Source: Pseudomonas sp. KBW05
GTDB lineage: Bacteria > Pseudomonadota > Gammaproteobacteria > Pseudomonadales > Pseudomonadaceae
Direction of reading: 5' to 3'
Length of the DNA: 64,000 bases
Assembly: GCF_003852405.1 (NCBI RefSeq)
Contig: NZ_QAJM01000016.1
Span: 322,029-386,028, forward strand
The notes beneath the pieces are model-generated. The model had not been told where the DNA came from, made no database searches, and worked only from the letters and a program-made list of their open reading frames with translations. Positions 1 to 64,000 of the stretch are shown here, piece after piece. Both the position numbers and the translations under genes were made by a program. Position 1 is the first letter of the stretch, and each line of letters begins with the position of its first letter.

Positions 1-57
1 CTGATCCAGGCGCGAATGGAGCGGCACTATGGCAAGGGGTATGTGCGCCGTAGCTGA
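1..57 (+). CDS. C-terminal end of an unidentified protein (partial)
   Basis: Reading frame 1 is open from the window edge and ends at a TGA at 55-57. The visible tail reads LIQARMERHYGKGYVRRS. It is too short to assign to a family. No terminator is evident directly after it. Confidence 0.45.
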   Translation: MIQARMERHYGKGYVRRS

Positions 58-113
58 GGGTCAGCTGGACTGACGGCGCAGCTTGACCACGCCCATTTGC
101 AGACCGAGCAACT

Positions 114-168
114 GCAATAAAATGCAGGTAAGTGACGGCTGTGTGATTTTGTACGCAATAAAATGCAG
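114..168. repeat. Two identical 14-bp direct repeats upstream of the autotransporter-like gene
   Basis: The 14-mer GCAATAAAATGCAG occurs at 114-127 and again at 155-168. The copies start 41 bp apart, close to four helical turns, so they would face the same side of the helix. They lie in the otherwise gene-free 231 bp before the gene at 289. This looks like a regulator binding pair, but no regulator is identified. Confidence 0.4.
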
Positions 169-288
169 ACCCTATTTGAACGCGTGCCAATAGAGACAAC
201 TCCCGCAAACCGGGAGCCCATGCCCTGACAGTTATCCCCCCGCCATCTCGCTAAATTCCCGGCCTCATCCACAAGAGGTCGGGAATTC

Positions 289-1575
289 ATGCCCATGACA
301 CCCCGCAAGATCGTACTTTTCATCAGCCTTGCGCTTGCCGCCAGCCTTCAATCTGCCCACGCGCGCAGTACTACCTGGTACACGCCTTACGGGTATCAAC
401 TCTACAAAACGCTCACTGATGCATGGTCCTACACACCTGAGACCAAAGCCTCACCCGTCGACAACTATTTCACTCGGCAAGCCACTACGCACAACGGTGT
501 GCAGCTCGCCAAAGTGCTGGACCCGGCGCTGATCCAACTGCTGCAATCGAACCAACTGACCGCCGAGCAGATCAAGGCGCTGGAAAAATTCGGCGCGCAG
601 CTGGCCGCCCAACCCGGCGGTATTGGCGCGGCCCTCGAACAATTGGCCGCAAGCCAGAACGCCAACCTGGCAGCCGCCACCCAGGGCACCACGCAACAAC
701 TGGTCAACCGACTGCGCTTGATCCTGCTGGACCAGCCCGAAGACAACGACGATGGGCATTTCTGGGTGACAAACCTGGCAAGCGAAGGTGACCTCGCCGG
801 CCAGCGTGGCAGTGCCGGACTCGGCACCGCCAATCAGGGCCTGATGGTGGGCGCCGACTGGGCAGTCGACTATGCCTGGCGCATTGGCGTGCTGGGGGCA
901 AGCTCCAACAGCCGCCTGGACGCCCGACGCTTTGCCGCGAACCTGGACAGCTGGCACTTGGGCGCCTATGCCGTGCGCCAGGAAGACCCCTTCGCCCTGC
1001 GTCTAGGGGCGATCTACAGCAACCATACGGGCAAGAACCAGCGCAGCGTCGAATTTCTGAGCCACAAGCAAACAATCAAGGGGCGCTACGATGCCACCAG
1101 CCAGAACGTGTTCGCCGAAGCGGGCTACCAACTGGGGGGCGACGGCTACAGCATTGAGCCGTTTGCCGGCCTTGGCTACCAGCGCTACCACCGCGGTGGA
1201 TTCAAGGAGCACGGTGGGTCAGATGCTCTTAACGTCCAGGCTCAAACCCAACAGAACTTGAGCAGCTCGTTCGGCCTGAACCTGGCCAAACGGTATGAGT
1301 TCGACAACCAGATGGAGCTCGTACCTTACCTGAGTGCCGGTTGGAAACATCTCTATGGCGACGTCGACAGTAGCGTGCGCCAGTCCTTTCGTTATCACGC
1401 GATTGACAGCTTCACCGTCCAGGGAACAGCCCTGGACCGCAACAGCCTCACCTTGGTAACCGGCCTGGATCTGCAGCTCTCGGCCAATCACACCGTAGGC
1501 CTGGCCTACACCAGCGAAAAAGGCACCCACAGCCGTCATCAGGGCCTGACGGGCGAATGGCGAATGACCTTCTAG
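289..1575 (+). CDS. Autotransporter beta-domain outer-membrane protein with short passenger
   Basis: This 428-residue exported protein has a signal peptide at about residues 1-26, ending near SAHA. Residues about 27-165 form an Ala/Gln/Leu-rich, probably helical region. From about residue 165 to the end there are alternating amphipathic strands (GLMVGADWAVDYAWRIGVLG, DSWHLGAYAVRQ, SIEPFAGLGYQRYHRGG, LVPYLSAGWKHLYGD). It ends in Phe (EWRMTF), as outer-membrane barrels do. The last ~260 residues fit an autotransporter beta domain. The passenger is much shorter than in classical autotransporters and shows no beta-helix repeats or catalytic motif. ATG at 289 follows an AGAGG; a second ATG at 295 is also possible. 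The gene appears monocistronic, with a direct-repeat pair upstream. Its substrate or role is unknown. Confidence 0.75.
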   Translation: MPMTPRKIVLFISLALAASLQSAHARSTTWYTPYGYQLYKTLTDAWSYTPETKASPVDNYFTRQATTHNGVQLAKVLDPALIQLLQSNQLTAEQIKALEKFGAQLAAQPGGIGAALEQLAASQNANLAAATQGTTQQLVNRLRLILLDQPEDNDDGHFWVTNLASEGDLAGQRGSAGLGTANQGLMVGADWAVDYAWRIGVLGASSNSRLDARRFAANLDSWHLGAYAVRQEDPFALRLGAIYSNHTGKNQRSVEFLSHKQTIKGRYDATSQNVFAEAGYQLGGDGYSIEPFAGLGYQRYHRGGFKEHGGSDALNVQAQTQQNLSSSFGLNLAKRYEFDNQMELVPYLSAGWKHLYGDVDSSVRQSFRYHAIDSFTVQGTALDRNSLTLVTGLDLQLSANHTVGLAYTSEKGTHSRHQGLTGEWRMTF

Positions 1576-1594
1576 ACGACGTCAAATCCCGGGC

Positions 1595-1620
1595 AAAAAA
1601 AAGGAGGGCACCTGCCCCCC
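1595..1620 (-). terminator. Rho-independent terminator of the pyruvate carboxylase operon
   Basis: Read on the minus strand, a 7-bp stem (GGGGGGC/GCCCTCC, one G-T pair) with an AGGT loop at 1603-1620 is followed by eight T residues at 1602-1595. It lies 31 bp beyond the stop codon of the biotin-carrying subunit gene. It has no T tract on the plus strand, so it serves the minus-strand operon only. Confidence 0.8.
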
Positions 1621-1651
1621 CGAGGATTAAGCGGTAGTGTCGAAGGCTGGA

Positions 1652-3460
1652 TCAGCCTTCGATTTCAATCAGGATTTCGCCAGGGTTGACCCGGTCGCCC
1701 TTGGCCACGTGAACGGCGGTCACCTTGCCGGCAATGGCTGCCTGCACTTCGGTTTCCATCTTCATCGCTTCGGTGATCAGCACGGCCTGACCGGCCTTGA
1801 CCACGTCGCCTTCCTTGACCAGCACGTCGACGATATTGCCCGGCATCGCCGTGCTGACATGGCCCGGCGCAGTGGCTTGCTTGCGCTTGCTGCTGCCGCC
1901 GCCGACGAACTCATTGAGCGGTTCGAACACCACTTCTTCCGGCATGCCGTCGATGGACAGGTAGAAGTGGCGCTTGCCTTCGGCCTTCACGCCGACACCG
2001 GTGATGTCCACGCGGTAGCTTTCGCCGTGCACGTCGATGACGAATTCGGTCGGCACACCTTCACCACCGGCACGCGCAACGCCGCCCGCCTCAGGAATCG
2101 GCAGCAATACTTCCGGCGCCAGGGTGCCGGCGTCGCGTTCTTCGAGGAACTTGCGGCCGATGTCCGGGAACATGGCATAAGTCAGCACGTCTTCTTCGGA
2201 CTTGGCCAACGCGCCGATCTCGCCGCGCAGCTTGGTCATTTCCGGCTTGAGCAGGTCAGCCGGGCGCACGTCGATCACTTCTTCGCTGCCAATGGCCTGG
2301 CGGCGCAGTTGTTCGTTGACGGTGCCTGGCGCCTTGCCGTAGCCGCCTTGCAGGTAGAGCTTCACTTCGTTGGTGATGGTCTTGTAGCGCTCGCCGGCCA
2401 GCACGTTGAAAAACGCCTGGGTGCCGACGATCTGCGACGTCGGCGTGACCAGCGGCGGGAAGCCAAGGTCTTCACGTACGCGTGGGATCTCGGCCAGTAC
2501 TTCGCTCATGCGGTTGAGAGCGCCCTGCTCTTTCAACTGGTTGGCCAGGTTGGAAATCATCCCGCCCGGCACCTGGTTGACTTGCACACGGGTGTCGACA
2601 GCGGTGAATTCGCTCTCGAACTGGTGATATTTCTTACGCACCGCGTAGAAGTACAGGCCGATCTCTTGCAGCAGCTCCAGGCTCAGGCCGGTGTCGAATT
2701 CGCTGCCTTTAAGGGCGGCGACCATCGACTCGGTGCCTGGATGGCTGGTGCCCCAGGCGAAGCTGGAGATGGCAGTGTCGATGTGACTGGCACCGTTTTC
2801 GATGGCCTTGAGTTGGCACATCGCGGCCAGACCCGCGGTGTCATGGGAGTGGATGAAAATCGGTAGGGTCTGCTCGGCTTTCAGCGCCTTGACCAGTTCG
2901 CCGGTGGCGTACGGGGTCAGCAGGCCAGCCATGTCCTTGATCGCGATGGAGTCGCAACCCATGGCTTCCAACTGCTTGGCCTGGGCCACGAAGGCCTCGA
3001 CGGTGTGCACCGGGCCGGTGGTGTAGGCGATGGTGCCCTGAGCGTGTTTGCCCGCCGCTTTTACCGCTTCGATAGCCACGCGCAGGTTACGCACGTCGTT
3101 CATCGCGTCGAAGATGCGGAACACATCGATACCGTTGACTGCGGCCTTGGCGACGAAGGCTTTGACCACGTCGTCGCTGTAGTGGCGGTAGCCCAGCAGG
3201 TTCTGGCCACGCAGCAGCATTTGCAGGCGGGTGTTGGGCAACGCGGCGCGCAGTTTGCGCAGGCGCTCCCACGGGTCTTCTTTAAGGAAGCGCACGCAGG
3301 CGTCGAAGGTCGCGCCGCCCCAGACTTCCAGGGACCAGTAGCCGACTTTGTCGAGCTTGTCGCAGATCGGCAGCATGTCGTCGGTGCGCATGCGGGTCGC
3401 CAGCAACGATTGGTGGGCGTCGCGCAGGATGGTGTCGGTGACAAAGATTTTCTTGGACAT
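1652..3460 (-). CDS. oadA: Pyruvate carboxylase subunit B (carboxyltransferase and biotin carrier), OadA-like
   Basis: This is the carboxyltransferase and biotin-carrier subunit of the two-gene pyruvate carboxylase of pseudomonads, often annotated as oxaloacetate decarboxylase alpha. It transfers carboxybiotin CO2 to pyruvate, giving oxaloacetate for anaplerosis in the cytoplasm. The 602-residue protein opens with the HMGL-like carboxyltransferase barrel (DTILRDAHQSLLATRMRT). It continues through the conserved PYC/OADA domain and ends with a biotinyl domain carrying AMKMET, the biotinylated Lys being residue 567. The ATG at 3460 is chosen because GAGGAA sits 9 bp upstream; a GTG 15 bp earlier overlaps the stop of the preceding gene and lies in that Shine-Dalgarno. 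No membrane beta/gamma decarboxylase subunits are nearby, which favours pyruvate carboxylase over a sodium-pumping decarboxylase. Confidence 0.92.
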   Translation of the reverse strand: MSKKIFVTDTILRDAHQSLLATRMRTDDMLPICDKLDKVGYWSLEVWGGATFDACVRFLKEDPWERLRKLRAALPNTRLQMLLRGQNLLGYRHYSDDVVKAFVAKAAVNGIDVFRIFDAMNDVRNLRVAIEAVKAAGKHAQGTIAYTTGPVHTVEAFVAQAKQLEAMGCDSIAIKDMAGLLTPYATGELVKALKAEQTLPIFIHSHDTAGLAAMCQLKAIENGASHIDTAISSFAWGTSHPGTESMVAALKGSEFDTGLSLELLQEIGLYFYAVRKKYHQFESEFTAVDTRVQVNQVPGGMISNLANQLKEQGALNRMSEVLAEIPRVREDLGFPPLVTPTSQIVGTQAFFNVLAGERYKTITNEVKLYLQGGYGKAPGTVNEQLRRQAIGSEEVIDVRPADLLKPEMTKLRGEIGALAKSEEDVLTYAMFPDIGRKFLEERDAGTLAPEVLLPIPEAGGVARAGGEGVPTEFVIDVHGESYRVDITGVGVKAEGKRHFYLSIDGMPEEVVFEPLNEFVGGGSSKRKQATAPGHVSTAMPGNIVDVLVKEGDVVKAGQAVLITEAMKMETEVQAAIAGKVTAVHVAKGDRVNPGEILIEIEG

Positions 3461-3471
3461 TGTTGTATTCC

Positions 3472-4887
3472 TCACAGGCCTGCGTGGGCGGCGATGGCGG
3501 CGGCGATGGCCAGGGCCAGCTCTTCGGGTTTGCGCTTGATCGAGTAGTTGGTCAATTCAGGGTGGGCTTCAACGAAGCTGGTATTGAACTGGCCGCTGCG
3601 GAATTCCGGGTTGCGCAGGATTTCCTGGTAGTAGGCGGCGGTGGTCTTCACGCCTTGCAGGCGCATGTCGTCCAGGGCACGCAGGCCGCGGTCCATGGCT
3701 TCTTCCCAGGTCAACGCCCACACCACCAGTTTCAGGCACATGGAGTCGTAGAACGGCGGGATGGTGTAGCCGGTATAGATCGCCGTGTCGGTGCGCACAC
3801 CGGGGCCGCCGGGGGCGTAGTAACGGGTGATCTTGCCGAAGCTTGGGAGGAAGTTGTTCTTCGGGTCTTCGGCGTTGATGCGGAACTGCAACGCGAAACC
3901 ACGGTGCTGGATGTCTTCCTGTTTCACCGACAGCGGCAGGCCCGAGGCGATGCGGATCTGCTCACGGACGATGTCGATCCCGGTGATTTCTTCGGTGATG
4001 GTGTGCTCCACCTGCACCCGGGTGTTCATCTCCATGAAGTACACCTCGCCCTCGGCGAGCAGGAACTCCACGGTGCCGGCGTTCTCGTAGCCCACGGCCT
4101 TGGCCGCACGCACCGACAGGTCGCCGATGTAGGCGCGCTGTTCCGGGGTCAGCTGCGGGCTTGGCGCGATTTCGATGAGCTTCTGGTTACGGCGCTGGAT
4201 CGAGCAATCGCGCTCGAACAAATGCACCACGTTGCCAAAGCTGTCACCGAGGATCTGCGCTTCGATGTGCTTGGGATTGACGATGCATTTTTCCAGGAAC
4301 ACTTCCGCCGAACCGAAGGCCTTGGTGGCTTCGGAGATAACGCGGGGGAAGGCTTGTTCAAGTTCTTCACGGCTGTTGCAACGGCGGATACCGCGGCCGC
4401 CACCACCGGAGGTGGCCTTGAGCATCACCGGGTAACCAATGCGGTCGCCTTCGGTGAGGGCCTCAAAGATGTCGGCGACGTTGCCTTCGGTACCGGGGGT
4501 AACCGGTACACCGGCCTTGATCATGCTGCGGCGCGCTTCGGTCTTGTCGCCCATGCGGCGGATCACTTCAGCGGACGGACCGATGAATTTGATCCCACGT
4601 TCGGCGCAAATGTCTGCCAGTTCGGCGTTTTCCGACAGGAAGCCGTAGCCGGGGTGCAGTGCGTCACAACCCGTTTCCACGGCCAGGTTCACCAGCTTGC
4701 GCGGGTTCAGGTAGCCGGCCAAAGGCTCGGCACCAATGCTGTGGGCTTCGTCGGCACGTTTGACGTGCAACGCGTGGCGGTCGGCGTCGGAGTAGACCGC
4801 GACCGAGCGAATGCCCATCTCGGCGCAGGCACGCACGATTCGTACGGCAATTTCACCACGGTTGGCGATCAGGATCTTTTTTATCAC
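3472..4887 (-). CDS. pycA: Pyruvate carboxylase subunit A (biotin carboxylase)
   Basis: This 471-residue ATP-grasp biotin carboxylase carboxylates the biotin of the partner subunit using ATP and bicarbonate. Visible signatures are the N-terminal MIKKILIANRGEIAVRIVRA, the glycine-rich ATP loop SGGGGRGIRR and the EMNTRVQVEHTITEEITG metal/substrate motif. Length equals the AccC family. It is distinguished from acetyl-CoA carboxylase AccC by position: it is first in an operon with the OadA-like subunit, 11 bp apart, and diverges from a LysR gene, the pycR-pycA-pycB order of Pseudomonas. The divergent 196-bp gap holds palindromes that probably bind the regulator. Confidence 0.92.
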   Translation of the reverse strand: MIKKILIANRGEIAVRIVRACAEMGIRSVAVYSDADRHALHVKRADEAHSIGAEPLAGYLNPRKLVNLAVETGCDALHPGYGFLSENAELADICAERGIKFIGPSAEVIRRMGDKTEARRSMIKAGVPVTPGTEGNVADIFEALTEGDRIGYPVMLKATSGGGGRGIRRCNSREELEQAFPRVISEATKAFGSAEVFLEKCIVNPKHIEAQILGDSFGNVVHLFERDCSIQRRNQKLIEIAPSPQLTPEQRAYIGDLSVRAAKAVGYENAGTVEFLLAEGEVYFMEMNTRVQVEHTITEEITGIDIVREQIRIASGLPLSVKQEDIQHRGFALQFRINAEDPKNNFLPSFGKITRYYAPGGPGVRTDTAIYTGYTIPPFYDSMCLKLVVWALTWEEAMDRGLRALDDMRLQGVKTTAAYYQEILRNPEFRSGQFNTSFVEAHPELTNYSIKRKPEELALAIAAAIAAHAGL

Positions 4888-5010
4888 TTGGAAATTCCCT
4901 TGAGCCGATTGCTGCGTTCTTCGACCCGCTAGACCCGGGTCGGCGCGTGACCAAATGTTTCATGACAGTCGCGAGACACACACTAAGCCCGTGGAGGGAT
5001 TAACAAAAAT

Positions 5011-5046
5011 CAATAATTATTGGGTCGTGCATAAGTAAAGACTTAT
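5011..5046. promoter_or_regulatory. Palindromic candidate LysR operators between pycA and pycR
   Basis: A perfect 12-bp palindrome CAATAATTATTG (5011-5022) is followed by ATAAGT-aaag-ACTTAT (5031-5046). The second has the T-N11-A geometry typical of LysR-type binding sites. Both lie in the AT-rich divergent intergenic region, 38-73 bp upstream of the LysR gene start and at suitable distance from pycA. Assignment to PycR is inference from position. Confidence 0.5.
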
Positions 5047-5083
5047 AGTTGGCCGGACAGCCTCGGGCGAAAGGACGGTAAAA

Positions 5084-6058
5084 ATGCGTAAGTCATTGAT
5101 GCGTATGACATTGCGTCAATTGCAGATTTTCAATGAAGTGTGCGATTTGCGCTCGTATAGCCGCGCTGCCGAGGAAATGTCCCTCACACAACCCGCCGTC
5201 AGCCTGCAAATTCGCCAGCTGGAAGAGCTGATCGGCCAGCCATTATTCGATTACGTCGGCAAAAAGCTCTACATGACCGAGGCCGCCGAAGCCTTGCAGC
5301 GCGCCAGCCGGGACATTTTCGGGCGCCTGGAAAACCTCGACATGCAACTGTCGGACATGCAGGGCTCGTTGCAGGGCCAGTTGAAGCTGGCGATTGAATC
5401 CAGCGCCAAGTACTTCGTGCCCCATCTGTTTGCCGCGTTCAAGCGCCAGCATCCCGAAGTGCAGTTGCACCTGACGGTGGTCAACCGCGCCCAGGTGATT
5501 CGCAGGCTTTCGGACAATCGCGACGACCTGGTGATCATGTCCATGGTGCCCCAGGACATGGGCCTGGAGTTCCTGCCGTTCCTCAACAACCCGATCGTCG
5601 CGGTGGCGCCCCCTGATCATCCCTTGAGCCTGCAAGGCCCGCTGCGCCTGCAAGACCTGGAGCCTTACACGCTGCTGGTCCGCGAACAGGGTTCCGGCAC
5701 GCGAATGGCCTGCGAGGAATACTTCAAGGAGAAACGCGTGCACTTCACCCAGACAGTGGAAGTGTCGTCGGCCGAGGCCCAGCGCGAATGCGTGAGCGCA
5801 GGTTTGGGCGTGGCCTTGCTGACGCGCCACGCCGTGAACCTGGAACTGGCCAGCGGCGGGCTCAAGGAGCTGCCGGTGGAAGAGCTGCCGCTGTACCGCA
5901 GTTGGTGCCTGGTGCAGGCCAAGGCCAAGCGCCTGTCACCGGTGGCCCATGCGTTCCTGGGCTTTATCCGCAGCGAACGGGCACAGATCAGCGTGTTGGC
6001 TGAGCGTTTCGCTGGGCAGCCACGGGTGCCTGCCAATGCAGTTCCGGGTAGTCACTGA
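5084..6058 (+). CDS. pycR: LysR-type transcriptional regulator of pyruvate carboxylase
   Basis: The 324-residue LysR-family protein has an N-terminal winged helix-turn-helix (MTLRQLQIFNEVCDLRSYSR then AEEMSLTQPAVSLQIRQLEE). A periplasmic-binding-like effector domain follows from about residue 95. It diverges from the pyruvate carboxylase operon, the standard position for its activator. AAAGGA precedes ATG 5084 at a suitable distance; ATG 5099 and 5105 are alternatives, and 5105 gives the family's usual MTLRQLQ start. Its 3' end overlaps a small convergent gene by 71 bp. Confidence 0.88.
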   Translation: MRKSLMRMTLRQLQIFNEVCDLRSYSRAAEEMSLTQPAVSLQIRQLEELIGQPLFDYVGKKLYMTEAAEALQRASRDIFGRLENLDMQLSDMQGSLQGQLKLAIESSAKYFVPHLFAAFKRQHPEVQLHLTVVNRAQVIRRLSDNRDDLVIMSMVPQDMGLEFLPFLNNPIVAVAPPDHPLSLQGPLRLQDLEPYTLLVREQGSGTRMACEEYFKEKRVHFTQTVEVSSAEAQRECVSAGLGVALLTRHAVNLELASGGLKELPVEELPLYRSWCLVQAKAKRLSPVAHAFLGFIRSERAQISVLAERFAGQPRVPANAVPGSH

Positions 6059-6185
6059 TGCTTTGGAGCAGTTGGCGTTCTTCACAACGGTCTTCGATTG
6101 CGCGACGGAACGCCATGCGGCGCTGGTCTTCCTGTTGACGGCGGGTTTTGACGGCGCTGTTGCTGTCTTCGTAGGGACGGGCCAT
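5988..6185 (-). CDS. Small conserved charged protein, convergent with and overlapping pycR
   Basis: A 65-residue, very hydrophilic protein (MARPYEDSNSAVKTRRQQED..., then ...YPELHWQAP) with no signal peptide or membrane segment. The start is well supported: on the minus strand GGGAGA lies about 7 bp before ATG 6185. The basic/acidic middle (RRQQEDQRRMAFRRAIEDR) is probably helical. It resembles small conserved Pseudomonas proteins of the PA3496 type, but I am not certain of that match. The last 71 bp are antisense to the pycR 3' end, so the two transcripts are convergent. Confidence 0.65.
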   Translation of the reverse strand: MARPYEDSNSAVKTRRQQEDQRRMAFRRAIEDRCEERQLLQSISDYPELHWQAPVAAQRNAQPTR

Positions 6186-6296
6186 TTCGAGTCTCCCAAT
6201 GCGAGTACGGGAGTTCAGGATGGGCTTGGGGGGTTACGGTTTGGCGGCGAGCGCATGACAGGAAGATGAATCTTCCTAAATATGCAGGAGATTCAA

Positions 6297-6388
6297 ATGT
6301 GGGAGCGGGCTTGCTCGCGAATGCGGTGGGTCAGTTAGAACATCTTTGACTGACACTCCGTCTTCGCGAGCAAGCCCGCTCCCACATT
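6297..6388. repeat. REP-type inverted pair (GGGAGCGGGCTTGCTCGCGA family)
   Basis: Two inverted copies of the 20-bp unit GGGAGCGGGCTTGCTCGCGA flank a spacer of about 47 bp; together they can form a long hairpin. The same unit recurs near 25.3 kb and 55.3 kb. It lies between two genes transcribed toward the left and may affect mRNA 3' ends. Confidence 0.85.
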
Positions 6389-6406
6389 GGTCCGTGCACA
6401 TTTCAA

Positions 6407-7273
6407 TCAGTCGTCGAGGGCTTTGACGGACTTGGGCGACAACCGCAGGCTGCGCAAGCTGCGCTTCACGCTCTTGAGGTGGTTGACCAGGCTCGGCCCG
6501 CGCGCCATGGCCACGCCCATCGCCAGCACGTCGATCACCACCAGGTGGGCAATGCGCGAGGTCAGTGGCGTGTAGATCTCGGTGTCTTCGTGCACATCAA
6601 TCGCCAGGTTGACGGTGGACAGCTCCGCCAACGGCGTCTGGCTCGGGCACAGGGTGATCAGGGTCGCGCCGCTTTCACGCACCAGGTTGGCGGTGATCAG
6701 CAGGTCCTTGGAACGCCCGGACTGGGAAATACAGATCGCCACGTCGGTGGGCTTCAACGTCACCGCCGACATCGCCTGCATGTGCGGGTCGCTGTAGGCC
6801 GCTGCCGTGAGCAGCAGTCGGAAGAATTTGTGCTGGGCGTCAGCTGCCACCGCACCCGAAGCGCCAAAACCATAGAACTCGACACGCTGGGCCTGGGACA
6901 TCGCAGTCACGGCTTTTTGCAGCTCGATCGGGTCGAGTTTCTCGCGCACTTCCATCAGGGTGTGCAGCGTGGTGTCGAAGATTTTCAGGCTGTAGTCGGC
7001 GACAGAATCGTCTTCGTGGATCGCAAACTGCCCGAAGCTCGCGCCGGCGGCCAGACTCTGGGCCAGCTTGAGTTTCAGGTCCTGGAACCCGGAGCAACCG
7101 ATGGCGCGGCAGAAGCGCACGATGGTCGGCTCGCTGATGCCCACGCTGTGGGCCAGGTCGGCCATGGAACTGTGCATCACGGCCGCAGGATCAAGCAGCA
7201 CGTGGTCGGCAACCTTGAGTTCCGATTTACGTAACAGGTGGCGCGACTGGGCGATATGTTGCAACAGGTTCAA
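6407..7273 (-). CDS. RpiR/HexR-family transcriptional regulator (HexR paralogue)
   Basis: This 288-residue protein has an N-terminal RpiR helix-turn-helix (SVGISEPTIVRFCRAIGCSGFQDLK form) and a C-terminal SIS sugar-phosphate-binding domain (VEFYGFGASGAVAADAQHKF; CISQSGRSKDLL). HexR-type regulators sense Entner-Doudoroff or related sugar phosphates and control central carbon genes. The position beside pycAB matches the second HexR-like gene of Pseudomonas rather than hexR itself, which normally sits beside zwf. The start appears to be TTG at 7273, because an in-frame stop lies seven codons upstream and no ATG is suitably placed. A perfect palindrome 45 bp upstream suggests autoregulation. Confidence 0.85.
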   Translation of the reverse strand: MNLLQHIAQSRHLLRKSELKVADHVLLDPAAVMHSSMADLAHSVGISEPTIVRFCRAIGCSGFQDLKLKLAQSLAAGASFGQFAIHEDDSVADYSLKIFDTTLHTLMEVREKLDPIELQKAVTAMSQAQRVEFYGFGASGAVAADAQHKFFRLLLTAAAYSDPHMQAMSAVTLKPTDVAICISQSGRSKDLLITANLVRESGATLITLCPSQTPLAELSTVNLAIDVHEDTEIYTPLTSRIAHLVVIDVLAMGVAMARGPSLVNHLKSVKRSLRSLRLSPKSVKALDD

Positions 7274-7317
7274 AGGGCAGGACTCTTGTTATTGGCAGGT
7301 GCCAGGGATGTAGCAAG

Positions 7318-7336
7318 CTTGTAGTTATACTACAAG
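7318..7336. promoter_or_regulatory. HexR-like palindromic operator
   Basis: CTTGTAGTTATACTACAAG has perfect 8-bp arms around TAT. The core TGTAGTT-ATACTACA resembles the TGTAAT/ATTACA sites of HexR. It lies 45 bp upstream of the HexR-paralogue start, so autoregulation is the simplest reading. Confidence 0.55.
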
Positions 7337-7435
7337 AATTGTCGTTTTGCCCGTCTGATGCATCACTAAATCGCCCTGCTGCCCTCTGATTCAAAGGGCA
7401 GGCGCTTTGTAGCCATCGGGGCGGCCCCGCCGTCA

Positions 7436-10309
7436 TTAAGGAAAATCTGCATTTTTCCGTAACAAATCTGCCAACCCTTCTGCCTGCATTGGCCGGCTGA
7501 TCAGATAACCCTGCACTTCGTCACAACGCTCCTGCCGCAAGAAGTCCAACTGCTGCTTATCCTCCACACCTTCGGCCACCACTTTCAACGCCAAGCCATG
7601 GGCCATGGCGATGATTGCTCGGGTGATGGCCGCGTCTTCACGGCCCTGGCCAAGACCACGGATGAAGGTCTGGTCGATCTTCACGTAATCCACGGGGATG
7701 CGCTTGAGGTAGCTGAGGGACGAATAGCCGGTGCCAAAGTCGTCGATGGCCAGCTTCACCCCCAGGTCGCGCAACTGCTGGAAGGTGGCGATGATGTGCT
7801 CAACGCTATCGAGCAGCTGGCTTTCCGTCAGTTCCAGCTCGAGATATTGCGGGTCCAGCCCGGTTTCTTCGAGGACCTGGCGCACCAGGCTGACCAGTTT
7901 GCCCTGGCGCAACTGATGCACCGACAGGTTCACCGACACCCGGATCGGCGCCAGCCCCTGGCGCTGCCATTCGCACGCCTGCCAGCAGGCCTGGCGCAGC
8001 ACAAATTCGCCTAGCGGCACGATCAGGCCCGTCTCTTCCGCCAGGCCGATAAACTCACCCGGCGGCACCATGCCCCACTGCGGATGCTCCCAACGCACCA
8101 GCGCTTCGGCGGCGTTCAGCTTGCCGGTGGCCAGGCATAGTTTCGGCTGGTAGAACACCGTCAGCTGGCGGTCTTCGATGGCTTTGCGCAGTTGGTTTTC
8201 CAGCTGCAAGCGCTCCAGCGTGCTGGCTTGCAGGCTGTCGGTGTAGAACTGGAAATTGTTGCCGCCCAGGTGCTTGGCGTGTTGCATGGCCATGTTCGAT
8301 TGGCTGACCAGCGCGGAAATTTCCCGCGCATTATCCGGCAGCAGGCTGACGCCCATCGAGGCGCTGACTACCAACTCATGCCCGTCCACCGTCACCGGCA
8401 CGCGCAGTTTGGCCAGCAACCGCGTGGCCACCCGCGCCAGGCTCGACAGGCTGCCGTAGGCGTCGAACAGCACGGCAAATTCGTCGCCGGAGAGGCGCGC
8501 AATGGTGTCCGCTTCCGGCAAGGCATTGATCAAGCGCCGCGCCATTTTCTGCAACAGTTGGTCGGCAACTTCGTGGCCCAGGCTGTCGTTGAGCAGCTTG
8601 AAGCGATCAAGGTTGATATGCAGCAGCGCCAGGCTGCGCCCGCCCTGGCGTACCCGCGCATGGGCTTCGCGCAGGCGCTCGCGGAACAGCGAGCGGTTGG
8701 CCAGGCCGGTCAGCTCGTCGTAATGGGTGAGGTAGCGCATGCGCTCTTCGGATTCGCGCCGCGCGGAGAGATCGGCGAAGAAGCCCACGATATGGCTGAC
8801 CTTTCCCCGAACATCACGCACCACATTCAAGTGCAACCACTGCGGGTACAACTCGCCGTTCTTGCGCGTTTCCACCAGTTCGCCCTGCCAGGTGCCATGG
8901 CTGAGCAACGCCTGGCGGATCACCGGAAAGTGGCGGCGCGCGTCGCGGCTGCTGGGCAGTTCGACGACGTTGCGCCCGAGCATGTCATCGATGTCAAAAC
9001 CGGTGACACGGCTGAAGGCCTGGTTCACCGCGATCAGCTTGTAGTCCGGGTCGAGAATCACGATACCTTCGCTGGCCGCCTCGAAGACCGTCGAAGCCAG
9101 TCGTTGCTGCTCTTCGAGGACTTTACTGGCGCTGATGTCGCGACGGGTGCCGAGCATCCGGGTGACCCGGCCGCTGGGCGCGCGCTCCACGGCGCGGCCA
9201 CGGTCTTCGATCCAGACCCAGTGGCCGTCACCGTGACGCACGCGGTATTCAACCTGATAGTCCTCGCTGCGGCCCTTGAGATGCTCGACCAGCGCACGCT
9301 TGAGCAGCGGCAAGTCGTCGGGGTGCAGGCGTGGCTTGAGGTGACTGAGCATCGCCGTGACGTACTCCGGCTCCAGGCCGAACAACTCCTTGAGTTGGGT
9401 GTGGTGGACCTCGTCGGTTTGCAGGTTCCAGTCCCACAAGCCTAGCTCGCTGGCTTGCAGCGCCATGGCCAGGCGCGCCTCGCTCTTGTTCAGGGCAAGG
9501 CTGGCAGCGTCGAGTTCCTGGCTGCGCTGGGCCACGCGGTCTTGCAGGCCGGTCTGGGCTTCGCGCAATTCCTGCTCGATCTGGCGGCGCTGTTCGACTT
9601 CGCGCACCAACTCTTGATTCAACTGCTCGCTGCGCTGCTGCGCCTGCTGCAAGTGTTCGATCAGCGCCTGGTTCTGGAAGCGCCGCAACAGCCCGCGCTG
9701 GATCAGGCGGTTGACCTGCCACGCCACCACGCTCAAGGACGCCAACAGAATCAGGCCGAGCACACCCCAGCCTTGCTGCTGCGGGGCGCCGTTCCAGAAG
9801 AGATAGAGGATCGCCGGCACCAGGCATGGCAAGGCAAACGACAGGAACGCCGGCAAGCTCACGGCGTAGGCCACGCTGGCCGACAGCGTCGCGGCGCCGA
9901 TCAGACCAAACACCCAGGCCTGCTGCATAAAGCTGTCCACCGGCACCAGGGCGATGGCGGCGGTGGCCAGGGTCAGGCCACTGACCGCCGAACCGAGCAT
10001 GAACATGCGCCGCCACACCGGCTGGGCCTGGCGACTGGGCATCGCCGAATCAAACGCCGCCACCTGGATCACGCGCATCGCTACCAGCGCCAGCAGCCAT
10101 ACCAGCCAGATGCTGTCCAGCAGGTACTGTTTGGGGTTCCACAACAGCCAGGCACAGACCAGGCCGTTGACCAACATTAATAAGGTGGGCAACAACGAGC
10201 CCTGATACAACAGGCGTGTGCGTTCGACCGCCATCTCAGTGGCGTAGTGCTTGCGGATAACCTGCGCGGGCGCCGCCGAGGGGCTGAGCAGGTCGGTGCT
10301 GAGGGTCAT
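7436..10309 (-). CDS. Membrane-anchored PAS-GGDEF-EAL cyclic-di-GMP protein
   Basis: A 957-residue protein with about six N-terminal membrane helices (residues ~25-190) and a coiled coil (~200-290, QAQQRSEQLNQELVREVEQR). Two PAS/PAC domains follow (~300-420 and ~430-550). A GGDEF domain carries SGDEF at about residue 606, and an EAL domain carries EALVRWEHP (~735), ELTES and DDFGTGYSSLSYLK. It should make and/or hydrolyse c-di-GMP at the inner membrane in response to a PAS-sensed signal. EAL catalytic motifs look intact; the SGDEF variant may or may not cyclise GTP. ATG 10309 (MTLSTDLLS) is preferred over an upstream in-frame start because family members begin there; the Shine-Dalgarno is weak. 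The gene diverges from uvrD. Confidence 0.88.
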   Translation of the reverse strand: MTLSTDLLSPSAAPAQVIRKHYATEMAVERTRLLYQGSLLPTLLMLVNGLVCAWLLWNPKQYLLDSIWLVWLLALVAMRVIQVAAFDSAMPSRQAQPVWRRMFMLGSAVSGLTLATAAIALVPVDSFMQQAWVFGLIGAATLSASVAYAVSLPAFLSFALPCLVPAILYLFWNGAPQQQGWGVLGLILLASLSVVAWQVNRLIQRGLLRRFQNQALIEHLQQAQQRSEQLNQELVREVEQRRQIEQELREAQTGLQDRVAQRSQELDAASLALNKSEARLAMALQASELGLWDWNLQTDEVHHTQLKELFGLEPEYVTAMLSHLKPRLHPDDLPLLKRALVEHLKGRSEDYQVEYRVRHGDGHWVWIEDRGRAVERAPSGRVTRMLGTRRDISASKVLEEQQRLASTVFEAASEGIVILDPDYKLIAVNQAFSRVTGFDIDDMLGRNVVELPSSRDARRHFPVIRQALLSHGTWQGELVETRKNGELYPQWLHLNVVRDVRGKVSHIVGFFADLSARRESEERMRYLTHYDELTGLANRSLFRERLREAHARVRQGGRSLALLHINLDRFKLLNDSLGHEVADQLLQKMARRLINALPEADTIARLSGDEFAVLFDAYGSLSSLARVATRLLAKLRVPVTVDGHELVVSASMGVSLLPDNAREISALVSQSNMAMQHAKHLGGNNFQFYTDSLQASTLERLQLENQLRKAIEDRQLTVFYQPKLCLATGKLNAAEALVRWEHPQWGMVPPGEFIGLAEETGLIVPLGEFVLRQACWQACEWQRQGLAPIRVSVNLSVHQLRQGKLVSLVRQVLEETGLDPQYLELELTESQLLDSVEHIIATFQQLRDLGVKLAIDDFGTGYSSLSYLKRIPVDYVKIDQTFIRGLGQGREDAAITRAIIAMAHGLALKVVAEGVEDKQQLDFLRQERCDEVQGYLISRPMQAEGLADLLRKNADFP

Positions 10310-10465
10310 AGGCAGTGTTCTTATAATGGTGAGCCCGAAACGTGCACGGAGCATACACAAGCCTGCGCGTGCGCCAAACTGCTCCACGTCATAAAAACCA
10401 GCGGATATTTACCCGCAAACCTCGGTGCCAGACAGCTTGGGCAAGGCGGTCCGGGGGCTGCACCC

Positions 10466-10483
10466 GATGACCGACCGGTCATC
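10466..10483. promoter_or_regulatory. Inverted repeat between the GGDEF-EAL gene and uvrD
   Basis: GATGACC-GACC-GGTCATC gives perfect 7-bp arms, partly extended by outer GGGGCT and AGCCCC. It lies in the 246-bp divergent gap, 73 bp upstream of uvrD. The GACCGGTC core is like TetR-type operators, but it could equally be an RNA hairpin. Confidence 0.35.
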
Positions 10484-10555
10484 AGCCCCAACAGAATTAT
10501 CGACCATCCGGCATTGGGGTTTGCCCCACTCCCCCGAGGGCCATAGAATGCGCCG

Positions 10556-12739
10556 ATGCGCGATGATCTCTCCCTTTTGCTGAACTCCCTCAACGATGCC
10601 CAACGCCAGGCCGTAGCAGCCCCCGTTGGCCGTCAGTTGGTCCTGGCCGGTGCTGGCTCCGGTAAAACCCGAGTGCTGGTGCACCGTATCGCCTGGTTGA
10701 TCCAGGTCGAAAACGCGTCCCCCCATTCGATCCTGTCGGTGACCTTCACCAACAAGGCCGCTGCCGAGATGCGCCATCGCATCGAGCAGTTGATGGGCAT
10801 CAGCCCGGCCGGCATGTGGGTGGGCACCTTTCACGGCCTGGCGCACCGCCTGTTACGGGCGCATTGGCAGGAAGCGGGCCTGGCCCAGACCTTCCAGATT
10901 CTCGACAGCGATGACCAGCAACGCCTGGTCAAGCGGGTGATCCGCGAGCTGGGGCTGGACGAACAACGCTGGCCGGCGCGCCAGGCGCAGTGGTTTATCA
11001 ACGGCCAGAAAGACGAAGGCCTGCGCCCGCAGCACATCCAGGCCAGCGGCGATCTGTTCCTGGCTACCATGCGCAGCATCTATGAAGCGTACGAAGCGGC
11101 CTGCGCACGTGCTGGCGTGATCGACTTCTCCGAGCTGCTGCTGCGCGCCCTCGACCTGTGGCGTGACAACCCCGGCTTGCTGGCCCATTACCAGAAACGC
11201 TTCCGGCACATCCTGGTGGACGAATTCCAGGACACCAACGCCGTGCAATACGCCTGGTTGCGTCTGCTGGCCAAGGGCGGCGACAGCCTGATGGTGGTGG
11301 GCGATGACGACCAGTCGATCTACGGCTGGCGTGGCGCGAAAATCGAGAACATCTACCAGTATTCCGAAGACTTCCCGGACGCGATCACCATCCGCCTGGA
11401 ACAGAACTACCGCTCCACCGCCGGTATCCTCAAGGCCGCCAACGCCTTGATCGCCAACAACACCGGGCGCCTGGGCAAAGAGCTGTGGACCGACGGCGGC
11501 GAAGGCGAGGCGATCAACCTGTACGCCGCGTTCAACGAGCACGACGAAGCGCGCTACGTGGTGGAAACCATCGAAAGCGCGCTGAAGACCGGCCTGGCGC
11601 GCAGCGATATCGCCATCCTTTACCGCTCCAACGCCCAGTCGCGGGTGCTGGAAGAAGCCTTGCTGCGCGAACGCATCCCGTACCGCATCTATGGCGGCCA
11701 GCGCTTCTTCGAGCGCGCCGAAATCAAGAACGCCATGGCCTACCTGCGTTTGCTGGAAGGTCGCGGCAACGATGCGGCGCTGGAGCGGGTGATCAACATT
11801 CCGGCCCGTGGCATCGGCGAAAAAACCGTCGAGGCGATTCGCGATCACGCGCGCCATGCCGATGTGTCGATGTGGGAAGCCATGCGCTTGCTCGTCGCCA
11901 ATAAAGGCCTGACCGGTCGTGCAGCCGGGGCGTTGGGGGTGTTTGTCGAGCTGATCGAGAACCTCGCCGCCAAGTGTGCGGAAATGCCCCTGCATTTAAT
12001 GACGCAGACGGTGATCGAGCAGTCCGGGTTGATTGCCTACCACGAAGCGGAAAAAGGCGAGAAAGGCCAGGCTCGGGTAGAAAACCTTGAGGAACTGGTC
12101 AGCGCCGCCCGCGCGTTCGAAAACACCGAGAACGAAGAGGAGTTGACCCCGCTCGCCGCCTTCCTCGGCCATGCCTCCCTGGAAGCCGGTGATACCCAGG
12201 CCGACGAGCATGAAGACAGCATCCAGCTGATGACCTTGCACAGCGCCAAGGGCCTGGAGTTTCCGTATGTGTTCCTGGTGGGCATGGAAGAAGGCCTGTT
12301 CCCCCACAAGATGAGCCTGGAAGAACCCGGCCGCCTTGAGGAAGAACGCCGCCTGGCCTATGTGGGCATTACCCGGGCGATGCAGAACCTGGTGATGACC
12401 TACGCCGAGACCCGACGCCTGTACGGCAGCGAGACCTACAACAAGGTGTCGCGCTTCGTACGTGAAGTGCCGAAGGGGCTGATCCAGGAAGTGCGTTTGT
12501 CCAACAGCGTCAGCCGCCCGTTCGGCGGCGGCCAGCAGCAGAGCGCCAGCAGCCTGTTTGCTGGCTCCGCAATCCCGGAAACCGCGTTCAGCCTCGGCCA
12601 GCAGGTCAAGCATGCGATCTTCGGCGAAGGCGTGATCCTCAACTTCGAAGGCGCCGGCGCCCAGGCACGGGTGCAGGTGAACTTCGCCGAAGGCAGCAAG
12701 TGGCTGATGATGGGTTACGCGAAGCTCGAAGCCATCTGA
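10556..12739 (+). CDS. uvrD: DNA helicase II UvrD
   Basis: This is a 727-residue superfamily 1A 3'-5' DNA helicase acting in nucleotide excision and mismatch repair. Motifs in order are Walker A AGAGSGKT, TFTNKAAAEMRHRI (Ia), VDEFQDTN (II), GDDDQSIYGWRGA (III), QNYRST (IV), MTLHSAKGLEF (V) and YVGITRA (VI). The C-terminal ~60 residues form the UvrD Tudor-like tail (LGQQVKHAIFGEGVILNFEG). Length fits UvrD. The ATG at 10556 gives the family start MRDDLSLLLNSLNDAQRQA. A REP pair follows the gene. Confidence 0.96.
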   Translation: MRDDLSLLLNSLNDAQRQAVAAPVGRQLVLAGAGSGKTRVLVHRIAWLIQVENASPHSILSVTFTNKAAAEMRHRIEQLMGISPAGMWVGTFHGLAHRLLRAHWQEAGLAQTFQILDSDDQQRLVKRVIRELGLDEQRWPARQAQWFINGQKDEGLRPQHIQASGDLFLATMRSIYEAYEAACARAGVIDFSELLLRALDLWRDNPGLLAHYQKRFRHILVDEFQDTNAVQYAWLRLLAKGGDSLMVVGDDDQSIYGWRGAKIENIYQYSEDFPDAITIRLEQNYRSTAGILKAANALIANNTGRLGKELWTDGGEGEAINLYAAFNEHDEARYVVETIESALKTGLARSDIAILYRSNAQSRVLEEALLRERIPYRIYGGQRFFERAEIKNAMAYLRLLEGRGNDAALERVINIPARGIGEKTVEAIRDHARHADVSMWEAMRLLVANKGLTGRAAGALGVFVELIENLAAKCAEMPLHLMTQTVIEQSGLIAYHEAEKGEKGQARVENLEELVSAARAFENTENEEELTPLAAFLGHASLEAGDTQADEHEDSIQLMTLHSAKGLEFPYVFLVGMEEGLFPHKMSLEEPGRLEEERRLAYVGITRAMQNLVMTYAETRRLYGSETYNKVSRFVREVPKGLIQEVRLSNSVSRPFGGGQQQSASSLFAGSAIPETAFSLGQQVKHAIFGEGVILNFEGAGAQARVQVNFAEGSKWLMMGYAKLEAI

Positions 12740-12749
12740 CACACCTTCT

Positions 12750-12840
12750 GTGGCGAGGGAGCTTGCTCCCGCTGGCCTGCGCAGCAGGCCTGTCTTTTGG
12801 GGCCGCTTCGCGCCCCAGCGGCAGCAAGCTCCCTCGCCAC
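12750..12840. repeat. REP-type inverted pair (GTGGCGAGGGAGCTTGCTCC family)
   Basis: Inverted copies GTGGCGAGGGAGCTTGCT... and ...AGCAAGCTCCCTCGCCAC flank a GC-rich centre. The family differs from the element at 6.3 kb. A single-sided copy recurs at 22.7 kb. It lies just downstream of uvrD; the rest of the 271-bp gap (to 13010) shows no gene. Confidence 0.85.
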
Positions 12841-13010
12841 AACGACAGCGTGCCCTTGTATTCCGACAAGACGGGCCAATATCTGTAATACGTCCTACAG
12901 ACCTTTCAGATTTCGTCTTACGCAAAAGCCCGAAACATTATGTCGCTAGCCACTGTCACGACACCTGTGCAACATGGCGCGCGTGCAATCCACAAATGGG
13001 AATTCCCTTT

Positions 13011-13883
13011 ATGAAACGTTTTCTTAGCATCGCCATGGCGTTGTGCATCGGCCTGACGATGAGCCTCGACGCCAACGCCAAGCGCTTCGGTGGCGGCAAA
13101 AGTTCGGGCGCAGCACCGACTCACCAAACCAGCCAGATGGCTCCCTCCGCTGGCGGCATGGGCGGTGCAGCCGCTACCGCAGGCGCGGCCGGTGCTGCTG
13201 GCGCTGCTGCCAAGGCCGGCGGTGCTTCGCGTTGGTTGGGCCCTCTGGCCGGCATCGCGGCCGGTGGCCTGCTCGCTTCCATGTTCATGGGCGGCGGCTT
13301 CCAGGGCATGCAGATCTTCGACATCCTGATCATGGCGGTCATCGCCTTTGTGATCTTCCGCTTTATCGCCGCCCGTCGCCGCAAGCAGCAGGAGCACATG
13401 GCTCCAGCCGGCGCGCCGATGCAGCGTGAAGTGTTCGAGCAAAAGCCGGCCATGGGCTCGATCTTCGGTGGTTCCGCAGCCCCTGCTGCTGCCCGCCCAG
13501 TGATCAACGCTCCGGCGTGGTTCAACGAAGAGCGTTTCGTCGAAGCGGCCCGCAGCCACTTCCAGTCCCTGCAGCAACACTGGGACGCCAACGAAATGGA
13601 CAAGATCGCCGAGTTCGTGACCCCGCAACTGCTGGAGTTCCTCAAGCGCGAACGCGCTGAACTGGGCGACGCGTTCCAGTCGACCTACATCGACGACCTG
13701 CGCGTACAACTGGAAGGCGTGGATGACCGCGCCGACAAGACTATCGCCACCCTGACCTTCAGCGGCGTGTCGAAAAACTCGCGCTTTGACCAAGGCGAAG
13801 TGTTCAGCGAAAGCTGGAACATGGAACGCCCACAAGGCGAAAACCAACCTTGGCTGGTTGCCGGTATCCGCCAGAACGGCTGA
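13011..13883 (+). CDS. Tim44-like domain membrane protein
   Basis: A 290-residue protein with a signal peptide ending near DANA (residues 1-22) and a Gly/Ala-rich linker. Two hydrophobic segments follow at about 75-120 (LLASMFMGGGF; DILIMAVIAFVIFRFIAARR). The C-terminal Tim44-like domain from about 165 begins FNEERFVEAARSHFQSLQQHWD and includes FVTPQLLEFLKRE. Bacterial Tim44-like proteins are membrane proteins of unknown role; no import function should be inferred. ATG 13011 (MKRFLSIAMALCIG) is chosen because it starts the signal peptide; the frame is open further upstream through the REP element. A strong terminator follows. Confidence 0.82.
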   Translation: MKRFLSIAMALCIGLTMSLDANAKRFGGGKSSGAAPTHQTSQMAPSAGGMGGAAATAGAAGAAGAAAKAGGASRWLGPLAGIAAGGLLASMFMGGGFQGMQIFDILIMAVIAFVIFRFIAARRRKQQEHMAPAGAPMQREVFEQKPAMGSIFGGSAAPAAARPVINAPAWFNEERFVEAARSHFQSLQQHWDANEMDKIAEFVTPQLLEFLKRERAELGDAFQSTYIDDLRVQLEGVDDRADKTIATLTFSGVSKNSRFDQGEVFSESWNMERPQGENQPWLVAGIRQNG

Positions 13884-13913
13884 TCACCTGGCGCCTTGAG
13901 CGCGCAGTAAACG

Positions 13914-13955
13914 ACCCCGGCGGTGTAGTGAAATACACCGCCGGGGTCTTTTTTT
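13914..13955 (+). terminator. Strong rho-independent terminator
   Basis: A perfect 13-bp stem (CCCCGGCGGTGTA/TACACCGCCGGGG) with a 6-nt loop is followed by TCTTTTTTT. It closes the Tim44-like gene and isolates the downstream iron-regulated cluster. Confidence 0.92.
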
Positions 13956-13989
13956 GCCTGTCAGAAATGCTTTGTTGTTTTTACTGGAT

Positions 13990-14010
13990 TAATGAGAAAC
14001 ATTCTCACTA
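13990..14010. promoter_or_regulatory. Fur box upstream of the ECF sigma gene
   Basis: TAATGAGAAACATTCTCACTA contains perfect TGAGAA-aca-TTCTCA arms (13993-14007), matching the AATGAGAAT-type Fur sites of Pseudomonas. It lies 48 bp upstream of the sigma-factor start. This implies iron-repressed expression of the whole signalling cluster. Confidence 0.8.
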
Positions 14011-14057
14011 TACTCGTGCCCTCTCCCGGTTCTGCCCGAGCATAGGAACGTGCCGCC

Positions 14058-14555
14058 GTGCTGGAAAAACTCTTCAATCAACATGCATCCGCCCTGCATC
14101 GTTACCTGTTGCGGAAGAAATGCACCCCCAGCCTTGCCTCGGACCTGGTGCAGGACACGTTCCTGCGCATCGCCCAGCTGGAGAACATGGAACGCATCCT
14201 GTGCGCGCCGTCGTACCTGTTTCGCGTCGCGCACAACCTCATGATCGACCACCATCGACGCTACGGTGAAAAGCGCTTCGACAGCGACGCAGCCGCCTAT
14301 TTCGACACTCTGGTGGACGAAGCCAGCGGCCCGGAAGAGCAAGCGCTCGACGCCCTGGCCCTGGAGCAGTTGGAAAGCCTGCTGGAACGCATGCCAGAGC
14401 GCACCCGCGATATTTTCATGCTGTGCCGGGTGGAAGGCATGACGCACAAAGAGACCGCCCGCTATTTACGGATATCCACAAGCTCTGTACAAAAACACAT
14501 GGCGATGGCGCTGGCCAAGATTGGCAAGGCGCTTGATCCAGACCAAGAGGGCTAG
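14058..14555 (+). CDS. FecI/HasI-type ECF sigma factor
   Basis: The 165-residue iron-starvation sigma factor has region 2 (LVQDTFLRIAQLENMERIL then SYLFRVAHNLMIDHHRR) and region 4 (ERMPERTRDIFMLCRVEGMT, then HKETARYLRISTSSVQKHM). It should be released by the adjacent anti-sigma factor when the receptor binds its ligand, and then transcribe the receptor/cargo genes. GTG 14058 is the start, with GGAACG upstream. A Fur box lies just upstream and a FecR gene 43 bp downstream. By position it corresponds to HasI of Has haem-uptake loci. Confidence 0.9.
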   Translation: MLEKLFNQHASALHRYLLRKKCTPSLASDLVQDTFLRIAQLENMERILCAPSYLFRVAHNLMIDHHRRYGEKRFDSDAAAYFDTLVDEASGPEEQALDALALEQLESLLERMPERTRDIFMLCRVEGMTHKETARYLRISTSSVQKHMAMALAKIGKALDPDQEG

Positions 14556-14598
14556 ACCTTGGGTATCTTGAAAAGCAAGAAGGTAAACAGTCAGAACC

Positions 14599-15573
14599 GT
14601 GAATGCTCCCCCACAAACGACCGACCCGTTGGAGCGCAAAGCTGCCGATTGGGTGATGCGTCATCGACAAGGCCAGCTGTCGGCGCGTGAGCTAGAAGCT
14701 TTTCAGCGTTGGCAGGAAGCCGACCCCAGGCATGCCGCCGCCGCCGGCCGGGCTGACCGTGCCTGGCGCGCCACCGCCTCGCTCAAACGCCACCCCGGCT
14801 ATGTAAAACCGCAACGCCCGCCGCGCACGCTCTGGACCCGCAATACCTGCGCCAGCGCCATCGGTGCTGCCGCGCTGGGCTGCTGGATGCTGCTCGCGCC
14901 GCCCTTCTGGCTGCAAGCGCTGAACAGCGACTATCACACCGGCTTTGGCGAAGTTCGCCACATTACCCTGGCAGATGGCAGCCAGGTTGAACTGGGCAGC
15001 CACAGCATCCTGAACGTCGCCTATGACGAGCAAACTCGCCTGGTCAACCTGAGCCAGGGCGAAGCGGTGTTCACCCCATCGCCGATCAATGATCAGGAGC
15101 GCCGCCCTTTTACCGTGCGCGCGCCCGGCGCCGACATCACTGCACGCGGCACACGCTATCTGGTCGGTGTCGGTCAGGATCGCGAAGGCTGGGTCGGGGT
15201 TTTGCAGCACAAGGTCGAGGTCAACCTGACGCCCGCCCAGCGCGATGATGCGGCCGGCTCCGCCCTGCTGGAGCAAGGCAACAGCCTGCGCTTCAGCCCC
15301 AAGACCGGCTTGGTGCCGCTCACCACGCGCCCGGATGAACTGGCCAGTTGGCAGGAAGGTCGCCTGGTGTTCCAACGCGAACCGCTGGGCGAAGCGGTGG
15401 CGCGCATCAATCGCTACCGACCGGGGCTGGTCGTGGTCAAAGGCGACACATTGAGTGCGGTGCGCATCAGCGCGGTGATGCGTCTGGACAATCTCGACGA
15501 CGCCCTCAAACACCTCGCACAGCAAGCCCACGGGCGCATTCTCGACCTGCCTGGACTCACGCTGATCTACTGA
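14599..15573 (+). CDS. FecR/HasS-type anti-sigma factor
   Basis: A 324-residue single-pass regulator. Residues ~1-55 are the cytoplasmic DUF4880 sigma-binding domain (AADWVMRHRQGQLSARELEAF form). The membrane helix lies at ~80-100 (TCASAIGAAALGCWMLLAPP). The periplasmic FecR domain covers ~115-230 (LADGSQVELGSHSILNVAYD). A C-terminal DUF4974/STN-contact domain follows (~255-324). It transmits the receptor signal across the inner membrane. Start GTG 14599 has only a distant AAGAAGG; no ATG fits. It is co-transcribed with the sigma gene and closed by a terminator. Confidence 0.9.
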   Translation: MNAPPQTTDPLERKAADWVMRHRQGQLSARELEAFQRWQEADPRHAAAAGRADRAWRATASLKRHPGYVKPQRPPRTLWTRNTCASAIGAAALGCWMLLAPPFWLQALNSDYHTGFGEVRHITLADGSQVELGSHSILNVAYDEQTRLVNLSQGEAVFTPSPINDQERRPFTVRAPGADITARGTRYLVGVGQDREGWVGVLQHKVEVNLTPAQRDDAAGSALLEQGNSLRFSPKTGLVPLTTRPDELASWQEGRLVFQREPLGEAVARINRYRPGLVVVKGDTLSAVRISAVMRLDNLDDALKHLAQQAHGRILDLPGLTLIY

Positions 15574-15596
15574 AAGGCCCCGCCTGCGGGCCTTTT
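15573..15596 (+). terminator. Rho-independent terminator after the anti-sigma gene
   Basis: AAAGGCCC at 15573-15580 pairs with GGGCCTTT (15588-15595) around a 7-nt loop, and the stem is followed by T and AA. It separates the sigma/anti-sigma pair from the receptor operon, so the receptor needs its own (presumably sigma-dependent) promoter. Confidence 0.75.
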
Positions 15597-15624
15597 AACA
15601 TCATGAATATATAAAACAAGATAC

Positions 15625-15643
15625 ATAGATCATAACGATCTAT
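15625..15643. promoter_or_regulatory. Inverted repeat upstream of the TonB receptor
   Basis: ATAGATC-ATAAC-GATCTAT has perfect 7-bp arms in an AT-rich stretch 75-93 bp before the receptor start. It lies where the promoter recognised by the adjacent ECF sigma factor would be expected. No -35/-10 pair is assigned with confidence. Confidence 0.35.
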
Positions 15644-15717
15644 CGCGTTTTTGCTGCTGCTGCGTTTCTACTACATGTGAATAACTCTTATTTGCTTTAG
15701 TGAGGCCGGTTTTGCAG

Positions 15718-18700
15718 ATGCAACAGAACAACAAGAAGCGCAAGGCAGCAAATCGCACGCGACTGAGCCTGGGCATCCAGCTCGCCGTGTTCGCGCTGGC
15801 CGCCGACGCCGCCGCCATCAACCCGGTGCAAACCCGCCCGGTCAGCAGCGCTGCACAGGTGCAACCCCAAGGTGCTTACCACGACTTCGACGTACCCGCC
15901 CTGTCGCTGGACGAAGGCCTGGTGCTGCTGGCGCGCCAGGCGGGTGTCGAGGTCTACCTGGGCAGCAATGACCTCACCGGCACCTACGGCAACCCGGTCA
16001 AGGGCCGCCTGTCCCTGGAAGCTGCGCTGCAACAACTGCTCGCCAACCAGGCGCTGACCTACAGCCTGGGCAGCCAGCCCGAGCGGCCGATCATCCAGGT
16101 GCAACCCGCGCCGGGCATGAGCGGCATCCAGCAAGGCGACCTGCACCCGATCTACGTGCATGGCCTGGACGGCAAAGAGTCGCGCGACGAAAAGGGCTAC
16201 AACGACATCTACGATCTGGACGTGTCCTCCGTGTATTCCGGCAAGGAACAGATCGAACGCTACAAAGGCGCCGCCCCCGCCGACATGTTCAAGGGCATGC
16301 TCAACGTCTACAGCGGTGACGGCCGCAACAGCGGCGCGCTCGACCCCAACGTGCGCGGCATCCAGGGCCCCGGCCGGGTGCCGCTGACCATCGACGGCAC
16401 CGAACAGGCGCTGACGGTGTATCGCGGCTACATGGGCGCCAACAACCGTAACTACATCGACCCCAACCTGATCGGCAGCATCAAGGTGCTCAAGGGACCG
16501 AACCTGGAGCGCAACGTCTATAGCGGCGTGGGCGGCGCGGTGGTCGCCAACACCTTGAACGTGGATGACATCCTCAAGGAAGGCCAGGAGTTCGGCGGCG
16601 AGCTGAAGATGGAAGGCAGTAACAACTCGGTGTCGCCCAAGTTGCCGCACTTGATGACCGGCCAAAGCCCGCCCGCCGACTATCAATACATCCCCATTAA
16701 TTCCTACTACGACCCGTCGCTGTACAAGCACCCGCGCACCAGCCGCGACAACAGCCTGATCACCGGCGGCGACTCGGCCTACCGCCTGGCCCTCGGCACC
16801 CGCCAGGAAAAATTCGAACTGCTCGCCGCCTACGCCTACCGCGAAAAGGGCAACCACTACGCGGGCAAGAACAAGAGCGGGTTCTACGCCACCGGCAAAC
16901 AGGTCAATGGCCAGTTCGACTACATCCCCAACCTGGCCAACATCTATAAACCGGGGGATGAAGTGCCCAATACCTCTAGCAAGATGGAGTCGTGGCTAGC
17001 CAAGGCCAAGCTGAAGATCGACGACGACCAATCCCTGGAGTTCGGCTACCGCGACACGGATTCGCTGTACGGCGAAATCCTGCCGTCACGCATTTCGTTC
17101 TTCCGCCCCGGCGACCAGTACGACGCCGCATCCAGCGGCGTACCGCAGTGGCCGCTAAGTCATGTGCAGAGCAAAGCCTACAACCTGGAATACAACCTCA
17201 AGCCCGAAGGCAACCCGTGGGTGGATTTCTATTCCAACCTCTGGGCCACCAATACCCAAAGCGACACCTATACCAGTGGCGGTGTGCCCAACTCCACCAG
17301 CATGGCCAACCCGGCATTCAGAAATACAGCCGTGGCCAACGCGCAACATGACCGGGCCGGCGTGACCCTCAGCAACAAGTTCAAGATGCTGGATAGCCTG
17401 GACCTCACGTTAGGCGCCAGTTACCAGCACGAAAAGTTAAGCTCGAAGGACGACTACTACGACCCCATTATCTTCGACCTCTTGCGCATGAACCCGCGCG
17501 CTGGGCGCCGGGACGAAAGGGAGTACAACTTCAACTTCGATTGGCGGCCGGTCAGTTTTGTCAAATTCACAGCAGGCGCGCGCTACTCGTCTTACTGGGC
17601 GTTCGATGATTATTTGAAAGAAACTCAAGACGCGTCAGGTGTGACCACCAAAGTGTATGAAACTGGAAAAAGGGTGAATTACACCACGCGCAAAATATTG
17701 ACCGACAGCGAGGTAGAGGCAGCGATTGCGCAAAAAATTGCTGAACAACAACCCACCTGGGACGCCTGGGGATTTACCGAGGAAGATAAGGCGGTTGTCA
17801 CAGAAGAGATCAGACGCACAACCACCAGCATTCAGGACACTTACAACACGGCCGACTGGGCAAGCGATGATAAAGGTCGTTTCTCACGCGCCACTGACCC
17901 CTGCATCATTGCGGCGAACTCGGGGGAAAATGTAATTGCTTGTACCACCTCGACAAACCAGCCCGTTGTAAAAGACGTCAAAGCCAAGCACCAGAAAGAC
18001 AGCGGCTGGGCGCCCAGTGCATCGGCCACGTTTTATACCTCGGAAAATGGCCGATTCTATTTGCGCTACAGCGAAGCCATCCGTTATCCAAGCATGTTTG
18101 AAAGCACCCTCGGCTTTTCAGCATCCATAAATCCCTGGGGCCTTGAGCCGGAGCATGCCTATAACTATGAAGCTGCCTACATTCACAACCTCGCGGGCTG
18201 GGGTGGAAGTGAGCGTGCGGATATCAAGCTGACCTATTACAACAACACCACCAAAAATGTGATTGAACGTGACCCCTCGCTATTCTTCAGCAACCTGGAG
18301 AAGCAGACGACCTCCGGTGTGGAACTCCAGGGACGCTACGACAACGGCGGATTCTTCACCGACCTGAGCATTGCCCATGTACTGAAAAACAGAGTCTGTG
18401 ATGAAAATTCCGCCGTCAGCATCAGCGCCAACGGCAGTACCCCAAACTGTGTGGACGATGGTTTTGTCGGGGGTTACCTAGTGAGCATGTCCCAGCCGGA
18501 ATGGTCAGCCAATCTGGGCTTGGGCGCGCGGTTCTTCAATCGCAAGCTCGAAGTCGGCGGACGCGCCATTTATTACCGCCAACACGAGAGCAAGTTTGAA
18601 AGTAACTACGCCGACAGTGCCATGGTCAGTTACTACATCAACACCCCGATGTCGTGGGACAAGATAGTGACCTATGACGCCTACGTGAACTACAAGTTGA

Positions 18701-18828
18701 CCGACGATGCATCTATCGAACTGACCGGCACCAACTTGAGCAACCTTTATTACGTCGACCCACTGACACGTTCGGCGGTGCCGGCCCCGGGTCGCACGTT
18801 AAAACTTGCATTCACAACAAACTTTTAG
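15718..18828 (+). CDS. HasR-like TonB-dependent haem/hemophore receptor with STN signalling domain
   Basis: A 1036-residue outer-membrane receptor. The order is signal peptide (1 to ~28), then an STN signalling domain (~55-110, FDVPALSLDEGLVLLARQAG) that contacts the anti-sigma factor. The plug (~150-290) contains DPNVRGIQGPGRVPLTIDGT and NNRNYIDPNLIGSIKVLKGP, which I recognise as HasR-like. A 22-strand-type barrel ends in LKLAFTTNF. It should import haem, or haem from a carrier, with TonB energy. ATG 15718 is preferred; GTG 15700 is an in-frame alternative. From about 17.6 to 18.4 kb base composition is visibly more AT-rich than the 5' half, suggesting a recombined barrel. No hasA or type I exporter follows; two Slam cargo genes do. 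Confidence 0.87.
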   Translation: MQQNNKKRKAANRTRLSLGIQLAVFALAADAAAINPVQTRPVSSAAQVQPQGAYHDFDVPALSLDEGLVLLARQAGVEVYLGSNDLTGTYGNPVKGRLSLEAALQQLLANQALTYSLGSQPERPIIQVQPAPGMSGIQQGDLHPIYVHGLDGKESRDEKGYNDIYDLDVSSVYSGKEQIERYKGAAPADMFKGMLNVYSGDGRNSGALDPNVRGIQGPGRVPLTIDGTEQALTVYRGYMGANNRNYIDPNLIGSIKVLKGPNLERNVYSGVGGAVVANTLNVDDILKEGQEFGGELKMEGSNNSVSPKLPHLMTGQSPPADYQYIPINSYYDPSLYKHPRTSRDNSLITGGDSAYRLALGTRQEKFELLAAYAYREKGNHYAGKNKSGFYATGKQVNGQFDYIPNLANIYKPGDEVPNTSSKMESWLAKAKLKIDDDQSLEFGYRDTDSLYGEILPSRISFFRPGDQYDAASSGVPQWPLSHVQSKAYNLEYNLKPEGNPWVDFYSNLWATNTQSDTYTSGGVPNSTSMANPAFRNTAVANAQHDRAGVTLSNKFKMLDSLDLTLGASYQHEKLSSKDDYYDPIIFDLLRMNPRAGRRDEREYNFNFDWRPVSFVKFTAGARYSSYWAFDDYLKETQDASGVTTKVYETGKRVNYTTRKILTDSEVEAAIAQKIAEQQPTWDAWGFTEEDKAVVTEEIRRTTTSIQDTYNTADWASDDKGRFSRATDPCIIAANSGENVIACTTSTNQPVVKDVKAKHQKDSGWAPSASATFYTSENGRFYLRYSEAIRYPSMFESTLGFSASINPWGLEPEHAYNYEAAYIHNLAGWGGSERADIKLTYYNNTTKNVIERDPSLFFSNLEKQTTSGVELQGRYDNGGFFTDLSIAHVLKNRVCDENSAVSISANGSTPNCVDDGFVGGYLVSMSQPEWSANLGLGARFFNRKLEVGGRAIYYRQHESKFESNYADSAMVSYYINTPMSWDKIVTYDAYVNYKLTDDASIELTGTNLSNLYYVDPLTRSAVPAPGRTLKLAFTTNF

Positions 18829-18902
18829 CCATCAGTCAATGCCGAGCTGTTGCACCGCTCGCGAAAACGGAAGTTTATGAACTTCATCAGTCAGGGAATG
18901 AG

Positions 18903-19652
18903 ATGAAACTTTTAACTGTGGCAACTCTGTCAATTGGATTGCTTGGACTCAGTGACATGATTCGGGCGGAAAACGCTTCCGGCCAAAGCTATTACGGCAC
19001 CATCAACGTCGGTTACACGCATGCCTATGGGCCACCTGGATATCCCAGCGTGCCGGGCCAACCCAGCATTGTATTGGTGAGCCCTTTCAATACGACGCCA
19101 ATCGCCTTCAACGCCCTGAAGAACATGATTCTGCCCGACACAAATGGGGTCACAAGCTTGTCATCACTGCCACCCCCTGCAATGGGCAGCTTTGATTTCA
19201 AAACCATTGCAAGCCAGCAAGTGTACTTCGGTGAATGGTCGAACAGCGGCGCCGATAATGACCCCACCCGAGTCGTGTATTACAGCGGTGAAACTACCGG
19301 CCGAGTGTTGCCAAGCACCAACGTCACCTACGCCGTTCAAGGTATTAACAACTACTCAGGTACCAACCTGCTCACAGGTGAACTGACTGCAAGTTTCGGT
19401 ACCGCGGCGCCTGCGCTGACGGGAACACTGAGTAACAACAGTCTTAAAATACAGTTATCTGCCCCTATTTCCACGGCAGATACCAGCTTCAGCGGCTATG
19501 CCATCGTTCGTAACGCCAGCACCCAATCACTGCTCTCATCGGGGACGACGCAAGGCAGCTTCTTCGGTGCCGGCACCACCGCATCTATCGCCGGCATCAC
19601 TAAGTTTACCAATCGAAATTACGACACCGCGTTTGGTGGAGTCGTTAAGTAA
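18903..19652 (+). CDS. Hemophilin-like Slam-dependent secreted protein, copy 1
   Basis: A 249-residue exported protein. The signal peptide ends near IRA at residue 22 with no lipobox Cys, so it is predicted soluble rather than a surface lipoprotein. An N-terminal handle (~25-85) contains YTHAYGPPGYP. The C-terminal ~120 residues end with GSFFGAGTTASIAGITKFTN and YDTAFGGVVK, the FxGxxA-LAG...YDxxFGGxK pattern of TbpB-like/hemophilin barrels that are Slam cargo. The likely job is to capture haem outside the cell and hand it to the upstream receptor. AGGGA lies 6 bp before ATG 18903. The gene follows the receptor by 74 bp, is more AT-rich than copy 2, and shares long identical blocks with it. 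Confidence 0.75.
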   Translation: MKLLTVATLSIGLLGLSDMIRAENASGQSYYGTINVGYTHAYGPPGYPSVPGQPSIVLVSPFNTTPIAFNALKNMILPDTNGVTSLSSLPPPAMGSFDFKTIASQQVYFGEWSNSGADNDPTRVVYYSGETTGRVLPSTNVTYAVQGINNYSGTNLLTGELTASFGTAAPALTGTLSNNSLKIQLSAPISTADTSFSGYAIVRNASTQSLLSSGTTQGSFFGAGTTASIAGITKFTNRNYDTAFGGVVK

Positions 19653-19780
19653 CCCGCAACGCTAACTTAATCCAACTTACAACTACGTTCTAACGTGTGA
19701 GGTGTTCCATGGGAGGCTAAAGAAAACTTGGCAGATGCTTGACGTGTTGACTTAATTAAAATCACTCAATGGATGATGAA

Positions 19781-20542
19781 ATGAAAACTTTCAACTACAC
19801 AGTATTGGCAGTGGCTCTTCTTGGTTTGGCTGGCGTTGCTCAAGCAGATACTTCTTCTGGCCAAAGCTATACCGGCACTATCGTCGTGGAAGGCTCCAGC
19901 GGCACGGGTTCTACCAATCACCCGGGCACTGCTGGCCAACCGTCCGTAGGCGTGCTGGCGTTTTACGGCGGTGCAAAAGTGGGCTTCAGCGGTCTCAAAG
20001 GCATGGTCGCCACTGACGCCAATGGCGTCACCACCATTACCCCGGCCATGATGCCAGCCTCCCACGCCGCGCTGGGTAACTTTGACTTCAAGCAAGTCGC
20101 CAGCCAGCAGGTCTACTACGGCGAGTGGTCGCAGAACGGCACCAACAACGACCCGACTCGCGTTGTGTACTACTCCGGTGACAACACCGGCCGTGTACTG
20201 CCAACGACCAGCGTGACCTACGCGGTACAGGGCATCAACAACTACTCCGGGGCTAACGTTCTTGCCGGTGACTTGACCGCCACCTTCGGCACTGCCGCGC
20301 CAACCTTGACCGGCTCTATTGCCAACAGCACCCTGCGAGTCGGCGTGAACGCCAACATCAGCACCAGCGATGCCAGCTTCGCGGGCAGCGCCACAGCGCG
20401 CAATGCCGCAACCAATGCGTTGCTGTCCACCGGTACGACCAATGGCAACTTCTACGGCGCAGGCTCTACCGCGTCGCTGGCCGGTATCACCAAGTTCACC
20501 AACCGCGACTACGACACCGCTTTCGGCGGCGTAGCCAAGTAA
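19781..20542 (+). CDS. Hemophilin-like Slam-dependent secreted protein, copy 2
   Basis: A 253-residue paralogue of the preceding gene. The signal peptide is MKTFNYTVLAVALLGLAGVAQA and again lacks a lipobox. Shared blocks include NNDPTRVVYYSG, VTYAVQGINNYSG and the C-terminal TASLAGITKFTNRDYDTAFGG. The N-terminal handle differs (GSTNHPGTAGQPSVGVLAFYGG), so haem contacts or partner choice may differ. ATG 19781 is preferred over 19769 because GGATGA then becomes the Shine-Dalgarno. Base composition is GC-rich like the host genome. The 128-bp gap before it has no clear terminator; a separate promoter there cannot be excluded. A long hairpin follows it. Confidence 0.75.
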   Translation: MKTFNYTVLAVALLGLAGVAQADTSSGQSYTGTIVVEGSSGTGSTNHPGTAGQPSVGVLAFYGGAKVGFSGLKGMVATDANGVTTITPAMMPASHAALGNFDFKQVASQQVYYGEWSQNGTNNDPTRVVYYSGDNTGRVLPTTSVTYAVQGINNYSGANVLAGDLTATFGTAAPTLTGSIANSTLRVGVNANISTSDASFAGSATARNAATNALLSTGTTNGNFYGAGSTASLAGITKFTNRDYDTAFGGVAK

Positions 20543-20570
20543 CAGCGGCTTGAACTGACGTAGCACCACC

Positions 20571-20601
20571 AAGCAAGTGCCTGGCCTCCAGGCACTTGCT
20601 T
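20571..20601 (+). terminator. Strong intercistronic hairpin between cargo and Slam genes
   Basis: Perfect 14-bp arms AAGCAAGTGCCTGG and CCAGGCACTTGCTT around CCT are followed by TTGGCGTTTT. The tail is an interrupted T run, so partial termination or 3'-end protection is likely. It sits 33 bp before the Slam start. The expected result is abundant cargo mRNA and less translocon mRNA. Confidence 0.7.
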
Positions 20602-20634
20602 TTGGCGTTTTGAAGCGATCCCGAGAGCCCGGTA

Positions 20635-22134
20635 ATGCCCCAGCCCTACTGCAAGCGATCCCTCACGTTGCATGTGTTGCCCCTTTCCCTGCTGCTGTTC
20701 ATGGCCCCGACGGTGTTCGCCGCCGACCAGGACACCAGCCTGCGTCTGAACCAGAGCATCGAGTACCGCGCCAACAAGCAAGAGCGCGAGTTGCTCAAGG
20801 ATGAACTGCCGAGTGACGGTGCCGCGCCGTCGCTGACCATCGACGGCCAGACCTACACCGTCGGCAACAACCTCGACGAGTTGGGCCGCGCGGTGTACCT
20901 GAGCGTCGAGCGCCAGCAATGGCCAAACGCCCGCGACTACCTCAAGCGCTACACCGCCCTGCCCGGCCACGACCCGATGCTCACCGCCTACGCCAACGGC
21001 GGCTTGGCCCGTGCCGATGGCGACCTGGACAGCGCCGAACGTTATTACCAGGACCTGCTGGCCATCCAGCCCGACTTCCTGCCCGGGCGCCTGGAACTGG
21101 CGCGGGTGCAGTTCGAGAACCGCAAGGACCGCGACTCCAAGGCCGTGTTCGAAAAAATCAGCAGCAGCCTCAGCCCGTCGGACGCCCAGGCCATGGGGCT
21201 GGGCAAGACCGTCGACAGTTTTATCCAGGCCCTCGACCATCGCGAAGACTGGCAAGGCTCGTTCGCCATCGGCCCGACCTGGAGCGACAACCTCAACCAG
21301 TCGTCCGAAGGCAGCGTGACTTACCGCTACCAGACCGCTGAAGAAACCTACGTGGTCAAGCAATCCCTGCCCAAGGCCGTGTCGGCCCACGGCCAGGATT
21401 ACGAGGCCACGCTCAACAAACGCATCGCCATCAGCGGCCATCACGGGCTGTTCGTGCGCTCGCTGTTGTACGGCCAAGCGTACGAAAAAGAGAGCAAGTA
21501 CAACGAATCCACCGTGATCAACAACGCCGGCTACAGCTACCACGATGCGCGCAACCAGTACGCCTTCGGGCCGTCGTACGAGTTCAACACCATTGGCGAC
21601 AACGCCATGTACAGCGCCTGGGGCCTGCGCGGCGAGTGGATTCACACGCTGTCGGCCACACGCATGTTCAAGCTCGAAGGCGAGTACAAGGACATGACGT
21701 ACAAACACCAGATCAACAGCAACCTCGACGGCGGTATCAGCTCGGTCTACGCCACCCTGTGGCAAGTATTGCCCCGGCAGTGGACGCTGTTCGGCGGCGT
21801 CGACATTACCGAGCGCAACGCCCGCGACCGCGTCGCCGCGTACCTGCAAAAAGGTGTGCGTCTGGGCGTCGCCAAGGATTTCGACATCGGCGTGAGCGCC
21901 GTGCTGTTCGCCTCGTACCGCAAGCGTCAATACGATGCCTACAGCGCAATCGTCGATGGCCGACGCAATGAGGATGAGCAAGGCTACACCTTCATCCTGC
22001 GTGCCCCACGGTTGGCGGTGTACGACGTGGTGCCCAGCCTTACGGTCAAATACAACAAGGTGCAGAGCAACATCGACTGGATTTATTCCTACGACAAAAA
22101 CAGCATCAGCCTAAAACTGGAGAAACAGTTCTAG
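20635..22134 (+). CDS. Slam (surface lipoprotein assembly modifier)/type XI secretion outer-membrane translocon, DUF560
   Basis: A 499-residue outer-membrane protein. The signal peptide ends at TVFA (~residue 29). A periplasmic TPR domain spans ~55-195 (YLSVERQQWPNARDYLKRYT, ANGGLARADGDLDSAERYYQ, FLPGRLELARVQFENRKDRD). The DUF560 barrel runs from ~200 to the terminal Phe (SLKLEKQF), with strands such as WQGSFAIGPTWSDNLNQSS and RQWTLFGGVDITERNARDR. Slam proteins move TbpB-like lipoproteins or soluble hemophilins across the outer membrane. Both preceding genes have the matching cargo barrel, so they are the probable substrates. Shine-Dalgarno before ATG 20635 is weak (GAGAG), in line with low-level translocon synthesis. 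Confidence 0.85.
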   Translation: MPQPYCKRSLTLHVLPLSLLLFMAPTVFAADQDTSLRLNQSIEYRANKQERELLKDELPSDGAAPSLTIDGQTYTVGNNLDELGRAVYLSVERQQWPNARDYLKRYTALPGHDPMLTAYANGGLARADGDLDSAERYYQDLLAIQPDFLPGRLELARVQFENRKDRDSKAVFEKISSSLSPSDAQAMGLGKTVDSFIQALDHREDWQGSFAIGPTWSDNLNQSSEGSVTYRYQTAEETYVVKQSLPKAVSAHGQDYEATLNKRIAISGHHGLFVRSLLYGQAYEKESKYNESTVINNAGYSYHDARNQYAFGPSYEFNTIGDNAMYSAWGLRGEWIHTLSATRMFKLEGEYKDMTYKHQINSNLDGGISSVYATLWQVLPRQWTLFGGVDITERNARDRVAAYLQKGVRLGVAKDFDIGVSAVLFASYRKRQYDAYSAIVDGRRNEDEQGYTFILRAPRLAVYDVVPSLTVKYNKVQSNIDWIYSYDKNSISLKLEKQF

Positions 22135-22184
22135 TCCGCCGCTGTCACAGGGATTGTGCTTGCGCTGAGATATCTATTTCACGG

Positions 22185-22212
22185 TTGCACTTATAGCGAG
22201 CTACTGTATAAA
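22185..22212 (+). promoter_or_regulatory. Sigma-70-type promoter for the SUKH gene
   Basis: TTGCAC (22185-22190) and TATAAA (22207-22212) are separated by 16 bp, 42 bp upstream of the GTG start. A good match to housekeeping promoters; not otherwise tested. Confidence 0.45.
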
Positions 22213-22253
22213 ACGCCCCTATAAACCGCGCCATCAGCAAGAGGATCCCGGCC

Positions 22254-22661
22254 GTGGAAGAAATCATCGAACAATTGCGTGAAGCCAACGAACCGGTCCC
22301 GGTTCCTTTGGAGCTGCCTGACGAAGACCAACTGGTGGAAATCGAAGAACAACTGTTCATCGACATCCCGTTTGTCTTCCGTGAGTTCCTGCTGACCGTC
22401 AGCGACGTGGTCTACGGCAGCCTGGAGCCGGTGACCGTCACCGACCCGCAGTCCCACACCTACCTGCCGGACGTGGCCGCCAACGCCTGGGATGCCGGCG
22501 TTGATCGCAGCATGATCCCGATCTGCCAGGACGGTGACGACTACTACTGCGTCGAAGAAGACGGCACCGTGGTGCTGTGGTCCGGCGAAGAAGAGCTGGT
22601 CACCGAAGAAACCTGGGAATCGGTGTGGCACTGGGCGCGGGACGTCTGGCTGGAAAGCTGA
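22254..22661 (+). CDS. SMI1/KNR4 (SUKH) family protein
   Basis: A 135-residue very acidic protein with the SUKH core pattern IEEQLFIDIPFVFREFLLTV and a C-terminal W-rich tail (ESVWHWARDVW). No signal peptide or membrane segment. SUKH proteins are often immunity proteins to nuclease toxins, but no toxin or polymorphic-toxin gene is nearby. GTG 22254 has GAGG 8 bp upstream. It converges with the antiporter gene across a partial REP element. Confidence 0.78.
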   Translation: MEEIIEQLREANEPVPVPLELPDEDQLVEIEEQLFIDIPFVFREFLLTVSDVVYGSLEPVTVTDPQSHTYLPDVAANAWDAGVDRSMIPICQDGDDYYCVEEDGTVVLWSGEEELVTEETWESVWHWARDVWLES

Positions 22662-22676
22662 GTCTTGTGTGCTCTT

Positions 22677-22722
22677 GTGGCGAGGGAGCTTGCTCCCGCT
22701 GGGCTGCGCAGCAGCCCCCGAC
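22677..22722. repeat. Single REP unit
   Basis: A single GTGGCGAGGGAGCTTGCTCC unit plus the GGGCTGCGCAGCAGCCC hairpin, of the same family as the element at 12.75 kb but without the second inverted unit. It fills the 69-bp convergent gap. Confidence 0.7.
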
Positions 22723-22730
22723 ATCCGCCA

Positions 22731-24494
22731 CTAGTGCTCCGCCGTATCTTTATGGTTATCCAGCGTCTCCAACAAGGCGACCTGCATCCGCGTATGCACG
22801 CGGATGAACCAGCGCCAGAGCACGGCCGCCACCGCCGCCGTGACCACGGCAATCAGCACCAGCAACTTGTTGGTCGGCAGAATACTGGCCGACAAGGCTG
22901 CCAATAGCAGGAAGATCACCAGCAGCGACAGGATCGGGATCAGCTCCGCGATCACCCGTCGTACGCGCTGGGTATGGCGCCCGGCCATTTCCGGTTTCAC
23001 GCTCATCTCCGCCAGCAACATCGACAGCGCCTTGAGCTTGCGATACGCCGCAATCAAGAACGGCAGCGACAACAGCAACGCCCCACCCCAGATCAACGCC
23101 TTCTGCCAGCTTGGATCACTGATCCAGCCTTCCAGGTAGCCGCCGATGCGCTTTGCAAAAAAACTGCCAGTGAAGAAAATCGCCACCACCAGCGCCAGGT
23201 TCACCCCCACCTGCAGGATGATCTTGCGGATCATCGACGCCAGCATCGCGCCCTCGCCCTGGGGCTGAATGCTGCGCAGCCATTCGCCATACATGCCAAA
23301 CACTCGGCTCATGCGCTTGGGCATCACCGCCGCAATCTTCAACGACAGTGGGTCGGCGCCGCGAATCAGGTAGGGCGTGAGCAGCGTAGTGATCGCCGAA
23401 ACGGCCACTGCCACCGGATACAGGAAGTCACTGGTTACCTGCAGCGTCATCCCCAGCGCCGCGATGATGAAGGAAAACTCTCCAATCTGTGACAGCCCCA
23501 TGCCCACCCGCAGTGAGGTGCGGCCATCATTGCCGGCGATAAACGCCCCAAGGCCGCAGGACAACATCTTGCCCAGCACCACCGCCACCGTGATCACCGC
23601 AATCGGCCAGGCGTATTGCAGGAGGATCTGCGGGTCGATCATCAAGCCAATCGCCACAAAGAAGATCGCGCTGAACATGTCACGAACCGGCTCGATCAAG
23701 CGCTCGATCTTAATCAACTGGCGGGATTCGGCCATGATCGCGCCAATCAGGAACGCACCCAGCACCATGCTGTATTCCAGCTTGACCACCAGCAGGCAGA
23801 AGCCGAAACACAGGCCGAGCACAGTGATCAGCAGCATCTCGTTGCTTTCGAACTTGGCCACGTAGGCCAGCAGACGCGGCACCAGCAAGATGCCGATGAC
23901 CAGCGCGACGATCATGAACAGCGAGAGCTTGCCGACCGTGGAAAACACCTCGCCGGAGCTGACCGTGCCACTCACGGCGATGCTCGACAGCAAGGCGATG
24001 ATGCCGATGCCGAGGATATCTTCGACGATCAACACACCGAAAATCAGTTGGGCGAAGCGCTGGTTTTTCATCTTCAGGTCGTTGAGCGCCTTGACGATGA
24101 TGGTGGTGGAGGAGATCGCCAGGATCGCGCCGAGGAACAGTGAGTCCATGGTGTTCCAGTCGAACCACTGGCCGATCTCGTAGCCGATCCAGATCATCAG
24201 GATGATCTCCAGGAACGCCGCGATAAACGCCGTGGCGCCGACCTTGAACAGCTTGCGCAGGCTGAACTCCAGGCCCAGGCAGAACATCAGGAAGATCACC
24301 CCCAGCTCGGCGAGGGTCTTGATGGTGTCTTCGTCGTGGATCAGGCCGAAAGGCGGGGTGTGGGGGCCGATGATAAAGCCGGCGACGATATAGCCCAGCA
24401 CCACCGGCTGCTTGAGGCGGTGAAACAGGATGGTGACCACCCCTGCAACCAGCATGATCACGGCCAGGTCCTGGATAAAGCTGATGGCGTGCAT
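22731..24494 (-). CDS. KefB/CPA2-type monovalent cation:proton antiporter
   Basis: A 587-residue inner-membrane protein. The N-terminal ~400 residues form the Na+/H+ exchanger fold with about 12 helices (VVLGYIVAGFIIGPHTPP, MFCLGLEFSLRKL, IFGVLIVEDILGIGIIALLS). Four further C-terminal hydrophobic segments follow. The usual KefB/KefC cytosolic RCK/TrkA-N nucleotide-binding domain is absent, so glutathione-type regulation is unlikely. It probably exports K+ or Na+ for protons. ATG 24494 follows AAGGAG at 8 bp; the upstream extension lacks a ribosome site. Confidence 0.85.
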   Translation of the reverse strand: MHAISFIQDLAVIMLVAGVVTILFHRLKQPVVLGYIVAGFIIGPHTPPFGLIHDEDTIKTLAELGVIFLMFCLGLEFSLRKLFKVGATAFIAAFLEIILMIWIGYEIGQWFDWNTMDSLFLGAILAISSTTIIVKALNDLKMKNQRFAQLIFGVLIVEDILGIGIIALLSSIAVSGTVSSGEVFSTVGKLSLFMIVALVIGILLVPRLLAYVAKFESNEMLLITVLGLCFGFCLLVVKLEYSMVLGAFLIGAIMAESRQLIKIERLIEPVRDMFSAIFFVAIGLMIDPQILLQYAWPIAVITVAVVLGKMLSCGLGAFIAGNDGRTSLRVGMGLSQIGEFSFIIAALGMTLQVTSDFLYPVAVAVSAITTLLTPYLIRGADPLSLKIAAVMPKRMSRVFGMYGEWLRSIQPQGEGAMLASMIRKIILQVGVNLALVVAIFFTGSFFAKRIGGYLEGWISDPSWQKALIWGGALLLSLPFLIAAYRKLKALSMLLAEMSVKPEMAGRHTQRVRRVIAELIPILSLLVIFLLLAALSASILPTNKLLVLIAVVTAAVAAVLWRWFIRVHTRMQVALLETLDNHKDTAEH

Positions 24495-24596
24495 GGCGAG
24501 GGGCTCCTTGAAGGTACCGGCGCTTTTCCCACTTCCGTACGCGCCTTTGGAATGTCGCAAAGTGCGGAAGGAAAAGTCTGCCTAAATCGTAAGAAA

Positions 24597-24614
24597 TGCC
24601 CTGAGACGGGCTTT
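24597..24614 (+). terminator. Small hairpin with T4 in the antiporter/thioesterase gap
   Basis: GCCC-TGAGAC-GGGC followed by TTTT. Only a 4-bp stem, so it may be an attenuator of the thioesterase leader or chance. The rest of the 290-bp divergent gap shows no gene. Confidence 0.25.
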
Positions 24615-24784
24615 TGCAGGTTAACACCGCGACTTCCGGCAGAAAGCCGGTGCAATATATGGAAACAGATCGGCCCAGGCGTGACGGCAAGCCGCCCACC
24701 TGCGTCCCGTTATGGATGGCGCTGCAAAGATTCCAGCACCCGCAGAGGTGCCCCCCAACCAATGCCTACAACCGTGAGTGTGCT

Positions 24785-25261
24785 ATGGAACCCGGAAACG
24801 CCCAACTGTCGATGACGGTGCTGATGACCCCTGATATGGCCAACTTCTCTGGCAATGTCCACGGCGGCACCCTGCTCAAGTACCTCGACGAAGTGGCCTA
24901 CGCCTGTGCGAGCCGTTATGCCGGCCGCTACGTAGTGACATTGTCCGTAGACCAAGTGATTTTTCGCGAGCCGATCCATGTCGGTGAGCTGGTGACCTTC
25001 CTCGCGTCGGTCAACTACACCGGCAACACCTCGATGGAGGTGGGGATCAAGGTGGTCACCGAAAACATCCGCGAGCGCTCGGTGCGTCATACCAACAGCT
25101 GCTTCTTCACCATGGTCGCCGTGGACGACCAACGCAAGCCGGCCGCCGTGCCGCCGTTGCAGCCGCACAACAGCGAAGACAAGCGCCGCTTCGTACAGGC
25201 GCAGCAGCGCCGGCAGATTCGCCAGGAGCTGGAAAAGCGGTATCAGGAAATCAAAGGCTGA
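24785..25261 (+). CDS. Acyl-CoA thioesterase, hotdog fold (YciA-like)
   Basis: A 158-residue cytoplasmic hotdog-fold protein that hydrolyses acyl-CoA thioesters. Signatures are MTPDMANFSGNVHGGTLLKY, LDEVAYACASRYAG and VTLSVDQVIFREPIHVGELV, including the HGG and active-site Asp of the YciA/Acot family. The C-terminal tail is strongly basic and helical (RRFVQAQQRRQIRQELEKR). ATG 24785 is chosen by family start; the frame is open further upstream but without conserved sequence. Confidence 0.88.
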   Translation: MEPGNAQLSMTVLMTPDMANFSGNVHGGTLLKYLDEVAYACASRYAGRYVVTLSVDQVIFREPIHVGELVTFLASVNYTGNTSMEVGIKVVTENIRERSVRHTNSCFFTMVAVDDQRKPAAVPPLQPHNSEDKRRFVQAQQRRQIRQELEKRYQEIKG

Positions 25262-25295
25262 GACACGGCAAAGCTCGACCTGTAAACCCAATCAA

Positions 25296-25388
25296 AATGT
25301 GGGAGCGGGCTTGCTCGCGAAAGCGGTGTGTCAGTCAAAGATGTTCCAACTGAACCACCGTATTCGCGAGCAAGCCCGCTTCCACATT
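25296..25388. repeat. REP-type inverted pair
   Basis: Inverted copies of GGGAGCGGGCTTGCTCGCGA, the second with one change (TCCACA for CCCACA). Same family as 6.3 kb. It lies in the convergent thioesterase/pdxY gap. Confidence 0.85.
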
Positions 25389-25402
25389 TTTGATTTGCGG
25401 TG

Positions 25403-26275
25403 TTACAAGCCTATCGGCGTGGCTTCAAAGCGCACCCGCGGATGGGCAATACGATCCTGGGCCCGCACCAGCTCCAGCTCGTAACTCGCACACGCCTGGG
25501 TTTCCAGCAGCACTTCATGCACCGCCGCGGCAGTGAACTCGAAAGCCGCCACTAGGCTGTCGCCCAGCAACACCCGCGCCAGGAACAACCCCGACGTCAG
25601 ATCACCCACGCCCACCGGCTGACGCGGAAACGCCAGCAACGGCCGGCGCAGGTGCCAGCTGCCATCGTTGGTCACCAGCAGCATCTCGAAACCTTCCGGC
25701 AACTTGCCCGGATAATCCAAGTGTTTAACCAGCACCGCCTTCGGCCCACGCGCCAACAAGGACTTGGCCATGGCCAGGCAATCGAACAGCGACTGCGGCT
25801 TGCGCCCGGCAAAGCTGTCCAGTTCCAGTTGGTTGGGGCACAGGAAGTCAGCCATGGCTGCCGCTTCGTCCAGCAGGAAATCGCTGACTTCCTGGGGCAC
25901 GATGCAGCCCTTTTCCGGGTGACCCATGACCGGGTCGCAGAGGTACAGGGCCTTGGGGTTGATAGCCTTGATGCGCGCCACACCGGTCAGAATCACGCGG
26001 CCCTGGTCGGCACTGCCCAGGTAGCCGGACAGCACCGCATCGCAGTTGCCCAACTCGCCAATCGCCGCAATGCCTTCCACCAGCGCCGGAATTTGCTGCG
26101 GCGCCAACACTTCGCCGGCCCACTGGCCATACTGGGTGTGGTTGGAGAACTGCACCGTGTTCAGCGGCCAGACGTTCACCCCGACGCGCTGCATGGGGAA
26201 CACGGCGGCGCTGTTTCCGGCGTGGCCAAAGACCACATGAGACTGGATCGCAAGCAGATGAGGTGTGCGTTTCAT
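25403..26275 (-). CDS. pdxY: Pyridoxal kinase PdxY
   Basis: A 290-residue ribokinase-fold enzyme phosphorylating pyridoxal to PLP in the vitamin B6 salvage pathway. It opens with [20 protein letters not shown] and [20 protein letters not shown]. It contains CDPVMG and ends with the catalytic-base motif [13 protein letters not shown]. Length and start ([14 protein letters not shown]) match PdxY. Divergent from the DUF3301 gene. Confidence 0.94.
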
Positions 26276-26392
26276 GCAGGGGATTTCCGTAAAGCCGTTG
26301 AAATTCTGGCCGCGCAGTATGCGACTAAACGCAGCCTGTACGACAGACCAGCGACACAGTTAAGCTGCTCTCACTTTGTTGGAGTTTTTCGC

Positions 26393-26788
26393 ATGCTGAC
26401 CCTGGGAAATATCTTCGTGTTGATGCTGCTGGCGACCGGTGCCGCCTGGGTGTGGCACAACCACGGCCTGCGCGAGCGCGCGCTGGAGCGGGTCAAGCAG
26501 CATTGCGCCAAGCTCGACATCGAACTGCTCGACGGCGCCGTGGCGCTCAAGCGCATCGGGTTTGTAAAGGATGCCAAGGGCCGCCGGCGCCTGGCACGCA
26601 TCTACAATTTCGAATTCACCGTGACCGGCGAAAGCCGTCATCCGGGGACCATCACCCAATTCGGCGCCCACAGCGCGCAGATCGAACTGGCGCCCTACCC
26701 GTTCGAGATCAAGACGCCGCTGCCCAGCGCCGACGTGATCGAGCTCAGCCAATGGCGCCAGGACCACGCCAGCAAGAACCGTCACTGA
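26393..26788 (+). CDS. DUF3301 small membrane-anchored protein
   Basis: A 131-residue protein with one N-terminal membrane helix (LGNIFVLMLLATGAAWVW) and a basic soluble domain containing GFVKDAKGRRRLARIYNFEF. This fits the DUF3301 family of unknown function, usually single-anchor inner-membrane proteins. GGAG lies 8 bp before ATG 26393. Its last 7 bp overlap the convergent COG0523 gene. Confidence 0.78.
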   Translation: MLTLGNIFVLMLLATGAAWVWHNHGLRERALERVKQHCAKLDIELLDGAVALKRIGFVKDAKGRRRLARIYNFEFTVTGESRHPGTITQFGAHSAQIELAPYPFEIKTPLPSADVIELSQWRQDHASKNRH

Positions 26789-27753
26789 CGACAGGCGGCC
26801 AGCGCGGCCTGTAGCGCCGCCACGTCCTGTGGCGCGCTGAAGATCAATTCGATACGCGAATCGCGACGCCATTCGCTGGGTTGCCAGGTGAGCGGGCTGT
26901 TATCCACCGCATTGGCGCTGACCCAGCCTTCACCGCTGTGGATAACCAGTTTGGCGCGGCGCCATTCAAGGTTTTCCAACCACTGTTGCAGGCGCTGAGT
27001 GTCGAATTGCTGGCTCGGATGCCAGCGCCAGCCGATGCTCCAACCGCCCTCTTGGGCCTGACTCAGGCAGATTGGCAGCACGGGGTCGCTCCAGATCGCC
27101 GGCATTTGCGCGAGGCCTTTGGGGACTGCGAAGTTATCCACAGCGCTGCCCGCCTTCGCATTCAGGCCTGGCAGCTGCGCCAGAGGCAACTGCGCCTGAC
27201 GCGTCCAGTAATGCGGGCAATCAGGCAATTGCCGTTCGACAGCCTGGCGCTGCGCGGCGTCCAGCCCTTCTTCCTTGTTCAACACCAACAACCCCGCACT
27301 GGCCAGCGCTTCTTGTTGCGCCTGCGGCAAAGGTTTGCCCGCCGCCAGGGCTTGGGCATCCAGCACCAGCACGCACGGCTGAACCGCCAGCACGTCCTGC
27401 CACGGCGCCGCCTTGAGTTGCTTGAGCAACTGCGCAGGATGGCCCAGCCCCGACGGTTCGATAAACAGCCGATCCGGCTTGGCCTTACGCAGCAAACGGC
27501 CCAGGCCGACCTGGAACGGTGCGCCATTCACACAGCACAGGCAGCCGCCGGCGACTTCGCCCAAGGCAATGCCGTCGTCATCCAGGGTCAATAGCGCGGC
27601 GTCCAGGCCAATCTGCCCAAACTCGTTGATCAACACGGCCCAACGTTCGTTGGCCGGACGTTGGGCGAGCAGGTGCTTGATCAGGCTGGTCTTGCCGGCG
27701 CCCAGGGGACCGGCAATCACATGGGTGGGAATGTTCTGCAACATGGAAGGCAT
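26782..27753 (-). CDS. COG0523/CobW-family GTPase (putative zinc metallochaperone)
   Basis: A 323-residue G3E GTPase with Walker A GPLGAGKTS, the metal-binding CLCC motif in GGCLCCVNG and a C-terminal CobW domain. COG0523 proteins are proposed to deliver zinc to client enzymes during zinc scarcity. It is the last gene of the minus-strand run dksA2-zigA-DUF1826-this gene, 35 bp after DUF1826, so it is probably under the Zur box at 30.1 kb. ATG 27753 is used; ATG 27744 is an alternative. Confidence 0.85.
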   Translation of the reverse strand: MPSMLQNIPTHVIAGPLGAGKTSLIKHLLAQRPANERWAVLINEFGQIGLDAALLTLDDDGIALGEVAGGCLCCVNGAPFQVGLGRLLRKAKPDRLFIEPSGLGHPAQLLKQLKAAPWQDVLAVQPCVLVLDAQALAAGKPLPQAQQEALASAGLLVLNKEEGLDAAQRQAVERQLPDCPHYWTRQAQLPLAQLPGLNAKAGSAVDNFAVPKGLAQMPAIWSDPVLPICLSQAQEGGWSIGWRWHPSQQFDTQRLQQWLENLEWRRAKLVIHSGEGWVSANAVDNSPLTWQPSEWRRDSRIELIFSAPQDVAALQAALAACRQ

Positions 27754-27788
27754 CGTTCAGGCCGTGTAGAGGGTTTGATCCTACGCGG

Positions 27789-28433
27789 TTATGCGAGCCA
27801 ATCCAGCGTCAGGATCAAGCGGCGCTCGTCCGTTTTTAACGCGGGCGAACGGTGGATCAGGCCATGACCTTCGTTACCGTGCCATTTGGTGCCCTTGAGC
27901 AGCGCGACTTCGCCGCAGTGGATCTGCTCGATCCGCTCGCTCGGTTCGGCGTCTGCCTGGCTCAACTGACGGCGGTCCATCACTCCCTCGCGCAACCACT
28001 GGCTGCCAATGCCGGCGTAGGTGGTGATCAGCCGCACCGGCACGTGATCGACGTGAAAACGCGGGCACATGGCCTTGTCCAACAGGCGCAGGCGCACGCC
28101 AATGCGCTTGGCGCCCAGCAGGCAGGCAAACGCGCTGACCAGCCACGAGACATCGGCGATAAAGCCCTCGTAGCCTTCAAGATCACGACAACTGGACGCC
28201 AGGTCCTGCAAGTTCGGCACGGCATCCTCGCTGTCGAGCTCGATCACCATCGAATCGGCCAACGGTTCGTTGAGCGACACCAGCAAGGCACCGAACTCGG
28301 CGATGTGCAGGGGCAACTGACGCTGCCACAGCGCCAGGTTCACACCGTCTTCGAGGATATCGGACAGGGCCAGCGGGGTTTCCCCACGGGTCTGGCGAAT
28401 CACGGGACGCAGGGGGATTACCGGGGCGAGCAT
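27789..28433 (-). CDS. DUF1826 protein of the zinc-starvation operon
   Basis: A 214-residue cytoplasmic protein. The conserved pieces RFHVDHVPVRLITTYAGIGS and LLKGTKWHGNEGHGLIHRSP carry several His residues, compatible with metal binding. The family has no established function but is repeatedly linked to COG0523 and Zur. Its ATG overlaps the TGA of the upstream GTPase gene (ATGA), implying translational coupling. Confidence 0.82.
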   Translation of the reverse strand: MLAPVIPLRPVIRQTRGETPLALSDILEDGVNLALWQRQLPLHIAEFGALLVSLNEPLADSMVIELDSEDAVPNLQDLASSCRDLEGYEGFIADVSWLVSAFACLLGAKRIGVRLRLLDKAMCPRFHVDHVPVRLITTYAGIGSQWLREGVMDRRQLSQADAEPSERIEQIHCGEVALLKGTKWHGNEGHGLIHRSPALKTDERRLILTLDWLA

Positions 28434-29641
28434 CAGGCGGCTGCCTCCTCATACCAAGGGCCAAAAGGATCGGCCAGCAAGCGCCAACCTTCGACGCCCA
28501 GGGCCATTTCTTCATCGTTGAGCAGGCAGGCGTCCAGTTCGGCGCGCATGGCGGCGAAGTCAATGTTCTGCCCGATAAACACCAGTTCCTGGCGGCAGTC
28601 GCCGGTGCTCAGTTGCCAATTACCCATGATCGCCGCGACATTTTCTTCGTCCTGTGGCCACTGGCTTTTGGGCACGAAGCGCCACCAGCGTCCGGCAAAA
28701 CCATGGCGCATCAGGCCACCGGCCTGAGACCAACTGCCAGCGTCCTGGTGCTTGCTGGCCAGCCAGAAAAAGCCCTTGGAGCGCAGCAGTTTGCCGTTGA
28801 CCCAAGGGCGGTCGATAAAATCGAAAAAGCGCTGTGGATGGAACGGCCGGCGCGCGCGGTAAGCGGTGGACGCGATGCCGTACTCTTCGGTTTCCGGCAC
28901 ATGTTCGCCGCGCAATTCCTGCAACCAGCCCGGGGCCTGGGCCGCACGTTCGAAGTCGAAGCGCCCGGTGTTGAGGATCTTATGCAGCGGCACTTCGCCC
29001 ATGACCATCGGGATGATTTCGGCCTGGGCGTTGAGGCGTTCCAGGATCGCCATCAGCTCTTCGCGTTCGCGGCTGCTGATCAGGTCGATCTTGCTGATCA
29101 GGATCACGTCGGCGAATTCGATCTGTTCGATCAGCAGGTCGGTGATCGAGCGCTCGTCCTCTTCGCCGAGGGTTTCGCCGCGCGAAGCCAGGCTTTCGGC
29201 GGCCTGGTAGTCGAGCAGGAAGTTCATGCCATCGACCACCGTGACCATGGTGTCCAGGCGGGCGATGTCGGCCAGGCTTTGTTCGTTTTCATCGCGAAAG
29301 GTGAAGGTTTCGGCCACGGGCAGCGGTTCGGAAATGCCGGTGGACTCGATCAGCAGGTAATCGAAACGACCTTCCTTGGCGAGTTTTCCCACTTCCAGCA
29401 GCAGGTCTTCACGCAAGGTGCAGCAGATGCAGCCGTTGCTCATCTCTACCAGTTTTTCTTCGGCGCGGTTGAGGGTGACGTCGCGCTGGACCTCGCTGCC
29501 ATCGATGTTGATTTCGCTCATGTCGTTGACGATCACCGCCACCCGCAGGTTTTCGCGGTTGCGCAGAACGTAATTGAGCAGCGTGCTTTTACCGGCGCCG
29601 AGAAAACCGGACAACACAGTAACGGGGAGACGATTGGGCAT
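28433..29641 (-). CDS. zigA: ZigA-type COG0523 GTPase (zinc metallochaperone)
   Basis: A 402-residue G3E GTPase. It has Walker [10 protein letters not shown], the metal site [12 protein letters not shown], the SKIDL guanine motif and a long CobW C-terminal domain ([33 protein letters not shown]). ZigA-type proteins are Zur-regulated and thought to pass zinc to essential enzymes. ATG 29641 has GAGGAA 7 bp upstream. It lies 25 bp downstream of dksA2 and overlaps DUF1826 by 1 bp. Confidence 0.88.
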
Positions 29642-29666
29642 CAGGTATTCCTCATCAGGTGGCTGG

Positions 29667-30071
29667 TCAAATCGCCCGTTTATGGCGTTCGCGCAGCTCT
29701 TCACGTTCTTTGGCTTCGATACACAGGGTGGCGGTAGGACGTAGCAACAAGCGCTGTAGGCCGATGGGCTCGCCGGTTTCACGGCACCAGCCGTATTCAC
29801 CACGGGCGAGCAGTTCGAAGGCGTCGTCGATCTTGTCCAGCAGCTTCTTTTCGCGCTCCAGCAGGCGCAGTTGCCATTGCCGTTGTTCTTCAGCGCTGCC
29901 CACATCGGCGGGGTCGCTGTTGGGTTCCTGCTCGCGCAGCAACTGGAACTCGGCGTCGATGCGCGCTTGCAGCTCATTGCGCTGGGCCAACAGCAGTTCG
30001 CGGAAGAAGCCCTGCTGGGCTTCATTCATGTAGTCGGCGGGCGGTTGGGCCAGCAGGTCTTGTTCAGTCAT
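29667..30071 (-). CDS. dksA2: DksA2, zinc-independent DksA paralogue
   Basis: A 134-residue DksA/TraR-family protein that binds the RNA polymerase secondary channel and, with ppGpp, tunes rRNA and amino-acid promoters. The coiled coil is visible (LLREQEP... to [19 protein letters not shown]). The zinc-finger region is degenerate: CRET and CIEA keep the first Cys of each pair but lose the second (Thr and Ala). This is the hallmark of DksA2, which replaces zinc-dependent DksA in zinc starvation. A perfect Zur box lies 34 bp upstream. No strong Shine-Dalgarno is visible before ATG 30071. Confidence 0.93.
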
Positions 30072-30104
30072 GGGGAGCGGTTCACGGGTCAGGCTGTGCT
30101 TTTA

Positions 30105-30119
30105 TGTTATAGTATAACA
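30105..30119. promoter_or_regulatory. Zur box between dksA2 and the small secreted-protein gene
   Basis: TGTTATAGTATAACA is a perfect palindrome around one base and matches the GTTATA-n-TATAAC Zur consensus. It can serve both divergent transcription units (dksA2 operon to the left, the secreted protein to the right). Confidence 0.9.
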
Positions 30120-30197
30120 ATACAAATAAGCCAATCCCCCTTGCTCGCCACGACGAAGGGCGCAATGCTTGAGCACTTTCCAGCCCTGAGAAACCCT

Positions 30198-30566
30198 ATG
30201 AAATACCTGGCGTGCGCCCTGTTATTGGCCGTGGCAGGCCCGGCCTGCGCGCAAGTGCCGAGCCTGCTGGCGACATGCACCCGCAGCGCCAACCTGCTGG
30301 CCTGCGTGGACCCGCAAGGCAATGCCTACAGCGTGGCTACGGTGGGCAGCACCACGTATTTGCGCGGTTTCGAGGTGGTCGGCAAACGCCGTTGGGCACA
30401 GACCAACAGCCGTTATGGGCAACTGACGTTTTTTACCGGGCTGGCCTCGGACGGTGAGGCGTGGGTGGGCTACACACGGCGTGTGGGCTGGACCACGATC
30501 AACCGGTTTTCCAGTTCCGGTGGTTCCAGCGCCAAATTCACCTGCAGCCGGATTACCGGTTGTTAG
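30198..30566 (+). CDS. Small secreted/periplasmic protein of the Zur island (PA5537-like position)
   Basis: A 122-residue protein with signal peptide MKYLACALLLAVAGPACAQ and a mature part with four Cys (LLATCTRSANLLACVDPQG near the N-terminus, KFTCSRITGC at the C-terminus), likely two disulfides. The composition is Ser/Gly/Tyr-rich and no known family is recognised. It sits between dksA2 and the amidase gene, as an unnamed gene does in P. aeruginosa. It shares the divergent Zur box, so a role in zinc limitation is inferred. ATG 30198 starts the signal peptide; ATG 30165 is an alternative. It overlaps the convergent amidase gene by 4 bp. Confidence 0.7.
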   Translation: MKYLACALLLAVAGPACAQVPSLLATCTRSANLLACVDPQGNAYSVATVGSTTYLRGFEVVGKRRWAQTNSRYGQLTFFTGLASDGEAWVGYTRRVGWTTINRFSSSGGSSAKFTCSRITGC

Positions 30567-31765
30567 ACCTGGACGGCCTTCTGTTCCTGGGCCCAGGCCA
30601 TGTAGCTGTTCATCGGTGGATTCTTCTGGAAGTACTTTTTCAACCCGTCGAACAGACCATCCGCGACCGCCTGTTGATGACGCGCCGTGACCAGGCGTTC
30701 AGCGTCCCGGGTGTTGGAGATAAACCCGGTCTCCACCAGGATCGACGGCACGTCCGGTGACTTGAGCACCGCGAATCCAGCCTGTTCCACGCGCTTCTGA
30801 TGCAGGGTGGTGATGCCTTCCAGGCTGCCCAGGATCGAGCTGCCCAATTGCAGGCTGGAGGCGATGGTGGCGTTCATCGACATGTCGAGAATCACCCCCG
30901 CCAACATCGGATCCTTGTCCTTGAGGTTGAGCAGCGTGGTGGCGCCCAGCAAATCCGCACCGTTCTCACGCTGTGCCATGAAGCGCGCCGTGGCAGACGT
31001 CGCGCCCCCTTCCGACAACGCATACACCGACGCCCCAGAAGCCGTCAGCCGTGGCGCGGCATCCGCATGCACCGAGATGAACATATCGGCCTTGTGCTGG
31101 CGGGCGATATCCACGCGTTTGCGCAGCGGCACGAAGAAATCGTCGTTGCGCACCAACTTCACGTCAAAGCCCTTCTCGCGCTTCAAACGCTTGGCCAGCA
31201 ACTGAGCAATGGACAGCACCACGTCTTTTTCGCGCTGGCCTTTGGAGCCGATAGCGCCTGGGTCTTTGCCGCCGTGGCCGGGGTCGACCACCACGATGAT
31301 GTCACGCTTGGGGTGCGCCTTGTCCGTGATGGGCGCGGGCTCAGCGGCGATTTGCCGAGGCGCGTGGGTGCTGCTGGTCAAGTCCAGCACCAGGCGATGA
31401 CCTTGGCCATCCTGCGGCGGCAATAGAAAGCTGTTGAGCTGCATCGGCGCGGCCAGGTCCAGCACGATGCGCGTGTCCGCCTTGCCGAAGTGCCCCGAGC
31501 GGATCGACGTGATGCCGCTGTTCTTCAAGGCCAACTGCGAAAAATCACCACTGAGCCCGGCACCGCTCAGGTCGATGATCAAGCGCTCCGGCGAGGTCAG
31601 GGAAAAGGTCTTGTACTGCACCGGCCCGCTGAGATCGAACACCAAGCGCAGCTTGTCCGCCGAGCGCCACAGGCGCGCATTGCTGATCTGCGTGGCGTGG
31701 GCCGCAAACGGCAAGGTGAACAGTGGGCTAACCAGGAGCAGGTTGAGGAGCTGACGTCTGTGCAT
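30563..31765 (-). CDS. amiA: N-acetylmuramoyl-L-alanine amidase (AmiA/AmiC type)
   Basis: A 400-residue periplasmic zinc amidase that cleaves the peptide stem from peptidoglycan. The signal peptide MHRRQLLNLLLVSPLFTLPF has twin Arg, so Tat export is possible, as for E. coli AmiA/AmiC. An AMIN domain lies at ~25-135. The Amidase_3 domain (~170-390) has metal and catalytic motifs VVDPGHGGKDPGA, ISVHADA and ILVETGFISN. It is the Zur-island amidase paralogue of Pseudomonas. Divergent from folE2, with a Zur box 83 bp upstream. Confidence 0.92.
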   Translation of the reverse strand: MHRRQLLNLLLVSPLFTLPFAAHATQISNARLWRSADKLRLVFDLSGPVQYKTFSLTSPERLIIDLSGAGLSGDFSQLALKNSGITSIRSGHFGKADTRIVLDLAAPMQLNSFLLPPQDGQGHRLVLDLTSSTHAPRQIAAEPAPITDKAHPKRDIIVVVDPGHGGKDPGAIGSKGQREKDVVLSIAQLLAKRLKREKGFDVKLVRNDDFFVPLRKRVDIARQHKADMFISVHADAAPRLTASGASVYALSEGGATSATARFMAQRENGADLLGATTLLNLKDKDPMLAGVILDMSMNATIASSLQLGSSILGSLEGITTLHQKRVEQAGFAVLKSPDVPSILVETGFISNTRDAERLVTARHQQAVADGLFDGLKKYFQKNPPMNSYMAWAQEQKAVQV

Positions 31766-31847
31766 GACAAATACCGCAGATAAAGGAGCGTCCGTACTCG
31801 ACAGGGCTGAAAAAAGGCAGGAGCAGAATATTCATCGTCGACTCTAT

Positions 31848-31862
31848 TGTTATACTATAACA
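31848..31862. promoter_or_regulatory. Zur box between amiA and folE2
   Basis: TGTTATACTATAACA is a perfect Zur palindrome, differing from the first box only at the central base. It is 32 bp upstream of folE2 and probably also controls amiA. Confidence 0.9.
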
Positions 31863-31893
31863 TGTCTAATTATTGCCAACGATGGACCTGCTT

Positions 31894-32784
31894 ATGAATG
31901 CGCTGACTCTGCCGGATATCGCCGCGCAGGCTTCACGCCAAGCCTTGCCACTCGACTGGGTAGGCATGTGCGGCATCGCCCTGCCGATCCTGATCGACGG
32001 CCAACGCCTCAGCGCCCGCGCCGATGCCGGCGTCAGCCTGGACGACGGCGAAGCCCGTGGCATCCATATGTCGCGCCTGTACCTGGCGCTGGAGATGCTA
32101 GAGCAGCAGCCGCTTACGCCTGCACTTCTGCGTAATGTACTGCAGCGTTTCCTCGACACACATGAAGGTTTATCTAAGAACGCCTACCTGCGTATCCACA
32201 CCGACTTGCTGCTCAAGCGCCCGGCGCTGATCAGCCCGTTGGCCGGCTGGAAAGCCTACCCGGTGAGCCTCGAAGCGCGCCTGGAAAATCAGATGTTCCA
32301 CGTGGAACTAAAAATTGACGTTACCTACTCGTCTACCTGCCCTTGCTCCGCCGCCCTCGCCAGGCAGTTGATTCAGCAGCAATTTCTCGACGACTTCAGC
32401 AACACGCCGCTCAAGCATGAAGACATCCTGAACTGGCTGGGCAGCGCCAGCGGCATCGTCGCGACGCCCCACAGCCAGCGCAGCACTGCGCAACTAAGTA
32501 TCCAATTGCAAGGCTCAGACCTGGCACTGACTGAGTTGATCGACCACGCCGAAGCCGCCCTCGGCACCGCCGTACAAACCGCCGTAAAACGTGCGGACGA
32601 ACAAGCCTTCGCCCTGGCCAACGGGCAGAACCTGATGTTCTGCGAAGACGCCGCCCGCCGCCTGAACCTCGCCTTGAAACGCTCGGATGCCGTCAAAGCC
32701 TTCCACTTGAAAGTGATCCACGCCGAAAGCCTGCACGCGCACGATGCCGTGGCTGAAAGCCGCTGGACGAGACACCCTGAATGA
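31894..32784 (+). CDS. folE2: GTP cyclohydrolase IB FolE2
   Basis: A 296-residue type IB GTP cyclohydrolase, the first step of folate synthesis. Unlike FolE it does not depend strictly on zinc, so it serves under zinc limitation. Signatures are YSSTCPCSAALARQL, with the active-site Cys in TCPC, and TPHSQRSTAQL. ATG 31894 (MNALTLPDIAAQ) is chosen by family start; a TTG at 31873 and ATG at 31882 lie upstream in frame. It leads an operon of seven genes and overlaps the next by 4 bp. Confidence 0.93.
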   Translation: MNALTLPDIAAQASRQALPLDWVGMCGIALPILIDGQRLSARADAGVSLDDGEARGIHMSRLYLALEMLEQQPLTPALLRNVLQRFLDTHEGLSKNAYLRIHTDLLLKRPALISPLAGWKAYPVSLEARLENQMFHVELKIDVTYSSTCPCSAALARQLIQQQFLDDFSNTPLKHEDILNWLGSASGIVATPHSQRSTAQLSIQLQGSDLALTELIDHAEAALGTAVQTAVKRADEQAFALANGQNLMFCEDAARRLNLALKRSDAVKAFHLKVIHAESLHAHDAVAESRWTRHPE

Positions 32785-33449
32785 TCACCTGCACCGCATT
32801 ACGCTGGGGCGCGCCAGGCCAGCCGCTGACACCCGCCCTGGATCTCACCCTGCAACCAGGCAGCCTCACCGGCATCATCGGCGCCAACGGCACCGGCAAA
32901 AGCAGCCTGCTCAAAGTCATCGCCGGCCTGCAAAAGCCGCTGGCGGGCAAAGTCAGCGTGGACGTTCCACGGCGTGGCGGCCTGTCTTTCCTGCCCCAGC
33001 AACAACACCTCGACCGCCAGTTCCCCATCAGCCTGCAAGAGTTGGTCGCCGCTGGCTTTTGGGGCACGAAGCTCTCGCCCCAACAACGCAGCCAGCGCCT
33101 TGAAGCAGTGCTGGAAGACTGGTGCCTCAGCGGCCTGCAACATCGCCCATTGATGGCCTTGTCCGGCGGCGAACTGCAACGCGCCCTGCTCGCCCGCATG
33201 AGCCTGGCCGAAGCACCGGTGCTGCTGCTTGACGAACCCCACGCCGCCCTCGACGAAGACGGCCAGGCGCTGTGCTGGAAACATATCCACGCCTGGCACG
33301 ACGAAGGCCGCACATTGATCGTGGTCTGTCACGACCTGGCCTCGGTGCGCCAGCACACCCAGCAAGTGGTGCAGATCAAAAGCACCGGCTGCCTGTTCGG
33401 CAACAGCAAAGAGCTGATCCGCCCACAAGCTCAAATGCAGGTGGCCTGA
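32781..33449 (+). CDS. Metal ABC transporter ATP-binding protein (ZnuC-like)
   Basis: A 222-residue ABC ATPase with Walker A GANGTGKSS, the signature LSGGE and Walker B VLLLDEPHAALD. It is short, as in manganese/zinc importers. It energises uptake with the next two genes. ATG overlaps the folE2 stop (ATGA), showing coupling within the Zur operon. Confidence 0.9.
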   Translation: MITCTALRWGAPGQPLTPALDLTLQPGSLTGIIGANGTGKSSLLKVIAGLQKPLAGKVSVDVPRRGGLSFLPQQQHLDRQFPISLQELVAAGFWGTKLSPQQRSQRLEAVLEDWCLSGLQHRPLMALSGGELQRALLARMSLAEAPVLLLDEPHAALDEDGQALCWKHIHAWHDEGRTLIVVCHDLASVRQHTQQVVQIKSTGCLFGNSKELIRPQAQMQVA

Positions 33450-34315
33450 TGCACTTCGCCACCCACCTGTGGATGCCCTTCGTTGATTTTGTCTTCATGC
33501 GCCGCGCGCTGATCGGCGGCCTCGTCCTCGCCTGCAGCACCGCGCCGCTCGGCGTGTTCCTGATCCTGCGCCGCATGAGCCTGATCGGCGACGCCGTGGC
33601 CCACGGCATCCTGCCCGGCGCTGCCCTCGGTTTCTGGTTCGCCGGCCTCAGCCTGCCCGCGCTGACCATCGGCGGCCTCGGCGCCGGGCTGGGCATGGCC
33701 GGTCTGTCCGCGTGGATCACCCGCCGCACCGGCCTGCGCGAAGACGCCAGCCTGGCCGCCATCTACCCGATCTCCCTCGCCGCTGGCGTGTTGATCCTCG
33801 GCCTCGCCGGCAAGCGCCTGGACCTGCTGCATCTGCTGTTCGGCTCCGCCCTGGCGGTGGATGAAACCACCCTCACCGGCATGCTCTGGGTCACCGGGTT
33901 CAGCCTGTTCGCCATGGCGCTGATCTACAAACCGCTGCTGCTGGACACCCTCGACCCGCTGTTCCTGCAAACCGTCAGCCGCCTCGGCCCACTCGCCCAC
34001 GGGTTGTTCCTGACCCTGGTGGTGCTGAACCTGGTGATCGGTTTCCAGGCCATCGGCGCGCTAATGGTGGTGGGTTTGATGATGTTGCCGGCCATCGCTT
34101 CACGTTTCTGGAGCCGGCGCTTGCCGGTATTGATCGCGGTATCGGCGGTGCTGGGATGCCTGTCGGTATGGCTGGGTTTGTTGCTGTCGTTCTACTACTC
34201 GTTGCCCAGCGGCCCGGCCATCGTGCTGGTGGCGGGCGCCGGGTATCTGCTGTCCGTGGTCTTCGGTCCGGTGCACGGCTTGCTGCGCCGCCCGCCTTTG
34301 CTGTCATCCCAATGA
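33449..34315 (+). CDS. Metal ABC transporter permease (ZnuB-like)
   Basis: A 288-residue ABC-3 family permease with about eight membrane helices. It starts MHFATHLWMPFVDFVFMRRA, and the conserved stretch RRMSLIGDAVAHGILPGAAL follows. It forms the membrane channel of the importer. Start and previous stop share one base (TGATG). The frame is open upstream, but the preceding gene occupies it. Confidence 0.9.
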   Translation: MHFATHLWMPFVDFVFMRRALIGGLVLACSTAPLGVFLILRRMSLIGDAVAHGILPGAALGFWFAGLSLPALTIGGLGAGLGMAGLSAWITRRTGLREDASLAAIYPISLAAGVLILGLAGKRLDLLHLLFGSALAVDETTLTGMLWVTGFSLFAMALIYKPLLLDTLDPLFLQTVSRLGPLAHGLFLTLVVLNLVIGFQAIGALMVVGLMMLPAIASRFWSRRLPVLIAVSAVLGCLSVWLGLLLSFYYSLPSGPAIVLVAGAGYLLSVVFGPVHGLLRRPPLLSSQ

Positions 34316-34326
34316 GGTGTTTCCCG

Positions 34327-35205
34327 ATGCGCGCTTTACTCGTGCTGTTCAGCCTTCTGCTACCGCTGTCGATGGCCCAGGCGGCCGACAAACTCCAGGT
34401 GGTCACCAGCTTCAGTATTCTCGATGACATCACCCACCAGATCGGTGGCGAGCACATCCAGATCAGCAACATGGTCGGCCCGGACGCCGACGCCCACACC
34501 TACGAGCCCACCCCGGACGACGCCAAGGCCCTGCTCAAGGCCCGCGTCATCATCAAGAATGGCCTGGGCTTCGAGCCGTGGCTGGATCGTTTGGTGACCA
34601 GCACCGAAACCAAAGCCACAGTGGTGACCGCCAGCAAAGGCGTGATCTCCCACACCATGGACGAGGACGGCGAAACCATCCCCGACCCGCACGCCTGGCA
34701 CAACCTGGCCAACGCCGAAATCTATGTGAACAACATCACCAAGGCGCTGATCGCCGCCGACCCGGCCAACAAAGCCGACTACCAGCGCAACAGCCAAACC
34801 TACCTGAAAGAGATCTACCGCCTGCTGGCCGAAGCCAAGGCCAAGTTCGGCGCGTTGCCGCCGGGCAACCGCCGCATCGTCACCTCCCATGACGCCTTCG
34901 GTTACCTGGGCCAGGCTTACGGCATCGAGTTCCTCGCGCCCCAGGGTTTGTCCACCGAACGTGAGCCGTCCGCCGCCGAAGTCGCCGCGCTGATCACCCA
35001 GATCCGCAAAGACAAGGTCAAGGCGGTGTTCATGGAAAACATCAAGGATTCGCGCCTGCTCAAGCAGATCGCCGACGAAAGCGGCGCGCAGATCGGCGGC
35101 ACGCTGTACTCCGACGCCCTCGCCGCCGAAGGCCCGGCCAGCACCTTTACCGGGCTGTTCGAATACAACCTCAACACCCTGTGCGCGGCCCTGGCCAAGC
35201 CATGA
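34327..35205 (+). CDS. Zinc/metal ABC transporter substrate-binding protein (cluster A-I)
   Basis: A 292-residue periplasmic binding protein with a signal peptide ending at AQA (~residue 20). Likely metal ligands are the His in DADAHTYEP, DPHAWHN and TSHDAFGY and the Asp in LYSDAL. It lacks the long His-rich loop of classical ZnuA, so it resembles TroA/AztC-type receptors. Zinc is inferred from the Zur-controlled operon. AGGTG precedes ATG 34327. Confidence 0.88.
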   Translation: MRALLVLFSLLLPLSMAQAADKLQVVTSFSILDDITHQIGGEHIQISNMVGPDADAHTYEPTPDDAKALLKARVIIKNGLGFEPWLDRLVTSTETKATVVTASKGVISHTMDEDGETIPDPHAWHNLANAEIYVNNITKALIAADPANKADYQRNSQTYLKEIYRLLAEAKAKFGALPPGNRRIVTSHDAFGYLGQAYGIEFLAPQGLSTEREPSAAEVAALITQIRKDKVKAVFMENIKDSRLLKQIADESGAQIGGTLYSDALAAEGPASTFTGLFEYNLNTLCAALAKP

Positions 35206-35615
35206 CCCTGAGCATGCTCGACCTGGAAGGGGCTGCCCTGGGCAGCCGCTTCCCCCTCGAACCCGTGCTCGATGCCCTGCCGTGGAACAGCGACGGCCTC
35301 ATCGCCGCCATTGCCCAACAGCACGGCAGCGGCGAGGTGCTGATGCTGGCCTGGATGAACCGCCGGGCGCTTAACGAAACCCTCGCCACCGGCCACGTCT
35401 GCTACTGGTCGCGCTCGCGCCAGCAGCTATGGCGCAAGGGCGAAAGCTCCGGCCACTGGCAACAACTGGTGGAAGCCCGCCTGGATTGCGATGGCGACGC
35501 GGTGCTGTTGATCGTCGATCAACAAGGCCCCGCCTGCCACACGGGTCGGCCCACCTGCTTCTACAACGCCATCGATGGCGACCACGTCCACATCATTACG
35601 GAAGCCTCAGCATGA
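35202..35615 (+). CDS. hisI: Phosphoribosyl-AMP cyclohydrolase paralogue (HisI2)
   Basis: A 137-residue HisI enzyme, the third step of histidine synthesis. The zinc-site Cys pattern C-x15-C-x6-C is intact (LDCDGD...GPACHTGRPTCFYN). It stands apart from any hisE/his operon and sits in the Zur operon, so it is taken as the zinc-starvation paralogue. ATG overlaps the binding-protein stop (ATGA). An N-terminal extension of about 20 residues precedes the LDALPWNSDGLIAAIAQ start of the domain. Confidence 0.9.
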   Translation: MTLSMLDLEGAALGSRFPLEPVLDALPWNSDGLIAAIAQQHGSGEVLMLAWMNRRALNETLATGHVCYWSRSRQQLWRKGESSGHWQQLVEARLDCDGDAVLLIVDQQGPACHTGRPTCFYNAIDGDHVHIITEASA

Positions 35616-36172
35616 TCCGCAAGAACCCTTCCGGCGATCTGCCCGTGATTGCCGAATCGGCCTACGTCGATAAAACCGCAATCATCTGCGGCAAGGTGAT
35701 CATCGGCGAGAACGTCTTCGTCGGCCCCTACGCCGTGATCCGCGCCGACGAAGTCGACGCCAGCGGCGCCATGGACCCGATTACCATCGGCGCCAACTCC
35801 AATATCCAGGACGGCGTGGTCATTCACTCCAAATCCGGCGCCGCCGTAACTATCGGCGAGTTCACCTCCATCGCCCATCGATCCATCGTCCACGGACCCT
35901 GCACCGTCGGCGACCGCGTGTTTATCGGCTTCAACAGTGTGCTGTTCAACTGCGCCGTGGGCGACGGCTGTGTAGTGCGCCACAACTCGGTGGTGGACGG
36001 CCGTGACTTGCCGGATGCGTTCTACGTGCCCTCCACCACCCGCATCGGGCCCAACACCGACCTGTCGCAATTCCCACCGGTGAGTGTCAGCGCCTCGGAG
36101 TTTTCCGAAGACGTGGCGCGCACCAATGTCGACCTGGTGCGCGGCTACAAAGCCCTGCAAAACGAGTTCTGA
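35612..36172 (+). CDS. Gamma-class carbonic anhydrase-like protein
   Basis: A 186-residue left-handed beta-helix hexapeptide-repeat protein. The three His metal ligands expected in active gamma enzymes are present (GVVIHSK, SIAHRSIVHGP). It may replace zinc beta-carbonic anhydrases, since gamma enzymes can use iron or cobalt. That substitution idea comes from family knowledge and the Zur setting. It overlaps hisI by 4 bp. Confidence 0.85.
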   Translation: MIRKNPSGDLPVIAESAYVDKTAIICGKVIIGENVFVGPYAVIRADEVDASGAMDPITIGANSNIQDGVVIHSKSGAAVTIGEFTSIAHRSIVHGPCTVGDRVFIGFNSVLFNCAVGDGCVVRHNSVVDGRDLPDAFYVPSTTRIGPNTDLSQFPPVSVSASEFSEDVARTNVDLVRGYKALQNEF

Positions 36173-36175
36173 ACC

Positions 36176-37513
36176 ATGAGCCGCCTGCTGATCCGCAATG
36201 CCCGCCTGGTGAATGAAGGCCAGGAATTCGACGCCGATGTGCTGGTCGCCAATGGCCGCATCGAGAAGATCGCCAGCAGCATCGAAGGCTGCAACGCGCC
36301 CGTGGCCATCGACGCCCAGGGCCAGTGGCTGCTGCCGGGCATGATCGACGACCAGGTGCACTTTCGCGAACCCGGCGCGCCGGACAAAGGCAGCTTCTAC
36401 AGCGAATCCCGCGCGGCGGTGGCCGGTGGCATCACCAGTTTCATGGACATGCCCAACACCAACCCCGCGACCCTCAACCTCGAAGCGCTGGCCGATAAAA
36501 AGCGCCGAGCCGCGTTGCACTCGGTGGCCAACTACGGCTTTCACTTTGGCGTGAGCAACGACAACCTCGACATCGTTGCGGCGCTCGACCCCTGCCAAGT
36601 GGCCGGGGTCAAAGTGTTCATGGGCGCCTCCACCGGCAATATGCTGGTGGACGACCCGCGCATCCTCGAGCGCCTGTTTGCCGAAGCGCCGACGATCCTG
36701 CTGGCCCATTGCGAACACACACCGAGCATCCAGGCCAATGAGCTGCGCCTGCGCGAACGCTTCGGCGAACACATCCCCGCCGTCGCCCACCCGCTGATCC
36801 GCGATGCCGAAGCCTGCTATCGCTCGTCCTCCTTTGCGGTGGAATTGGCCAAGCGCCACGGCACTCGCCTGCATGTACTGCACCTGACCAGCGCCCGCGA
36901 ACTGGCGTTGTTCGAGGACAAACCGCTGTCAGAAAAACGCATTACCGCTGAAGTCTGCATACACCATTTGCTGTTCGACGACCGCGACTATCATCGCCTC
37001 GGCCACCAGATCAAATGCAACCCGGCGATCAAGACCCGTGCCGACCGCGACGCCCTGCGCCAGGCCGTATTGAGTGATCGTCTGGATGTCATCGGCACTG
37101 ACCATGCGCCGCATACCTGGGCGCAAAAACAGTTGGAGTATCGACAAGCACCGGCGGGTTTGCCTTTGGTGCAGCATGCGCTGCCGGCGTTATTGGAGTT
37201 GGTGGCCGATGGGCATTTGCCCCTGACCACGCTGGTGGCAAAGACCAGCCACCGCGTGGCGGACCTGTTCGCCATTCCTGATCGCGGCTATTTGCGCGAG
37301 GGTTACTGGGCCGACCTGGTGCTGATCCAGCCCGAACCGGAGGGCAAACCCGTGAGCAGCCAACCGATCCTCGGCCGCTGCGGCTGGACGCCCTTCGCCG
37401 AGCGCAGCTTTCGGCACAGCGTCAGCACCACCCTGGTGTCCGGCCACCTGGCGTGGCACAACGGCCAGGTGGTCAACAGTTGCCAGGGCTTGCCCCTGCA
37501 TTTTCTGCGTTAA
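36176..37513 (+). CDS. pyrQ: Dihydroorotase paralogue of the Zur island (PyrC2/PyrQ)
   Basis: A 445-residue amidohydrolase of type I dihydroorotase form. It keeps HFREPGAPDKG, VKVFMGAS, LLAHCEH, LHVLHLTSA and IGTDHAPHTW. The usual HxH metal pair after strand 1 reads QVH, so the first metal His is Gln. As the last gene of the operon, 3 bp after the carbonic anhydrase, it should supply pyrimidine synthesis when zinc-dependent PyrC is limited. It overlaps the convergent DUF3617 gene by 4 bp. Confidence 0.88.
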   Translation: MSRLLIRNARLVNEGQEFDADVLVANGRIEKIASSIEGCNAPVAIDAQGQWLLPGMIDDQVHFREPGAPDKGSFYSESRAAVAGGITSFMDMPNTNPATLNLEALADKKRRAALHSVANYGFHFGVSNDNLDIVAALDPCQVAGVKVFMGASTGNMLVDDPRILERLFAEAPTILLAHCEHTPSIQANELRLRERFGEHIPAVAHPLIRDAEACYRSSSFAVELAKRHGTRLHVLHLTSARELALFEDKPLSEKRITAEVCIHHLLFDDRDYHRLGHQIKCNPAIKTRADRDALRQAVLSDRLDVIGTDHAPHTWAQKQLEYRQAPAGLPLVQHALPALLELVADGHLPLTTLVAKTSHRVADLFAIPDRGYLREGYWADLVLIQPEPEGKPVSSQPILGRCGWTPFAERSFRHSVSTTLVSGHLAWHNGQVVNSCQGLPLHFLR

Positions 37514-38031
37514 GCGCGGGGTTTGACCGTACCGCAATCGTTGCCCAGCCATTGGGCGTGGGTGTCCAGGCTGCCCTTCTGCTGAATGCCGGTGGCATTG
37601 AAGGTGCCGTTGACGCTGGTGCTGAATTCCTTCTGGCTCTGGAAAGTCGCCACGCCAGTGCCCTGGGCTTTTGGACAACTGAAACGGAATTTCCACTGGT
37701 TGCCGGTCTTGTCGGTCACTTCCTGTTTACAGCCCGATTGCGGGTCGGTCAGGGGGATCGAATCGGAAGCCACTTGCGCCGGGGTGAGGCACACCTGCAC
37801 GCCTTTGCCGGCCATGGTGATGCCCTGTTTTTCCAGCATGGCGCGCTGTTCGGGGGTCATCTGTTGCTTGAGTTGGCCGAGGATCAGCGACAAGTCCGGC
37901 AGGTCCTGGTTATCCACTTTCATGTTGCTGGTGGTCAATTCCCACAAGCCCGGCGCCAGCATCTGTGCCTGTGCTGCTACGGGCAGCGCCAAACCAGTGA
38001 CCATGGCCAAACAGAGCAGACGTGCATTCAT
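37510..38031 (-). CDS. DUF3617 periplasmic protein
   Basis: A 173-residue protein with a signal peptide ending AQAQ (~residue 22), then LAPGLWELTTSNMKVDNQDL typical of DUF3617, and four Cys (VCLTP, GCKQE, FSCPK, NDCGTV) likely forming disulfides. Function unknown. It stands alone on the minus strand between pyrQ and cls. Confidence 0.82.
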   Translation of the reverse strand: MNARLLCLAMVTGLALPVAAQAQMLAPGLWELTTSNMKVDNQDLPDLSLILGQLKQQMTPEQRAMLEKQGITMAGKGVQVCLTPAQVASDSIPLTDPQSGCKQEVTDKTGNQWKFRFSCPKAQGTGVATFQSQKEFSTSVNGTFNATGIQQKGSLDTHAQWLGNDCGTVKPRA

Positions 38032-38161
38032 CGGGTAACTCCTGGGTAATTGTGGGCGTTAGACGCCGCAAAGCCGCCAGTGTTGCACGGCAAATAAAAT
38101 AGCGACATTCGGCACCAGACATGGTCTGTTAGGCATTGGATTGTCTGGAGTCTCGTCGTCC

Positions 38162-39601
38162 ATGGATTTCTTTGGCCCGCACCTGCTCGCCTACTTCATC
38201 GCCACGCTGCACTTTTTCGGGACGCTCGCCGCGATCCACGCGGTGCTGACCGTCAGGACCGCCCAAGGCTCAATCGCCTGGGCCCTGTCGCTGATGTTCA
38301 TGCCCTACCTCACGCTCATCCCCTACCTGATCTTTGGCCGCAGCACCTTTGACGCCTACATCCAGGCGCGGCGCCAGGCCAACCAGGAAATGCACACCGC
38401 CATCACCGAATTGAACTGGCGCCCGTGGGTCGAAGAAGCCCTCGCCGCGCGCAACTCCAGTGCCTACGCCTCCCTGCGCGCCATGCCCAAGCTGGGGCGC
38501 ATGCCGTGCCTGGCCAACAACGAAGTGCGTTTGTTGATCAATGGCGACGCCACCTTCAGTGCGATTTTCGCGGCGATTCGCAATGCCAAAACTGCGGTGC
38601 TGTTCCAGTTTTTCATCATCCATGACGACGAGCTTGGCCGGCAGTTACACGCCCTGCTGAAGGAAAAAGCGGCCCAAGGCGTAAGCATTTACGTGCTGTA
38701 CGACCGCATCGGCAGCCATGCCCTGCCCCACCGTTATGTGCAATCCCTGCGTGACGCAGGGGTGCAGGTCAAGGCGTTCGCTACGCGCAGCGGCTGGCTC
38801 AACCGGTTCCAGGTCAACTTCCGCAACCATCGCAAGATCGTGGTGGTGGACGGTATCACCGGGTTTGTCGGCGGGCATAACGTTGGCGATGAATACCTCG
38901 GCAAAAAGCCGCCGCTGGCGCCGTGGCGCGACACCCATGTGCAAGTCACTGGCCCAGTGGTGGCGTGCCTGCAAGAGTCGTTTGCCGAGGACTGGTTCTG
39001 GGCTGCGCGGGAGCTGCCGCCGCTGATCCTGCCGGACGCCTACCCCGAAGACGGTGTGCTTTGCCAACTGCTTGCCAGCGGCCCCGCCGACCCGTATGAA
39101 ACCTGCTCGCTGTTCTTCGTCGAAGCCATCCACGCGGCGACCGAACGCGTGTGGATCACCAGCCCGTACTTCATCCCCGACGAAGCCGTGTTCGCCGCCC
39201 TGCGCCTGGCGGTATTGCGCGGCGTTGACGTGCGCCTGCTGCTGCCGTCGCGCCCTGACCACCGCATCGTCTACGCGGCCTCCAGCCTGTATGCGATCGA
39301 AGCGGTACGCGCCGGCGTGCGTGTGTTCCGCTACACGCCAGGTTTTTTGCATCAAAAGGTGTTGTTGGTGGACAGCGAAATCAGCGCCATCGGCAGCGCG
39401 AATATGGACAACCGTTCATTCCGGCTGAATTTTGAAGTGATGTTGCTGACGGTGGACGAAGCCTTTGCCCGCGAAGTGGAACAGATGCTGCTGGACGACT
39501 TTGCCCTGGCCCACGAGGTCAGCCAGGAAGAAAGCCGCGAGACGCGGCGCCTGCAACAGTTGGGCATGCGGGTGGCGCGGCTTATTTCACCCATTTTGTA
39601 A
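38162..39601 (+). CDS. cls: Cardiolipin synthase
   Basis: A 479-residue ClsA-type phospholipase D family enzyme that joins two phosphatidylglycerols to form cardiolipin. Two N-terminal membrane helices ([40 protein letters not shown]) precede two HKD motifs, [10 protein letters not shown]...GGHNVGDEY and LHQKVLLVD...[12 protein letters not shown] 38162 is preferred; a TTG 21 bp upstream is in frame and a GGAG lies between. Confidence 0.93.
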
Positions 39602-39710
39602 GTGACAGCGGCAATTGGCCTGGAAAATGTCTCGATACGACAAACGGCGTCTTCGCCAGCCGCCTCTGCTCTAGGCTTAAACCTGTCACTTATGACAATT
39701 GGAGCCGCTT

Positions 39711-40139
39711 ATGAAACGCACCAGTACCGTCCCCTCGATCGTCGTGGAGATCGGCAAGCCAACCAAAATCCTGTATTTGCGCTACAAAGTGCTGTATCCG
39801 GACAAGCCCTTTGACCGGGCAGCGGTCTATCTTTACGACAATGGCATCTACCTGATCCTCTCCCCCGGCGAACATCATTGGGGAGTCTTCGTGATCGTCG
39901 GCGATATGAGCAATCCAAAATGGGGAATATCGTTTATTTCACTGCCGTCCACCGACTGGGGGATAAACCTGGCTCGCCATGATTTGACCTTCAACCAGGC
40001 AACCCACGAATTTACCCAGCAGCTGTATATACAAAACGATCAAAACGCCGCCAAACAGCACGGCGTCTTCAATCTTTACAACAACACCGTGAAAGACCCG
40101 AGAACATTGACCTGGGATAGCATCTCTCATCCTCGATAA
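39711..40139 (+). CDS. Unidentified small protein
   Basis: A 142-residue protein not recognised as any family. It has no signal peptide or membrane helix. The middle is beta-rich and hydrophobic (AAVYLYDNGIYLILSPGEHH, WGVFVIVGDM). Codon use is more AT-rich than its neighbours, suggesting recent acquisition. GGAG lies 7 bp before ATG 39711, so translation is credible. The 3' end overlaps cfaB by 13 bp on the opposite strand. Confidence 0.6.
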   Translation: MKRTSTVPSIVVEIGKPTKILYLRYKVLYPDKPFDRAAVYLYDNGIYLILSPGEHHWGVFVIVGDMSNPKWGISFISLPSTDWGINLARHDLTFNQATHEFTQQLYIQNDQNAAKQHGVFNLYNNTVKDPRTLTWDSISHPR

Positions 40140-41314
40140 ATGTCGTCACGTGTCCACGGCAGTTCATGGCTGCCATCTGCATGGGGCTTGAGTGCAAGGA
40201 TTTGATGCAGATTTATCCAGCCCCGCGCAAACGCATAGGCACACCCCGCCAGGTACAACCGCCAGATCCGCAACGCCTGCTCCGGCACCATCTTCGCCGC
40301 CGCCTCCAGGTTGTCCTCCAGGCGCTCGCTCCAATGGTCCAGCGTGCGCGCGTAGTGCAAGCGCAGGCTTTCGACATCGACCACTTCCAGCCCGACTTCA
40401 CTGATCTCGGCGGTCATCATCGCCAAATGTGGTAACTCGCCGTTGGGGAACACGTAGCGCTCGATAAAGTCACCGGCTCCACGGCCCACTGGGCGGCCGT
40501 CCGTGTGTTTGGCGGTGATGCCGTGGTTCATCACCAAGCCGCCTTCACGCACTGCGCCAAACAGGGTCTGGCAATACTGCGCCAGGTTGGCATGGCCGAC
40601 GTGTTCAAACATGCCCACGCTCACCACTTTGTCGAAGCGGCCGTCTTGCGGCAGGTCGCGGTAGTCGAGCAGTTGCAGGTCCACCTGATCGTCCAGACCT
40701 TCGGCTTTCACACGCTCGCGGGCCAAGGCCAATTGTTCTTTGCTCAGGGTGATGCCAAACACCTTGACCCCAAACTCCCGCGCCGCAAACCGGGCGAGCC
40801 CACCCCAGCCACAGCCGACGTCGAGCAAATACTCGCCCGGCTGCAAGCGCAACTTGCGGCACAGATGGCGGAATTTGTCTTGTTGGGCCTGGTCGATGGA
40901 TTCGCTGCCGGTTTCGAAGTAACCGCAGGAGTACGCCATGTCCTGGTCCAGCCACAGCTGGTAGAACTCGTTGGACAGGTCGTAATGGTAGGAAATCGCC
41001 GCTGCATCTGTGGCCTTATCGTGGATCGAGCGCACCGGACGCGTCTCTTCGTCGTCCTCGACCAGGGCATGACTCAACTCGTCGCACACCCGGATCACTT
41101 CGCTGATAGAGCCTTCCAGCTCCAATTTGCCCTCGATAAAGGCCTCGCCCAGTGAATTGAGCGTCGGATGGGTCAGTTGCGGCACGACCGTGGGGTCCTT
41201 CACCACGATGGTCACACTGGGCTCGGGGCCCAAGTTGAATTCATGGCCATCCCAGAGTCGAAGACGCAGCGGCAGCTGAAGATTCTGTAAGGCCGGTGGA
41301 AGTTGCGCGAGCAT
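40127..41314 (-). CDS. cfaB: Cyclopropane-fatty-acyl-phospholipid synthase (CfaB-type)
   Basis: A 395-residue SAM-dependent methyltransferase that adds a methylene bridge to unsaturated acyl chains of membrane phospholipids. Signatures are YHYDLSNEFYQLWLDQDMAY, the SAM loop LLDVGCGWGGLARFAA, and EHVGHANL. Length fits the CFA synthase family. A perfect 16-bp palindrome lies 17 bp upstream of the start. Confidence 0.9.
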   Translation of the reverse strand: MLAQLPPALQNLQLPLRLRLWDGHEFNLGPEPSVTIVVKDPTVVPQLTHPTLNSLGEAFIEGKLELEGSISEVIRVCDELSHALVEDDEETRPVRSIHDKATDAAAISYHYDLSNEFYQLWLDQDMAYSCGYFETGSESIDQAQQDKFRHLCRKLRLQPGEYLLDVGCGWGGLARFAAREFGVKVFGITLSKEQLALARERVKAEGLDDQVDLQLLDYRDLPQDGRFDKVVSVGMFEHVGHANLAQYCQTLFGAVREGGLVMNHGITAKHTDGRPVGRGAGDFIERYVFPNGELPHLAMMTAEISEVGLEVVDVESLRLHYARTLDHWSERLEDNLEAAAKMVPEQALRIWRLYLAGCAYAFARGWINLHQILALKPHADGSHELPWTRDDIYRG

Positions 41315-41330
41315 GAGTAGTCCCCCCTTG

Positions 41331-41346
41331 TTTCAGACGTCTGAAA
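41331..41346. promoter_or_regulatory. Perfect 16-bp palindrome upstream of cfaB
   Basis: TTTCAGACGTCTGAAA is fully self-complementary and lies 17 bp from the cfaB ATG, between bufC and cfaB. The position suits a repressor operator; the regulator is unknown. Confidence 0.45.
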
Positions 41347-41378
41347 ATAGGGTAGACCATCCAGAGACAAGTAGGAGG

Positions 41379-42188
41379 CTATCGATCTGATAGCCCATCA
41401 CTATGGGCGCGGCGCTCAAGCAACCCCTCTTCGATCCACTGTTTCAACCATGTAACGGCCTTCAGCGGTGCGTCCTCTGCATAAGTGATAGCCAAGTGCT
41501 CACAGAGTTCTGAAAAGGTCCAGCCGGTGGCCACCATGCCTGCCAGGGCGCAGGCCTCCTTGGGCTCCAGGCTGCGGTAGCGGCACACGTTGCGGTGGCG
41601 CCACACCAGGCAAATCTGCGTCGATTCCAACGCCGCGCTACCGGGAAAATCCGCTTCTTCCTTCCCCGCTCGCCAGATCGCCAGCGTATTGAAGTGGCAA
41701 AGCATCTGCTGCACCGAGGGCGCCAGGGTGACCTGCAAACCCGGCCAATCCTGGGGCAGCAATAGCGCCATGTCATCCAGGCTCAGCGGCGCGCCCTGGG
41801 CTGCATCAAAGGCCAGGGTGAACGCCCACTCGAACCGCGCCAACTCGGCCAGCGGCGCGCTTTGCTCCTCCATCAAGTGTTCAACGATAAAGGCTGCAAA
41901 GCGTTCGCCCAGCCAGCGCAGGCTGTAATGGGCCGACGGGTAGCGGCGCACATAAGCCTCGGCCAGCGACGCAAACTCCTCATCCCCGAGCCAATACCAG
42001 ATAGCAGCGAAGTCATGCCGCAACACTTCCTGCAACCGCGCCCTATAGGCGTTGTGGTAGATCGCCAGGCCAGTGTCCACATCCAGCGTGGGCCCACCCA
42101 ACAACGTCGCGGCAAAGCCACTGTTGGCCAGCGGGGTGTCGGCCAGCAGATGCTGCTCAAAGGCCAACTGCCAATCGGTCAGGCGCAT
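41379..42188 (-). CDS. bufC: DUF2063 bufferin maturation partner (BufC)
   Basis: A 269-residue protein with the N-terminal DUF2063 domain (LTDWQLAFEQHLLADTPLAN; LDVDTGLAIYHNAYRARLQEVL; ATLLGGP). It is the partner of DUF692 enzymes, thought to present the precursor peptide for Cys modification. The C-terminal ~90 residues form a winged-helix-like region. It overlaps bufB by 10 bp. A hairpin GGCTATC/GATAGCC covers its stop codon (41377-41395) without a T tract. Confidence 0.82.
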   Translation of the reverse strand: MRLTDWQLAFEQHLLADTPLANSGFAATLLGGPTLDVDTGLAIYHNAYRARLQEVLRHDFAAIWYWLGDEEFASLAEAYVRRYPSAHYSLRWLGERFAAFIVEHLMEEQSAPLAELARFEWAFTLAFDAAQGAPLSLDDMALLLPQDWPGLQVTLAPSVQQMLCHFNTLAIWRAGKEEADFPGSAALESTQICLVWRHRNVCRYRSLEPKEACALAGMVATGWTFSELCEHLAITYAEDAPLKAVTWLKQWIEEGLLERRAHSDGLSDR

Positions 42189-43024
42189 AGCGGCCTCCTG
42201 GCCAGGGCGCTGGCGCCCAGCTCACGGGCCTTGCCCAGTTCGGTGAGCAACTCTTCGAACGGCGGGAAATGATCATCACGCTCCAACAACGTCGATACCG
42301 GCCCCAAGTGCTCCAGCGTCTGCTGATACAGCGCCCACACCGGATCGCACACCGGGTGGTCATGGGTATCGACCACATAATCGCCGTAGTCCATATGCCC
42401 GGCCAGGTGCAGTTGGCGGATGCTCTGCGGCGGCAGGTTGCGGATAAACGTCCAGGCGTCGAAACCATGGTTGCGCGAGCTGACATACACATTGTTTACG
42501 TCCAGCAACAGCTGGCAGCCCGACAAGTGGGCCAGGGCATTGAGGAATTCCCACTCGGTAAATTCATCCGCCTTGGCGCGCACATAGCTGGAGACATTTT
42601 CCAGCACCAGCGGGCGCTGCAACACGTCCTGCACTTGGCGTACGCGGGCAGCCACGTGGTAGAGACTCTCTTCGGTGTAAGGCAAGGGCAACAGGTCATG
42701 CAACTGGTGCGCGCTGCCACGGCTCCAGCACAGGTGATCGGACACCCACGCCGGCTGGATACGCTCGGCCAGCTGCTTGATCTGTTTCAAGTAATCGAGA
42801 TCGAGGGCATGGGGCCCGCCGATGGACAGGGACACGCCGTGCATCACCAGGGGATAACGCTCGGCGATGGCGTCCAGGTAGTACAAGGCTTTGCCGCCCT
42901 GCACCAGATAATTTTCGGAGATCACTTCGAACCAATCCACGGCTGGCGACTGTTCAAGGATCTGCTGGTAGTACTCGCTGCGCAGACCCAGGCCATAACC
43001 GAGGCTTGCAAGGGCAGTGGACAT
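42179..43024 (-). CDS. bufB: DUF692 multinuclear iron enzyme (BufB)
   Basis: A 281-residue DUF692/MbnB-type TIM-barrel oxygenase. The start GYGLGLRSEYYQQILEQSPA and the segments DWFEVISENYLVQGGKALYY, VMHGVSLSIGG and LLLDVNNVYVSSRNHGFDA carry the His/Asp/Glu residues that bind iron in this family. Family members convert Cys of a precursor peptide to heterocycles for copper binding. The gene lies between the small Cys peptide gene and bufC, so it probably modifies that peptide. Confidence 0.88.
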   Translation of the reverse strand: MSTALASLGYGLGLRSEYYQQILEQSPAVDWFEVISENYLVQGGKALYYLDAIAERYPLVMHGVSLSIGGPHALDLDYLKQIKQLAERIQPAWVSDHLCWSRGSAHQLHDLLPLPYTEESLYHVAARVRQVQDVLQRPLVLENVSSYVRAKADEFTEWEFLNALAHLSGCQLLLDVNNVYVSSRNHGFDAWTFIRNLPPQSIRQLHLAGHMDYGDYVVDTHDHPVCDPVWALYQQTLEHLGPVSTLLERDDHFPPFEELLTELGKARELGASALARRPLCA

Positions 43025-43084
43025 AAGACACTCCTGGGCAAAGTGTCCGCAGCGGTGGAGGGCAACCGCTGCGGGTGCACTCGA

Positions 43085-43336
43085 TTACTCGCCGACTTTA
43101 CCGCCAGCCGCATCGCATGCGGCCTTGGTCATGGCCTTGAAACCGTGGCCCTTGCAAACAGCCTGGCCCTTGCAGGCGTTTTCAGCGGTCTTGCAGTCGT
43201 TCATGCCTTTGCAGGAGGTCACGCCGTAGCAGTGAACATTCGCGTCGGCAGCCTGTACCTGGGTGGCGACACCGGCAAACATAGTGGCGGCAGCGATAGC
43301 CAGGGCAGCACCGGAAACGGCTTTTTTGATGTTCAT
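43085..43336 (-). CDS. bufA: Bufferin-type copper-sequestering peptide precursor (BufA, BufA2-like)
   Basis: An 83-residue exported peptide. The signal peptide ends near VQA (residue 29). The mature ~54 residues hold six Cys at 36, 42, 48, 55, 61 and 74 in a [20 protein letters not shown] pattern rich in Lys/Gly. This fits bufferins of the BufA2 type, ribosomally made peptides whose Cys are partly oxidised to thiooxazoles to bind copper in the periplasm. GAGGAA lies 9 bp before ATG 43336; an in-frame upstream start would lie before this site and is rejected. bufB and bufC follow on the same strand. Confidence 0.82.
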
Positions 43337-43400
43337 TGTTGTATTCCTCATAACAGTAGGGGTGTCGGTCTGCACGGATTGTTCAGTCTCGACACACCAC

Positions 43401-43427
43401 TAGAGAGAGGTCCCCGGCTGGCGTTAC
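43401..43427 (-). promoter_or_regulatory. Candidate ECF-type promoter of the buf operon
   Basis: On the minus strand GTAACGC (43427-43421) is followed, about 17 bp on, by CTCTCTA (43407-43401). The GTAAC -35 element is typical of ECF sigma promoters, and buf operons elsewhere are known to be ECF-controlled. No ECF gene is adjacent here. It lies in the 106-bp gap between the ATPase gene and bufA. Confidence 0.35.
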
Positions 43428-43442
43428 AGCACCCGCGAAAAT

Positions 43443-45329
43443 TTATTCTTCGAGCTTCGACAAAGGCTCCTGAAAGCGCAGCAAACGCCCGGCATTGCCC
43501 AGTACCAGCAAGGTGCTGAGGTTATGCAACACCGCCGCAATCATCGCCCCGGCGGCGCCCAGCCAGCCAAAGGCGGCGAATACCACGATAGCCAGCGTCC
43601 AACCCAGGCCGATGATCACATTGACCTGCAACGTCTGCCGACACTGGCGACTCAAGCGCACACAGGTGCCCAGGCGCCGCAGGTCGCTGCCGATCAGCAC
43701 CACGTCCGCCGAGGCCAGCGCGATATCCGCGCCGCCCGCCCCCATCGCCACGCCAACCACGCCGGCCTTGAGCGCCAGGGAATCGTTGATGCCGTCACCC
43801 ACCACCATCGGGCGGAAACCGCTGCCGATCTCCCCCAGCACGCGGTTGAGCTTGTCTTCCGGCAGCGCCTGGGCCTCGACGTCGCTGATACCCACGTCCA
43901 GCGCCAGGCTGTCGGCGACGCTTTGCCGGTCGCCGGTGAGCAGCAACTGACGGCCCAGGCCAAGGTCGCGCAGTTCTTGCAGCGCCTGGCGGGCCTCGGG
44001 TTTGACGCTGTCGGCCAGCAGCAGCCAGGCGAGGAACTGCCCGTCCAACGCCAGCCCGGCAATCGGGCCGTCATGGTTGGGGACTGGCGTGGTGGCAATC
44101 CCCAGTTGCTCGAACAACTCCGGCCGCCCCAGCGCCGCTTCGCCCTGCGCGGTCTGCGCCACCACACCGAGGCCCTGGCGCTCACGGATGTCCGTCAGCA
44201 CCAGCAACTGTTCCTGCGTGGCCAAGCCCGCCAACGCCCGGCTGACCGGGTGGCTGCTGGCCGAACCGAGGCTGGCCGCCAGGTTGAGTAACACCTGCCG
44301 ATCGGGCGCCGTGGTTTCCATGGATTGCAGGCGCAGGGTGCCAAAGGTCAGGGTGCCGGTCTTGTCCACCACCAGCGAGGTCAAGTCCGCCAGCTCCTCC
44401 AGGAACGCCGAGCTGCGAATCAGAATCCCATGGCGCGCCGCGACCGCAATCCCGGCAATCGCCGTGGCCGGCGCCGACAGCACCAACGCACACGGGCACG
44501 CAGCCACCAACACCGCCAGCATCGCCTGCGCATCGTTGGTGACAAACCAGGTGACCGCCGCCAGCAACAACACCAACACCATATAACTGCCGGCGTAACG
44601 CTCCAGCAGCCGCGTGATCGGCGGCTTGGAACGCTCGGCGTTCTGCATCAGCGCGATGACTTTGCCCAAGGTCGACTCATTGCCGGTGCGCGTCACTTCC
44701 AGGCGCAGCAGGCCGTCGAGGTTGATCGCCCCGCCAAACACCTGCACGCCCACACTCGCTTCCAGCGGCACCGACTCCCCGGTGATCGGCGCCGTGTCCA
44801 GGCTGGCCTGGCCCGACAGCACCACGCCATCGGCGGGCACGCGGTCGCCGGCGCGCACTTCGACGATATCGCCGGTGTGCAGCGTGCCGTTGTCCACCTC
44901 GACAATACTGCCGTCGGCCTGCACCAGGCGCGCGTGGCTGCGAGTCAGTTTGCCGAGGGCGTGGATCGCTTCCTGGGAGCCGATCACGCTGCGCTCTTCA
45001 AGTACGTGGCCGAAGATCATGATGATCGGCAACAGCGCGGCGGTCAGCAGGTCGCCGGTGGCCCAGGCGCCGAGCATGGCCAGGGCGATCAGTTGGTCGG
45101 TGATCCCATGCAGGCTGGGAAAGCGCAGGCTGTACCACGCCGAGCGCATCACCGGCACGGCCACCAACAGCGACGCGACACCCAGCAACAGTTGGCTCAC
45201 GCCGGTCTGATCCGGCGCCAGCCAGCGCCACACCAGACCCAACACCAATAAGCCGAGGGCCAGCATGGCCAGGGTCAATTGCCGCGCAGCGCTGCGCTGT
45301 TCGGCGGAGGTCAGCATGGGTGCGCTCAT
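43443..45329 (-). CDS. hmtA: P1B-type heavy-metal ATPase, HmtA-like
   Basis: A 628-residue metal-transporting P-type ATPase with CPC in membrane helix 6 (VAACPCALVLSAP), TGES, DKTGTLT, the HP locus (SASSHPVSRA) and GDGINDS. The N-terminal metal-binding HMA domain is absent. The final helix has HNLSTLLVLGNAGRLL rather than the Asp-containing zinc-exporter form, so it is not ZntA-like. Clustering with three SPFH genes matches P. aeruginosa HmtA, reported as a copper/zinc importer. Import of zinc under Zur control is inferred. Overlaps the upstream SPFH gene by 4 bp. Confidence 0.8.
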   Translation of the reverse strand: MSAPMLTSAEQRSAARQLTLAMLALGLLVLGLVWRWLAPDQTGVSQLLLGVASLLVAVPVMRSAWYSLRFPSLHGITDQLIALAMLGAWATGDLLTAALLPIIMIFGHVLEERSVIGSQEAIHALGKLTRSHARLVQADGSIVEVDNGTLHTGDIVEVRAGDRVPADGVVLSGQASLDTAPITGESVPLEASVGVQVFGGAINLDGLLRLEVTRTGNESTLGKVIALMQNAERSKPPITRLLERYAGSYMVLVLLLAAVTWFVTNDAQAMLAVLVAACPCALVLSAPATAIAGIAVAARHGILIRSSAFLEELADLTSLVVDKTGTLTFGTLRLQSMETTAPDRQVLLNLAASLGSASSHPVSRALAGLATQEQLLVLTDIRERQGLGVVAQTAQGEAALGRPELFEQLGIATTPVPNHDGPIAGLALDGQFLAWLLLADSVKPEARQALQELRDLGLGRQLLLTGDRQSVADSLALDVGISDVEAQALPEDKLNRVLGEIGSGFRPMVVGDGINDSLALKAGVVGVAMGAGGADIALASADVVLIGSDLRRLGTCVRLSRQCRQTLQVNVIIGLGWTLAIVVFAAFGWLGAAGAMIAAVLHNLSTLLVLGNAGRLLRFQEPLSKLEE

Positions 45330-46360
45330 TGTTCGGCTCCCTGAATGATCAAGCGGGAGTCGTCTTTCGGATCGACCGTGGTCACGGAACCGGCCTGGCC
45401 GAGGATCTTCGGCAAGCGTTCGCGGTACAGGCGCAGCAGCAAGCCTGGGTCTTTCACCTGGGCCAGGCTGGCGACCGTAGCAGTTTGCGCCTGGGCATTG
45501 GCCAACCGCTCGCTGGCCTGGGCATGGGCGACTTGCACCACGCGGTCGGCCTGCTGGGTGGCGGCCTGAGTGAGTTTTTCGGCGTCGGTGCGCGCATTGG
45601 CCACGGCTTTGTCGGCCTGCTGGCTGGCGGTCAACACGGCGTTGAAGGCATTCACCGCCGGGCTTGGCAGGCTGGATTGCACATCCACGCGGGTGACTTC
45701 GATGCCCAGGCCCAAGCCCGTCGAGGCCAACTCGGCGAGGCGTTTGTTGATGCCTTGCACCAAGTCACCGCGCAAGCGTTCGCGGCGCTCGGCGGCACCG
45801 TTATCGGTGCCGATCAGCTCGGGGCGCGCCACCAGGATCGTGTCCAGGTCGCGGGCCGCCGTGAGGGCCACGGCGCTGCGTGTCACCAGGCGATCCAGCG
45901 CCGGCAGCACATGCGCGCCCTGCAACACAAACGCGTAAGGCTCGGTGACCTTGTAGAACACCCGCACATCCAGTTGCACCACGCCGGCATCGCCGGTCAG
46001 CAGGTAACCGGAGCCGGCCAGGGCATCGCTCAACGGCGTGGCAAAACTGGCCACGCGATCAGCCTGGATCGCCGCCTCGGAACGCAGCAGGTTCTCCACC
46101 CGCCGTTCGATCACGCGGTCGGCCGCCGGCAGCAACACCACCTGTTCGAAGGGTTGCGGCCAAGCCAGCAGCAAGCCGGCGTTCTGGATACGGTCGAGGG
46201 CGCCGAAGTGCAGGACCACGGCGCGGTTCTGCGGGTCGATCTGGCGCACATTGGAAAATGCCCAGGCCAACGCGGCCAACACGGTCACCGCGTACAGCGC
46301 CATGAAGGTCAGGCGCCCGGCCTGGATCCACGGGCTGTCCGGGCTGTCACGCTCGGTCAT
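45326..46360 (-). CDS. SPFH-domain membrane protein (HflK/HflC-like), third of three
   Basis: A 344-residue protein with one N-terminal membrane helix (LTFMALYAVTVLAALAWAFS) and an SPFH/prohibitin domain (QIDPQNRAVVLHFGALD...). A long Ala/Gln-rich coiled coil follows (ADKAVANARTDAEKL to VQVAHAQASERLANAQAQTA). It probably assembles with the neighbouring SPFH proteins into a membrane cage around a partner, here plausibly the ATPase. It is not canonical hflK, which sits beside hflX/hfq. Confidence 0.8.
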   Translation of the reverse strand: MTERDSPDSPWIQAGRLTFMALYAVTVLAALAWAFSNVRQIDPQNRAVVLHFGALDRIQNAGLLLAWPQPFEQVVLLPAADRVIERRVENLLRSEAAIQADRVASFATPLSDALAGSGYLLTGDAGVVQLDVRVFYKVTEPYAFVLQGAHVLPALDRLVTRSAVALTAARDLDTILVARPELIGTDNGAAERRERLRGDLVQGINKRLAELASTGLGLGIEVTRVDVQSSLPSPAVNAFNAVLTASQQADKAVANARTDAEKLTQAATQQADRVVQVAHAQASERLANAQAQTATVASLAQVKDPGLLLRLYRERLPKILGQAGSVTTVDPKDDSRLIIQGAEQ

Positions 46361-47346
46361 GGCTGGACGTCCTTGGGCCCATCCACCAACGCACGGAACG
46401 GCGCGGCGTCGGTGCGCAGGATGATCTTGGTGCCCGGCGTGACCACCGTGCCCAAGGTATCCAGCGAGCGCAGCAGGTTATACAGCTGCGGGTTGCCGGC
46501 GTAGGCGCGGCCGTAGATCTGCGCGGCTTCGACCCGCGATTGCGCTTCGATATCAGCGGCTTTCACCGTGGCATCGGCCTGCACGATGCGCGCGTCGCGC
46601 TCGGCGGCAGAGCGGATCTGCGCCGCTTCACGCTTGCCCACGGCGGTGCGTTCAGTGGCGATGGTCTCGCGCTCGGCACGCATGCGATCGACGGTGGCGG
46701 TGAGCGTCACCGACGGCAGCGTCAGCCGTTCGATACCGACCTGGGCCACGCGCACGCCATACGTGGCGAGCAATTGTTGATCAATCTGCTGGCGCAGCTG
46801 CGCCTCGAAATCGGCGATGCGCACCTGGCTGGCATCGGTGTTGATCAAGCTCGACAGGTCAAAACTGGCCGCCGTGGTTTCCAGGGCCGAGCCGACAAAG
46901 GTACGAATCTGCCGCGCCGCTTCATCCGGCTGGTTCTGCACCGCGCGCATAAAGCGCTGCACATTGTCGGCATCGCCCTGCACCTGCCACGCCACGTACG
47001 CCTGCACGATGATGCGCAGGCCATCGCGGGTGCCCACATCCTGCAAGCCGCTGGAAGTGGTGCGCAGGCGCAAGTCCACCGGGATCGCCGCTTCGAACGG
47101 CGCCGGCCAGCGCCAGCCCAGGCCCGGTTCCAACAGCACCCGCGCCGGGTTGCCGAAACGGGTAATCACCGTGGCTTCGCCGGAGCGCACTTGCACCAGG
47201 CTCGCCGCCGCGACCGCAAACAAAACCAGCAACGCCGCCCAGGCCATGCGCCGCCAAGGGAATGGGCCGGCCGCTTGCTCGTCACCGTGATGATGGTGGT
47301 GGTGATGGCCATGATGATGACCGTGATCGTGAGAATGAGCGCTCAA
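46357..47346 (-). CDS. SPFH-domain protein (HflC-like) with His-rich N-terminus
   Basis: A 329-residue SPFH protein. Residues 4-20 contain 13 His in runs, a probable metal-binding tail on the cytoplasmic side. A membrane helix follows (~35-52, AALLVLFAVAAASLVQV), then the SPFH domain (GEATVITRFGNPARVLLEPG) and a helical stalk (EAAQIRSAAERDARIVQADA). The His tail with an adjacent metal ATPase suggests zinc sensing or delivery. Overlaps the next gene by 4 bp. Confidence 0.82.
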   Translation of the reverse strand: MSAHSHDHGHHHGHHHHHHHGDEQAAGPFPWRRMAWAALLVLFAVAAASLVQVRSGEATVITRFGNPARVLLEPGLGWRWPAPFEAAIPVDLRLRTTSSGLQDVGTRDGLRIIVQAYVAWQVQGDADNVQRFMRAVQNQPDEAARQIRTFVGSALETTAASFDLSSLINTDASQVRIADFEAQLRQQIDQQLLATYGVRVAQVGIERLTLPSVTLTATVDRMRAERETIATERTAVGKREAAQIRSAAERDARIVQADATVKAADIEAQSRVEAAQIYGRAYAGNPQLYNLLRSLDTLGTVVTPGTKIILRTDAAPFRALVDGPKDVQP

Positions 47347-47358
47347 CAGACAGACTCC

Positions 47359-49263
47359 TTATTGAACGGCTTTGCGCGGCAGCGACGGATCGGCCGGCAA
47401 GGTAAAAGAACGCAGATCGATCGTCGGCGCACTGTCGGCACCCAGGCGATGATCCAGAATCAGCAATTTGGCGTGGGCCAGGCCCTGGCTGAGTTGGCCG
47501 AGGTACTGCTCCAGCACGAAGGCTTTGCCAGCGGTGGCGTAGGCCTTTTGTTCGGCGGTGAAACGCAGGTCGGCCGCGTGGGCGCCGGCATTCACTTCGC
47601 GCGCCGTGGCCGTGGCCTGGTCGCGGGCGGTGCTGGCTTGCAGCAACGCCAGGTTGGTTTGCTCGCTGGCTGCACCGCGCTCGCGGGAGATCAGGGCCTG
47701 CGCACCGATCTGCGCGGCTTGCACGCCGTGGTAGGCATTGGCGGCGCCGGCCGGTGGGTGGATCGCTTCAACGACGGTGGCGAGGATTTCCACGCCACTG
47801 TCGAGGCGGTGCAAGTCGGCTTGCACGGCGCGGCCGATCTCGTCGGCGAGGCTGGTGCGCTGTTCGCCGAGCAACTCGTCGAGGGTGCGCGAGGCAAAGT
47901 CGTGCACCAGGATGCGACTGGCGGTACTGCGGATCAGGGTCGGCACATCGGCGCTGTTATAAGTGGCGGCGAGCGCGGCGTGGTCGGTAAGGCCGATGCG
48001 GTAGACGAAACGCACATCCATATTGACGATCTGGAAGCTCTGCTTGTCGCCGCTGCTGCTGGCAATGACCTGGGATTTGTCATTCACGTGGCTGGCGTCC
48101 CACAAGCGGTTGGCGATCAGCGGTGGCGGGCCTTCGGCGGCGACCAATTCCGGTGCGGCGGCTTCGCTGACACTGGTGGCCAGTTCATGCACCACGCCGT
48201 TTTCCACGCTGATCACACGACCCAGCGGCCAGGGCAAACCGGCATGCAGGCCGGGGCCGAACACGTCCACCGGCTTGCCGAAACGCTCATAAATCCCACG
48301 CCCTTGCAGGGGCACTTCGTGCACACCGGTCAGCGCCCAGCCGACCGCCAGCACCACCAGCAACACCGGCAGAAACGCCCGGCGCATGTAGGTAAATGCC
48401 CAGATCTGACGCAGGTCGATACCGAAGCGGTTGTGCAATTCGTGCTGCAAGGCGAGCAAGGGTTGCGGCGGCCAGCGCAGCAACCCGGCGATAAAACTTT
48501 GCGCCATCAGGCGCGGTTCAAGGCGTGGCTGGCGTGGGCTGAACAGTGACAGCGCGGCCCTCAGCAGGAACTCGACGGCGACCAACGCGGGCAACAGGCC
48601 GATCAGCACCGCCAGACGCAGCGGCCACACCGCCTCGGCGCCGGCAAACAACAGGCAAATCGCGCTGATCAACAGGCAGATAATCGCCACCCGGCTCAAT
48701 TGCGCCAGTTGCGAAGCTTCCGGCCATTGCGCGGCGGTTTCCTGGGCAAGACGGCGTTCGAACACCAGCAAGCCGAACGCCAGCGCCAAGGCCAGCGCGG
48801 CACCGATGCTCGCGGACTGCCCGACGGACGCTGCGGGCAATGCCAGGTTCCAGAACTCGACAATGCTGATCAGCGCCAGCAGCGCCCAACCGCCGAGCCA
48901 CAACACCGGGGTGCCAATCTGCTTGCCGAAGCGCCCGGCCAGGCGTGCGTAACGGCCGGTGTCTTCTACGGGAGCTTCCTGCGGCGGTTCTTCCAGCGCC
49001 TGGGCGCGCCAATCGGCGACCCACCACGCCGATTGCAAACCGGCCACCAGCAGCAGCAAGGCCGAGGCGCAGTTGATCAACACCACCGGCCAGATCGACA
49101 GCGGCGCAAACAGCGCAACAAACAGCGCCAGCACCCAGCCGCACACGGCCACAGCGGTCAGGCTGATACCGGCCTGGCGCAATCGACGGGCATGGAACAG
49201 CCCTTGCTGAAAACGCGGCAGGCCCTCTACCGAAGCGCCGTCAGCTTCTAGATCCACTTGCAT
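47359..49263 (-). CDS. Large SPFH/HflK-like membrane protein, first of the operon
   Basis: A 634-residue protein. The N-terminal ~250 residues carry about six membrane helices (AGISLTAVAVCGWVLALFVA, WPVVLINCASALLLLVAGLQ, ...). Another helix (MRRAFLPVLLVVLAVGWALT) precedes the SPFH domain from ~330 (LQGRGIYERFGKPVDVFGPG). Much longer than HflK. ATG 49263 is used; a TTG at 49287 is in frame. A Zur-like box lies 28 bp upstream, so the four-gene operon is probably zinc-regulated. Confidence 0.78.
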   Translation of the reverse strand: MQVDLEADGASVEGLPRFQQGLFHARRLRQAGISLTAVAVCGWVLALFVALFAPLSIWPVVLINCASALLLLVAGLQSAWWVADWRAQALEEPPQEAPVEDTGRYARLAGRFGKQIGTPVLWLGGWALLALISIVEFWNLALPAASVGQSASIGAALALALAFGLLVFERRLAQETAAQWPEASQLAQLSRVAIICLLISAICLLFAGAEAVWPLRLAVLIGLLPALVAVEFLLRAALSLFSPRQPRLEPRLMAQSFIAGLLRWPPQPLLALQHELHNRFGIDLRQIWAFTYMRRAFLPVLLVVLAVGWALTGVHEVPLQGRGIYERFGKPVDVFGPGLHAGLPWPLGRVISVENGVVHELATSVSEAAAPELVAAEGPPPLIANRLWDASHVNDKSQVIASSSGDKQSFQIVNMDVRFVYRIGLTDHAALAATYNSADVPTLIRSTASRILVHDFASRTLDELLGEQRTSLADEIGRAVQADLHRLDSGVEILATVVEAIHPPAGAANAYHGVQAAQIGAQALISRERGAASEQTNLALLQASTARDQATATAREVNAGAHAADLRFTAEQKAYATAGKAFVLEQYLGQLSQGLAHAKLLILDHRLGADSAPTIDLRSFTLPADPSLPRKAVQ

Positions 49264-49290
49264 CCCAACACGCCCATTCGCACACAATTA

Positions 49291-49303
49291 GTTACGATAT
49301 AAC
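49291..49303. promoter_or_regulatory. Near-consensus Zur box upstream of the SPFH/HmtA operon
   Basis: On the minus strand GTTATATCGTAAC matches the GTTATA-n-TATAAC boxes found at 30.1 and 31.8 kb in all but two positions. It is 28 bp before the operon start, overlapping the likely promoter. Confidence 0.6.
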
Positions 49304-49376
49304 ACGGGGCGTGAAATTTTTGTCCGATAAACGCTGCTTTTGAATGCAACCCAAATCCCCTGTGGGAACTGGTTTT

Positions 49377-49464
49377 TGTGGGAGCTGGCTTGCCTGCGAT
49401 GCTGACAACTCGATCGTCCAGCAAAACCGAGGTGATGCAATCGCAGGCAAGCCAGCTCCCACAT
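49377..49464. repeat. REP-type inverted pair (GGGAGCTGGCTTGCCTGCGA family)
   Basis: Inverted copies TGTGGGAGCTGGCTTGCCTG and CAGGCAAGCCAGCTCCCACA flank about 50 bp. A degenerate TGTGGGAACTGG half unit precedes it (49361-49372). The rest of the 348-bp divergent gap holds the Zur-like box and no gene. Confidence 0.85.
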
Positions 49465-49611
49465 TGATCACTCCCACCTCCGTGCCTCGTTGTACTCGAG
49501 AGCGTGACCAAGCCCCCATAAACACGAGCCATCACTGGTGCAGCCCAGGATTAAGCGGCACACTCCAAACCAGTTTTTCGCGGGTCCACGGACAAGGAAG
49601 CGTCACCTCCC

Positions 49612-50229
49612 ATGATTTCGATCTATCAGCTCAAGCCGCGTTTTCAAAACCTGCTGCGCCCCCTCGTGCAGCGCCTCTACGACAACGGCACCACCGCCAA
49701 CCAGATCACCCTGCTAGCCGGCGTGGTCTCCCTGCTGGTGGGCCTGTTGATCGCCAGCTTCGCCCACCACCTGTGGCTGTTTGCGCTGATCCCGCTGTGG
49801 ATGATCCTGCGCATGGCCCTCAACGCCATCGACGGCATGCTCGCCCGGGAGTTCGGCCAGCAGTCGCGCCTGGGCGCCTACCTCAATGAACTGTGCGACG
49901 TGATCGCCGACAGCGCGCTGATCCTGCCGTTTGCGCTGATCCCCGGCGTGAGCCTGGCGCCGGTGCTGCTGGTGGCGTTGCTGGCGGTGTTCAGTGAATA
50001 CGCCGGGGTGCTCGGGCCGATGGTCGGCGCATCGCGGCGCTACGACGGGCCGATGGGCAAGAGTGACCGCGCCTTTGTGCTCGGCGTGCTGGCCACCGGC
50101 GTGGCCCTGGGCTGGCTGGGCGCGGGCTGGGTGGAGGGGGTGATGTGGCTGGTGGCCGCCCTGCTCGCCTACACCCTGGTCAACCGGGTGCGCCAAGGTC
50201 TTAAAGAAACCACTTCCCCTTCTGCATAA
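49612..50229 (+). CDS. CDP-alcohol phosphatidyltransferase (YnbA-like)
   Basis: A 205-residue inner-membrane enzyme with about six helices. It displays the CDP-alcohol signature as NAIDGMLAREFGQQSRLGAY LNELCDVIAD, the DG...AR...G...D...D pattern. It transfers a phosphatidyl group from CDP-diacylglycerol to an unknown alcohol. AAGGAAG lies upstream of ATG 49612. It begins a six-gene operon that also contains a CdsA-type enzyme. Confidence 0.88.
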   Translation: MISIYQLKPRFQNLLRPLVQRLYDNGTTANQITLLAGVVSLLVGLLIASFAHHLWLFALIPLWMILRMALNAIDGMLAREFGQQSRLGAYLNELCDVIADSALILPFALIPGVSLAPVLLVALLAVFSEYAGVLGPMVGASRRYDGPMGKSDRAFVLGVLATGVALGWLGAGWVEGVMWLVAALLAYTLVNRVRQGLKETTSPSA

Positions 50230-50239
50230 GGATTTTGCG

Positions 50240-51988
50240 ATGCGTGAACAACAAGATCACACCTTCAGCACCCACGATGGCGTCGAGCTGTTCTACCGCC
50301 ACTGGCCGGCCACCGCGAACGACGGGCCGCGCAAGGCCATCGTGTTGTTCCATCGCGGCCACGAGCATTCGGGGCGTATCGCGCACCTGGTGGATGAATT
50401 GGACCTGCCGCAGTTCGACTTCTTCGCCTGGGACGCCCGCGGCCACGGCCAATCCCCCGGCGAGCGCGGCGACAGCCCCAGCTTTGCCACCAGCGCCCGC
50501 GATGTGCAGACCTTTTGCGACCACATCGGCGCTACCCACGGCATCGAAGAAGAAAACTTCGCGGTCATCGCGCAAAGCGTCGGCGCGGTGATCGCGGCCA
50601 CGTGGGTGCACGATTACGCGCCGAAGATCCGCGCCCTGGTGCTCGCCTCCCCGGCGTTCAAGGTCAAGCTCTACGTGCCCTTCGCCCGCCCGGGCCTGGC
50701 GCTGATGCGCAAGTTTCGCGGCAATTTTTTCGTCAACAGCTACGTCAAGGCCAAGTTCCTCAGCCATGACCCGGAACGCGTGGCGTCCTACGACAGCGAT
50801 CCGCTGATCACCAAGGCGATCTCGGTGAATGTGCTGCTCGGCCTGTACGAAGCCGCCGACCGGGTTGTAGCCGACGCCCAGGCGATCCAGGTGCCGACCC
50901 AGTTGTTGGTCTCTGGCTCTGACTTCGTGGTGCATCGCAAACCCCAGCAGCAATTTTTCGACCGCCTCGGCAGCCTGAAAAAAGAGCTGCATATCCTCCC
51001 CGGCTTTTTCCACGACACCCTCGGCGAACGCGACCGCGCCACTGCCGTGAGCAGCGCCAAGCGTTTTATCCTGCAAAACTTCGCCCACCCGCTGGACCGC
51101 GCTTCGCTGCTGGACGCCGACAAGATCGGCGCCACCTGCGCCGAGTCCGAAGCCCTCGCCGCGCCGCTGCCACGCAACTCCCTGCGCGACCTCTACTGGC
51201 GCCTGACCCGCGCCAGCATGGGCTTGGGCAAGAACCTGTCGGCCGGCGTGAAGCTGGGTTTCGACACCGGCTTCGACTCCGGCAGCACCCTCGACTACGT
51301 GTACCGCAACAAGCCCACCGGCAAAGGCGGGCTGGGCCGGATGATCGACACCAATTACCTCAACTCCATTGGCTGGCGCGGCATTCGCCAGCGCAAGCTG
51401 AACGTCGAGGAATTGCTGCGCCTGGCCATGGCCAAGCTACGTGGGGATGATCGCGACGTGCGCATCGTCGATATCGCCGCCGGCCACGGGCGCTACATCC
51501 TGGAAGCCTTGCAGGGTGTGTCGCCGTTGCCGGAATCGATCCTGCTGCGCGACTACAGCGACATCAACGTGCGTGACGGTGGCGCGCTGATCCGCGAAAA
51601 AGGCCTGGGGGATATCGCGCAATTCGTCAAAGGCGATGCATTTGACCGTGCCGATCTGGCGGCGCTGGCGCCCAAGCCGACGCTGGCGGTGGTGTCCGGG
51701 CTGTACGAGCTGTTTGCCGATAACACGATGGTCGGCGGCTCGCTGGCCGGCCTTGCCGAAGCGGTGGAGCCCGGTGGCTATCTGGTCTACACCGGCCAGC
51801 CATGGCACCCGCAGCTGGAACTGATCGCCCGCGCGCTGACCAGCCACCGCCAGGGCCAGGCCTGGGTGATGCGCCGGCGCAGCCAGGCGGAAATGGATCA
51901 ACTGGTCGAGGCCGCGGGCTTTCGCAAGATCACCCAGCGTGTGGATGAGTGGGGCATCTTTACCGTGTCCCTGGCACAGAAGATCTGA
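50240..51988 (+). CDS. Fused alpha/beta hydrolase and SAM methyltransferase (YnbC-like)
   Basis: A 582-residue cytoplasmic fusion. Residues ~1-280 are a lysophospholipase/monoacylglycerol-lipase-like hydrolase (LFHRGHEHSGRIAHLVDEL; nucleophile Ser in VIAQSVGAVIAA). Residues ~310-582 are a class I methyltransferase with SAM loop IVDIAAGHGRYILEAL. The two activities suggest remodelling of a lipid product. E. coli YnbC has the same fusion and setting. Eleven bp after the phosphatidyltransferase gene. Confidence 0.87.
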   Translation: MREQQDHTFSTHDGVELFYRHWPATANDGPRKAIVLFHRGHEHSGRIAHLVDELDLPQFDFFAWDARGHGQSPGERGDSPSFATSARDVQTFCDHIGATHGIEEENFAVIAQSVGAVIAATWVHDYAPKIRALVLASPAFKVKLYVPFARPGLALMRKFRGNFFVNSYVKAKFLSHDPERVASYDSDPLITKAISVNVLLGLYEAADRVVADAQAIQVPTQLLVSGSDFVVHRKPQQQFFDRLGSLKKELHILPGFFHDTLGERDRATAVSSAKRFILQNFAHPLDRASLLDADKIGATCAESEALAAPLPRNSLRDLYWRLTRASMGLGKNLSAGVKLGFDTGFDSGSTLDYVYRNKPTGKGGLGRMIDTNYLNSIGWRGIRQRKLNVEELLRLAMAKLRGDDRDVRIVDIAAGHGRYILEALQGVSPLPESILLRDYSDINVRDGGALIREKGLGDIAQFVKGDAFDRADLAALAPKPTLAVVSGLYELFADNTMVGGSLAGLAEAVEPGGYLVYTGQPWHPQLELIARALTSHRQGQAWVMRRRSQAEMDQLVEAAGFRKITQRVDEWGIFTVSLAQKI

Positions 51989-51990
51989 GC

Positions 51991-53289
51991 ATGCGCGAAC
52001 CCGGTTTATTGAAACCTGCCGTCCTTTGGCTGCTGCTATTGGCACCGCTGTTTTTCAGCACCTACGGCTTTGCCACCTGGGTCACCAGCCAGCGCAGCGA
52101 CGTTGGCACTATGGTGTTCGGCTGGGAAACCCATATGCCGTTTTGGGCGTGGACCATCGTGCCCTACTGGTCCATCGACTTGCTCTACGGGTTCTCCCTG
52201 CTGCTGCCCAACACCCGGCATGAGTTGAAGCAGCACGCGTTGCGGCTGCTCTCTGCGCAGCTTATTGCGGTGAGCTGCTTCCTGATCTGGCCGCTGCGCT
52301 TCACCTTCGAGCGGCCGGAGCTGGATGGTGTGTTCGGCTGGCTGTTTGCCGTGTTGGCCGGCTTCGACAAACCGTTCAACCAGGCTCCGTCGCTGCATAT
52401 CGCCCTGCTGGTGATTCTGTGGGTCATGTACCAGCGTCATACCCAGGGTGTGTGGCGTTGGGTGGTGCATGGCTGGTTTGCGTTGATCGGTGTTTCGGTG
52501 CTGACCACTTATCAACATCACTTTATCGACTTACCCACAGGCGCCCTTGCAGGGTGGATTTGCGTGTGGTTGTGGCCGGTGGAGCATCCCAGCCCGCTGC
52601 TGAATGCCTCACTCACGCGGGACCACAAACGCTGGCGGCTTGGCGTGCGCTACGGCCTGGGGGCGTTGATCTTGGCGATCCTGGCCTTTGTCATGGGCGG
52701 CACCTGGCTGTGGCTACTGTGGCCGGCGGTTTCCCTGGCCTTGATCAAGGCGAACTACTTTGTGCTGGGCGCAGCGGGTTTCCAGAAGCGCGCCGATGGC
52801 CAACTGACGCCGGCCGCACGCTGGCTGTATGCGCCGTATCTGGCAGCGGCGTGGATCAATTCACGCCTGTGGACACGCAAGCATCCACAACCCGACCTGA
52901 TTGTGGATAACGTCTGGCTCGGGCGTATTCCTACGACACGTGAGCAAGAACCCTTCAAGGCCATCGTCGATCTCTGCGCCGAATTGCCGATTGATCCACA
53001 GGGCCGCGCCTATCAATCCATCCCCGTACTGGACCTGATCGCGCCAACACCCGCCGAATGCCTGCACGCCGCACAAGCCATCGAGCGCTTGTGCGCCAGC
53101 GGCCCGCTGCTGGTGTGCTGCGCCCTCGGCTATTCGCGCAGCGCCACCGCCGTGGCCGCGTGGCTGCTGCACAGCGGGCGCGCCGCGACGGTGGAGGAGG
53201 CGCTGACTATTATTCGTACAGCGCGGGCCGATGTGGTCCTGCACCCCGCTCACCGTGAAGCTTTGGAGGGTTTGCCCCATGCCCGCTGA
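51991..53289 (+). CDS. PAP2 phosphatase fused to dual-specificity phosphatase (YnbD-like)
   Basis: A 432-residue membrane protein. The N-terminal ~250 residues form a PAP2-like domain (ERPELDG, NQAPSLHIALL, YQHHFIDLPTG). The C-terminal ~140 residues form a dual-specificity/tyrosine phosphatase domain with the P-loop CALGYSRSATAVAAW. It likely dephosphorylates a phospholipid phosphate intermediate. ATG 51991 follows the preceding stop by 2 bp. Overlaps the next gene by 11 bp. Confidence 0.87.
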   Translation: MREPGLLKPAVLWLLLLAPLFFSTYGFATWVTSQRSDVGTMVFGWETHMPFWAWTIVPYWSIDLLYGFSLLLPNTRHELKQHALRLLSAQLIAVSCFLIWPLRFTFERPELDGVFGWLFAVLAGFDKPFNQAPSLHIALLVILWVMYQRHTQGVWRWVVHGWFALIGVSVLTTYQHHFIDLPTGALAGWICVWLWPVEHPSPLLNASLTRDHKRWRLGVRYGLGALILAILAFVMGGTWLWLLWPAVSLALIKANYFVLGAAGFQKRADGQLTPAARWLYAPYLAAAWINSRLWTRKHPQPDLIVDNVWLGRIPTTREQEPFKAIVDLCAELPIDPQGRAYQSIPVLDLIAPTPAECLHAAQAIERLCASGPLLVCCALGYSRSATAVAAWLLHSGRAATVEEALTIIRTARADVVLHPAHREALEGLPHAR

Positions 53290-53722
53290 TATGGAACTCC
53301 AGGTCGTTGCCAGCCTGCTGCGCCGTGGCCGTTCGCTGGATCAGTTATCCACAGGCCTGACCCTGCTCGGCGTCCTGTTCGGCCTGGCCCAACTGTTGAT
53401 GGCCAGTATTACGCCAATCTGCCTGCTGCTCAGCCTGTGGATGATTATCCTCGGCCTGCTGCAAAAGTACTGGGCGCTGCGCGTGGCTTTCGATGCCGAT
53501 CTGTTCGCCCTGCTCGCCCGCGATACCGAACGCACCGCCGACCTCGACCAGGCTCTGCAAACCCTTGGCCTGCAATCGCCCAAGCGCGCTGGCCGGCCGT
53601 GGACCGAGCGCCGTCGCGGCGCCCTCAAACTGCTGCGCAAACAAGCATGGCTGCTGGGCGCGCAAGCACTGCTGACCCTCAGCGTGATCCTCGCCAGCCC
53701 TTGGCTGCCTTTCGCCGGATAA
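53279..53722 (+). CDS. Small membrane protein of the phospholipid operon
   Basis: A 147-residue protein of no recognised family, with about three hydrophobic segments (LTLLGVLFGLAQLLMA, PICLLLSLWMIILGLLQKYW, GAQALLTLSVILASPWLPFA) and a basic cytoplasmic loop. Tight overlap with the phosphatase gene and a 9-bp gap to the acyltransferase gene tie it to lipid metabolism. ATG 53279 is chosen by overlap position. Confidence 0.68.
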   Translation: MPADMELQVVASLLRRGRSLDQLSTGLTLLGVLFGLAQLLMASITPICLLLSLWMIILGLLQKYWALRVAFDADLFALLARDTERTADLDQALQTLGLQSPKRAGRPWTERRRGALKLLRKQAWLLGAQALLTLSVILASPWLPFAG

Positions 53723-53731
53723 GGAATCCCC

Positions 53732-54352
53732 ATGTTCGAACCCGTGGTCGCCACGCTGATTACCTCCATGGCCCGCACCGTCACCGGCGCCCGCAGCCTG
53801 TGGCTCGGCTGCGCGCCGGTGCCGGTGCAACGCATCTACTTCGCCAACCACAGCAGCCACGGCGACTTCGTGCTGCTGTGGGCCTCGTTGCCGCAGAACC
53901 TGCGCAAGTTCACGCGCCCGGTGGCCGGCAGCGATTACTGGAGCAAGAGCGCCCTGCGTCGTTACATCATCAACCGCGTGTTCAACGGCGTGCTGATCGA
54001 CCGTGAGCGCAAAGACCCTGTGGATAACCCTTTGCAGCCCATGCTGGCCGCGCTGGAAGGCGGCGACTCGCTGATCCTGTTTCCCGAAGGCACGCGCAAC
54101 CTGGAAGACGGCCTGCTGCCATTCAAAAGCGGCCTCTATCACCTGGCAAAAAGTTACCCACAGGCCGAACTGGTGCCCGTGTGGATAGCCAACCTCAACC
54201 GGGTCATGCCCAAGGGCCGTGTACTGCCGCTGCCTTTGTTGTGCACCACCAGCTTCGGCGCACCGTTGCACCTGGAAGAAGGCGAAGACAAAGCGGCCTT
54301 CCTCGCCCGTACCCGCGACGCCCTGCTCGCCCTCGCTCCGGAGCATTCCTGA
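53732..54352 (+). CDS. 1-acyl-glycerol-3-phosphate acyltransferase family protein (PlsC-like)
   Basis: A 206-residue acyltransferase with motif I NHSSHGDFVLLW (HxxxxD form), motif III LFPEGTRNLEDGLLPFKSGL and motif IV VPVWI. It acylates lysophosphatidate-like acceptors at the inner membrane. It is short for PlsC and operon-encoded, so it is probably dedicated to the same unusual lipid. Confidence 0.86.
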   Translation: MFEPVVATLITSMARTVTGARSLWLGCAPVPVQRIYFANHSSHGDFVLLWASLPQNLRKFTRPVAGSDYWSKSALRRYIINRVFNGVLIDRERKDPVDNPLQPMLAALEGGDSLILFPEGTRNLEDGLLPFKSGLYHLAKSYPQAELVPVWIANLNRVMPKGRVLPLPLLCTTSFGAPLHLEEGEDKAAFLARTRDALLALAPEHS

Positions 54353-54353
54353 T

Positions 54354-55286
54354 ATGCATAGCCAGACCATAATGCTGTTCGGCGGCATCGGCGCGATCCT
54401 GGTCCTCGCCTCGCTGATCGGCCTGATCCTCAAACTGCGCACCCGTGGCACGCCCAACGCGGTGATCGACAACCTCAACGCGCGCATCAACGCCTGGTGG
54501 GTAATGGTGGTGGTGATCGGCATCGCCTTCTGGCTCGGCACGGGCGCGGTGATCCTGCTGTTCTACGCGGTGTCGTTCTACGCCCTGCGCGAATTCCTTA
54601 CCCTTACCCCCACCCGCCGCAGCGACTACCCGGCGCTGGTGGCGGCGTTCTACCTGGCGCTGCCGTTGCAATACCTGCTGATCTTCGCGGACTGGTACGG
54701 GCTGTTCTCGATCTTCATCCCGGTGTACGTGTTCCTGCTGCTGCCGATCCTCGCTTCGCTGGGCGGTGACAGCACGCACTTTCTGGAACGTGCGTCGAAG
54801 GTGCAGTGGGGCCTGATGATCGCGGTGTTCTGCGTGTCCTTCGTGCCCGCCCTGCTCACCCTCGACATCCCCGGCTACGAAGGCCGCAACCTGTTGCTGA
54901 TTGCCTACCTGGTAATCGTGGTGCAGCTGTCGGACGTGCTCCAGTACGTCTGTGGGAAGTTGTTCGGCAAACACAAGATCGCGCCCAACCTGTCGCCGTC
55001 CAAGACCGTGGAAGGCTTTGTCGGCGGGATCTTGCTGTCATCCCTGATCGGCGCGGCGCTGTGGTGGACCACGCCGTTCAACCCGTGGCAGTCGTTCCTG
55101 ATCGCGCTGTTGATCAATCTGCTGGGGTTTGCTGGCGGCATCGTGATGTCGGCGATCAAGCGCGACCGGGGTGTGAAGGATTGGGGGCATATGATCGAGG
55201 GGCATGGCGGGATGCTGGATCGGTTGGACTCGGTGTGTTTTGCGGCGCCGATTTTCTTTCATCTGGTGCGGTTCTGGTGGACCTGA
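54354..55286 (+). CDS. Phosphatidate cytidylyltransferase (CdsA-like, YnbB-like)
   Basis: A 310-residue membrane enzyme making CDP-diacylglycerol from phosphatidate and CTP. It has about eight helices and the CdsA signature near the C-terminus (NLSPSKTVEGFVGG...SAIKRDRGVKDWGHMIEGHG GMLDRLDS). It supplies the donor for the phosphatidyltransferase at the operon start. ATG 54354 lies 1 bp after the previous stop. It is probably a second cdsA; the housekeeping copy is usually in the rseP-bamA region. Confidence 0.9.
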   Translation: MHSQTIMLFGGIGAILVLASLIGLILKLRTRGTPNAVIDNLNARINAWWVMVVVIGIAFWLGTGAVILLFYAVSFYALREFLTLTPTRRSDYPALVAAFYLALPLQYLLIFADWYGLFSIFIPVYVFLLLPILASLGGDSTHFLERASKVQWGLMIAVFCVSFVPALLTLDIPGYEGRNLLLIAYLVIVVQLSDVLQYVCGKLFGKHKIAPNLSPSKTVEGFVGGILLSSLIGAALWWTTPFNPWQSFLIALLINLLGFAGGIVMSAIKRDRGVKDWGHMIEGHGGMLDRLDSVCFAAPIFFHLVRFWWT

Positions 55287-55318
55287 CCCACTACTCTCAA
55301 GCCAAACAAAAATCAAAA

Positions 55319-55408
55319 TGTGGGAGCGGGCTTGCTCGCGAAAGCGGTGATTCAGCCACTTGATAGGTCGGCTGACACACCGCCTTCGCGAGCAAGCCCG
55401 CTCCCACA
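55319..55408. repeat. REP-type inverted pair
   Basis: Inverted copies of GGGAGCGGGCTTGCTCGCGA, the same family as 6.3 and 25.3 kb, directly after the phospholipid operon. Confidence 0.85.
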
Positions 55409-55486
55409 AATGACTTGGCACCTCCACGTCATCTTTTGTATCAAAGACGCTGTAAGATACGCCGCACTTAGCCAGGGATGCTCACC

Positions 55487-58400
55487 ATGTTCGACTCGTT
55501 CAAAACGATCTGCCGCCGTTTATTCGGTGCATTAGCGTCGGTGGTGGGTGCCCTGTTCGGCCAATGGCGTCCGCCGTTCTGGCTGCGCGCCATCGGCGAT
55601 GGCGTGCTGGCGCTCGGCCATAAGGCTCGCGCTTATCCGCGCCAGGCCGGGGCCGGCGTGTTGGGCCTGGTGCTGCTGGCTGCCGCCGGGTTCTACGGCT
55701 GGCAGTGGTACTCCCATCTGCCCAAGCCGCACACCGTGAGTTATTCGCTGCACAAGCCCAATCTCACCGACTACACCCAGCCCACGCCGGTTGTGGATAA
55801 CTTGCAGGTGCGGTTCGCCGAGTCCGTGGCTCCGCTGGCGGCGATTGGCAAGCCGGTGAGCGCAGGCATCACCCTCAAACCGAGCGTCGCGGGCACGTGG
55901 CGCTGGTCCGATGACCGCACATTGTTGTTCGTGCCGGAGAAAGACTGGCCCATCGACGCCGGTTACACCCTGGACCTGGCGAAGAAAAACCTGTTGGCCG
56001 ACGGCGTATTGCTCGACCAATACAGTGCACAGTTCTCCACCCAACCGTTCCGCGCCACCCTGGCGCAAAACGAGCTGTATCAGGACCCGTCCAATCCGAC
56101 GCTGAAACAGCTGGTAGCCACCTTCCATTTTTCCCACCCGGTGGATGAAGACAGCCTGCGCAAACGCGTGACGGTTACCCTCGGCAAAGGCCTGGCCTAC
56201 CGCGACGCCCAGTTGCCCAACCGCCCGGAAATCACCTTCGACGAGAAAAAACTCAACGCCTACGTGCGCTCCGCCGCCCTCGCCACCCCGCTGGAAAGCA
56301 CCCCGGTCAGCGCCAAGCTCGACGAAGGCCTCAAGGCCCGCGACGGTGGCAACGCCAGCACTGCGCCGCTGGTGGCCGAAGTCACCGTGCCCGGGCGTTA
56401 TCGCCTGACCTTTACCGGCGCAGAAGTGAGCTTTGTCGACAACGAACGCGGCGAGCCGGAGCCGGTGCTGATGTTCAGCAGCTCCAGCGCGGTAGCCGAT
56501 GACACCATCGCCGCTAAGGTGCAGGCCTGGCTGCTGCCGGAAAAAGCCGAAGACGACACGCGCCCCTACAACAGCAACGACATCGACGACGCCCTGCTCG
56601 CCCGCAGCAGCAAGGTCAACCTGACCCACGTGCCCAGCGTCGAACCGCTGAACACCCTGCACGCCTTCAAGTTCAAGGCGCCAGCCGGTCGGGCTCTCTA
56701 CGTGCGCGTGCCCGCCAACCTGGAAGCCATCGGCGGCTATCTGGCGAAGAATCCTACGGCGTCGCTGATCAGCATGCCGGCGTATCCGCGCACGTTGCAG
56801 TTCCTGTCTGACGGCGCATTGCTCAGCCTCAATGGCGAAAAACGCCTGGGCTTCATGGCCCGTGGCGTGCCCGGCGCCCATGTGGAAATCGCCCGCCTGC
56901 TGCCCAACCAGTTGCAACACCTGGTGGACCAGAGCAGCGGCAGCTTTGCCCGGCCGAATTTCGGCAACGAGTACTTCGATCGCATGGTGGAGCGTCAGTC
57001 ACTGGACATCCCGCTGTCCTCCAATGACCCGGCGAAAACCGTCTACGACAACGTCGACCTCGGCCACTACCTCACCGCCAACGGCGGCCGGCGCGGCATC
57101 TTTGTGCTCAAGCTCAGCCCGCAGGATGAGCCGGTCGAGCGCACCTTCGAATACGACCGCAGCAGCACCAGCGACCTGCGGTTTATCGTGGTGACGGACC
57201 TGGGCATCATCGCCAAGCGCTCCAGCGATGGCAGCCATGACGTGTATGTGCAATCCATCGGCAACGGTTCGCCGGTGTCGGATGCGCAAGTCGATATCAT
57301 CGGCCGCAACGGCTTGCCGGTCAGCAGCGGGCGCACCGACGCCGAAGGCCACGCGCATTTTGCCAAGCTGGATGAACTGCGCCGTGAGAAAACGCCTCTG
57401 ATGTATGTCGTCACCCGCGGCAACGATCAATCCTTCCTGCCGATTGCCCGTCAGTCCCAGCAGCTGGATTTGTCGCGCTTCGACGTAGGCGGTCTGGAAG
57501 AGGACGGCGCGATTGATCGCCTTAGCGCCTACCTGTTTACCGACCGTGGTCTGTACCGCCCGGGCGAAACCGCGCACTTGGGCATGATCGTACGCAGCGG
57601 TAACTGGCAAGGCGCCTTGCAAGGCCTGCCGGTGGAGCTGCAAATCACCGACCCACGCGGCCTGGAAGTGATCCGCCAGCCGCTGAAGCTGTCCGCCAGC
57701 GGTTTTGAGACCTTTGATTTCCCCAGCAGCGAAGTCGCCCCCGCCGGGGAATACACCGCGACCTTGCAGTTGATTGGCCAGAAGCAGACCCGCACCGACC
57801 TGGGCAGCGTGAGCTTCAAGGTCCGCGACTTCGAACCGGACCGCATGAAGGTCAGCCTGAGCCTGCACGACACCCCCGTGCAGGGCTGGATTCCACCGGA
57901 TCAGGTGGTGGCCAAAGTCACCGCGATGCACCTGTTCGGCGCCCCGGCCGCTGGCCGTCGAGTCACTGCAAAGATGTCTCTGAGCCCAACACTCGCGGCC
58001 TTCGAGCGCTACCCCGACTACCGCTTCCGCCTCAACGACGGCCTGGAAGACGCCACTACCGAAGACCTGGCCGAAACCACCGTGGACGACAACGGCCAGG
58101 CGGTGCTCGACCTCAACCTGCAACGTTTCGCCAACAGCACCTATCGCTTGCAAGTCATGACCCAGGTGTTCGAAGCCGAGGGCGGTCGCAATGTGGCGGC
58201 GCAAAGTGCGTTGCTGGTGTCGTCCGCACCTTACCTTGTGGGTGTGAAAAGTCAGGATTCGCTGTCGTACGTCGCCAAGGATGCGCCGCGCCAGGTGCAA
58301 TGGCTGGCCGTCGCGCCAGACCTTTCGCCGGTAGCCGTGGACGGCCTGACCAGCGAAGTGGTCGAGCACCGCTACGTGTCGGTACTGGTGAAACAGTCCA

Positions 58401-61285
58401 ACGGCACCTACAAGTACGAGTCGCGCATCAAGAACATCAGCCAGCCGGCCTCACCGCTGCTGATGACGAAAGAAGGCGCCAAGCAGGCCCTGAACACTTC
58501 CACGCCGGGGGATTTCACCCTGCAACTGAAAGACGCCAACGGCAACCTGCTCAACCAGATCGACTACAGCGTGGCCGGGCGTGGCAACACCTCGCGCTCC
58601 CTGGAACGCAACGCCGAGCTGCAACTGCGCCTGGATAAACGCAGCTACGCCAGCGGTGACGAGATCGCCATCAGCATCCGTGCGCCGTACACCGGCGCCG
58701 GCTTGATCACCATTGAGCGCGACAAGGTCTACACCCAGCAATGGTTCAAGGCCGACAGCACCAACAGCGTGCAACATATCCGTGTGCCTGCGGGGCTTGA
58801 AGGCAATGCCTACGTCAACGTGCAATTTGTGCGGGATATGGGCTCGGCCGAGGTGTATATGAGCCCGCTGTCCTACGGCGTGGTGCCATTCAGCATCAAC
58901 CTGGATGCGCGGCGCATGGCGCTGAAGGTCGAAGGCCCGGCGAAGATCGAGCCGGGGCAACGGCTCGATATCAAGGTCAACGCCGACCGGCCAGGCCGCG
59001 CGGTGGTGTACGCGGTGGACGAAGGCATCCTGCAAGTGGCGCGCTACCAGACGCCAGACCCGCTGGGCTTCTTCTTCCAGAAACGCGCGCTGGAGGTCGG
59101 CACCAGTCAGATCCTTGACCTGATCCTGCCGGAATTCAGCCGCTTGCTCAGTGGGGCAGCGCCCGGTGGCGATACGGAAGGCGCCCTGGCCAACCACCTG
59201 AACCCGTTCAAGCGTAAACATCAGCCGCCTGTGGCGTGGTGGTCCGGCTTGGTGGATTTGCCGGCCGGTGAAACCGTGCTGCATTACCAGGTACCGGACA
59301 GCTTCAACGGCAAGCTGCACCTGTTTGCGGTGGCAGTGGACAGCGACAGTGTGGGCGTCAGCGAAGCCACCACCGACGTGCGTGGCCCAATTGTGATCAC
59401 ACCAAACGTGCCGGCCTTTGTCGCGCCGGGGGATGTGTTCAACGTCAGTGCCGGGGTGTTCAGCAACCTGGATGCGGCGGCGGACGTGAAGTTTGAAGTG
59501 CAGACCAGCGACGGCCTCAAGGTGCAGGGCGACAAGGGCAGCACCCTGTCCCTGCAACCGCGCAAGGAAGGCACCGCCGAGTTCAAGATCAAGGTTGGCG
59601 ACACCCTCGGTTCGGCGGACCTGCGCTTTGTCGCGGTGTTGCCGGATGGCAAGCGCATCCAGGTCGCCGAGACCACGTCGATCCGCCCACTGAGCGAGCA
59701 CCGTGTGGCCCTGAGCCTGGGCCGCTTCGACAGCGCCAGCAAAGAATTGAAACCAACCCGCGAGCTGTTCAGCCAATTGCGCGACGTGCAACTGGGCGTC
59801 GCGGCCTCGCCGCTGGTGTGGGCCAACGGCCTCAAGCACTACCTGGATGACTACGGCTACGCCTGCACGGAGCAATTGGTGTCCAAGGCCATGCCCGCAT
59901 TGATCTGGGGTGGCAACGCGCCGCAAGCCGAGCAAGCCTTCAACGGTGCCGTGCGCATGTTGCGTCAACGCCAGAACCAGGCCGGTGGCTTTGGTTTGTG
60001 GGCGGCCAACCCGGACGTGGCGCCTTACGCCAGCCTGTACGCCACCGACTTCCTGATCGAAGCCAAGGAGCGCGGGCTGCCGGTGCCGGAAGACCTGCTG
60101 GTGCGCTCGAACGCGTATCTGACAGACCTGGCCAACGGTCCTAGCGAAGGCCTGTCGGAATTGCGCAATCGCGCCTACGCCAGTTACCTGCTGAGCCGTC
60201 AGGGGATTCTGGTGAGCGGGGCCTTGAGCGATATCCGCGAGCGCTACGAGAGCTACTTCAAGGACAGTTGGCAGAACGACCTGGGCGCCGCCTATTTAGC
60301 CGCAAGCTACAAGTTGCTCAAACAAGATCGCCAGGCCGACGCGGTGTTCCGCAAGGTTCCATGGCGTTCCCTTGTGGATAAGTGGAGCAGCGACGGCCTG
60401 TATTACGACCCGCTGGTGCACGATGCCGAGCACCTGCACCTGCTGGCGCGCCACTTCCCCGAGTTGCTCGATGATGTGCCCGTGGCGCTGCTGGATAAGC
60501 TCGGCAAGCGTCTCAACGAGCAGCGCTACAACTCGCTGTCGGCGGCGCTGTTGCTGCGGGCCCTGGACAACTATGGCCAGCGTGCGCAAAGCGACATGAC
60601 CCTCAAGGCCACCGCCTGGTTGGGTGACAAACAACAGCAATTGCTGGAGATGGCCGGCCAACCGCCGCGTGCCTCTGTGCCGGGCGCTACGCAAAAACTG
60701 GTCATGGAAAAATCCGACGGCCCAACCGCCTTTTACATGCTCAGCGAGGCCGGTTTCGACAAGGGCGCCAAGCTCAAGCCGATCAGCAATGGCCTGGAAA
60801 TCATCCACGAGTACCTCGACCTCAAGGGCGAGCCTGTGAGCAAAGTCGCGGTGGGCGATGAGTTCCTGGTGCGCTTGCGCCTGCGCGCGACCGACCGTGA
60901 CCAGGTGCAGCAAGTGGCCGTGGTGGATTTGCTGCCGGGTGGCGTCGAGCCTGTGTATAACTTGCCGCCGGAGCCGGAAGCCGCCAGTTCCGAGGACAGT
61001 GAAGAGTCTGAATACGTCGAAGAAGACAGCCAGGAAGAACCGACCTGGCAAGCGCCCATCGGCGAAACCGAGTTGAGCAACTGGCAACCGGACTATGTGG
61101 ACGTACGAGATGATCGAGTGGTGTTGTACGGCACCGCACTACGCGATGTGGGCACGTTCGTGTACCGCGTGCGCGCCACCAACGCCGGCACGTTCAAAAC
61201 GCCACCGGCCTACGCCGAAGGCATGTACGAAACCACCCTGCAAGGGCGCGGCAAAGTAGGCGAGCTTGAAATTACCAAGCCTTAA
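55487..61285 (+). CDS. Bacterial alpha-2-macroglobulin (YfhM-like)
   Basis: A 1932-residue periplasmic protease-trap protein anchored by a non-lipid N-terminal helix (~65-80, GVLGLVLLAAAGFYGWQWY). MG domains follow, then a bait region and a thioester-type motif CTEQ at residue 1460 within YACTEQLVSKAMP. An acidic Glu/Ser-rich stretch lies near the C-terminus (~1830-1855). It is thought to guard the cell envelope and work with PbpC. AGGG lies 9 bp before ATG 55487. Overlaps pbpC by 20 bp. Confidence 0.9.
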   Translation: MFDSFKTICRRLFGALASVVGALFGQWRPPFWLRAIGDGVLALGHKARAYPRQAGAGVLGLVLLAAAGFYGWQWYSHLPKPHTVSYSLHKPNLTDYTQPTPVVDNLQVRFAESVAPLAAIGKPVSAGITLKPSVAGTWRWSDDRTLLFVPEKDWPIDAGYTLDLAKKNLLADGVLLDQYSAQFSTQPFRATLAQNELYQDPSNPTLKQLVATFHFSHPVDEDSLRKRVTVTLGKGLAYRDAQLPNRPEITFDEKKLNAYVRSAALATPLESTPVSAKLDEGLKARDGGNASTAPLVAEVTVPGRYRLTFTGAEVSFVDNERGEPEPVLMFSSSSAVADDTIAAKVQAWLLPEKAEDDTRPYNSNDIDDALLARSSKVNLTHVPSVEPLNTLHAFKFKAPAGRALYVRVPANLEAIGGYLAKNPTASLISMPAYPRTLQFLSDGALLSLNGEKRLGFMARGVPGAHVEIARLLPNQLQHLVDQSSGSFARPNFGNEYFDRMVERQSLDIPLSSNDPAKTVYDNVDLGHYLTANGGRRGIFVLKLSPQDEPVERTFEYDRSSTSDLRFIVVTDLGIIAKRSSDGSHDVYVQSIGNGSPVSDAQVDIIGRNGLPVSSGRTDAEGHAHFAKLDELRREKTPLMYVVTRGNDQSFLPIARQSQQLDLSRFDVGGLEEDGAIDRLSAYLFTDRGLYRPGETAHLGMIVRSGNWQGALQGLPVELQITDPRGLEVIRQPLKLSASGFETFDFPSSEVAPAGEYTATLQLIGQKQTRTDLGSVSFKVRDFEPDRMKVSLSLHDTPVQGWIPPDQVVAKVTAMHLFGAPAAGRRVTAKMSLSPTLAAFERYPDYRFRLNDGLEDATTEDLAETTVDDNGQAVLDLNLQRFANSTYRLQVMTQVFEAEGGRNVAAQSALLVSSAPYLVGVKSQDSLSYVAKDAPRQVQWLAVAPDLSPVAVDGLTSEVVEHRYVSVLVKQSNGTYKYESRIKNISQPASPLLMTKEGAKQALNTSTPGDFTLQLKDANGNLLNQIDYSVAGRGNTSRSLERNAELQLRLDKRSYASGDEIAISIRAPYTGAGLITIERDKVYTQQWFKADSTNSVQHIRVPAGLEGNAYVNVQFVRDMGSAEVYMSPLSYGVVPFSINLDARRMALKVEGPAKIEPGQRLDIKVNADRPGRAVVYAVDEGILQVARYQTPDPLGFFFQKRALEVGTSQILDLILPEFSRLLSGAAPGGDTEGALANHLNPFKRKHQPPVAWWSGLVDLPAGETVLHYQVPDSFNGKLHLFAVAVDSDSVGVSEATTDVRGPIVITPNVPAFVAPGDVFNVSAGVFSNLDAAADVKFEVQTSDGLKVQGDKGSTLSLQPRKEGTAEFKIKVGDTLGSADLRFVAVLPDGKRIQVAETTSIRPLSEHRVALSLGRFDSASKELKPTRELFSQLRDVQLGVAASPLVWANGLKHYLDDYGYACTEQLVSKAMPALIWGGNAPQAEQAFNGAVRMLRQRQNQAGGFGLWAANPDVAPYASLYATDFLIEAKERGLPVPEDLLVRSNAYLTDLANGPSEGLSELRNRAYASYLLSRQGILVSGALSDIRERYESYFKDSWQNDLGAAYLAASYKLLKQDRQADAVFRKVPWRSLVDKWSSDGLYYDPLVHDAEHLHLLARHFPELLDDVPVALLDKLGKRLNEQRYNSLSAALLLRALDNYGQRAQSDMTLKATAWLGDKQQQLLEMAGQPPRASVPGATQKLVMEKSDGPTAFYMLSEAGFDKGAKLKPISNGLEIIHEYLDLKGEPVSKVAVGDEFLVRLRLRATDRDQVQQVAVVDLLPGGVEPVYNLPPEPEAASSEDSEESEYVEEDSQEEPTWQAPIGETELSNWQPDYVDVRDDRVVLYGTALRDVGTFVYRVRATNAGTFKTPPAYAEGMYETTLQGRGKVGELEITKP

Positions 61286-63563
61286 ACGCCTGACGCCGCT
61301 GCTGGCAGCGGCGGTGCTTCTGGCGGGGGTACGGCTGTGGCCCCATGCCCCGCTGGAGCAGGCCGTGACCTCGTCACGGCTGGTGCTGGCCGACGACGGC
61401 TCACTGCTGCGCATGACGTTGGCGGATGACGGGCAATACCGCTTATGGCTACCGCAGGAGCGGATCTCACCGTCGTTGGTTGAGGCGTTGCTGCTCAAGG
61501 AAGACCGCAATTTCTACTGGCACCCGGGGATCAATCCGCCGGCATTGCTACGCGCGGCCATGGCCACCTACAGCGGTGGCCAGCGCCAGGGCGGCTCGAC
61601 CTTGAGCATGCAATTGGCGCGGCGCCTGTGGGATCTGAACACCCGCCAAGTGCCGGGCAAGTTGCAACAGATGGCCTTGGCGTTGTGGCTGGAAGCGCGC
61701 TACAGCAAGCACGATATCCTTGAGGCCTACCTGAACCTGGCGCCCATGGGCGGTAATATCGAAGGGGCCGAAGCCGCCAGCCGTATCTACTTTGGCAAGG
61801 CAGCGGCGCAGTTGTCGTTGTCCGAAGCGCTGGCATTGGCGGTAATTCCACAACAGCCCGGGCGGCGTGCGCGCTTCGGGCCGTCGCTGCAAAACGCGCG
61901 GCTGCGCTTGATGGCCGACTGGCGCGAGACTTATCCACAAGACCCGCGTAACGACAGCTTGCTGGAGTTGCCGCTCGAAGCGCGCAGCCGCCAGCAGATC
62001 CCGTTCCTGGCGCCGCATTTGAGCGAACAGTTGCTGGCGTCCCAGCCTGGCAACGAGCTCAACAGCACCCTCAACCTGCCCTTGCAGCAATTGCTCGAAC
62101 GGCTGATCACAGGCTTTATCGCCGAACGGCGCAGCACCGGGGTGGAGAACGCCACGGCGATCCTGATCGACAGCCGCGACCAGAGCGTCAAGGCGCTGGT
62201 GGGTTCGGCGGATTACTTATCCACAGGCATTCACGGCCAGGTCAATGGCGTGCTGTCGCGGCGCTCGCCGGGTTCGACGCTCAAGCCGTTTCTGTATGGG
62301 CTGGCGTTGGACCAGGGGGTGATCCACCCCATGAGTATCCTCAAGGATTTGCCCAGTAACTTCGGCTACTTCCAGCCGGAAAACTTCGACGGCAGTTTTG
62401 TCGGCCCGCTGACGGCTCGGGATGCGTTGATCCGTAGTCGCAATATCCCGGCGGTGTGGCTGGCCAGCCAGGTGAAGTCGCCGTCCTTGTATGGGTTGCT
62501 GCAACGCGCCGGCATCAAGGGCCTGCGCGACGAAAGCCATTACGGCCTGGCCCTGGCCCTCGGCGGCGGCGAGATGACCCCGGAAGAACTGGCGCGACTG
62601 TATGTAATGCTGGCCGGTGATGGGCATCTGCGGCCACTGCGTTATTTGCAGGAGCAGCCGCAGTCCACTGGCGCGCAGTTGCTCACGCCCCAGGCGGCCT
62701 TTATGGTGCGCGACATGCTGCGCCGCAACCCGCGCCCGGACGGCTTGCCCGGTCGCCATTGGCGCACTGCATGGAAAACCGGCACGTCGTGGGGGTTCCA
62801 CGATGCCTGGAGCGCCGGGCTGGTGGGCCCTTACGTGCTGGTGGTGTGGGTGGGCAACTTCGATGGTCGGCCGAACCCGGCGTTTATCGGCGCCAAGACC
62901 GCCGCGCCACTGTTCTTTCGCATCGCCGACGCCCTGCCCCTGGCCTTGCCCAACGTGGTCATCAAGCCGGACAAGGCGCCGCCCGGGCTGGTGCGCATCG
63001 AGGTCTGCGCGGCGTCCGGCGAATTGCCCAACCGCTGGTGCCCACAAACCCGCAAGACCTGGTACATCCCCGGCGTCTCACCGATTCGCGTATCCAACCT
63101 GCACCGCCCGGTGCTGATCGACACGCGCACCGGCAAAGCCGCCTGCCCGCCCTTCGAGGCGCAGTACACTCGTGAAGAAGTCTTCGAGTTCTGGCCCAGC
63201 GACGTGCAACGCCTGTACCGCGCCGCCGGCCTGCCCCGGCGCACACCGCCCAGCGTGATGAAAAACTGCCAGCCCAACCGTATCGGCGACCAAAGCGAAG
63301 CGCCGCAAATCCGCTCGCCGTTGACCCAGGTGAGTTATCAGTTGCGCCTGTCCCAACCCCAGGAAAGCATCCCGCTGAATGCCAACGCGGCCAGCGATGC
63401 GACGACGCTGTACTGGTTTGCCGATCAAACGCTGATCGGCCAGGGCCCGCCGCAAGCCACGCTGAACTGGCGGCCGGGCAAGTCGGGGGAGTATCGGTTG
63501 CGGGTTACGGATGATCAGGGACGCAGTGCGGGGCGCGGGTTGCGGGTGGAGTTTGTGCCGTGA
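61266..63563 (+). CDS. pbpC: Penicillin-binding protein 1C
   Basis: A 765-residue bifunctional peptidoglycan synthase. After an N-terminal membrane helix come the glycosyltransferase domain (KEDRNFYWHPG, GGSTLSMQLAR) and the transpeptidase domain with STLK (GSTLKPFLYG), SRN and KTGT (WKTGTSWGFHDAW). A C-terminal BiPBP_C domain follows (~675-765). TTG 61266 is the likely start inside the 3' end of the macroglobulin gene; this yfhM-pbpC pairing is widespread. Confidence 0.93.
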   Translation: MKLPSLKRLTPLLAAAVLLAGVRLWPHAPLEQAVTSSRLVLADDGSLLRMTLADDGQYRLWLPQERISPSLVEALLLKEDRNFYWHPGINPPALLRAAMATYSGGQRQGGSTLSMQLARRLWDLNTRQVPGKLQQMALALWLEARYSKHDILEAYLNLAPMGGNIEGAEAASRIYFGKAAAQLSLSEALALAVIPQQPGRRARFGPSLQNARLRLMADWRETYPQDPRNDSLLELPLEARSRQQIPFLAPHLSEQLLASQPGNELNSTLNLPLQQLLERLITGFIAERRSTGVENATAILIDSRDQSVKALVGSADYLSTGIHGQVNGVLSRRSPGSTLKPFLYGLALDQGVIHPMSILKDLPSNFGYFQPENFDGSFVGPLTARDALIRSRNIPAVWLASQVKSPSLYGLLQRAGIKGLRDESHYGLALALGGGEMTPEELARLYVMLAGDGHLRPLRYLQEQPQSTGAQLLTPQAAFMVRDMLRRNPRPDGLPGRHWRTAWKTGTSWGFHDAWSAGLVGPYVLVVWVGNFDGRPNPAFIGAKTAAPLFFRIADALPLALPNVVIKPDKAPPGLVRIEVCAASGELPNRWCPQTRKTWYIPGVSPIRVSNLHRPVLIDTRTGKAACPPFEAQYTREEVFEFWPSDVQRLYRAAGLPRRTPPSVMKNCQPNRIGDQSEAPQIRSPLTQVSYQLRLSQPQESIPLNANAASDATTLYWFADQTLIGQGPPQATLNWRPGKSGEYRLRVTDDQGRSAGRGLRVEFVP

Positions 63564-63571
63564 TCGGAGGA

Positions 63572-63937
63572 CTACGCGACCACTTCCACGTAGCTGGACT
63601 CACCGCCTCCGGTTGCACCCGATAACCAACCCCACACAAACGCCAGCGTGGTACGCCCAGCGTGATCAACGCCGACTGTGCCCCGCGACCAACCCGCCAG
63701 CAACTCCCCTTCCGTGGTCAGGCATTGAAAGAGCAGCTCGATGGTATCCGGGCCGGTGACACGACCGACCTGCTGGCCGCTGCGAATCCGACCGCCTTGG
63801 TAGGTGCTCGAGATGGCGTCGCCTTCGACTTGATAATGGAACACCGTGCCGGCGCCTGAGAGCCCTTGGGTGTTGTTGGCGACCGCAAACCGGCGATTGT
63901 GCAAACGCTCGCCGATTGGGGAAAAAGAGGTTGGCAT
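63572..63937 (-). CDS. Small conserved protein of unknown function
   Basis: A 121-residue beta-rich cytoplasmic protein (FAVANNTQGLSGAGTVFHYQ, STYQGGRIRSGQQVG, LTTEGELLAGWSRG). It resembles a widespread family often labelled N-acetylglutamate synthase without acetyltransferase motifs. AAAGGA lies 9 bp before ATG 63937. Convergent with pbpC. Confidence 0.7.
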   Translation of the reverse strand: MPTSFSPIGERLHNRRFAVANNTQGLSGAGTVFHYQVEGDAISSTYQGGRIRSGQQVGRVTGPDTIELLFQCLTTEGELLAGWSRGTVGVDHAGRTTLAFVWGWLSGATGGGESSYVEVVA

Positions 63938-63965
63938 CGAGGTCGAATCCTTTCGTCGTGATGGT

Positions 63966-63990
63966 CCTGGAGACCCGGCGGGCCTCCAGG
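63966..63990. terminator. GC-rich hairpin at the window edge
   Basis: CCTGGAG...CTCCAGG arms with an inner CCC/GGG form a stable hairpin. The tail runs out of the window, so terminator function and strand are undetermined. Confidence 0.4.
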
Positions 63991-64000
63991 GAAGGCGGAG

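Follow-up and report, generated by a model that had tools for sequence, protein, structure and literature searches.

What kind of haem-acquisition system is encoded between positions 13988 and 22134 of the 64,000-nucleotide stretch of Pseudomonas sp. KBW05 DNA that we analysed (hereafter, the window)? A preliminary description made from the sequence had presented this region as a Has locus in which a Slam protein and haemophilin-like cargos replace HasA and its type I exporter. The region comprises, in order, a Fur-like box and genes for an ECF sigma factor, a FecR protein, an STN-bearing haem receptor, two HphA-family haemophilins (called cargo 1 and cargo 2 in the following) and a Slam translocon. 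The open reading frames of all six genes are intact, and these frames together with their Pfam domains bear out the genes and the order given previously. We consider it highly likely, from the sequence comparisons described below, that the locus is a haemophilin (Hph-type) haem-acquisition system like the one encoded by the Acinetobacter baumannii hemO/hph cluster, and not a part-swapped Has locus. Gene content, order, domains, predicted folds and conservation make up the observed layer of this reading. The features of the locus are as follows.

13913..13948 (+), intrinsic terminator (15-pair stem, then a T run) that belongs to the upstream gene and likely insulates the locus
13988..14006 (+), Fur-box-like site that ends 52 bp before the sigma gene, with 14/19 consensus matches and a conserved core
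14058..14555 (+), ECF (FecI-type) sigma factor (Pfam Sigma70_r2 and Sigma70_r4_2)
14599..15573 (+), FecR-type anti-sigma factor or sigma regulator (Pfam FecR and DUF4880)
15574..15596 (+), short hairpin plus T run that follows fecR and may be a weak terminator (predicted fold)
15625..15643 (+), palindrome ATAGATC-N5-GATCTAT, candidate regulatory site upstream of the receptor gene (alignment of loci)
15677..15695 (+), inverted repeat GTGAATAACTCTTATTTGC, conserved and situated ahead of the receptor gene, a Fur-like candidate only (judged visually from the alignment)
15700..18828 (+), HphR/HasR-type TonB-dependent haem receptor with an STN signalling domain (Pfam plug and barrel); an ATG start at 15718 is more likely than one at 15700
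18903..19652 (+), cargo 1, a haemophilin paralogue that has no histidine at either HphA ligand position and a well-kept secretion barrel (Pfam, alignments, model)
19709..19720 (+), conserved three-codon mini-ORF (ATG-Gly/Asp-Gly-stop) ahead of cargo 2, preceded by a Shine-Dalgarno-like GAGGTG
19769..20542 (+), cargo 2, haemophilin with histidines H51 and H99 at both ligand positions (Pfam, alignments, model); an ATG start at 19781 is more likely than one at 19769
20571..20603 (+), RNA hairpin in the gap from cargo 2 to slam, conserved (covariation), which may be an attenuator or a processing site
20635..22134 (+), Slam/type XI outer-membrane translocon (Pfam SlipAM and TPR_Slam)

The identity of the secreted proteins and of their secretor is well defined. 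The Pfam searches that the preliminary description had called for matched all four domains, namely SlipAM (E 7e-53) and TPR_Slam (E 2e-21) in the translocon, and HphA_N and HphA_C in the cargos (E 2e-22 and 3e-22 for cargo 2). The translocon thus has the SlipAM barrel and N-terminal TPR of type XI (Slam, DUF560) proteins, and it is encoded in one cluster with a TonB-dependent haem-type receptor, as in haemophilin systems. Structural models of both cargos match solved haemophilins, and the expected C-terminal 8-strand barrel is present together with an N-terminal HphA-type haem clamp. H51 and H99 of cargo 2 align with histidines of 7re4 (A. baumannii HphA), which we take to be HphA H43 and H106, using an offset of 10 in the chain numbering. 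Cargo 2 therefore has the two HphA-like ligand histidines of a haemophilin, and all 19 cargo 2-type rows from Pseudomonas, the window included, have a histidine at both positions. In this comparison, L045/L084 and the L048 fragments were uninformative, L047 was read in its right frame from a separate alignment, and the first histidine of the PH-type rows of other genera sits two columns off H51. Both cargos are devoid of cysteine and hence cannot be lipoproteins.

The sigma factor, FecR and receptor genes are adjacent, which is the FecIRA-type signalling arrangement, with the STN domain of the window receptor scoring below the Pfam cut-off (E 0.025 with the whole protein, 0.0012 with the N-terminus alone). 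STN was matched at E<=0.1 in all 12 receptor N-termini scanned (the window and 11 loci), with a best value of 2e-10. The closest solved relative of the receptor is HasR, and this, together with a sigma factor, a FecR protein and an STN receptor as in Has, is what speaks for a Has locus that acquired Slam and a haemophilin in place of HasA and the type I exporter. However, the similarity to HasR occurs in patches only, whereas the receptor is 42-46% identical over >1000 residues to those of four other haemophilin loci carrying sigma and FecR genes. These identities point to a grouping with HphR-type receptors, apart from HasR. Moreover, the gene set is already joined in Acinetobacter (PMC10483418) and in other genera. 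The converted-Has origin was thus rejected as the best reading, and we regard it as very improbable.

The comparison with Acinetobacter also corrects the argument for novelty. The hemO cluster of A. baumannii codes for an ECF sigma factor, an anti-sigma factor, HphR, HphA, the Slam protein HsmA, a TonB-related protein and a haem oxygenase (PMC10483418). The proposal that haemophilin loci, that of Acinetobacter HphA in particular, operate without sigma signalling was therefore discarded, and the combination of sigma signalling with haemophilin and Slam is not new. The first five functions of the hemO cluster are found in identical order in the window. In contrast, its additional TonB-related, haem oxygenase and hypothetical genes are absent from the window locus, which has two cargos, one of them without ligand histidines, instead of one. 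In A. baumannii, Slam-dependent secretion and haem uptake have been demonstrated for the haemophilin system, according to the available text of PMC8560813. The idea of haem scavenging under Fur and sigma control, by means of haemophilins that Slam secretes, is thus well supported by homology, even though its claim to novelty was wrong.

Other systems resemble the locus in part. Has (HasI-HasS-HasR-HasA-HasDE) has in common with it the logic of sigma factor, anti-sigma factor, STN receptor and secreted haemophore, as outlined in the accessible part of PMC9249621, but Has-type type I export is not found in the window locus. The six listed genes are the only ones in the sigma-to-slam interval, and none of them is a type I exporter gene. 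The fold of the HasA haemophore is unrelated to that of haemophilins, and HasA is not encoded in the window locus. A search of the genome yielded no HasA match, in a set-up devoid of a positive control in which the control genomes also gave none. The Xenorhabdus Hrp locus (TonB-HrpA-HrpB-HrpC) similarly has a TonB receptor, a Slam-type secretor and a haemophilin cargo; in contrast, the available text of PMC8406197 names no sigma gene and does not contain the word 'sigma'. A FecIRA-like haemin operon of Stenotrophomonas showed no autoregulation, and its receptor is truncated in the strain studied (PMC12772443, available part). This HemI operon of S. maltophilia is a different locus, and Slam goes unmentioned in that part of the paper.

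Might the locus import a ligand other than haem, such as a cobalt compound? Other Slam cargos serve other metals; CrpC, for instance, is called a cobalt receptor protein in PMC12282271. However, both HphA ligand positions of cargo 2 are occupied by histidine, cargo 2 matches haemophilins of solved structure, and the receptor matches NCBIfam haem models and haem/haemoglobin families, below their cut-offs. Another ligand thus seems most unlikely, and the case for it is weak where cargo 2 is concerned.

We determined how widespread such loci are. HphA_C was detected at E<=0.001 in 21 of the 399 Pseudomonas genomes sampled. We took 19 regions from 18 Pseudomonas genomes and one from another family, leaving out the weakly matching genomes G003 and G351 and the second matches of G166 and G359. 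Sigma factor, FecR, receptor, cargo and Slam genes occur together in 14 of these 20 regions, identity being high in 13 and low in the remaining one. The complete set is thus present in at least 14 of the 399 genomes, a minimum because of the matches left out. It was found in 15 of 16 named loci, and also in other genera. No sigma or FecR gene was detected within about 15 kb in L049-L052 and L064 by tblastn with the window proteins (E<=1e-4).

The intergenic regions harbour several candidate regulatory elements. The Fur box proposed earlier is present as a Fur-like site, the core of which is kept across the aligned loci (GAGAA in 16/16, TCTCA in 15/16, L078 differing), and much of its flank diverges. 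Scored against a Fur-box consensus, it is the top site on the one strand of the 64 kb window that was scanned, a score of 14 being reached somewhere in 10 of 200 simulated 64 kb sequences. The exact pattern of the conserved palindrome upstream of the receptor gene occurs at a single place in the whole genome; no sigma-dependent promoter was recognised. The mini-ORF is present in 15/15 aligned loci, L084 being excluded as its cargo has no N-terminus, and the leader before cargo 2 gave no convincing fold. Of the 13 pairs predicted for the hairpin that lies ahead of slam, nine show two-sided changes with pairing kept in at least one of 16 loci, but individual pairs are broken in up to three of them. 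Sequences similar to the hairpin after fecR are visible only in L070 and L073, the two closest relatives among the aligned loci. The locus had been said to have its own terminators: there is a strong one upstream, and hairpins follow the fecR and cargo 2 genes, but the terminator scan listed no plus-strand terminator-like site directly downstream of slam. Rfam gave no match across positions 13000-23000 of the window.

Haem binding, secretion, signalling and all regulation of the locus are inferred. Very probably, given the homologies, the cluster would secrete a haem-binding protein, import haem and activate itself on finding haem. Upon iron scarcity, Fur would leave its site before the sigma gene, and the sigma factor and FecR would be made. 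The two cargos would be exported by Sec and then secreted by Slam in soluble form. Cargo 2 would take haem between its two histidines and hand it over to the receptor, which would import it with TonB energy from genes elsewhere in the genome, where we found seven TonB matches. The iron would be released by haem oxygenases also encoded elsewhere, for which there are two matches. A signal from the receptor STN domain through FecR to the sigma factor would boost receptor, cargo and slam expression. To label the locus self-inducing is an analogy, and the lack of autoregulation in the Stenotrophomonas haemin operon speaks against it. Cargo 1, a tandem paralogue, shares the secretion barrel and has a clamp without the two known ligands.

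The uncommon part of the locus is cargo 1. It is matched by Pfam HphA_N and HphA_C with E values of 6e-14 to 7e-21, and it is 71% identical to cargo 2 in the secretion barrel and 36% in the haem clamp. The first HphA ligand position is occupied by Tyr47 and the second is deleted; the two-histidine signature is thus lacking. Variation at these positions is also seen in other members of the family. This difference between the two cargos was absent from the preliminary description. With phmmer, cargo 1 aligns to haemophilins of solved structure only from residues 64-86 onwards, the clamp being matched by Pfam and the model instead. P. brenneri keeps a shortened copy with a large internal deletion, also with a tyrosine at the first ligand position. 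None of 194 genomes selected around that of P. brenneri yielded an intact cargo 1; the six that matched had cargo 2-type or other cargos, the P. brenneri remnant or a weak match in a 722-aa frame (G027). A separate tandem pair is present in a Stenotrophomonas-type locus (L116, genome G1048), which like the window has a sigma factor, FecR, an STN receptor (44% identical to that of the window), two tandem haemophilins and Slam. The second cargo of this locus is a close match to S. maltophilia holo-HphA 8gmm. In the first, one of the two histidines is retained, whereas window cargo 1 has neither.

Cargo 1 is possibly a specialised partner, for instance an unloaded haemophore that aids receptor signalling or a binder of another ligand, so that the cargos would divide the work. 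The divergence of its clamp relative to its barrel, the absence of histidine from both ligand positions, with the tyrosine at the first shared by the P. brenneri remnant, and the Stenotrophomonas-type pair, of which the first cargo has likewise lost a ligand, are consistent with this. The two cargos of that pair group together in the barrel tree (cargo trees were built after removing three L048 rows and entering L047 in its right frame). In the Has system, moreover, a haem-binding-deficient HasA mutant is still fully inducing, and the inducing state consists of an unloaded haemophore plus haem on the receptor, as reported in the available text of PMC9249621. However, only a single intact cargo 1 was found, and His40, in the same loop as Tyr47, could act as a ligand; this loop is modelled at low confidence (mean pLDDT 59, residues 41-50). 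The haemophilin of Haemophilus haemolyticus uses one histidine (PMC8560813, available part), and a ligand change is therefore no proof of lost haem binding. Cargo 1 could also, and we hold this tentatively, be a duplicate that is decaying and retains little function. Loci normally have a single cargo, the P. brenneri copy has its large deletion and the clamp ligands are lost, but the window gene is a full open frame, the encoded protein begins like a signal peptide and has kept its barrel well, and the model of it is close to haemophilins. A bolder and rather unlikely proposal is that cargo 2 would carry haem while cargo 1 would be a natural haemophore that is permanently unloaded, which would dock on the receptor and license sigma signalling when haem arrives, by analogy with the role of unloaded HasA in Has.

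If cargo 1 were such an unloaded haemophore, tandem pairs with a first cargo that loses ligands would have evolved twice, once in the Pseudomonas lineage and once in that of Stenotrophomonas. Whether the carrying and signalling functions of a haemophore can be split between two proteins could be tested directly on a tandem pair in which one clamp is ligand-less. More generally, sigma-linked haemophilin clusters, known from work on a hospital pathogen, also occur here and there among Pseudomonas species, for example in P. cedrina, P. gessardii and P. brenneri.

The locus is real and well formed. In the genome of Pseudomonas sp. KBW05 (G000; 6.5 Mb, 69 contigs), six complete genes occupy positions 14058-22134 of the plus strand of the window, and Pfam domains were found in all six products, including the matches to SlipAM/TPR_Slam and HphA_N/HphA_C in the domain search for Slam and haemophilin proposed in the preliminary description. 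The genes and the associated elements are as follows.

Features of the locus, in order
Gene 1, plus strand: ECF sigma factor (Pfam)
Gene 2, plus strand: FecR protein (Pfam)
15625-15643: candidate palindrome ATAGATC-N5-GATCTAT, 5' of the receptor gene
Gene 3, plus strand: TonB-dependent receptor (Pfam)
Cargo 1, plus strand: HphA_N and HphA_C (Pfam)
19709-19720: three-codon mini-ORF, M-(G/D)-G-stop, 5' of cargo 2 and behind a GAGGTG-like site
Cargo 2, plus strand: HphA_N and HphA_C (Pfam)
20571-20603: hairpin with compensatory changes, between cargo 2 and slam
Slam gene, plus strand: SlipAM and TPR_Slam (Pfam)

Both cargos were also assigned to slam_lipo (NCBIfam) above the cut-off; they contain no cysteine, so that release rather than lipidation is expected. 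The receptor matched NCBIfam haem/haemoglobin receptor families with scores below the cut-off, and its closest solved relative is HasR, N-terminal region included. The STN match is weak for this receptor taken on its own; STN was found at E<=0.1 in all 12 receptor N-termini scanned.

PMC10483418 gives the order of the Acinetobacter baumannii hemO cluster as genes for an ECF sigma factor, an anti-sigma factor, hphR, hphA and hsmA, followed by those for a TonB-related protein, a haem oxygenase and a hypothetical protein. The first five functions are present in the same order in our locus, whereas the last ones are missing from it. The view that sigma signalling is missing from known haemophilin loci was thus wrong, since this cluster includes ECF sigma and anti-sigma genes (PMC10483418), and the novelty initially proposed is unsupported. 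The locus is a fresh example of an already known haemophilin kind. Among the literature matches listed, no title described a Pseudomonas haemophilin locus; the main haemophilin surveys lay outside this search, and a print record may exist.

Two haem oxygenase matches are present in G000, both on other contigs. One of them stands beside its own sigma factor, FecR and STN receptor: these four are encoded consecutively on contig C23 (L065, 3437-8416), a haem-type system distinct from the locus under study. G000 also has seven TonB matches, of which a single one is on the window's contig, at 234 kb and thus beyond the window. A further Slam locus on contig C65 (L064, 5464-11003) encodes a receptor in which STN was searched for and not found, a 278-residue cargo with a weak TbpB_B_D match and Slam, with no sigma or FecR hits nearby.

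HphA_C was matched in 21 of 399 Pseudomonas genomes, that of the window included. We fetched 20 regions, 19 from this genus and one from another family. The whole set (sigma, FecR, receptor, cargo and Slam) was found at high identity in 13 of them, one with its receptor match split over two frames (L037); the region from the other family (L053) has all five functions at lower identity. Receptor, cargo and Slam occur with no hit for sigma or FecR in four further Pseudomonas regions (L049-L052), and only cargo and Slam were matched in L047 and L048. The whole set is therefore present in at least 14 of the 399 genomes, including G000. The whole set is present in 15 of the 16 loci that a scan of named genomes yielded, and the species represented include P. 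cedrina, P. viridiflava, P. proteolytica, P. gessardii, P. brenneri and P. putida NBRC 14671; several of these loci lie on contigs already in the fetched set.

Some of these regions show variant cargos. In L045 (5852-6310; also L084), counted among the 13 fetched whole-set regions and, as L084, among the 15 named loci, the cargo is reduced to the C-terminal barrel, its N-terminal part being absent, in an otherwise complete sigma-receptor-Slam locus; the record is titled Pantoea sp. Ap-967, yet the genome is counted in Pseudomonas. The P. parafulva region (L047, 6052-6810; also L083) encodes Slam and a single haemophilin-type cargo with histidine at neither ligand position, with no receptor, sigma or FecR hits. 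L048 (5375-9821) has one Slam gene amid several cargo genes or fragments that have diverged, and no receptor hit was found within the fetched region.

Eight of the 13 whole-set regions share the location of the window locus, between uvrD/tim44-like and SUKH/Kef genes. Of the 19 relatives for which the SUKH gene was retrieved with its surroundings, 13 have the tim44-like gene about 250 bp or less from it, and the site is thus empty there. In genome G015, the locus is elsewhere and the usual site is empty.

In wider samples of the order (390 genomes) and the class (369 genomes), HphA_C was found in 14 and 4 genomes, respectively, G000 included in both, and gene order was checked in 14 regions fetched from these samples. 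All five genes are in order in L105-L107 (tblastn), and L116 has the five functions with two cargos (ORF and Pfam analyses). The genes are dispersed, inverted or incomplete in L104, L108, L109 and L111; L110 is cut by the contig start. Sigma and FecR hits were absent from L112, L113 and L115; L117 yielded a hit for Slam only, and L114 none.

On the one strand scanned, the top Fur-like site of the window matches 14 of 19 consensus positions, a score reached in 10 of 200 simulated windows; its core is conserved in 15-16 of 16 loci. The palindrome 5' of the receptor gene occurs at a single place in the entire genome. Covariation backs 9 of the 13 pairs of the hairpin, individual pairs being broken in at most 3 of 16 loci. 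It is possibly an attenuator or processing site that sets how much cargo is made per Slam, and could reduce the amount of Slam compared with that of cargo. All 15 aligned loci keep the mini-ORF, which shows silent changes at third bases, changes of stop codon and, in three loci, Gly to Asp.

Every step in our best reading of the mechanism is drawn by homology from the Hph and Has systems. According to PMC8560813, HphA is secreted via Slam, acts together with HphR and uses H43 and H106 to bind haem. Upon iron starvation, Fur would release the sigma and fecR genes; Slam would secrete both cargos, and cargo 2 would hand haem over to the receptor, whose STN domain would pass the occupancy signal to FecR and sigma. 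The sigma factor would then increase receptor, cargo and slam expression.

What cargo 1 does, without histidine at the two ligand positions, may be read in several ways. In the Has system, as described in PMC9249621, a HasA mutant unable to bind haem still supports full induction, and the inducing state is the one in which the haemophore is unloaded and the receptor carries haem. A ligand-less second haemophilin is thus a natural candidate for signalling, and cargo 1 may be the signalling partner of the receptor. That it is a decaying copy, or that it binds another ligand, explains the data as well today. Within the locus, it is this ligand-less tandem cargo that is worth following.
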